This document shows positions 1-21,526 of a stretch of 21,526 nt of DNA, piece after piece. A model generated the notes under the pieces. That model saw only the letters and a program-made list of their open reading frames with translations, was not told where the DNA came from and ran no database searches. The DNA is from a virus, in the IMG/VR virus record IMGVR_UViG_3300034682_000399, positions 1-21,526 of that record; one strand, given 5' to 3'. Position numbers and translations under genes: made by a program. The number at the start of each line of letters is the position of its first letter. The first letter of the stretch is position 1.

Positions 1-105
1 CTTTTCAAGCTGGTCGGTGAACTGGGTGGCCCGGACCTTCCGGCCGCACTTCACGATGATGAAGCCCATGTACGCCATGCGGTGCCACATGTGGATTTTG
101 TTCAT
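1..105 (-). CDS. Partial small phage protein, 3' end outside window
   Basis: The first 35 residues of a leftward gene are visible, starting MNKIHMWHRMAYMG and running off the left edge. The ATG overlaps the TGA of the upstream replication gene as TGATG, and a purine-rich Shine-Dalgarno (GGGGAGGGGG) lies just before it, so it is very probably a real, translationally coupled member of the leftward early operon. The visible part is basic and has one Cys. I do not recognise the family. Its place after the O-like and P-like genes fits a nin-type accessory gene, which is inference from position only. Confidence 0.6.
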   Translation of the reverse strand, partial: MNKIHMWHRMAYMGFIIVKCGRKVRATQFTDQLEK

Positions 106-911
106 CACACCCCCTCCCCGGCCGGATGCCCGGCGCGCTTGATGTTCAACTGAGCAATGGCGACGCGTGTCTGCCGCTTGCGCAGATAGGTTTCGATGCG
201 GCGGCGCTGGTCTTCCTTGGCGCGCTCGCGATCTTTCTTGGCCTTGGCCGCCTTGAGGATGCAGCGCACCTCGGCGAGCTTTTCCCGTGTCTTCTCGCTG
301 GCTTGCGGGCGGACTGCTCCGGTTAGCAGGCCGGCAATGGCCTCGCCGTCTTGGGTGATCGGCGCAATGCGCAGGTCGGCCAGGTACTTGGCACCGGTCT
401 CGTGGGTGATGAGCTGGGCGCGGACGGCGGATTCGATGGCCGTCACCCGGCGCCCGGCGTCGTAGCCCAGCGAAACCTCCCACTTGGCCGGCTGATCCTC
501 GGCACGGGCGAAGCTGACCAGACGCTCGTAGGCGCTCATGAACGCCATACGTGCGCCGATCTTGTCGCCAGCCTCAAGGATTGGCTCGGAGGCGATCATG
601 GCCTGGCGGATTTCAGTGGTGAGCACCACGGTCTCGTGCTCGTCACTGGCCGCCAGGGCAATCGACCACGCCTCATCCTTCCCGGGGCGGGTGTCGGCCG
701 CGTGGATGTGCTTGAGGACCATGCCGAGCGAAAGCCGCCCAGCAGGCTCTCTACGGCACGAACGCAGCGCGCCAATGATGGCGGCAGGCTCATAGGCCGA
801 AAGGTCCTCAGCGATGAGCTGAGCGCCTCCAGCGCTGATGGTCTGCCCCATTGCCTCGGCAGTGGCGCAGATGGCCACGGCCAGTTCGGCTTGTTGGTCA
901 GAGGAAAGCAT
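105..911 (-). CDS. P-like phage replication-associated protein
   Basis: A 268-residue protein follows the O-like initiator, overlapping its 3' end by 14 bases, with a strong GGGAGGT ribosome site before the ATG. The N-terminal segment around residues 40-75, with the pattern AAIIGALRSCRREPAGRLSL, followed by RPGKDEAW at about 75-82, is a pattern I associate with proteins next to phage replication initiators, in the position of helicase-loader (lambda P type) proteins. The last 60 residues are highly charged and probably helical. No ATPase Walker motif is visible, so it is not a DnaC-type loader. Recruitment of the host DnaB helicase to the origin is inferred from gene order, not shown by motifs; a general replication accessory role is equally possible. 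Confidence 0.6.
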   Translation of the reverse strand: MLSSDQQAELAVAICATAEAMGQTISAGGAQLIAEDLSAYEPAAIIGALRSCRREPAGRLSLGMVLKHIHAADTRPGKDEAWSIALAASDEHETVVLTTEIRQAMIASEPILEAGDKIGARMAFMSAYERLVSFARAEDQPAKWEVSLGYDAGRRVTAIESAVRAQLITHETGAKYLADLRIAPITQDGEAIAGLLTGAVRPQASEKTREKLAEVRCILKAAKAKKDRERAKEDQRRRIETYLRKRQTRVAIAQLNIKRAGHPAGEGV

Positions 912-1881
912 TGCGCTTACCTCCCTGGCCGTTGCGGATCGCGTCAGCCGCTTCCTGCGCTGCGTTCATGTTCGCCTGAGTCTGCTCCTGCTGGCGGGCA
1001 GTCGTGGCGTTCATCTGGCGGTTGGTTACCCATTGGGTGTGGTAGGCCTCGGCCTTGGCCAGCAGGTCGCCCAAGTTGTGGCAGCCGTTGATCAGCTTGG
1101 CGTCGTTGATCCGCAGGTAAAACGCGGCCACGTGGTGTGCAACTTCGATCCCGAGGCGGTCAATCAGCTGGCCCATCTGCCCGCCTGCCTTCGCATTCCA
1201 TACCGGCCAGGTCTGGTAGCGCTTGCGATAGGCCATGGCGTAGTTGGCCCAGGCCTTGAAGGTTTTGCAGGACTGGTCCTTCGGGCCTGGCATGTCTGCC
1301 GGGATTTCGCAGCGCGGCTCTTCGACCCCAACAGGGATCAGTGCAACTACTTTTCCGGCAGGCTGGTTCGGCTCGTCCGAACCTTCCTGCGAACACTGAC
1401 TGGTGACCTGATTGGTATCCTGATTATTGGTATCCTGATTTGTCGGATTTTTTTCCGACCTTGGATCGGATTTTTTTCCGACCTTGCTCGGATTTTTTTC
1501 CGAGGTAGATCGGATTTTTTTCCGACCTTTAGGGCCAGTAGGTGGGGTCGGATATTTTTCCGAGCCATCCAGTTTCTGGTTCCACTCGGTGGCCTTCTCG
1601 GTCAGGCGGAACAAGGTGATGCTGGAGGTGCTCGACAGCTCGATCAGGCCGACCTCTTCCAGGGCTTTCAGCATGCGGTAGGCGGTGTCAGGCTTGCCGG
1701 TCAGCAACGGCAGTTCGTCGGTGATCTTGGCCTTGCTCAGGGCAAAGTAGATCCCGTCCGGTGTCTGCATAGGCTTGGCCCAGCTCGGACATCCGTAGAC
1801 GAACGAGAACAGCAGCGCCTGCTGGGAGTTGAGCCCCCATTCCAGAGCTTTCACCTGGTTGATGGTGAGGGTGAACTGCAT
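898..1881 (-). CDS. O-like replication initiator carrying internal origin iterons
   Basis: A 327-residue protein with a likely winged-helix N-terminal domain (about residues 10-100; TAYRMLKALEEVGLIEL looks like the recognition part), a low-complexity linker (about 105-165), and a C-terminal domain (about 218-300) rich in Trp and Tyr, as in phage replication initiators. The linker residues SEKYP, RKKIR, SEKNP, GKKSDP and SEKNP are one DNA repeat read in three frames, so the linker is shaped by DNA-level constraint, as with lambda ori inside gene O. The likely role is to bind the iterons, open the DNA and recruit the helicase with the downstream P-like protein. The ATG has a GGGGGT ribosome site and follows the Ea22-like gene with a gap of one base. 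Initiator function is strongly supported by architecture; no catalytic motif is expected. Confidence 0.8.
   Translation of the reverse strand: MQFTLTINQVKALEWGLNSQQALLFSFVYGCPSWAKPMQTPDGIYFALSKAKITDELPLLTGKPDTAYRMLKALEEVGLIELSSTSSITLFRLTEKATEWNQKLDGSEKYPTPPTGPKGRKKIRSTSEKNPSKVGKKSDPRSEKNPTNQDTNNQDTNQVTSQCSQEGSDEPNQPAGKVVALIPVGVEEPRCEIPADMPGPKDQSCKTFKAWANYAMAYRKRYQTWPVWNAKAGGQMGQLIDRLGIEVAHHVAAFYLRINDAKLINGCHNLGDLLAKAEAYHTQWVTNRQMNATTARQQEQTQANMNAAQEAADAIRNGQGGKRNAFL
1411..1440. repeat. Tandem 15-base AT-rich repeat beside the iterons
   Basis: The sequence ATTGGTATCCTGATT occurs twice head to tail (1411-1425 and 1426-1440), encoding NQDTN twice on the minus strand. It is AT-rich against a GC-rich background and ends two bases before the iteron array. 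Its position matches the DNA-unwinding segment of lambda-type origins; that role is inference. Confidence 0.55.
1443..1563. repeat. Iteron array, putative phage replication origin
   Basis: Five copies of a 16-base partly palindromic unit, TCGGATTTTTTTCCGA, lie at 1443-1458, 1466-1481, 1488-1503, 1510-1525 and 1548-1563. The first four are identical and start 22-23 bases apart, about two helical turns; the fifth has one T-to-A change and sits 38 bases further on. Each has TCGGA/TCCGA arms around a T/A tract. They lie inside the initiator gene and, in its transcription direction, precede the AT-rich tandem repeat at 1411-1440, the same order as iterons and AT-rich segment in lambda ori. The origin function is inferred from this layout. 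Confidence 0.75.
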
Positions 1882-1882
1882 A

Positions 1883-2356
1883 TCAAATACCCCCTTGGGC
1901 TTTTTCGCTGCGGCGCTTGTCGCGGTAGGCGTACACCTCTTCCAGGCCTTCCTCGATCTTCACGACCTCCCGGTCGAAATAGGCCTGGGCCTGGGTTTCT
2001 TCTTCCGGCGGCAGTTCGCCAGGGCCGCGCAAGCCGTTCCAGATCCACTGCATCGCGGCATCGGCCCCTTTCCCTTTCTGCCACTCCACAACGGCGGCTC
2101 GCATGCCAAGCAGATAGCGCCCAAACAGCAGGTCGAGCTCCTTGACTTGCATGCGCAGCGCCTCGTTCTCGTCGAGCAGCTCCAGAATCGAAGCGGGGCT
2201 GGCGGCAGCGATGAACGCGGCATCAGCCAGAGATCGGCATTTGGCAACGAGATAGTCTTCAACATCGTCGTTATGGACTTCGAAGCCATCCTGGGCCCAC
2301 TGGCCTTGGCTCGCAGCCTGAGCCGTTGTCTTGAGTTGATCCTTGCCGATAGTCAT
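1883..2356 (-). CDS. Ead/Ea22-like phage protein
   Basis: A 157-residue protein whose first 65 residues match the pattern of the Ead/Ea22-like family: LKTTAQAASQGQW near the start, then DAAFIAAASPASILELLDEN at about 45-64. This family is common in early regions of lambdoid phages and its biochemical function is not known. The remainder is acidic and helical, with Trp residues in the middle. The ATG overlaps the stop of the preceding gene as ATGA, which fixes the start and implies coupled translation. The family call is by pattern recognition. Confidence 0.65.
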   Translation of the reverse strand: MTIGKDQLKTTAQAASQGQWAQDGFEVHNDDVEDYLVAKCRSLADAAFIAAASPASILELLDENEALRMQVKELDLLFGRYLLGMRAAVVEWQKGKGADAAMQWIWNGLRGPGELPPEEETQAQAYFDREVVKIEEGLEEVYAYRDKRRSEKAQGGI

Positions 2357-2604
2357 GACGGCTCGTTCCCCTCACGCATAGCGCGCAGCTTGTCGCGCTT
2401 GATGATGTCGGTGCACTGCTGGACGCCGTGATAGCACTCGTCAGGCATGCCTTCGTTGAAGGTGTAACAACAGTCGGCGCAGACCCATTGGCATTCGCCG
2501 CGCGCAGCGCGATCTGTCCACTCACGCGTCAGCTTGTTCATTCCTTCCAGATAGGCGGGAAGCTCGCTGGCCCGTATCTCGGTGACTTTCACGAAATCGC
2601 TCAT
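2353..2604 (-). CDS. Small Cys-rich phage protein
   Basis: An 83-residue protein beginning MSDFVKVTE. The ATG at 2604 is chosen because it overlaps the upstream TGA as ATGA; an upstream extension lacks support. A cluster CQWVCADCCYTF, with further Cys near CYHGVQQC, could bind a metal, perhaps zinc. The family is not recognised. It lies between two other small genes in the leftward operon with ATGA junctions on both sides, so it is translated as part of that unit. Its role is unknown. Confidence 0.6.
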   Translation of the reverse strand: MSDFVKVTEIRASELPAYLEGMNKLTREWTDRAARGECQWVCADCCYTFNEGMPDECYHGVQQCTDIIKRDKLRAMREGNEPS

Positions 2605-2951
2605 GCTGCACCCCGCACTGCCTTGTCGTGGGTGTGCAGGCCGTCCCCGGCGCACTCACATGCAGAGGCGAGAGACGCTACAGCCCGCTCATGGCGGCGC
2701 TTCGCGTTGTATTCGGCCTTCTTCGCTGCCTGGACGCGGTCATATTGGGCGTTGGTGAACATCATCACCGGCAGGAAGGCGTCGTTATCTGGATCGAATT
2801 TCCCCTCCGGTCGCCCATGAGCCTGGAAGTAGGTGTCGTACATCGAGCGCAGTTCAGCCTTGAGGGCCTTGGTTGCCGTTGAAGCCTTATGCAGGTCAAG
2901 GGCCGTCATGGCCGCCCGCTCTACCAGTTGCTGATAGGTCATGGTGGTCAT
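2601..2951 (-). CDS. Hypothetical phage early protein
   Basis: A 116-residue protein, MTTMTYQQLV at the start, with helical heptad-like stretches (TATKALKAELRSMYDTYF; RVQAAKKAEYNAKRRHERAV) and a short C-terminal tail with two Cys and two His. A second Met three codons in (2942) is an alternative start. It follows the antirepressor gene with a two-base gap. No family is recognised; the gene is believed real because both ends are tightly packed with its neighbours. Confidence 0.6.
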   Translation of the reverse strand: MTTMTYQQLVERAAMTALDLHKASTATKALKAELRSMYDTYFQAHGRPEGKFDPDNDAFLPVMMFTNAQYDRVQAAKKAEYNAKRRHERAVASLASACECAGDGLHTHDKAVRGAA

Positions 2952-2953
2952 GT

Positions 2954-3739
2954 TCAGAACTCCAGGCGCTTGATTTCGGACAGCAGCGCACGGCTGTGAC
3001 GCTGGATGTAGATCTGACTCAGTTTCTTCTTGCGCGACTCGAAGTCCATGCCAACGTCAATCAGGGAGGCATTCACGCGCTGAAGGTGCTCGATGCAGCG
3101 GATTTCGCAAGGAGTCAGGTGGTCGCGGATCGAGTCAGTCGGGCTTATGCAGTGCGCCGCCCGGTATGCCTTCGAGGGCATTCCCAGTGCGATGCGGTTG
3201 ATCAGGTCGAACTCGTTGCTGAAGTGGTAGTGCTTCACTTCCTTGCCGACAGACAGGCGACCATGCTTGATGGCATCGGTCAGGGCCGGGGCCTCAAGGC
3301 GTGCGCGCTCGCGGGCCTGGCGCCCCTCAACCAGCTGGATGTGCCCGACAACCACGGCATCGAAGGTGCGGATAACGTGCAGGTGGAACTTGGCGTTTAC
3401 CCACATTGCGTAGGCGTAGATCAGTTCCTTGACGACATAGGTGCCACCATTTCGGCCCTCAATAGTCGCCACCGGCAAACTACCCGGATTTTGGGTAGTT
3501 AACTCAGCCACCATTTCGGTGAAGGATTCCGTAGCCATGAACTTGCCTGGCTCTTTGGTGCGCTTGTTCGCCCCATCGGCCACGGCAGCCTTGTGCAGAT
3601 CATTGAGGCAGTAACGGCCCTCAATATCCTGCTTGACCTTCACTCCTCCAATGGTGAGCGACATACTGCGCGCCACGAAATCGTGGTTCGCATTTTGTGG
3701 CGCAAGGGCCACGGTATTGCTTTGGATGGTCTGGTGCAT
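2954..3739 (-). CDS. KilA-N domain antirepressor-like protein
   Basis: A 261-residue protein with a KilA-N DNA-binding domain at about residues 30-131: GRYCLNDLHKAA, a central basic stretch, then GGTYVVKELIYAYAMWVNAKF. KilA-N proteins in phage early operons often act as antirepressors or regulators. The C-terminal half (132-261) is helical and not recognised. The first ATG, at 3739, has a GAGG site 6 bases upstream; a TTG 13 codons earlier (3778) is less likely. It sits just after two small RHH genes, as ant follows the RHH repressor arc in P22. The likely job is to inactivate the CI repressor (own or foreign) when expressed; this is inferred from domain and context. Confidence 0.75.
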   Translation of the reverse strand: MHQTIQSNTVALAPQNANHDFVARSMSLTIGGVKVKQDIEGRYCLNDLHKAAVADGANKRTKEPGKFMATESFTEMVAELTTQNPGSLPVATIEGRNGGTYVVKELIYAYAMWVNAKFHLHVIRTFDAVVVGHIQLVEGRQARERARLEAPALTDAIKHGRLSVGKEVKHYHFSNEFDLINRIALGMPSKAYRAAHCISPTDSIRDHLTPCEIRCIEHLQRVNASLIDVGMDFESRKKKLSQIYIQRHSRALLSEIKRLEF

Positions 3740-3746
3740 ATATGAT
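3717..3746 (+). promoter_or_regulatory. Possible antisense promoter over antirepressor start
   Basis: On the plus strand TTGCTT (3717-3722) and TATGAT (3741-3746) are spaced by 18 bases. Transcription would begin near 3753, just beyond the complement of the antirepressor ribosome site, and run about 50 bases to the terminator at 3780-3805. The -10 is good and the -35 is weak. The idea rests on the otherwise unexplained rightward terminator. Confidence 0.35.
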
Positions 3747-3779
3747 GACCTCACACAAGCGTTACGAATGCAGTACAAG

Positions 3780-3805
3780 AAGCCGGTCTAGCCACCGGCT
3801 TTTTT
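3780..3805 (+). terminator. Intrinsic terminator pointing rightward, ahead of antirepressor
   Basis: An 8-bp perfect stem (AAGCCGGT / ACCGGCTT) with loop CTAGCC is followed by six T on the plus strand, a classic intrinsic terminator. Read on the minus strand it is followed by the weaker TTCTTGT, so it may also attenuate the leftward operon. No plus-strand gene lies upstream, so its natural client is either an antisense RNA or the opposing operon. Confidence 0.75.
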
Positions 3806-3865
3806 GCGTCTGCGGTTTGGGTTTTGGTGTTTTCAACGGCAGTTCCTCATGAGTCCCTCAGGGGC

Positions 3866-4054
3866 TTATAAGCCCTTGCGAAACGACCGAACGTTGCTTC
3901 GGCCAGGCTCTGTTCTCGTCATCCGGTCGAGAGCCTCATTGATGATTTGTGCCGCCAGTTGCTCAGGGGTTAAGCCTCTCTGCCGGGCGAGATACGCCAG
4001 ATCAGAGTTGCCTCTCCCATCGAGCTGGATCTCCAGCTCTTTGCTTTCTGGCAC
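3866..4054 (-). CDS. Small RHH-like DNA-binding protein
   Basis: A 62-residue protein starting at GTG with a strong GAGGAGG site four bases upstream. The layout is a short strand (KELEIQLDG, 5-13), a helix (NSDLAYLARQRG, 16-27) and a second helix (TPEQLAAQIINEALDRM, 29-45), which is the RHH order, followed by a basic tail ending RSFRKGL. It lies directly between the other RHH gene and the antirepressor, as arc lies between mnt and ant in P22. A repressor role on the antirepressor is inferred. An antitoxin-like role is possible, but no toxin partner is visible. Confidence 0.55.
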   Translation of the reverse strand: MPESKELEIQLDGRGNSDLAYLARQRGLTPEQLAAQIINEALDRMTRTEPGRSNVRSFRKGL

Positions 4055-4072
4055 AGGGCCTCCTCGGCCACT

Positions 4073-4264
4073 TCAGGCCACGTCAGTCTTCGCGTTAAGC
4101 TCTTGCATCATCTGGTCGAGACCGCGCTCCAAAATCTCCCTGGCGAGCACGGCCTTTTGGGTGCGCTTGAATCGAGCCATGGCCGAGAGCAGGTCATCGG
4201 CAGCCTCATCCAAGCGAACCTTGGTGGGCTTGTTGTGCAGGTGGTCGGGGTCGAAGTACGACAC
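4073..4264 (-). CDS. Arc-type ribbon-helix-helix regulator
   Basis: A 63-residue protein with a GTG start preceded by AAGGA. Residues 12-18 (KPTKVRL) form the DNA-contacting strand; ADDLLSAMARF (22-32) and TQKAVLAREILERGLDQMM (35-53) form the two helices of an RHH fold of the Arc/MetJ type. These act as dimers or tetramers on palindromic operators. It lies between cro and the second RHH gene in the leftward operon. By analogy with P22 it would repress antirepressor expression; the operator is not identified. Confidence 0.7.
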   Translation of the reverse strand: MSYFDPDHLHNKPTKVRLDEAADDLLSAMARFKRTQKAVLAREILERGLDQMMQELNAKTDVA

Positions 4265-4291
4265 GGTGGGTTCCTTTGTGGTTGAAAGTGG

Positions 4292-4540
4292 TTAAGCGGC
4301 CGAAAGCGCGTGGGTCGGATTGCTGTCGATCTGGTTCCACGGGAACGAAGGACACAGGTCGGCACGATTCACAGCGCCATTCGTAAGCGCCTCAATCTGT
4401 AGTGCGCGCTTGGCTGGGACCGTGCGCTCTCCTGAACACCATTGGTTGACGGTTGGTGCCGCAACATTCAGCCGGCGCGCCAATTCCGCCTGGCTGCCCA
4501 GCACGCGGGATGCTTCTTTGGCTGCTTCTGCTGATTTCAT
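4292..4540 (-). CDS. cro: Cro-like HTH regulator (YdaS-like)
   Basis: An 82-residue protein, the first gene of the leftward operon and divergent from cI, so it is in the Cro position. The helix-turn-helix spans about residues 15-38 (GSQAELARRLNVAAPTVNQW), followed by VPAKRALQIEALTNGAVNRADL, typical of YdaS/Cro-like proteins of gamma-proteobacterial prophages. The ATG at 4540 has AGGAGAG upstream. It should bind the operators at 4571-4643 and help switch the phage to lytic growth. Role by position and fold; operator preference is not readable from sequence. Confidence 0.8.
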   Translation of the reverse strand: MKSAEAAKEASRVLGSQAELARRLNVAAPTVNQWCSGERTVPAKRALQIEALTNGAVNRADLCPSFPWNQIDSNPTHALSAA

Positions 4541-4567
4541 GAGTTCTCTCCTGGAGATTTACCGATG

Positions 4568-4596
4568 AATATAAGGCATTACCTTATTTCGTACAA
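4568..4596 (-). promoter_or_regulatory. Leftward early promoter (pR-like)
   Basis: On the minus strand TTGTAC (complement of 4591-4596) and TATATT (complement of 4568-4573) are separated by exactly 17 bases, near-consensus for sigma-70. The palindromic operator at 4572-4586 lies between the two boxes and a second site overlaps the region just upstream, so a bound repressor would block polymerase. The transcript would serve cro and the whole leftward operon. Confidence 0.75.
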
Positions 4597-4643
4597 GCCA
4601 TTGCCTAACCGCGCTGGCGATAGGCCTAATTAGGCAATGCTTA
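4571..4643. promoter_or_regulatory. cI/cro operator cluster (OR-like)
   Basis: Three related sites are seen: a perfect palindrome TAAGGCATTACCTTA at 4572-4586, TTAGGCAATGGCTT on the minus strand (4596-4609), and TTAGGCAATGCTTA at 4630-4643 overlapping the cI start codon. A small palindrome TAGGCCTA lies at 4621-4628. The same word, TTAGGCATT, recurs at 6898-6955. Binding by CI and Cro is inferred from position and from this shared motif. Confidence 0.7.
4601..4630 (+). promoter_or_regulatory. Putative cI maintenance promoter (pRM-like), leaderless
   Basis: TTGCCT (4601-4606) and CCTAAT (4625-4630) are spaced by 18 bases. Transcription would start at about 4637, which is the A of the cI ATG. 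No Shine-Dalgarno is present before this ATG, so the cI message is probably leaderless, as it is from lambda pRM. The boxes are only moderate matches, as expected for a promoter that needs activation. Confidence 0.45.
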
Positions 4644-5479
4644 CCGGACCAGAATTAGGTGCAGCCATTGATGCTGCGCGGATCGCCAAAGGCGTATCCA
4701 AGAAACAGCTCGCAGACGACTTCCAGGTGAAGCCTCCGTCGGTACAGGGCTGGGTGAAAAACGGCCGGATCGACAAGTCCAAGTTGATGGACGTGATCGC
4801 TTACTTTTCTGACGTAGTGGGTCCTGAGCACTGGGGGCTTCGCCCTGGCTTCTCCTACGAGAGCATCCAGGAAGTCACTTCGGAACCTGTCGCAGAGCCG
4901 GCGCCAACCTCAGCTGCCGATATGGTTCGCGCCATGCTCGCCAAGCAAGGCAAGAACTTGTCGGATTCGGCGCGCGCGCAGTTGATTGCAGCCGCCGAAG
5001 CGACCGATGAGGGAAATGTGATTACCGTAGACTTGACCCGACCTGGCTTAGTCGGAGACGAGGTCCGGATCGCTCACTACGATATCCGCGCTGCAATGGG
5101 TGGCGGCCAGCTCCCCCACGATTACCCGGAAATGCTCAAGGACATTCGCGTCAGCCCCAGTCACCTGCGGGAAATCGGCGTCGAGTTCGAAGAGCATTAC
5201 CACCTGAAGGTGGTCACCGGCTGGGGCCAGTCGATGGAGCCCACCATCAAGCACCGCGACCCGCTGATCGTGAACATCAACGTCCGCGACTTCGTGGGCG
5301 ATGGGGTGTACCTATTCGTCTGGGATGACCTGCTCTATATCAAGCGCCTGCAGGTGGCTGATGAGGAGCATTACGAGATGATTTCGGACAACCCGAGGCA
5401 CAAGGATCGGCTGATCCGCAGGGATATGACCTACATCCAGGCCCGGGTGCTGCTGGTCTGGAACGCACACCTGGTATAG
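4637..5479 (+). CDS. cI: CI-like repressor with S24 peptidase domain
   Basis: A 280-residue protein with an N-terminal HTH (about residues 8-58, KGVSKKQLADDFQVKPPSVQ) and a C-terminal LexA/S24-type domain (about 145-280). The serine is S199 in GQSMEPTI and the lysine K236 in LLYIKRLQ. The linker has AAMGGGQ at 152-158 where LexA-type repressors usually show Ala-Gly or Cys-Gly, so the cleavage bond is not canonical. It should hold lysogeny by binding both operator clusters. It is divergent from cro and followed by two genes probably on the same message. The start at 4637 lacks a ribosome site and fits leaderless translation. Confidence 0.85.
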   Translation: MLTGPELGAAIDAARIAKGVSKKQLADDFQVKPPSVQGWVKNGRIDKSKLMDVIAYFSDVVGPEHWGLRPGFSYESIQEVTSEPVAEPAPTSAADMVRAMLAKQGKNLSDSARAQLIAAAEATDEGNVITVDLTRPGLVGDEVRIAHYDIRAAMGGGQLPHDYPEMLKDIRVSPSHLREIGVEFEEHYHLKVVTGWGQSMEPTIKHRDPLIVNINVRDFVGDGVYLFVWDDLLYIKRLQVADEEHYEMISDNPRHKDRLIRRDMTYIQARVLLVWNAHLV

Positions 5480-5518
5480 CCATGCCCCTAACCAAGCCCA
5501 ACCAGTAGGGAATTTTTT

Positions 5519-5875
5519 ATGTCGGAAGACAATGCTTCTATCCCCCCACCAAGATCCCGACGGGCCGTCGCAACTGCTGATTTCGTGCGTTTCTTGGAAG
5601 CAAAGAGCCCCGACTCGGACTGCCCTGTTTGCGGATCTTCTGCCTGGACTGTTGTTTGCCCCTACGGCGGCGAGCAAGACGTGTACAGATTGGTTGTACA
5701 GATGAGAGACGGATTGCGGCCCATGACCATCTCGACGTTTGCAATTTTCTGCGACAGTTGCGGCTACATTCGTCAGCATCTGGCAAGAACCGTCCAGAAG
5801 TGGGCTGAAGAGAACCCAATTGAGCCAGAACTAGACTTCGAATCAGGCCCAGAGACGTCCGAAGATGCACAATAG
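5519..5875 (+). CDS. Zinc-ribbon protein downstream of cI
   Basis: A 118-residue protein with two paired cysteines, CPVC (35-38) and CDSC (78-81), the knuckles of a zinc ribbon, with an extra Cys at 47 and a short acidic tail. It begins 39 bases after cI in the same direction with an AGGGA site 8-9 bases before the ATG, so it probably lies on the cI message and is made in the lysogen. Family and function are not recognised. The 3' end overlaps the next gene. Its position corresponds to rexA in lambda, but no sequence relation to RexA is claimed. Confidence 0.65.
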   Translation: MSEDNASIPPPRSRRAVATADFVRFLEAKSPDSDCPVCGSSAWTVVCPYGGEQDVYRLVVQMRDGLRPMTISTFAIFCDSCGYIRQHLARTVQKWAEENPIEPELDFESGPETSEDAQ

Positions 5876-6362
5876 ATTCTCGACCTGCGGAGAGATCAAG
5901 GAGGCCTTTAACAATTCAGGGCCTAAATTCAAAGCGCCGAGTAAAGACGATGGGTCGGAATCACCGAGTGACACCCGTCCTTCCATGGGAGATACTCTGC
6001 GAATGAACGATATGACTCGTGAAGAAATCGATACAAAGCTTCAGCTAATTGAGGAGCGCCTTGATCGCAAGGTATCCGAGATCGCGAAGTCTGTTAGCGA
6101 TTTCCAAACAGCAAGCCAGAGAACTGTAGAGGCGCTGCAGAATGCCAAATGGTGGGCGATAGGCACGGCTATCGCAGTTTTGGCTGTGTTCATGGGTACT
6201 CTGCAATGGGGCCTGTCAGCGCAAAAAGAAGAAAACGCTCGATTTAGCACCTACATCCGCGAGGATGTGAAATCGATAGGTGACGATGTTAAAGAGATAT
6301 CAAAGGCGGTCACCGAAATGCGAATTCGATCAGAGACGAAGACGGAAGCAACAAAAAATTGA
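5865..6362 (+). CDS. Single-pass membrane protein with coiled coil, in cI operon
   Basis: Up to 165 residues. A charged helical segment (about 47-92, EEIDTKLQLIEERLDRKV) precedes one transmembrane helix (about 96-117, WWAIGTAIAVLAVFMGTLQWGL) and a second charged helix to the end. The start is uncertain: the ATG at 5865 overlaps the upstream gene by 11 bases but has a poor ribosome site, while ATG 6003 or 6012 would leave only the coiled coil and membrane parts, after a GGGAG. It is the last gene of the cI unit and is followed by a terminator. It sits like the membrane protein gene rexB in lambda; a role in excluding other phages is speculation. Confidence 0.6.
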   Translation: MHNRFSTCGEIKEAFNNSGPKFKAPSKDDGSESPSDTRPSMGDTLRMNDMTREEIDTKLQLIEERLDRKVSEIAKSVSDFQTASQRTVEALQNAKWWAIGTAIAVLAVFMGTLQWGLSAQKEENARFSTYIREDVKSIGDDVKEISKAVTEMRIRSETKTEATKN

Positions 6363-6364
6363 TC

Positions 6365-6388
6365 AAAGCCCGCCTCGGCGGGCTTTTT
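6365..6388 (+). terminator. Terminator of the cI operon
   Basis: A GC-rich inverted repeat GCCCGCC / GGCGGGC flanked by AAA/TTT is followed by five T. It begins two bases after the stop codon of the membrane protein gene and would end the cI message. Confidence 0.8.
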
Positions 6389-6453
6389 CATGCCTTCACG
6401 TTTTTTTCACGCCCTACTCTGCACAGTGAAGGCTAATCCGATCTCCCTACGTT

Positions 6454-6482
6454 AGCCCGCATAGCAGTGCGGGCTTTTCTTT
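6454..6482 (+). terminator. Second rightward terminator after the cI operon
   Basis: AGCCCGCA / TGCGGGCT (8-bp stem, loop TAGCAG) is followed by TTTTCTTT. It lies 66 bases beyond the first terminator with no gene between. It may be a back-up, or it may end a short RNA; no convincing promoter is visible in the gap. It has no T tract on the minus strand, so it does not clearly serve the DUF1654 gene that ends at 6488. Confidence 0.7.
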
Positions 6483-6487
6483 GGGCG

Positions 6488-6814
6488 TCAGAAAGGTGCC
6501 TCCTCCTCAAGCTTCTCCTCCACCCAATCCCTCTCTACGACCAGGTCGTCGCGATCCTCGACGCTCTGCAGCTCCCATCGCACCGTCACGCTCTCGTCGT
6601 CGTTGAACGTTAGGTCCAGCTCCGGCGTTTCGGCCAGCAGGCCCATCACTTCTTCCCACTCCATGTCACCGTCCGTGTCCAGGCGATGGATCGTCACCCA
6701 GCGCTGAGCCTGCGCGATCGGGTGATTGATCATCGACGAAACCCGCAGCCCCAGGAGTTCCAGTCCGGTCATCTCCTGGCGCGCCTGCGGCGCCGACTTC
6801 TTCTGCTTGGCCAT
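6488..6814 (-). CDS. DUF1654 family protein
   Basis: A 108-residue protein starting MAKQKKSAPQ. The ATG at 6814 is chosen over one at 6841 because GGAGGA lies four bases before it and because a LexA-like box at 6830-6845 overlaps the longer reading. Residues 18-75 (LELLGLRVSSMINHPIAQAQRW, then EWEEVMGLL) match the DUF1654 pattern, a small pseudomonad family of unknown function. The C-terminus is acidic (EEKLEEEAPF). It is transcribed alone, opposite to both flanking units, from its own promoter. DNA-damage control is suggested by the LexA-like site. Confidence 0.75.
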   Translation of the reverse strand: MAKQKKSAPQARQEMTGLELLGLRVSSMINHPIAQAQRWVTIHRLDTDGDMEWEEVMGLLAETPELDLTFNDDESVTVRWELQSVEDRDDLVVERDWVEEKLEEEAPF

Positions 6815-6829
6815 TTCTTCCTCCACCAA

Positions 6830-6845
6830 CTGTACATCCATCCAG
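6830..6845 (-). promoter_or_regulatory. Candidate LexA box upstream of DUF1654 gene
   Basis: CTGTACATCCATCCAG has the CTG-N10-CAG frame of a LexA site. The left half CTGTACAT is one base from CTGTATAT; the right half is weaker. It lies 16 bases before the ATG, where a bound repressor would block transcription. The -10-like TAATAC just upstream on the minus strand is adjacent to the box. Confidence 0.5.
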
Positions 6846-6897
6846 TATTAAACAGAGCTTACCCGAGCCATCGAATGATGCAAGCCCGGATAGCAGA

Positions 6898-6955
6898 TTA
6901 GGCATGTATGAAAAAGTTAGGCATTACCTATTTACAAGAATTAGGCATTGGCTTA
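6898..6955. promoter_or_regulatory. Second operator cluster (OL-like)
   Basis: Three copies of the cI/cro-region motif: TTAGGCATGTATGAA (6898-6912), TTAGGCATTACCTAT (6917-6931) and TTAGGCATTGGCTTA (6941-6955). The last lies between the -35 and -10 boxes of the rightward promoter and the second just upstream of the -35, the same geometry as in the cro promoter. This ties the rightward operon to CI/Cro control. Confidence 0.7.
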
Positions 6956-6959
6956 TCGT
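6931..6959 (+). promoter_or_regulatory. Rightward early promoter (pL-like)
   Basis: TTTACA (6931-6936) and TATCGT (6954-6959) with 17-base spacing, embedded in operators exactly as the leftward promoter is. The -10 is a weaker match. Transcription would start near 6966 and enter a leader of about 350 bases before the first gene at 7320. Confidence 0.6.
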
Positions 6960-7009
6960 TCATCTCAAGCAGTCACTCACGAGGGACTGCAGAGGCCCTC
7001 AAGCCTCAC

Positions 7010-7021
7010 CGCTCTTTAACA
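7010..7021 (+). promoter_or_regulatory. boxA-like antitermination site
   Basis: CGCTCTTTAACA matches the bacterial rRNA boxA core (GCTCTTTAACA) and resembles lambda boxA (CGCTCTTA). It lies about 45 bases into the predicted rightward leader, where nut sites occur. A clear boxB hairpin is not evident next to it; GAGGG/CCCTC (6981-7000) just upstream and GGATCGATCC just downstream are candidate hairpins. Confidence 0.55.
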
Positions 7022-7319
7022 CCGATGGGAACCTCGCGGATCGATCCCGGCAACGGCACAGCGCGAGCAATAAATTCGATCCCCATGCCAGCTCTGGAAC
7101 TGGCCAGCTCGAAATCAGGCGGAACGTCAGCACGGCAGGAACATAGGCCGGGCCACGGAAAGCGGATGGAGGGTTGCGCTGCAAACGCTCCCTGCCGGGA
7201 TGCCCTTAGAACGGGCGTCTACACCTGGCAAAGCGCGAGCTGCGAGGAAACACAGATTTCACTGGCTGGCCTTGGCAACAGGGCCAGACGGGAAATCAAC
7301 CGCCCTGGAGGGCAATACG
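7022..7319 (+). other. Structured untranslated leader of rightward operon
   Basis: No gene with a good ribosome site is seen here. Inverted repeats include GATGCCC / GGGCGTC near 7199-7219 and CTGGCC / GGCCAG near 7271-7292. A long open frame crosses the region but would start inside the operators and lacks protein-like composition. Together with boxA this could be an antitermination or regulatory leader; that is inference. Confidence 0.4.
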
Positions 7320-7625
7320 ATGAGCTGCACCTGCATCAGCGATGCCGTGAAGCTGGTTTCTGACCAGCTTGCTGAGGAGGCGCCAGGATCCGGGCCTTTC
7401 TACATGCGCGCAGAGGGCTACAACCTTTCACTGAACATCGAGACCGGAAAGGCCAGTCGCCGATTCTGCGTCGAAGTCACCGGCCACTACATGGCGCCGA
7501 AGAAGACCGGCGGATTGAAGCGCGTGAACAAAACGGTTTCTGTGGTCGCCAACTACTGCCCGCTCTGCGGCAAGGCGTGCACTACCGAAGAGCCGGAAGA
7601 GGCACCCAACGCCACGTCAGCCTGA
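7320..7625 (+). CDS. Small Cys-containing phage protein, first gene of rightward operon
   Basis: A 101-residue protein starting MSCTCISDAV; the ATG at 7320 has GGAGGG seven bases upstream, and the frame upstream of it is not protein-like. A C-terminal CPLCGKAC (80-87) with C3 and C5 suggests a zinc-binding fold. Residues 28-75 look beta-rich (YNLSLNIETG, RFCVEVTGHY). Lambda has N at the first position of its pL operon, but no Arg-rich RNA-binding motif is seen here, so an N-like role is not supported. Function unknown. Confidence 0.65.
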   Translation: MSCTCISDAVKLVSDQLAEEAPGSGPFYMRAEGYNLSLNIETGKASRRFCVEVTGHYMAPKKTGGLKRVNKTVSVVANYCPLCGKACTTEEPEEAPNATSA

Positions 7626-7754
7626 CGTTAACTGCCCGATGCCCTGCTCCCCATCGCAGGGTTCATCGGAAAGCTCATGGAATCGTCCGGATCAAATGTC
7701 GTTACCGGCCATGCGCTTCCTGATGCATCCCGCATCCCCCAACCGGAGTACCAC

Positions 7755-7874
7755 ATGCTCCTTCTCATCCTGATCGGCGCAGCGCTCAGCCACATGAGGC
7801 CAGAACCTAATCCTGAAAGCGGCCTGCCAACCGGTCCACTGCGTTCACACCGCGAGCGCTGGCGTTCTAGATAG
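7755..7874 (+). CDS. Possible 39-residue membrane peptide
   Basis: A short frame MLLLILIGAALSHMRPEP begins at 7755 with GGAG six bases before the ATG. The first 12 residues are hydrophobic, long enough only for a short membrane helix, and the tail is basic (RSHRERWRSR). It would be the second gene of the rightward operon. Between 7626 and 7754 I see nothing else. Small phage membrane peptides of this kind occur, but without homologs this call is tentative. Confidence 0.4.
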   Translation: MLLLILIGAALSHMRPEPNPESGLPTGPLRSHRERWRSR

Positions 7875-7926
7875 GGGCTGCCCATGTTCTGGCATAGGCA
7901 GTCCCGCCCCAAACACTCGACATGAA

Positions 7927-7952
7927 GAAAGCCCGGGGATCCTCGGGCTTTC
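7927..7952 (+). terminator. Terminator-like hairpin
   Basis: A 9-bp stem GAAAGCCCG / CGGGCTTTC encloses GGGATCCT. The U tract after it is poor on the plus strand (ACTTTCC), so it may be a conditional terminator that antitermination would bypass, or an mRNA-stabilising hairpin. Confidence 0.45.
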
Positions 7953-7980
7953 ACTTTCCACACCCCTTCCCTTCACATAC

Positions 7981-8056
7981 GACCGCATTGGCAGGCGCCA
8001 GGCCACCTTTCACGGTGGGTTTGGTCACCCGCGCCTGGCTCCTGGCCAATGCGGTC
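7981..8056. repeat. Long imperfect inverted repeat (23-24 bp arms)
   Basis: The left arm (7981-8003) and right arm (8033-8056) pair along nearly their whole length: GACCGCATTGGC and AGGCGCCAGGC against GCCTGGCTCCT and GGCCAATGCGGTC, with one bulge and one mismatch. The 29-base loop contains a further GGGT/ACCC pairing. It ends 13 bases before the next start codon. There is no T tract, so it is not a standard terminator. Confidence 0.7.
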
Positions 8057-8069
8057 ATGAGGACAACCC

Positions 8070-8432
8070 ATGTACCAGCCACCAGAACCATCTGGCGTAG
8101 GCCATTGCCTGCGCTGTTCGAGCTGCATCGAAGAATCCGAGCAGGTCGGCGGAATCTGCTACGAATGCCAACCAGCCGAGGCCGGTGATCAGCCTGCCTT
8201 CCCGGTGCATGCCAGCGAATACGGCGGCCATGGCACCTGCTTCGGCTTGACGATCCGCGATTACTTCGCCGCCAAGTTCGCAGCTGCTCAGGCAACTGCG
8301 ACCAGTGCAGACAGCAATTTCATAAACCCTGGCTACGTTGATCCGCGCGATGGTAGGCCGGTCGCACAGAAGATTGCGGAAACCTCCTATGCGCTGGCCG
8401 ACGCCATGCTCGCCGCCCGGGTGAAGCCATGA
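8070..8432 (+). CDS. Phage protein with N-terminal zinc ribbon and LTIRDYFAAKF motif
   Basis: A 120-residue protein. Cys13, 16, 19, 30 and 33 form CxxCxxC and CxxC pairs of a probable zinc ribbon (residues 10-35). The second half has AFPVHASEYGGHGTCFGLTI followed by RDYFAAKFAAA and ALADAMLAAR, a pattern I recognise from many small phage proteins of unknown function. The ATG at 8070 has GAGGA upstream, right after the long inverted repeat. It overlaps the next gene as ATGA. It looks like a zinc-ribbon fusion to a common phage domain; function unknown. Confidence 0.65.
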   Translation: MYQPPEPSGVGHCLRCSSCIEESEQVGGICYECQPAEAGDQPAFPVHASEYGGHGTCFGLTIRDYFAAKFAAAQATATSADSNFINPGYVDPRDGRPVAQKIAETSYALADAMLAARVKP

Positions 8433-8650
8433 GCGGCTGGATCAAGTGCAGCGACAGGCTGCCGGAGCTGCCCAAGGGTGGCGGCAAGTCCTGGGTAATC
8501 GCCTATACGCCAGCACGAAAAGCACAGAGCGCCTTCAACGGCGCCCGCTTCCTCTACTGGAATGGCATCGACTGGCGTTACGGCGATGGCTCGCGCTTCG
8601 AGCATCGCGTGACGCACTGGCAGCCACACCTCACTCCACCCACCGAGTAA
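8429..8650 (+). CDS. DUF551-like protein
   Basis: A 73-residue protein starting MSGWIKCSDRLPELPKGG and ending in VTHWQPHLTPP, the opening and closing hallmarks of DUF551, a small domain common in tailed-phage early regions. It is Trp-rich and probably beta-sheet. It is coupled to the preceding gene by an ATGA overlap. No biochemical role is established for the family. Confidence 0.8.
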   Translation: MSGWIKCSDRLPELPKGGGKSWVIAYTPARKAQSAFNGARFLYWNGIDWRYGDGSRFEHRVTHWQPHLTPPTE

Positions 8651-8677
8651 CCCACCACCAACCGGACAGGCAAAGAC

Positions 8678-9290
8678 ATGAGAACTCTAGTCCATGGCGT
8701 AGGAATCAATGACGGAGATTGGGGCGGCCAGGGCTGCACTGACGATCAGCGTTACAGGACCTGGGGCCACATGCTTGAGCGCTGTTACTCGCCACGGTAT
8801 CTCGCTCAGCATCCAACCTATCAAGGCTGATCCCGAATGGTTAAGGTTCTCCAGTTTCAAGAGCTGGATGGACTCCCAGAGGTGGGATGGGATGGTTCTC
8901 GATAAAGACCTGCTGGTCATCGGGAACAAGATCTACAGCCCTGAAACCTGCCTGTTCGTACCGCCATGGATCAACTCTCTACTAGCCAACCTATCGACGA
9001 AAAATAGAACTCTTCCCATGGGGGTACACATGCATGGAAAGAGCTTCAGGGCTAGGTACAAAAGCTTCGGGAAGACCACAAGTATCGGGATTTTTGACAG
9101 CGCGGACGATGCGCATATCGCGTACCGCATCCACAGGCTTGGCGAGATCAAGACCCGCGTGGACCTCTATTGCGATAGCAGAGATGCCGACCCGGTGATA
9201 TGCGCAGCTCTTTTGAGGCTGCATGAGCACGAAGCAAATCAGGTCGCCAAGTACCCACCAGTCAAAGCACGACCACGGAGAAGGCCATGA
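8678..9290 (+). pseudogene. Frameshifted AP2/HNH-type phage protein
   Basis: Two frames together make one recognisable protein. The first (8678-8830, 50 residues, MRTLVHGVGINDGDWGG...YRTWGHMLERCYSPRY) is the usual N-terminus of phage HNH/AP2-type proteins and stops at TGA just after HPTYQG. The rest continues in the next frame from about 8829 (DPEWLRFSSFKSWM, DKDLLV, NKIYSPETCLFVP) to 9290, with an AP2-like segment GVHMHGKSFRARYKSF...IGIFDSADDAHIAY. A net one-base frame change at about 8827-8831, most simply a small deletion, breaks it. Such proteins are often annotated as DNA-binding or homing-endonuclease relatives. An ATG at 8709 would allow an out-of-frame short form, but its first 38 residues are not protein-like. 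Confidence 0.7.
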
Positions 9291-9535
9291 CAGTAACAGT
9301 CGAGACTGCTGCCGTCTTCCGTGGTGGCGGTCGTCGCTGGTTCACCCTTCGCGCCGCATGCGCAGCTGAGGCACGTGCACTGCTCAAGAAGCACTGCGAT
9401 TGCGACTACTGCGATCACGAGGGCTATGGCAGAGAACACCTCTACTGCCGACTTCATCACCCAGACCGATACCCGCGAATCATGAAGCGCCTGACTAAAG
9501 GCCTCATGCGGCGCTATCGAGCATCCCAACCGTAA
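9287..9535 (+). CDS. Small Cys/His-rich phage protein
   Basis: An 82-residue basic protein with CDCDYCDHE (37-45) and CRLHH (54-58), a likely metal-binding cluster, and a basic C-terminus (MKRLTKGLMRRYR). The ATG has GGAGAAGG upstream and overlaps the end of the previous frame as ATGA. It could bind nucleic acid through the zinc site and basic tail; this is inferred from composition only. Confidence 0.65.
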   Translation: MTVTVETAAVFRGGGRRWFTLRAACAAEARALLKKHCDCDYCDHEGYGREHLYCRLHHPDRYPRIMKRLTKGLMRRYRASQP

Positions 9536-9547
9536 CTGGAGGCGACC

Positions 9548-9964
9548 ATGGGCGCACTTCGAGCAGCACAATGGCGGTATGACCATGCTGAGCCGGAAGA
9601 CGACTCGGCGTATCAGGAAGCGGCGCAGAACTGGATCGAGAGCAAGGCTGAGGAGCTGGTCGGCGGCTGCGATGTTCTGATTCCGCAGCGCTTTGGCGGC
9701 CCTGTTGGCGTACGCCAGGAGCAATTCGTGGCCAAGCTGGCCGAACACCTTCGCGCCCTGCAAGAGGCAGAGAAGGACGACCTCAACGCCTTGGCCCTGC
9801 TCCTGCTCCAGGCACAGGCCGGTGGGCCAGTGAAAAGCATGGTCGAGGATGTTGTCGGCCAGAGCGATCACTGCAAGGGCAAGCTGTACGAGATCGCAGA
9901 GTCGATGCTTGAGCAATACGCCGAGCAAGGCCTGAAGTACGAGGCAGACGAGGCGCAGCTATGA
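9548..9964 (+). CDS. Hypothetical phage protein
   Basis: A 138-residue, acidic and mostly helical protein (EQFVAKLAEHLRALQEAEKDD; EIAESMLEQYAEQGLKYEADEAQL). A GGAGG site lies before the ATG and its stop overlaps the next start as ATGA. No known domain is recognised. It is a member of the rightward early operon. Confidence 0.6.
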   Translation: MGALRAAQWRYDHAEPEDDSAYQEAAQNWIESKAEELVGGCDVLIPQRFGGPVGVRQEQFVAKLAEHLRALQEAEKDDLNALALLLLQAQAGGPVKSMVEDVVGQSDHCKGKLYEIAESMLEQYAEQGLKYEADEAQL

Positions 9965-10152
9965 GCCCTCATGTGCTGATCGACGAGGAGCTAGACGCCA
10001 TGGCGGATCCTGCGACCCCGAAGTCTTGGCAGGCCATGGTCCTCAAGCTGCTTACCGAAATGCTGGCCGACCAGCGCATCACCATCGAAGAGTTCAACCA
10101 CTACTGCGGGCGCCTCAACAAGATCGTTGATGGGCGCAAGGAGGTTGCATGA
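9961..10152 (+). CDS. Small helical phage protein
   Basis: A 63-residue protein with two predicted helices (SWQAMVLKLLTEMLADQ; TIEEFNHYCGRLNKIVDG). ATGA overlaps on both sides place it firmly in the operon. No family is recognised. Confidence 0.6.
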   Translation: MSPHVLIDEELDAMADPATPKSWQAMVLKLLTEMLADQRITIEEFNHYCGRLNKIVDGRKEVA

Positions 10153-10364
10153 CTACGCCGCTTTTCCCTTCGCTCATCGACGAACAGGTGGCCGAGGTTT
10201 CCCGGGCCGTGCCCGACGACCGCATCCTTATGGTGTTCAAGGGCCTGACCATGGAGGACGCCATGAATCAGGCGCGCATGGCCCACATCGAGAACCCTGC
10301 GGCTTGGTCGGGCCGTGCCTACCTCTGCGGCATGTGCACGCTGGCCTATGAGGTTCTGGCATGA
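10149..10364 (+). CDS. Small phage protein with one CGMC motif
   Basis: A 71-residue protein with AAGGAGG before the ATG, one of the strongest ribosome sites in the operon, and ATGA overlaps with both neighbours. A CGMC motif (about 60-63) is the only cysteine pair, so intersubunit metal binding or no metal are both possible. Family not recognised. Confidence 0.6.
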   Translation: MTTPLFPSLIDEQVAEVSRAVPDDRILMVFKGLTMEDAMNQARMAHIENPAAWSGRAYLCGMCTLAYEVLA

Positions 10365-10516
10365 GAAACCGCTTCCCCGGGACCTGCTACCGCTGCGGCG
10401 GTCACGTTGCCAAGGGCGCCGGCCACTTCGAGCGCTATCAGGGTGGATGGCGAACACAACACGCCGACTGCGCAATCAAAGCGCGAGAGGAACGGCTTAG
10501 GAGCCTTCCGCAATGA
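10361..10516 (+). CDS. 51-residue zinc-finger-like protein
   Basis: A short gene, MRNRFPGTCYRCGGHVAKG, from 10361 to 10516. CYRC (9-12) with H15, H22 and the later HADC resembles a compact zinc finger. Its start overlaps the upstream TGA as ATGA and its own TGA overlaps the next ATG the same way. Such small zinc proteins are frequent in phage early operons; the target is unknown. Confidence 0.6.
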   Translation: MRNRFPGTCYRCGGHVAKGAGHFERYQGGWRTQHADCAIKAREERLRSLPQ

Positions 10517-10629
10517 CCAGCTCCCAGCGTTCCCGCCGCATCGCCACCTGGCGCGGCAGCTTCGCCACCCTATTCATCTGCACAGCCTGGATGCTTGCGA
10601 GCGCCCTGGCCGGCAACATCACTTCCTGA
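10513..10629 (+). CDS. 38-residue membrane peptide
   Basis: A short gene with a basic N-terminus (MTSSQRSRRIATWRG) followed by one hydrophobic helix (SFATLFICTAWMLASALAG). The ATGA overlap with the zinc-finger gene and the tight packing argue that it is translated. It would insert as a single-pass inner-membrane peptide, or could be read as a signal anchor. Function unknown. Confidence 0.5.
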   Translation: MTSSQRSRRIATWRGSFATLFICTAWMLASALAGNITS

Positions 10630-10638
10630 GGAAATCAA

Positions 10639-10944
10639 ATGAGCAGCATCACATTCAAGGCGCACGACGTTCAGCTTGAGGCCTTCTGCGGCAACACGAT
10701 GCTGGTAAAGGTTGAGGCCGACTTGACCGCAGTTGTCGAAGACATCCCGGTTGCAGATCGACTGCACGATGTTGATCCGGCCGACATCGTAGAAACAGCC
10801 GGCCCAGTCAGCCTGCTTAATGCCATGGGAGAACAGCATTTCTCTGCATGGGTTGAAGCCAGCGGTGATTTCTACGAAGCCCTGAATGCCATCGGCATAG
10901 AGCGAATTCAGGAATGGATCAGCGACTACACCAGCGGCGAATGA
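10639..10944 (+). CDS. Hypothetical phage protein
   Basis: A 101-residue acidic protein with TGAGGAAA before the ATG. The first half looks beta-rich (ITFKAHDVQLEAF; MLVKVEADLTAVV) and the second helical (FSAWVEASGDFYEALNAIGIERIQEWI). No family is recognised. It is the last gene before the 188-base structured gap at 10945-11132. Confidence 0.6.
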   Translation: MSSITFKAHDVQLEAFCGNTMLVKVEADLTAVVEDIPVADRLHDVDPADIVETAGPVSLLNAMGEQHFSAWVEASGDFYEALNAIGIERIQEWISDYTSGE

Positions 10945-10964
10945 TCCCCTGACCCGAATCACGT

Positions 10965-11076
10965 AGCCGAGCACGGCGGCCCTTCGGGATAACCGTACCC
11001 CTTCGGGAGCATAAGCGGCGAGAGCTCGCGACCATCCACCGCAGCCAGGGCCTGGAGCGTACCTCCGTGCCTGGGT
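10965..11076 (+). other. Hairpin-rich intergenic segment, candidate structured RNA
   Basis: Several nested pairings occur in a row: ACGG (10973) / CCGT (10996) around a CCC-UUC-GGG hairpin, a second CCCCUUCGGG hairpin (10998-11007), GCGG (11015) / CCGC (11042) around CGAG/CTCG, and CCAGG (11045) / CCTGG (11074) around GGAG / CTCC with loop CGTAC. This gap sits before the recombination genes, whose first ATG (11133) has its own GAGG site. It may be a processing or regulatory element; function unknown. Confidence 0.45.
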
Positions 11077-11132
11077 GACCTGGCATTTCCCCTTTTCCAA
11101 CTGACGGCGCCGGCCTGGCGCGAGGTTTTCTA

Positions 11133-12257
11133 ATGTCCGCAGAACAGAAACTGATCGCGATCGAAGAGATCAGCGAGGCGAACGCACCGGCCATCTACGT
11201 GGCCGGCGGCCTGCAGCAATTCATTGACCTGGTGAAGGCTGAGGTCGAAGGCGAAGTGCCCGACCTGACCACCCGCAAGGGCCGCGAACGCATCGCCAGC
11301 CTGGCCGCCAAGGTCAGCAAGTCGAAGACGGCCGTCGAGAAGCCCGGTCGCGACTACCTGCGCCGGCTCAAGGAAATGCCGAAGGTGGTCGAGGCCGAAC
11401 TGCGTGAGTTCGTGACCACGATGGACGCGCTGCGGGACGAGATGCGCCGGCCGCTCACCGAGTGGGAGCAGGCAGAAGCCGCCCGTGTCGCCCGGCATGA
11501 GCAAGGCATTGCAGCCATCAAAGCGGAAGGCGCCGAACTCGGCCTGCTGACTGCCGAGGACCTTCTGGCCAGGATCGGAAGGGTTGAAGACGTTGTCCTG
11601 GACGACGCCTGGGAGGAATTCACCGCCGAGGCCGGACAGGTGAAAGACCAAGTGCTAGCTGTGCTTCGTGAAGCTCTGGCGGCCCGGCAGAAATACGACG
11701 CAGATCAGGCCGAGCTGGCCCGGCTGCGCCGCGAAGCTGAAGAGCGCGCCGAGCAGGACCGGATTCGAGCGGCACAAGAGGCCGCTGTCGAGGTCGAGCG
11801 CCAGCGCGTGGCCCAGCAGCAACAAGCAGAACGCGAAGCGGCAGCCCGTCGTGAACAGGAACTGCTTGACCAGGCCGCTGCGCAAGAGCGCGAAGCCGAG
11901 AATCAGCGCCTCCAGCTCAAGTTGCAGGCCGAGCAAGCCGAGCGCGCCCGGATCCAGGCTGAAGCCGACCGCGTTGCCACCGAGCAACGGATGGAGCAGG
12001 AGCGCCAAGACGCCGCACGCCGGCAAGAGGAAGCAGCCGAGCAGGCCCGCCAGGAAGAACGCCGTCGGGCCGATGCCGCTGCCGCCGAGATCCTTCGCCA
12101 GCAAGAAGCACGCGAGGCCGACAAGGCGCACCGGGCGAGCATCAACCGCGCCGCCCTGGAAGCCTTCATGGCCGAGGGCATGCCTGAAGCCTGCGCCAAG
12201 CAAGCGGTCACCCTGATCGCGCAGCGCAAGATCCCGAACATCGCCATTTCCTACTGA
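11133..12257 (+). CDS. DUF1351-like coiled-coil protein in recombination cassette
   Basis: A 374-residue protein. Residues 1-110 (AIYVAGGLQQFIDLVKAEVEG, then KGRERIASLAAKVSKSKTAVEK) resemble the DUF1351-type N-terminus of proteins found beside phage annealing proteins. Residues about 180-335 are a very long charged Ala/Gln/Glu/Arg coiled coil. The C-terminus (RASINRAALEAFMAEGMPEACAKQAVTLI) is a compact helical end also typical of the group. It is the first gene of the set DUF1351-like / ERF / YqaJ. A helper role in recombination or DNA-end handling is inferred from this constant neighbourhood. Coiled-coil composition causes spurious similarity to TolA-like proteins. Confidence 0.65.
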   Translation: MSAEQKLIAIEEISEANAPAIYVAGGLQQFIDLVKAEVEGEVPDLTTRKGRERIASLAAKVSKSKTAVEKPGRDYLRRLKEMPKVVEAELREFVTTMDALRDEMRRPLTEWEQAEAARVARHEQGIAAIKAEGAELGLLTAEDLLARIGRVEDVVLDDAWEEFTAEAGQVKDQVLAVLREALAARQKYDADQAELARLRREAEERAEQDRIRAAQEAAVEVERQRVAQQQQAEREAAARREQELLDQAAAQEREAENQRLQLKLQAEQAERARIQAEADRVATEQRMEQERQDAARRQEEAAEQARQEERRRADAAAAEILRQQEAREADKAHRASINRAALEAFMAEGMPEACAKQAVTLIAQRKIPNIAISY

Positions 12258-12267
12258 GGCACCGACC

Positions 12268-13029
12268 ATGAGCAGCACCATCATTGTGCCGGAGCAGCGC
12301 CGCCAGGTGGCCGCGCCCCCGCAGGCCGACAGCAGCATCCTGGCCGTCATCAGCCGGGCCGCTACCGACCCCACCTGTGACATCGACAAGCTGGAGCGCC
12401 TGATGGCGATGCATGAACGCATGCAGGCCCGTGATGCTGAGGCAGAGTTCAACGCCGCCATGGCAGCCATGCAGAGCGACATCCCGAGCATCGCCGAACG
12501 CGGCGCCATCGTGGTGAACGGCCAGAAGCGCAGCGACTACGCCACCTTCGAAGACATCAACGATGTCATCAAGCCGATCATGCAGGCCCACGGGTTCGCG
12601 ATCACCTTCAAGGTCGAGAACACGCCGGGCGGCTTGAGCGTAACCGGAATCCTAATGCACAGGGCCGGGCACCGCGAGAGCACCACCATGCTGCTCCCGC
12701 TCGACACCAGCGGCAGCAAGAACGCTGTCCAGGCGGTCGGGTCGTCCACCAGCTACGGCAAGCGCTACGTCATGAGCGCCCTGCTGAACCTCACGACCAG
12801 GGGCGAGGACGACGACGGCCATGCCGCTGTTCCGACTGCGAACGTCACCAGCGTGCAGGCGGCCGGAATCAGCGCCCTGCTCAATCGCTGTACCCAGAAA
12901 ACCCGCGACTGGTTCACCGGCGAATACGGTTCGGCTGAATGCGTGCCGAAGGGTCGCCACGACATCCTGGTCGCGCAACTGAACAAGGCCATAAGGGCCG
13001 CGGAGGCCGCAAATGCAGATCATCAGTGA
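12268..13029 (+). CDS. erf: ERF-family single-strand annealing protein
   Basis: A 253-residue protein with the ERF pattern from about residue 45 to 190: ERMQARDAEAEFNAAMAAMQ, then YATFEDINDVIKPIMQAHGF, and GSKNAVQAVGSSTSYGKRY, followed by the acidic EDDDG. ERF proteins (P22 Erf group) anneal complementary single strands in phage recombination and genome circularisation. The C-terminal 60 residues are a separate helical module. It overlaps the exonuclease gene by 17 bases, as expected for partners that act together on DNA ends. Confidence 0.9.
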   Translation: MSSTIIVPEQRRQVAAPPQADSSILAVISRAATDPTCDIDKLERLMAMHERMQARDAEAEFNAAMAAMQSDIPSIAERGAIVVNGQKRSDYATFEDINDVIKPIMQAHGFAITFKVENTPGGLSVTGILMHRAGHRESTTMLLPLDTSGSKNAVQAVGSSTSYGKRYVMSALLNLTTRGEDDDGHAAVPTANVTSVQAAGISALLNRCTQKTRDWFTGEYGSAECVPKGRHDILVAQLNKAIRAAEAANADHQ

Positions 13030-13630
13030 TGTCGAGCAAGGCACTCAGGCCTGGCTGGACCTGCGACTGGGCATCATCACCTGCAGCGAGTTGGACTGCC
13101 TGCTGGTGAACGGCAAGGGTGAGGCTGGATTCGGCGCCGGCGCGTTCACCTACATGAACACCCTGATCGGTGAGCGAATAACCGGCGAGGCGGCCGACCC
13201 GTTTACCGGCAACCGTCACACCGAGCGCGGCCATGAGCTGGAAGGTACGGCCCGGGTCCTGTACTGCGACCGCGAGGACGTCCAGACCCACCAGGTGGGG
13301 ATCATCCTAAACCACGGCATCGGCTACTCGCCGGACGCTCTGGTCAGCGACAACGGCCTCACCGAGATCAAGACCAAGCTTCCGAAGCTGCAGGTCGACG
13401 TGATCCTGGGCGGCGAGATCCCCAAAGAGCACGTAGCCCAGTGCCAGGGTGGCCTGTGGGTGTCTGAGCGCGAGTGGATCGACTTCATCTGCTACTGGCC
13501 GGGCATGCCGCTTTTCGTGAAGCGCGCCTACCGCGACGAGGCGATGATCCGCAAGCTCTCGGAGCGTGTGAAGACCTTTTACGAAATCCTCGACGAGCGC
13601 ATGAACAGGGTGCTCGGCATAGCAGCATGA
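13013..13630 (+). CDS. YqaJ-type viral exonuclease (lambda-exo-like)
   Basis: A 205-residue protein of the PD-(D/E)XK class. The N-terminal EQGTQAWLDLRLGIITCS (8-25) is the YqaJ signature; the acidic metal ligands are seen as D108 in GYSPDAL and E118-x-K120 in LTEIKTK, with E75 in RGHELE as a further candidate. It should degrade one strand of double-stranded ends to make substrate for the ERF protein. The start overlaps the ERF gene by 17 bases. The size is usual for the family. Confidence 0.9.
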   Translation: MQIISDVEQGTQAWLDLRLGIITCSELDCLLVNGKGEAGFGAGAFTYMNTLIGERITGEAADPFTGNRHTERGHELEGTARVLYCDREDVQTHQVGIILNHGIGYSPDALVSDNGLTEIKTKLPKLQVDVILGGEIPKEHVAQCQGGLWVSEREWIDFICYWPGMPLFVKRAYRDEAMIRKLSERVKTFYEILDERMNRVLGIAA

Positions 13631-13639
13631 GGTGGCAGT

Positions 13640-14152
13640 ATGAACCAATCCATCGACCTGGAGGCCGCCAAAGCGGCCTTCTTCTCGTCTGGCGGCCGGA
13701 TCATTGTGCTGGAGGGGTTCCAGTATGTGCCCTTCCGCCAGCGTCATCACCCTGAGCCGAAGCCAAAGCGGGTCAAGCCAGTCAAGCAGGAGCGCGGCGG
13801 CGAGCGTAAAAGCCGCGCCAAGGAACGCACAGCTCAGGTAGAAGAGCTCGCCAAGACCATGACCTGTGGCGAGGTCGCAAAGCTCCTGGGCGAAACCAAG
13901 ACCGCTCTCTGGGGCGTAGCGGCGCGTGGAGGATTCAGGTTCTTCAGCCCGCCGAAGCCGGCCAGACCCGAAAAGGTGAAGGCCGAGCCGAGTCAGGAAG
14001 ATCGCGACCTCGCCGACAAGATCATAGCCCTGCGTGATTCCGGCATGTCCCGGTGGGGTGTGACTTTGGAGTTGGGCATCGGAAACTGCCGGTTCGCACG
14101 CATCCTTGCCGCGTTCGACATCAACTTCCCGCTCCAGCGGAATCGGGGCTAG
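13640..14152 (+). CDS. Basic phage protein with HTH-like segments
   Basis: A 170-residue, Lys/Arg-rich protein following the exonuclease with GAGGTGG before the ATG. Two segments look like helix-turn-helix units: TCGEVAKLLGETKTALWGVAARG (about 75-97) and LRDSGMSRWGVTLELGIGNCRFARIL (about 131-156), separated by a basic Pro/Lys linker. It could be a DNA-binding regulator of late or middle genes, but I do not recognise the family. Confidence 0.6.
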   Translation: MNQSIDLEAAKAAFFSSGGRIIVLEGFQYVPFRQRHHPEPKPKRVKPVKQERGGERKSRAKERTAQVEELAKTMTCGEVAKLLGETKTALWGVAARGGFRFFSPPKPARPEKVKAEPSQEDRDLADKIIALRDSGMSRWGVTLELGIGNCRFARILAAFDINFPLQRNRG

Positions 14153-14155
14153 GTC

Positions 14156-14320
14156 ATGATCACAACCATGTCACAGCCCGTGCCCGCCGTGAAGTACGCG
14201 GCGGCCATGGCCAGATCCACTGGTCAGCCTTGGGGCGTATACCGAGGAAACAAGCGTCTACTGGTGGTTATGCCGTCTGGCTCGACGAAGAAAACGCCCA
14301 TTGAGGTATGCCACCCATGA
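14156..14320 (+). CDS. 54-residue hypothetical protein
   Basis: A short frame MITTMSQPVPAVKYAAAMAR at 14156-14320, with GGGGCTAGG before the ATG, fills the space after the HTH-like gene. It is basic with a hydrophobic strand (KRLLVVMPSG). An internal Met at codon 5 is an alternative start. Its stop overlaps a following ATG as ATGA. No family is recognised. Confidence 0.5.
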   Translation: MITTMSQPVPAVKYAAAMARSTGQPWGVYRGNKRLLVVMPSGSTKKTPIEVCHP

Positions 14321-14499
14321 AACGCATCCAGAAGCTCACGCAGCAGCGTCGCCGCCAGCTGCACATACACATCCCGCCCAGCGGAATCATGGAGGTGCCG
14401 TATGGCGATGTCACCCAAGGAGCGCGACGAGAAGCGCCGCGCCAAAGCCGCACGGTTGCAGGAAGAAGACCTGCGCTTGAAGGTTCGACCAGGGACTAG
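14317..14499 (+). CDS. Possible short ORF overlapping the next gene
   Basis: A frame MKRIQKLTQQRRRQLHIHIPP starts by ATGA overlap at 14317 and fills the 80-base gap before 14402, but its second half runs out of frame inside the next gene and looks like a shadow there. It may be a short real gene or only a leader. Evidence is weak. Confidence 0.25.
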   Translation: MKRIQKLTQQRRRQLHIHIPPSGIMEVPYGDVTQGARREAPRQSRTVAGRRPALEGSTRD

Positions 14500-14764
14500 A
14501 CAGGCACTAGCCGAGATAAAGGCCTGGGCCAGCGTCGAGGAAAACGGCGAAGCCATGACCCTGCTCATCCACCGCATCCATGAATTAGGGCCTGAAGCGG
14601 CCCGCCACTTCCTCAGTCCACCGCGCCACGAAATCAAGCTATCGAATTCTGTGGTGCGCAAGCTCGACCAGTTCCGACTGAGCCGCGAACTGCGCGCGCC
14701 CGGCCTGGAGCTCGGCGACGACCCGGACGACACCGGCCTGATCCTGCTCGCAGAACGGGCCTGA
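14402..14764 (+). CDS. Small RHH-like or helical DNA-binding protein
   Basis: A 120-residue protein with GGAGG six bases before the ATG. A charged N-terminal helix (SPKERDEKRRAKAARLQEED) is followed by LRLKVRPGTRQALAEIKAWASVEENGEAMTLLI split as strand-helix-helix, similar to RHH folds, and then a second similar segment (HEIKLSNSVVRKLDQFRL). Two RHH-like units in one chain would be a pseudo-dimer. Family not recognised; regulatory role inferred. It is the last gene of the rightward block before an opposite-strand gene. Confidence 0.5.
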   Translation: MAMSPKERDEKRRAKAARLQEEDLRLKVRPGTRQALAEIKAWASVEENGEAMTLLIHRIHELGPEAARHFLSPPRHEIKLSNSVVRKLDQFRLSRELRAPGLELGDDPDDTGLILLAERA

Positions 14765-14824
14765 CTCAGCCCTCAACCGGATGATGATGCTGATTATTCA
14801 ACAGGACCCTGGATGTGAGCCGAA

Positions 14825-15202
14825 TCAGTCCTTTTTCGGGTAAGGAACCCACAAGGTGCAGGCTGACGCGGATTGTCCAATCAGCCAGTCATGCTCGCGG
14901 GCATCGAATGGTCTTTCCATGCCATCGGCGACTTTCAGTGCAACCGTGTAGGCCCCGACAACCTCACCCTCGTAGGGCATTGTTTCGACAAAAGCTGGGT
15001 TTGCCTTGAGCGCCTTGAATGCTTCAAGCAGGAGATCTGGATGTTTGCTGGCGTCCGCATTCATTTCGATCACAGAAACTGCGAGAAAGGCCGCGTTTGA
15101 GCACCGATCAATCTTTTCACGCTGCGCCTTGTTGCTTTCAGTCGCACTCACTGAAGTGATGAATGACAGTGCAACCCATGCAGCGGCAATCGCGTAGCGC
15201 AT
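14825..15202 (-). CDS. Secreted small protein, probable moron
   Basis: A 125-residue protein with a clear Sec signal peptide: MRYAIAAAWVALSFITSVSA with likely cleavage after A20. The mature part is helical with two Cys (C34 and one near the end in SASACTLWV) that could form a disulfide in the periplasm. It is read against the surrounding operon, with its own GAGGA ribosome site and an inverted repeat CCTCGA / TCGAGG (15211-15228) just upstream. That arrangement is typical of a moron expressed in the lysogen. Target and function unknown. Confidence 0.65.
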   Translation of the reverse strand: MRYAIAAAWVALSFITSVSATESNKAQREKIDRCSNAAFLAVSVIEMNADASKHPDLLLEAFKALKANPAFVETMPYEGEVVGAYTVALKVADGMERPFDAREHDWLIGQSASACTLWVPYPKKD

Positions 15203-15210
15203 TGAGTAGT

Positions 15211-15228
15211 CCTCGAATTAGATCGAGG
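15211..15228. repeat. Inverted repeat between divergent genes
   Basis: CCTCGA and TCGAGG arms surround ATTAGA. It lies 9 bases upstream of the secreted-protein start and 4 bases before the leader ORF at 15232, so it could be an operator for either; it also contains their ribosome sites (GAGGA and CGAGG). Confidence 0.4.
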
Positions 15229-15231
15229 CGA

Positions 15232-15312
15232 ATGAAACACCATCCCAAACCAAATTGCCACCATGCCGCATCCGGGCCACGGAGGGCGGCGCATGCATGG
15301 AGAAAGCCATGA
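15232..15312 (+). CDS. 26-codon leader ORF ending HAWRKP, coupled to next gene
   Basis: A short frame beginning MKHHPKPNCHH and ending AAHAWRKP stops with TGA overlapping the next ATG (15309). CGAGG lies just before its start. The end of the frame contains the GGAG ribosome site of the next gene. A second frame of the same length and with the same six-residue ending is at 16130-16210. It may be a translational coupler rather than a functional peptide. Confidence 0.4.
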   Translation: MKHHPKPNCHHAASGPRRAAHAWRKP

Positions 15313-15854
15313 ACGTCGAGACATCGACCGTCACCAAGCTGCTGATCACCGGCGCCGAAGGCCTGGACCCGATCAGCGTCTACCTAGAAGACTTCGAGCC
15401 CTGCAAGGGCAAGATCACCGTCAGCTGCTACGACAAGACCTGGCACGCCTACTGGGGTGGTATGTGGGATGGCCTGACCATCGGCCAGTTCTTCTGCAAG
15501 CTGCACGACGCCTACATCATCGGCTACTTCGACCGGTCGCTGAGTTCTCGCCGGTTCAGCGCTGAAGCGCTGGCCGACAAAGCGCGGAAGGTGATCGTGC
15601 AAATGCGGCGTGACCGGGATCTGGACGCAGAAGATGCCCGAAGCCTGCTCGACGAGGCTGAGGATGTTCGACACACCAGCTCGCTCGATGAGTGCGGCGG
15701 CGCCCACCGCGAGTTCCTGCACCGCGTATTCGGTGACGACTGGTGGAACCTGCCGGCCGACGCCATGGAGCGCAACCCTGACTGGGACTACCTCTGTCGC
15801 ATCATCGCAGCAGTTCAGCAGGCCCTTGCCAAACAGTTCCCGATAGCCTCCTGA
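15309..15854 (+). CDS. Conserved phage protein (VTKLLITG...AYWGGM type)
   Basis: A 181-residue protein starting MNVETSTVTK. This ATG is preferred over 15297 because GGAG is six bases upstream and the leader ORF stop overlaps it. The pattern VTKLLITGAEGLDPISVYLEDF, GKITVSCYDKTWHAYWGGM, TIGQFF and DDYIIGY-like residues is one I recognise from many phage and prophage proteins of unknown function. The middle is helical and the end has DWDYLCRIIAAVQQAL. It is alone in its direction before a minus-strand gene. Confidence 0.7.
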   Translation: MNVETSTVTKLLITGAEGLDPISVYLEDFEPCKGKITVSCYDKTWHAYWGGMWDGLTIGQFFCKLHDAYIIGYFDRSLSSRRFSAEALADKARKVIVQMRRDRDLDAEDARSLLDEAEDVRHTSSLDECGGAHREFLHRVFGDDWWNLPADAMERNPDWDYLCRIIAAVQQALAKQFPIAS

Positions 15855-15877
15855 CTGTCCTTCGCTGCCAGCCAGCC

Positions 15878-16099
15878 TCAGTCGACTGCGCGCCCGTCAA
15901 CACAAGATTCAACGCACGCAACAATCGCCGTAAAGCTACCGGTGAAGCTGTGCCGAAGCTCTCTCGGCATGTCGTAGGAAAAGTGGATCAACCAGGAGCC
16001 GTCGCCCAGCAGCACTGCCTCCTGACGGTACTTATCAACCTGATCCTCATCAATGCCGAGAGCTGCTGCGATTTCCTGGTTTGTTGGCTCGCGGTCCAT
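15878..16099 (-). CDS. Small HTH-like protein on opposite strand
   Basis: A 73-residue protein with TNQEIAAALGIDEDQVDKYRQEA (6-28), the shape of a helix-turn-helix or short helical pair, then GSWLIHFSYDMPREL. It is read against the neighbouring genes and no strong ribosome site is evident (CGAGATG lies 14 bases upstream). It has a protein-like composition and is probably real. Function unknown; regulatory or moron gene. Confidence 0.5.
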   Translation of the reverse strand: MDREPTNQEIAAALGIDEDQVDKYRQEAVLLGDGSWLIHFSYDMPRELRHSFTGSFTAIVACVESCVDGRAVD

Positions 16100-16129
16100 C
16101 GGGTATTCATCTCGTTGACTGGTATTACA

Positions 16130-16210
16130 ATGAATAACCCAAATGCCATTAAATTGCCACTACCAGGTACAACACCGGCCAAGCCGGTGCATGCATGGAG
16201 AAAACCATGA
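16130..16210 (+). CDS. Second 26-codon leader ORF ending HAWRKP
   Basis: A frame starting MNNPNAIKLPLPGTTP and ending PVHAWRKP stops with TGA overlapping an ATG at 16208. Its last 22 bases differ at one position from those of the leader ORF at 15232-15312. A hairpin CACCGGC / GCCGGTG (16173-16189) precedes the shared ending. No ribosome site is visible before its own ATG. The gene it couples to is only 16 codons long (16208-16258, MSDNQTPIGCMDHGKT), so the downstream gene may be decayed. Confidence 0.4.
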   Translation: MNNPNAIKLPLPGTTPAKPVHAWRKP

Positions 16211-16267
16211 GCGATAACCAGACCCCAATCGGCTGCATGGACCACGGAAAGACATAAAGGCGACCGA

Positions 16268-16342
16268 ATGCCTGACTGGGTTGGCCAAAGCCACTGCTCG
16301 AACCTCAACTGCAGGTGCCAGGAATTCCTGAATCGAGCCTGA
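16268..16342 (+). CDS. 24-residue Cys-rich mini-ORF
   Basis: MPDWVGQSHCSNLNCRCQEF from 16268, with AAAGG upstream. Three Cys and one His are close together. It could be a real tiny metal-binding peptide or the remnant of a larger gene. Apart from the mini-ORFs listed here I see nothing in 16100-16414. Confidence 0.3.
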   Translation: MPDWVGQSHCSNLNCRCQEFLNRA

Positions 16343-16414
16343 CCCTCCTGCGCTGCCCGCCAGCGCCCTCCCCTATTCAACGATAACGCCTCCCCGGCGA
16401 GGGCGGACTGGCAA

Positions 16415-16885
16415 TTATTTGGCGGCCACCTTGTAGGGCAATGCTGGTGGGGGCGTCTGCGCTGTAGAGTTTGACAATGCCTGAATGGCAACGCCCAGAC
16501 TAAACACGGCAATGATTGCGCTGGCGATAGTGACCAACGTGTTTAAGCCTGGATTCGAGTTCCAATAGCCCACAAACCTTTGCCAAGAGGTTCGTTCGGA
16601 GTGGTAGTAGCCTTCGGCGGTCAGGTGATACCACAAGGGCTCACCCTTCCTGAGAAAGCCTCTTGCCTCCAGCTCCTGGAAATTTTCCTTGATCAGCGGC
16701 TTGATCACCCTTCCGCTCTGCTCGAAGAGGTTTGGGATCCGCTGTGCGAACAACTCATGAGCCGCAATGGTGACTTTGAACTCGCCAAGATTTCTGACCC
16801 CATGCCCATATTTCTCCACATACATCTTGTGGATTTCGCGAAGAAATTGGTCAGGCATTTCCTTAGGGATTTTTCCTGTGAACAC
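16415..16885 (-). CDS. Winged-helix-like protein with C-terminal membrane anchor
   Basis: A protein of about 156 residues from a GTG at 16885 (AGG eight bases upstream), or 147 from the ATG at 16858. Upstream residues in the same frame are only the shadow of the methyltransferase gene. A helical N-terminal part is followed by a winged-helix-like unit (ENFQELEARGFLRKGEPLWYHLTAEGYYH, about 68-95) and one transmembrane helix (about 115-137), ending in a Pro-rich tail. Lower GC than its neighbours and opposite orientation suggest a moron. It is divergent from the methyltransferase gene, 71 bases apart. Not recognised; a membrane-tethered sensor or exclusion factor is possible. Confidence 0.6.
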   Translation of the reverse strand: MFTGKIPKEMPDQFLREIHKMYVEKYGHGVRNLGEFKVTIAAHELFAQRIPNLFEQSGRVIKPLIKENFQELEARGFLRKGEPLWYHLTAEGYYHSERTSWQRFVGYWNSNPGLNTLVTIASAIIAVFSLGVAIQALSNSTAQTPPPALPYKVAAK

Positions 16886-16888
16886 ACC

Positions 16889-16912
16889 GATTCGCCTGCA
16901 AAAGGGCGAATC
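16889..16912. repeat. Inverted repeat GATTCGCC / GGCGAATC
   Basis: A perfect 8-bp inverted repeat with an 8-base spacer lies directly upstream of the GTG of the membrane-anchored protein and 45 bases before the methyltransferase ATG. It could be a hairpin in the leader or an operator shared by the divergent pair. Confidence 0.5.
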
Positions 16913-16956
16913 GTAATCCTCAAAATGGCTTTTCGCTACTGTCTGTAGGTGTCCCG

Positions 16957-17880
16957 ATGACCACAGCAATCGACCTGTTCGCCGGCCTCGGCGGATGGAG
17001 CACCGGCGCGCGCGCCGCAGGCGTCCAGGTTCTCTGGGCGGCAAACCACTGGCCCGTGGCCGTTGAATGGCACAGCGCCAACCACCCCGACACGCAGCAC
17101 GTTTGCCAGGACTTGCACCAGGCGCGCTGGGAGCAGGTGCCGGCGCACGACATCCTGCTGGCCTCGCCTTGCTGCCAGGGTCACGCCAAGGCCCGCGGCA
17201 AGAAGTCGGGCAACCCCGAGCACGACGCATCGCGCTCGACGGCCTGGGCGCCGGTATCTGCTCTGGAGTTCCACCGGCCGCAGGCAGCAGTGATCGAGAA
17301 CGTGCCTGAGTTCACCGACTGGCTCCTCTACCCAGCTTGGTTGCAGGCCATCCAGGCGATGGGCTACCAGTGTGCGCCGCACATCGTGGACTGCGCCGAC
17401 CTCGGCGTGCCGCAGCACCGGGTGCGCCTGTTCATGGTCCTGACGCGCAGCAAGGCCCCACTGATGCTTCAGCTGCAGCGCGAGCGGCATGTGCCGGCCA
17501 GCAGCTTCCTCGACTTCGGCGCCGGGCGCTGGTCGCAGATCGAGAAGCCAGGCCGGGCCCAGGCCACGCTCGACCGGGTGCGCAACGGGCGCCAGCGCTT
17601 CGGCGACCGCTTCATCATGCCCTATTACGGCAAGGGCTCCGGCACCACCGGCCGCGACATCAACCGTCCGATCGGCACCATCACCACTCTGGACCGCTGG
17701 GCCCTGGTCGAAGGTGACCGCATGCGAATGCTCAGCGCCAGCGAGGCCCTGGCCGCGATGTCGTTCCCAGCTGACACCCTACGGCCGGACAATCACCGGC
17801 TGACCATGCACATGGCCGGCAATGCGGTACCACCGCTGGCGGGCCAGCGAGTAATTGAAGCCCTTTTGAAAGCCGCATAG
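16957..17880 (+). CDS. C5-cytosine DNA methyltransferase (Dcm-like), orphan
   Basis: A 307-residue protein with the ordered C5-MTase motifs: I, DLFAGLGGWSTG (6-17), for S-adenosylmethionine; IV, SPCCQGHA (70-77), whose Cys before Gln (C73) is the expected catalytic residue with an extra Cys in place of the usual Pro; VI, ENV (114-116); VIII, QHRVR (153-157); and X, GNAVPP (288-293). The target-recognition region between VIII and X is short to moderate. No restriction endonuclease gene is next to it, so it probably modifies phage DNA to escape host restriction or alters host gene expression. AGGTG lies before the ATG. The target sequence cannot be read from the protein. Confidence 0.9.
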   Translation: MTTAIDLFAGLGGWSTGARAAGVQVLWAANHWPVAVEWHSANHPDTQHVCQDLHQARWEQVPAHDILLASPCCQGHAKARGKKSGNPEHDASRSTAWAPVSALEFHRPQAAVIENVPEFTDWLLYPAWLQAIQAMGYQCAPHIVDCADLGVPQHRVRLFMVLTRSKAPLMLQLQRERHVPASSFLDFGAGRWSQIEKPGRAQATLDRVRNGRQRFGDRFIMPYYGKGSGTTGRDINRPIGTITTLDRWALVEGDRMRMLSASEALAAMSFPADTLRPDNHRLTMHMAGNAVPPLAGQRVIEALLKAA

Positions 17881-17893
17881 GCCGGAGCTACCC

Positions 17894-18379
17894 ATGCCCA
17901 CAGAAAACCGATCCAGCAACACCGACCCACGCGATGTGTTCATCAGGCTCAACCCGCTAGGCCTTGGCGAGGACGAGCTGCGCAAGGACAGCACCGGCTT
18001 CGAAGACCAGCGCACCCATAGCGACTACCTGCTGTTTCTGGCCGGCTACCGCGAAACGCATGCAGAGCCGCAGCCCCACCCCGAGCCAATAGCCTGGATG
18101 GTTGGTACTGCCTTCTGGTGGACCAAAGAAGAGGCAGAGAGGGATGCGGTGGCAACTGGCAAGCCAATTATCCCGTTCGGGCCGATGATCGATACCGGCG
18201 AGGTTGACCGTCTGCGCGCTGCCCTGAGTTTCTACGCCGACCGCGAGCATTACCATTTCGAGAGTGGTAACTGGGACACCGTAAGCGGCGAGCCGCTGAA
18301 CATTCTCTGGTGCGGTGAAGAGCCGGACTTCATCGAGGATGGCTCAGTTGCCCGCGCCGCTCTGGAGCGAAAGCTATGA
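17894..18379 (+). CDS. Hypothetical phage protein
   Basis: A 161-residue acidic protein with GGAG before the ATG. The segment EPIAWMVGTAFWWTKEEAERDA (about 64-85) followed by GKPIIPFGPM resembles a common short domain at the ends of phage proteins, and RLRAALSFYADREHYHFESG with NILWCGEEPDF follows it. It overlaps the next gene as ATGA. Function unknown. Confidence 0.65.
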   Translation: MPTENRSSNTDPRDVFIRLNPLGLGEDELRKDSTGFEDQRTHSDYLLFLAGYRETHAEPQPHPEPIAWMVGTAFWWTKEEAERDAVATGKPIIPFGPMIDTGEVDRLRAALSFYADREHYHFESGNWDTVSGEPLNILWCGEEPDFIEDGSVARAALERKL

Positions 18380-18672
18380 CGCATACCTGCTACCGCCGAG
18401 ACCCGAAGATCAATGCCGTTACCGACCTGGTCAGCGATGAGCAAATGCAGAACTGCTTCGCCGGGACGAACTTCGGCCATGACGACCACCGGGGGCTGCT
18501 GGCTCAAGGTTGCATAAAGGCTCTGGCCGGTTGGCACCAGGGCCACACCATCACCTGCATCCTCGAAGAGCTTCGGCTTATCAGCTGGAACAGGCAGAAG
18601 GACAAAATCAAGATCAGCGCCAAGGGCCGGCACTACATCTGGCTCGCCTTCAAGAGCCGTCCCGGCACCTAG
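18376..18672 (+). CDS. Hypothetical phage protein, winged-helix-like
   Basis: A 98-residue protein beginning MTHTCYRRDPK. The stretch HTITCILEELRLISWNRQKDKI with ISAKGRHYIW (about 57-90) has the helix-then-wing shape of a small winged helix. Its start overlaps the preceding gene as ATGA. Not recognised. Confidence 0.55.
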   Translation: MTHTCYRRDPKINAVTDLVSDEQMQNCFAGTNFGHDDHRGLLAQGCIKALAGWHQGHTITCILEELRLISWNRQKDKIKISAKGRHYIWLAFKSRPGT

Positions 18673-18712
18673 AGCACATTTGTACTCCACTCAGCTGTAG
18701 CCCCTGTCCCCT

Positions 18713-19012
18713 CTATTTCGAGCAGGCGACCTTATCGAATTTCGGCTGGGTATCGGTGGCGATCCGGCGAGCCCGCCCCACTCCCCAGGCCAGCGCCCTG
18801 GTCATTGACTCGCCAGGTCGGGAATCGAAAGCCTCTTCGTGAAGGGCCATGCCACTCGCGGCATATACCCCAATGAACATCTGCGTGTTACCCGTCCGCG
18901 ACAATCGCACCTGAACATCAATGACCGTTCCATCCTCGAGTTCTTCGTCATGAGTTCGGTGGTGAAGCGTTGGATCAGCCCACTCCCAGAAAACTTCACC
19001 GCGAATCCTCAT
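18713..19012 (-). CDS. Small protein on opposite strand, possible moron
   Basis: A 99-residue protein starting MRIRGEVFWEWADPT, with a textbook GGAGGT site six bases before the ATG. A -10-like TAAAAT lies about 20 bases upstream. The fold looks beta-rich at first (TVIDVQVRLSRTGNTQMFIGVY), then helical and basic. It is read against both neighbours. No family is recognised. From 19013 to 19193 I see only its promoter region and a terminator-like hairpin. Confidence 0.6.
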   Translation of the reverse strand: MRIRGEVFWEWADPTLHHRTHDEELEDGTVIDVQVRLSRTGNTQMFIGVYAASGMALHEEAFDSRPGESMTRALAWGVGRARRIATDTQPKFDKVACSK

Positions 19013-19109
19013 GTCGACCTCCTACGATTTTAGTTGTATGCCACGGGTGAACTCTCACCATAGCCAAAGCGAGGCGAGACGCAATCTCGGTATCGCAGCT
19101 TGAGAACTG

Positions 19110-19132
19110 AATCGGACCATCGGCCGATTTTC
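19110..19132 (+). terminator. Weak terminator-like hairpin
   Basis: AATCGG / CCGATT with an 8-base loop is followed by TTCTT. It would act on rightward transcription coming across the opposite-strand gene. The stem is short. Confidence 0.35.
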
Positions 19133-19193
19133 TTGTACCGAACCCAACCACTTGTACAACTCACTGCCGCGATATGGCGGCCAAGGAACTGCC

Positions 19194-19352
19194 GTGCTCA
19201 TTACCGTGCATGTTGAATGGCCAACTGGCCACGAAGACGTTGAATTTGAAATGGACGACAGCGCCACTCCGGAGGAAATCGCCGAAGCAGCAGAGTCAGC
19301 ATTCTTTGACGTTTGCAACTTCGGCTACTCGATAAATGGAGAGCAAGCATGA
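19194..19352 (+). CDS. 52-residue phage protein
   Basis: The GTG at 19194 is chosen because AAGGA lies six bases upstream; a longer frame from 19152 has no such site. The product reads MLITVHVEWPTGHEDVEF followed by SATPEEIAEAAESAFFDV, a strand-helix pattern, and is acidic. It ends by ATGA overlap with the next gene. Not recognised. Confidence 0.5.
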   Translation: MLITVHVEWPTGHEDVEFEMDDSATPEEIAEAAESAFFDVCNFGYSINGEQA

Positions 19353-19612
19353 CCCGCCTCGCCCTCTGCCTCCTGCTGCTGGCCACCGGCGTCAGCGCGG
19401 CACCACAGCCCCAAGAGAACGTCATCGACGTGCAGCACGACAGCCAGCGCGGCGTCACCTGCTACCTGCTCAATGGGGTCGGCATCAGCTGCATCCCCGA
19501 CAGCCAGCTGCAGGCCGGCAACGAGCGCCAGCTCTCCCCGCACGAAACCCAACCCGAACCTACACCCGCTCTGGCGCCTGGGCGCTGGATTGATGAGAGG
19601 TATCAGCTGTGA
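19349..19612 (+). CDS. Exported small protein with disulfide-type Cys pair
   Basis: An 87-residue protein with a signal peptide, MTRLALCLLLLATGVSAA, cleaved after about residue 17-18. The mature part has CYLLNGVGISC, a likely disulfide hairpin, and a Pro-rich end. GGAG precedes the ATG and the start overlaps the upstream stop as ATGA. The Cys in the signal region does not sit in a clear lipobox. It probably acts in the periplasm; function unknown. Confidence 0.6.
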   Translation: MTRLALCLLLLATGVSAAPQPQENVIDVQHDSQRGVTCYLLNGVGISCIPDSQLQAGNERQLSPHETQPEPTPALAPGRWIDERYQL

Positions 19613-20097
19613 TGGAAGCCAACAAGATGCGCCAGCACCTGCTGGTCGAAGAAGGCGCACTGCTCGACCTCGCAAGCAGCGCATGCCAGGAAGCCTTGGC
19701 GTTCGGCGTAAACGAGCACGCGTTTGAACGTCTGGCCAGGGCCGTGGAGTACAAGTGCCAAGACGGCGCGACTGTTGCAGGGCTTGCTGTCTTGGCTGAG
19801 CGCAAGCGCCAGACCGAAGCGGAGGGTTGGACGGCGGAGCATGACGATCAGTGTGGCAGCCTTGAGCTGGTCGACGCCGCCACCTGCTACGCGCTCGCGC
19901 CCCCATGGCTGGATATCTGGGACGACGAAAAGAAGGCCATGAAAAAGTGGCAGCCAACTTGCCCGCCGTCATGGCCCTGGGCGCTCAGCTGGTGGAAGCC
20001 TCGCAGCAGAAGGGAAAACCTGATCCGAGCCGGCGCACTGATTCTGGCCGAAATCGAGCGCATCGACCGCGCGGTTGCGAAGCGGGAGGAATCATGA
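19612..20097 (+). CDS. Conserved phage protein (AERKRQ...WPWALSWWKP type)
   Basis: A 161-residue protein starting MEANKMRQ (a GTG three bases earlier is an alternative). From about residue 62 the pattern AERKRQTEAEGWTAEHDD, AATCYALAPPW, WPWALSWWKP and RRENLIRAGALILAEIERID matches a very common tailed-phage domain of unknown function. The N-terminal helical part is variable in such proteins. The stop overlaps the next ATG as ATGA. Confidence 0.7.
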   Translation: MEANKMRQHLLVEEGALLDLASSACQEALAFGVNEHAFERLARAVEYKCQDGATVAGLAVLAERKRQTEAEGWTAEHDDQCGSLELVDAATCYALAPPWLDIWDDEKKAMKKWQPTCPPSWPWALSWWKPRSRRENLIRAGALILAEIERIDRAVAKREES

Positions 20098-20504
20098 ACG
20101 ACCTGATCGAAGTGAAGACGGCCGACCTGGGCGGCGAGGCGCTGGGCTGGGCCGTGGGCAAGGCGGAAGGCCTGGACCTGTTCCTGGCCCCGCCTGAGTA
20201 CGGCAATCCGCACCGGGTTTTCGCCCGGTACCAGGGCGAGGCCATCGTGCACACCAAGCGCTACAACCCGTGGGAAGACTGGGCGCTGGGCGGGCCGCTG
20301 ATTGATCGCATCGACCCGCAAGAACAGCGATTCCCAAAAGTCCTTGGCGGTGGCCGGAGTGCCGAGGTGTGGATTGATCTCGATGACGGCGATGCCCGGG
20401 TGGGATTCGGGCGGGGTGAAAACCGACTGATCGCCGCAGCCCGCGCCTACGTCGCCGCCAAGCTGGGCGAGTTCGTCCAGGTGCCGAAGGAGCTGATCAC
20501 ATGA
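20094..20504 (+). CDS. DUF2591 phage protein
   Basis: A 136-residue protein starting MNDLIEVKTADLGGEALGW. The ATG at 20094 is taken because of ATGA overlap with the preceding gene; the same frame upstream is a shadow. The patterns LGGEALGWAVGKAEG, WALGGPLIDR and LIAAARAYVAAKLGEFVQVP are typical of DUF2591, found in many phages and of unknown function. It overlaps the next gene as ATGA. Confidence 0.8.
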   Translation: MNDLIEVKTADLGGEALGWAVGKAEGLDLFLAPPEYGNPHRVFARYQGEAIVHTKRYNPWEDWALGGPLIDRIDPQEQRFPKVLGGGRSAEVWIDLDDGDARVGFGRGENRLIAAARAYVAAKLGEFVQVPKELIT

Positions 20505-20875
20505 GCAAGCGCGCTGTTCACATGTACGAGTGGGACGGCGGCACCGAGGCCGATCAAGACCCACCAGAAGACGTGCTGTGCGGTACCGAAGGCGAAATGC
20601 AAGACGAGCAGTTGGCAAGCGATTGGCGTCACGTCACCTGCAAGCGCTGCCTCAAGATCCGGGCCAAGCAGCTGGCCAAGTGGGCTGCCGAGGAGCGAGA
20701 CCAGAAGGTCAAGCTGTTCGACGAGGCCCAGGCCATCACCATCGAGCTTGGGCACCGCAACATATCAACCGCAATCAAGGCCCTGATCAAAGAGCGCGAC
20801 CAGCTGAGCGCCGAAAACAAGCTGTTGCGCGAAGACCGAGACGACCTGCTCGAAGCCGGCGCCCACCTGCTGTAA
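20501..20875 (+). CDS. Phage protein with Cys pair and coiled coil
   Basis: A 124-residue protein. An N-terminal part with C27 and a CKRC motif (about 47-50) may bind zinc. From about residue 55 to the end it is a charged coiled coil (EERDQKVKLFDEAQAI; KERDQLSAENKLLREDRDDLLEAG). The coil suggests a dimer. Not recognised. Confidence 0.6.
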   Translation: MSKRAVHMYEWDGGTEADQDPPEDVLCGTEGEMQDEQLASDWRHVTCKRCLKIRAKQLAKWAAEERDQKVKLFDEAQAITIELGHRNISTAIKALIKERDQLSAENKLLREDRDDLLEAGAHLL

Positions 20876-20895
20876 CCCCTCCCCCTACTACTCAA

Positions 20896-20915
20896 GCCCG
20901 CCGACATGCGCGGGC
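20896..20915 (+). other. GC-rich hairpin before Ser-rich gene
   Basis: GCCCGC / GCGGGC with an 8-base loop ends 12 bases before the ATG at 20928 and is not followed by T, so it is more likely an mRNA hairpin affecting translation or stability than a terminator. Confidence 0.4.
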
Positions 20916-20927
20916 ATGGAGAGACTC

Positions 20928-21242
20928 ATGCTCAATTTCTTGGCCCGCCTGTTCAAGCGCAAGAAGAAACCGGCACAACGCGCCGCGCTCGGCCCGACCG
21001 GGTATGCCCGGGGCCACAGCCCGGCATCCGGCCGGCAAGACCCGATACTCGACCCGCTCAACCCTATGAGCCCGGTCAGCCCCATGTATCCCACCCACCT
21101 GGCGGACAGCTACGAGCCAACGCGCTCGAGCACTGCCTGCACCAGCCGGGACTACAGCAGCTACGACAGCGGCAGCAGCTACTCGTCGAGCGATAGCAGC
21201 AGCTCCAGCGATAGCGGGTCCAGCTCCAGCAGCTGCGACTGA
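20928..21242 (+). CDS. Ser-rich small phage protein
   Basis: A 104-residue protein with GGAG before the ATG at 20928. The N-terminus is a short amphipathic basic helix (MLNFLARLFKRKKKP), possibly membrane- or nucleic-acid-binding. The middle is Pro-rich (DPLNPMSPVSPMYPTHLAD), and the C-terminal 30 residues are almost all Ser, Asp and Gly (SSDSSSSSDSGSSSSS) ending CD. Ser-rich tails of this kind are common in phage early proteins and are disordered. From 21243 to 21313 I see only a TATATA stretch and the next ribosome site. Confidence 0.55.
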   Translation: MLNFLARLFKRKKKPAQRAALGPTGYARGHSPASGRQDPILDPLNPMSPVSPMYPTHLADSYEPTRSSTACTSRDYSSYDSGSSYSSSDSSSSSDSGSSSSSCD

Positions 21243-21313
21243 CCACCAACCTGACGCCACCGGCCTCGCGGCGACCATTCGTCGCCCGCCCCTCTATATA
21301 TGGGAGACCCCCA

Positions 21314-21526
21314 ATGCGACCCGCAGAAAACATTGATCGCTTCCTGCGCCTCGACGAGGTACTGCACGTGACCGGGATCGGTCGGAACACCGTCTATCGC
21401 AGAATCAGGGAGGGCACATTCCCAAAACAGGTTAAGATAGGACCCAATTCGGTCGCCTGGCGGCAGTCGGACATCACTCAGTGGATGACCTCTTTCGACC
21501 CCAGCGACGACCAATCAGTACATTGA
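21314..21526 (+). CDS. AlpA-family regulator / excisionase
   Basis: A 70-residue protein of the AlpA type. The HTH is in FLRLDEVLHVTGIGRNTVYRRI (10-31), followed by the wing FPKQVKIGPNSVAWRQSDI and W57. These small MerR-like proteins act as excisionases or activate excision genes, bending DNA at the attachment site. GGGAG lies before the ATG. It ends exactly at the window edge with TGA. In prophages of this kind the integrase is usually next to it, so the integrase and att site are expected just to the right. Confidence 0.85.
   Translation: MRPAENIDRFLRLDEVLHVTGIGRNTVYRRIREGTFPKQVKIGPNSVAWRQSDITQWMTSFDPSDDQSVH

Follow-up and report, generated by a model that had tools for sequence, protein, structure and literature searches.

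The textbook examples of an antirepressor under antisense control come from a few enterobacterial phages. In P22, arc is followed by sar, which lies opposite the arc-ant gap and whose promoter, Psar, is inside the start of ant. The c4 RNA of P1 and P7 is cut out of the same transcript as its target, and loops set the specificity in c4 as they do in plasmid copy-control RNAs. The antisense control of the antirepressor by c4 is tied to P1-P7 heteroimmunity (PMC12197685). OOP and aQ/a23 of lambdoid phages are short antisense RNAs with opposite-strand promoters and their own terminators, and the a23 annotated in P22 depends on a CII-type activator.

The locus studied here lies in a 21,526-base fragment from IMG/VR (the whole stretch analysed, hereafter the window), which is related to Pseudomonas phages and prophages. 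The first-pass annotation had proposed a sar-like RNA opposite the leader of an antirepressor gene, and the arrangement is the same as in P22: the predicted small RNA lies opposite ant and is complementary to the ant leader, its promoter is inside the ant start, and its terminator lies between ant and the small gene that precedes it. The equivalence does not extend to the RNA family. The Rfam sar model (RF00262) scores 97.8 bits on P22 and finds no match in the window at the gathering threshold or at E ≤ 5; Rfam scans of the window, whether at gathering or at relaxed thresholds, found nothing relevant and in particular no c4; and a covariance model built from copies of the present element (R1, see below) reaches at most about 14 bits at the P22 locus, and there outside sar. 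Moreover, the predicted RNAs are shorter (40-61 nt over all modules, compared with 68-70 nt for sar) and start 10-14 bases upstream of the ATG, whereas sar begins at the ATG itself, and, unlike sar, the element precedes many non-homologous genes in Pseudomonas phages. With an opposite-strand promoter at the start of the target and a leader terminator giving a small predicted RNA, it is, as far as sequence can tell, an analogue of sar in its working plan and not a member of the sar RNA family, and this non-homologous equivalent in Pseudomonas suggests convergent use of the same trick. It shares with c4 the (here putative) antisense control of an antirepressor, but it has a separate promoter on the opposite strand whereas c4 shares its target's transcript. 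It resembles OOP and aQ/a23 in being a short antisense RNA with an opposite-strand promoter and its own terminator, but the targets differ and there is no sign of dependence on a CII-type activator.

Table 1. Positions in the window of the candidate antisense RNA gene and the genes around it
Feature	Position	Strand	Evidence or comment
ant-type gene, 261 aa, ATG at 3739	2954-3739	-	Pfam KilA-N 4e-16 (residues 32-129); PHROG 129 transcriptional regulator 1.6e-44
Inverted repeat GCGCCAC-N20-GTGGCGC, ant codons 13-23	3670-3703	.	comparison of copies; downstream domains diverge after it
-35 element TTGCTT of antisense promoter, in ant codons 6-8	3717-3722	+	sequence; TTG or TGTACA kept in 47/47 clusters
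-10 element TATGAT, just upstream of ATG in ant sense	3741-3746	+	sequence; CATNAT/TATNAT in most clusters
Shine-Dalgarno (SD) GAGG of ant, adjoining 5' end of predicted antisense RNA	3749-3752	-	sequence
Predicted antisense RNA, 53 nt (start placed by its distance from the -10)	3753-3805	+	promoter/terminator; R1 match 3709-3805
Intrinsic terminator, 8-bp stem AAGCCGGT/ACCGGCTT (3780-3801), loop CTAGCC, U6 (3800-3805)	3780-3805	+	sequence
62-aa protein, arc position, upstream of cassette	3866-4054	-	PHROG 5333
63-aa protein, same leftward operon	4073-4264	-	PHROG 4113
Cro/YdaS-like regulator, first gene of leftward operon	4292-4540	-	Pfam YdaS 4.5e-18, P22_Cro 5e-11
CI-like S24 repressor, divergent	4637-5479	+	Pfam Peptidase_S24 6e-16; PHROG 4

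The ant-type gene is the last in a leftward order that runs from the Cro/YdaS-like gene through those of the 63-aa and 62-aa proteins and a 126-base gap to the KilA-N protein (Table 1). A TTG start at 3778 was rejected for ant because the ATG at 3739 has an SD; residues 1 to about 27 form a leader peptide that is common to unrelated proteins. The two small proteins at the arc position match no Pfam family, including Arc/RHH, and their fold matches are not significant; their resemblance to ribbon-helix-helix proteins is by eye only. The structure model of the 62-aa protein (pLDDT 71, pTM 0.41) likewise has no significant fold match, so that "Arc-like" stays unproven, and its PDB sequence matches to TALE repeats were dismissed as they cover a short motif only. 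A second terminator-like hairpin on the + strand (4022-4039) is found within the 62-aa gene, opposite the coding strand; a similar number of such hairpins is expected by chance.

Judged from the window sequence alone, the antisense promoter is weak. Its two hexamers overlap the ant start as had been proposed, with a spacer of 18 bases, and a strict consensus scan of the window did not call it (TTGCTT has 3/6 matches). A strict terminator scan also missed the terminator, because the stem runs into the T tract. The poor -35 and this overlap make the single-sequence case weak and called for a comparative test. In a protein search with ant, more than 30 viral contigs matched only the first 25-28 residues, mostly with 80-100% identity, and the remainder belonged to other families. 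The common DNA block runs from the leader hairpin through the inverted repeat, with different genes flanking it on both sides, and we refer to it as the cassette. With pattern scans the set grew to 149 distinct copies, which form 47 clusters related through recombination and hence not fully independent; a pattern scan of genome contigs yielded mostly chance matches among the matches listed.

For the promoter test, copies were picked by the hairpin and the inverted repeat and never by the promoter. All 47 clusters have, at the start codon, a sigma-70-like promoter in the antisense direction that scores 6.5 bits or more, compared with 3.2% of 1,769 control starts of other phage genes scoring at least 6 bits. 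The -10, either CATNAT or an overlapping TATNAT, makes use of the start codon's complement, the spacer is 17 bases in most copies, and the -35 starts with TTG except in one group that has TGTACA instead. A -35 of at least 3 bits is found in 68% of modules but in only 10% of the controls that have an equally good -10. Among the 35 clusters with ATNATG, a selection that leaves the -35 values independent but not those of the -10, five of the six -35 positions carry 1.1-2.0 bits, whereas the inner spacer carries mostly 0.1-0.7 bits; mean identity among 17 spacer lineages is 38%. In the TTG class the third base of ant codon 8 stays C while the amino acid varies (V, I, S, G, D, N), so that the constraint appears to act at the DNA level.

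The terminator hairpin starts 41 bases upstream of the ant ATG, and no rightward gene in the window reads into it, both as the first-pass annotation had it. In a test on 54 copies picked solely by the in-frame inverted repeat, at least 6 U of 8 follow the hairpin in the antisense direction in 49, compared with 9 of 700 controls. Of the five failures, three resemble chance repeats and two are clear cassettes with hairpins that fall below the strict rule for pairing, so that the score is 49 of about 51 modules. Terminator stems are paired in 96.5% of cells, and 29 cells show double changes against 6.8 expected in shuffles, a number that none of 500 shuffles reaches. The conservation in related phages that had been named as a check is thus borne out for promoter and terminator alike. 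An RNA of about 50 bases complementary to the leader beside the ribosome site had been anticipated, and the 53 nt predicted agree well with it. This RNA folds into a small 5' hairpin plus the terminator at -17.9 kcal/mol (z -3.6), and 0 of 200 shuffles are as good. Its predicted start in the window is about 14 bases upstream of the ATG, so that its 5' end would abut the SD; because it begins just outside, direct masking of the SD would be marginal unless transcription starts a few bases earlier. A longer RNA from a promoter beyond the inverted repeat was considered and dropped, because the sequence past the repeat is unrelated between copies.

The genes behind the cassette are diverse. Among the downstream proteins of 48 representatives are 21 Rha, 8 KilA-N, 7 ANT, 4 Bro-N and 1 HNH, and further products are a T5orf172 protein (psageB2) and a 71-aa protein without assigned family. 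A common unit of leader, antisense RNA gene and some 27 initial codons thus precedes Rha, KilA-N, BRO, ANT, HNH and T5orf172 proteins. In L451, L461 and L465 the cassette frame has only 35-37 codons and is followed directly by another gene (of replication type in L461 and L465), which suggests that the short frame is a leader peptide. In view of this diversity the cassette would serve whatever gene stands there, mostly one of antirepressor type. The antirepressor named as the target by the first-pass annotation therefore holds for the window (KilA-N) and for the relatives with Rha, ANT or Bro-N, all putative antirepressors, but at some loci the target is a leader peptide or another gene.

To explore its spread, we used R1, whose training set included the window copy and which matches the window with 60.9 bits. 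At E ≤ 1e-5, R1 matches 66 of 149 species genomes (44%) in the genus to which P. fontis belongs, with up to three copies each; these matches are no independent test of the promoter, whose region is part of the model. At most of the loci found by R1 and in the named phages, all outside model building, the hairpin, U tract, promoter and downstream ATG stay together. The remainder of the order gave only four weak matches, none with the antisense promoter and long downstream gene of the cassette, and those re-read look like ordinary terminators. Named carriers are Fyn8, VB_EV13, Shamal, vB_Pae_U9 and PAShipCat1 of P. aeruginosa, Medea1, Aurca01, psageK9 and Cruim01 of P. syringae, and also psageB2 and PseuP_222; the annotated stretches that were examined carry no RNA annotation. 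A search of plasmids found no cassette, and the open-access literature, to which our search was confined, contained no report of this element.

Comparison of the copies establishes, in sequence terms, the promoter and terminator, their position, their conservation and their exchange between genes. The interval is most likely a small cis-antisense RNA gene that is constitutive and blocks translation of the downstream gene (probability about 0.8), and we infer the following course for its transcription, pairing, effect on translation and role in lysogeny. Transcription by the host RNA polymerase would run antisense to ant, beginning some 14 bases upstream of its start codon and ending about 53 bases further on, where the intrinsic terminator lies in the leader. 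Constitutive synthesis in the lysogen and in early infection would supply an RNA with full complementarity to the ant leader, from the border of the SD across the leader hairpin. This RNA would pair with ant mRNA first by the hairpin loops and then along the leader, and the duplex would prevent ribosome loading or be exposed to RNase III. Read-through of the Cro operon would then give little antirepressor, and lysogeny would be stabilised.

An antisense RNA gene is favoured over chance or coding constraint because the promoter, start region, terminator and position are kept while the intervening sequence drifts. Chance resemblance of the promoter and terminator would fit the failure of the strict scan to call the promoter in the window, but it is contradicted by the cross-family statistics on promoter, terminator, stem covariation and -35 information, and is hardly credible. 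The conserved block could instead be a mere recombination linker at swapped antirepressor domains, with the promoter and terminator incidental, as the downstream domains swap exactly past the inverted repeat and the repeat is found at other gene junctions too. Such a linker predicts conserved sequence; what is observed is drift in which the hexamers, the 17-base spacing, the hairpin pairing and the U6 are nevertheless kept, and the P. aeruginosa phage Fyn8 lacks one repeat arm and still has the promoter and terminator, which makes a mere linker improbable.

Action at the level of transcription, in which ant expression is lowered without RNA-RNA pairing, by polymerase at the antisense promoter and by attenuation at the leader hairpin, is unlikely but deserves more weight than the other alternatives. 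The hairpin is partly bidirectional: 22/54 leaders have 5-6 U among eight sense-side bases, compared with 15/700 controls. However, the sense-side tracts are variable (only 3-6 U of 8) and often poor (CTCTCTGC, GATTCAAC) whereas the antisense U6 is nearly invariant, and a convergent block needs no terminator about 50 bases past its promoter. The promoter also has the same direction as the CI-like gene, some 850 bases away, and in some relatives a CII-like gene is just upstream of ant, as would suit a lambda pRE-like establishment promoter whose transcript runs rightward, antisense to cro, into the repressor gene, the terminator only setting the level. Against this, a strong terminator follows within some 50 bases in almost every copy, the promoter is tied to the start codon and not to cI, and no TTGC-N6-TTGC CII repeat is evident, so that such a promoter is slightly less probable even than the linker.

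The cassette, as an antisense RNA gene, probably serves widely as an RNA off-switch by which such phage genes are kept quiet. It predicts an RNA of 40-61 nt per site with specificity by hairpin type, which is testable on existing Pseudomonas small-RNA data; it offers a compact, gene-independent repression part; and it accounts for the curious conservation of the N-terminus among phage proteins that are otherwise unrelated. In the family of the L212 and L224 copies, an identical 68-base leader is combined with as many as three different terminator hairpins. The hairpin loops probably start RNA pairing, so that the hairpin type may set specificity; alternatively, the diversity may merely reflect exchange of equivalent terminators. 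More tentatively, the cassette may be a mobile antisense element swapped whole between non-homologous Pseudomonas prophage genes, with hairpin types as RNA-based immunity groups, a reading that we regard as possible but doubtful. If it is true, interchangeable hairpin types decide which prophage RNA silences which incoming phage.

The inverted repeat GCGCCAC-N20-GTGGCGC recurs at other Pseudomonas phage gene junctions, often after one stop codon and before the following SD, and could be a recombination linker or a regulatory hairpin. Several phages carry one or two exact copies, and the sites noted are L139:1670, L145:1534, L149:458, L126:7221, L185:3715 and Medea1 37774.
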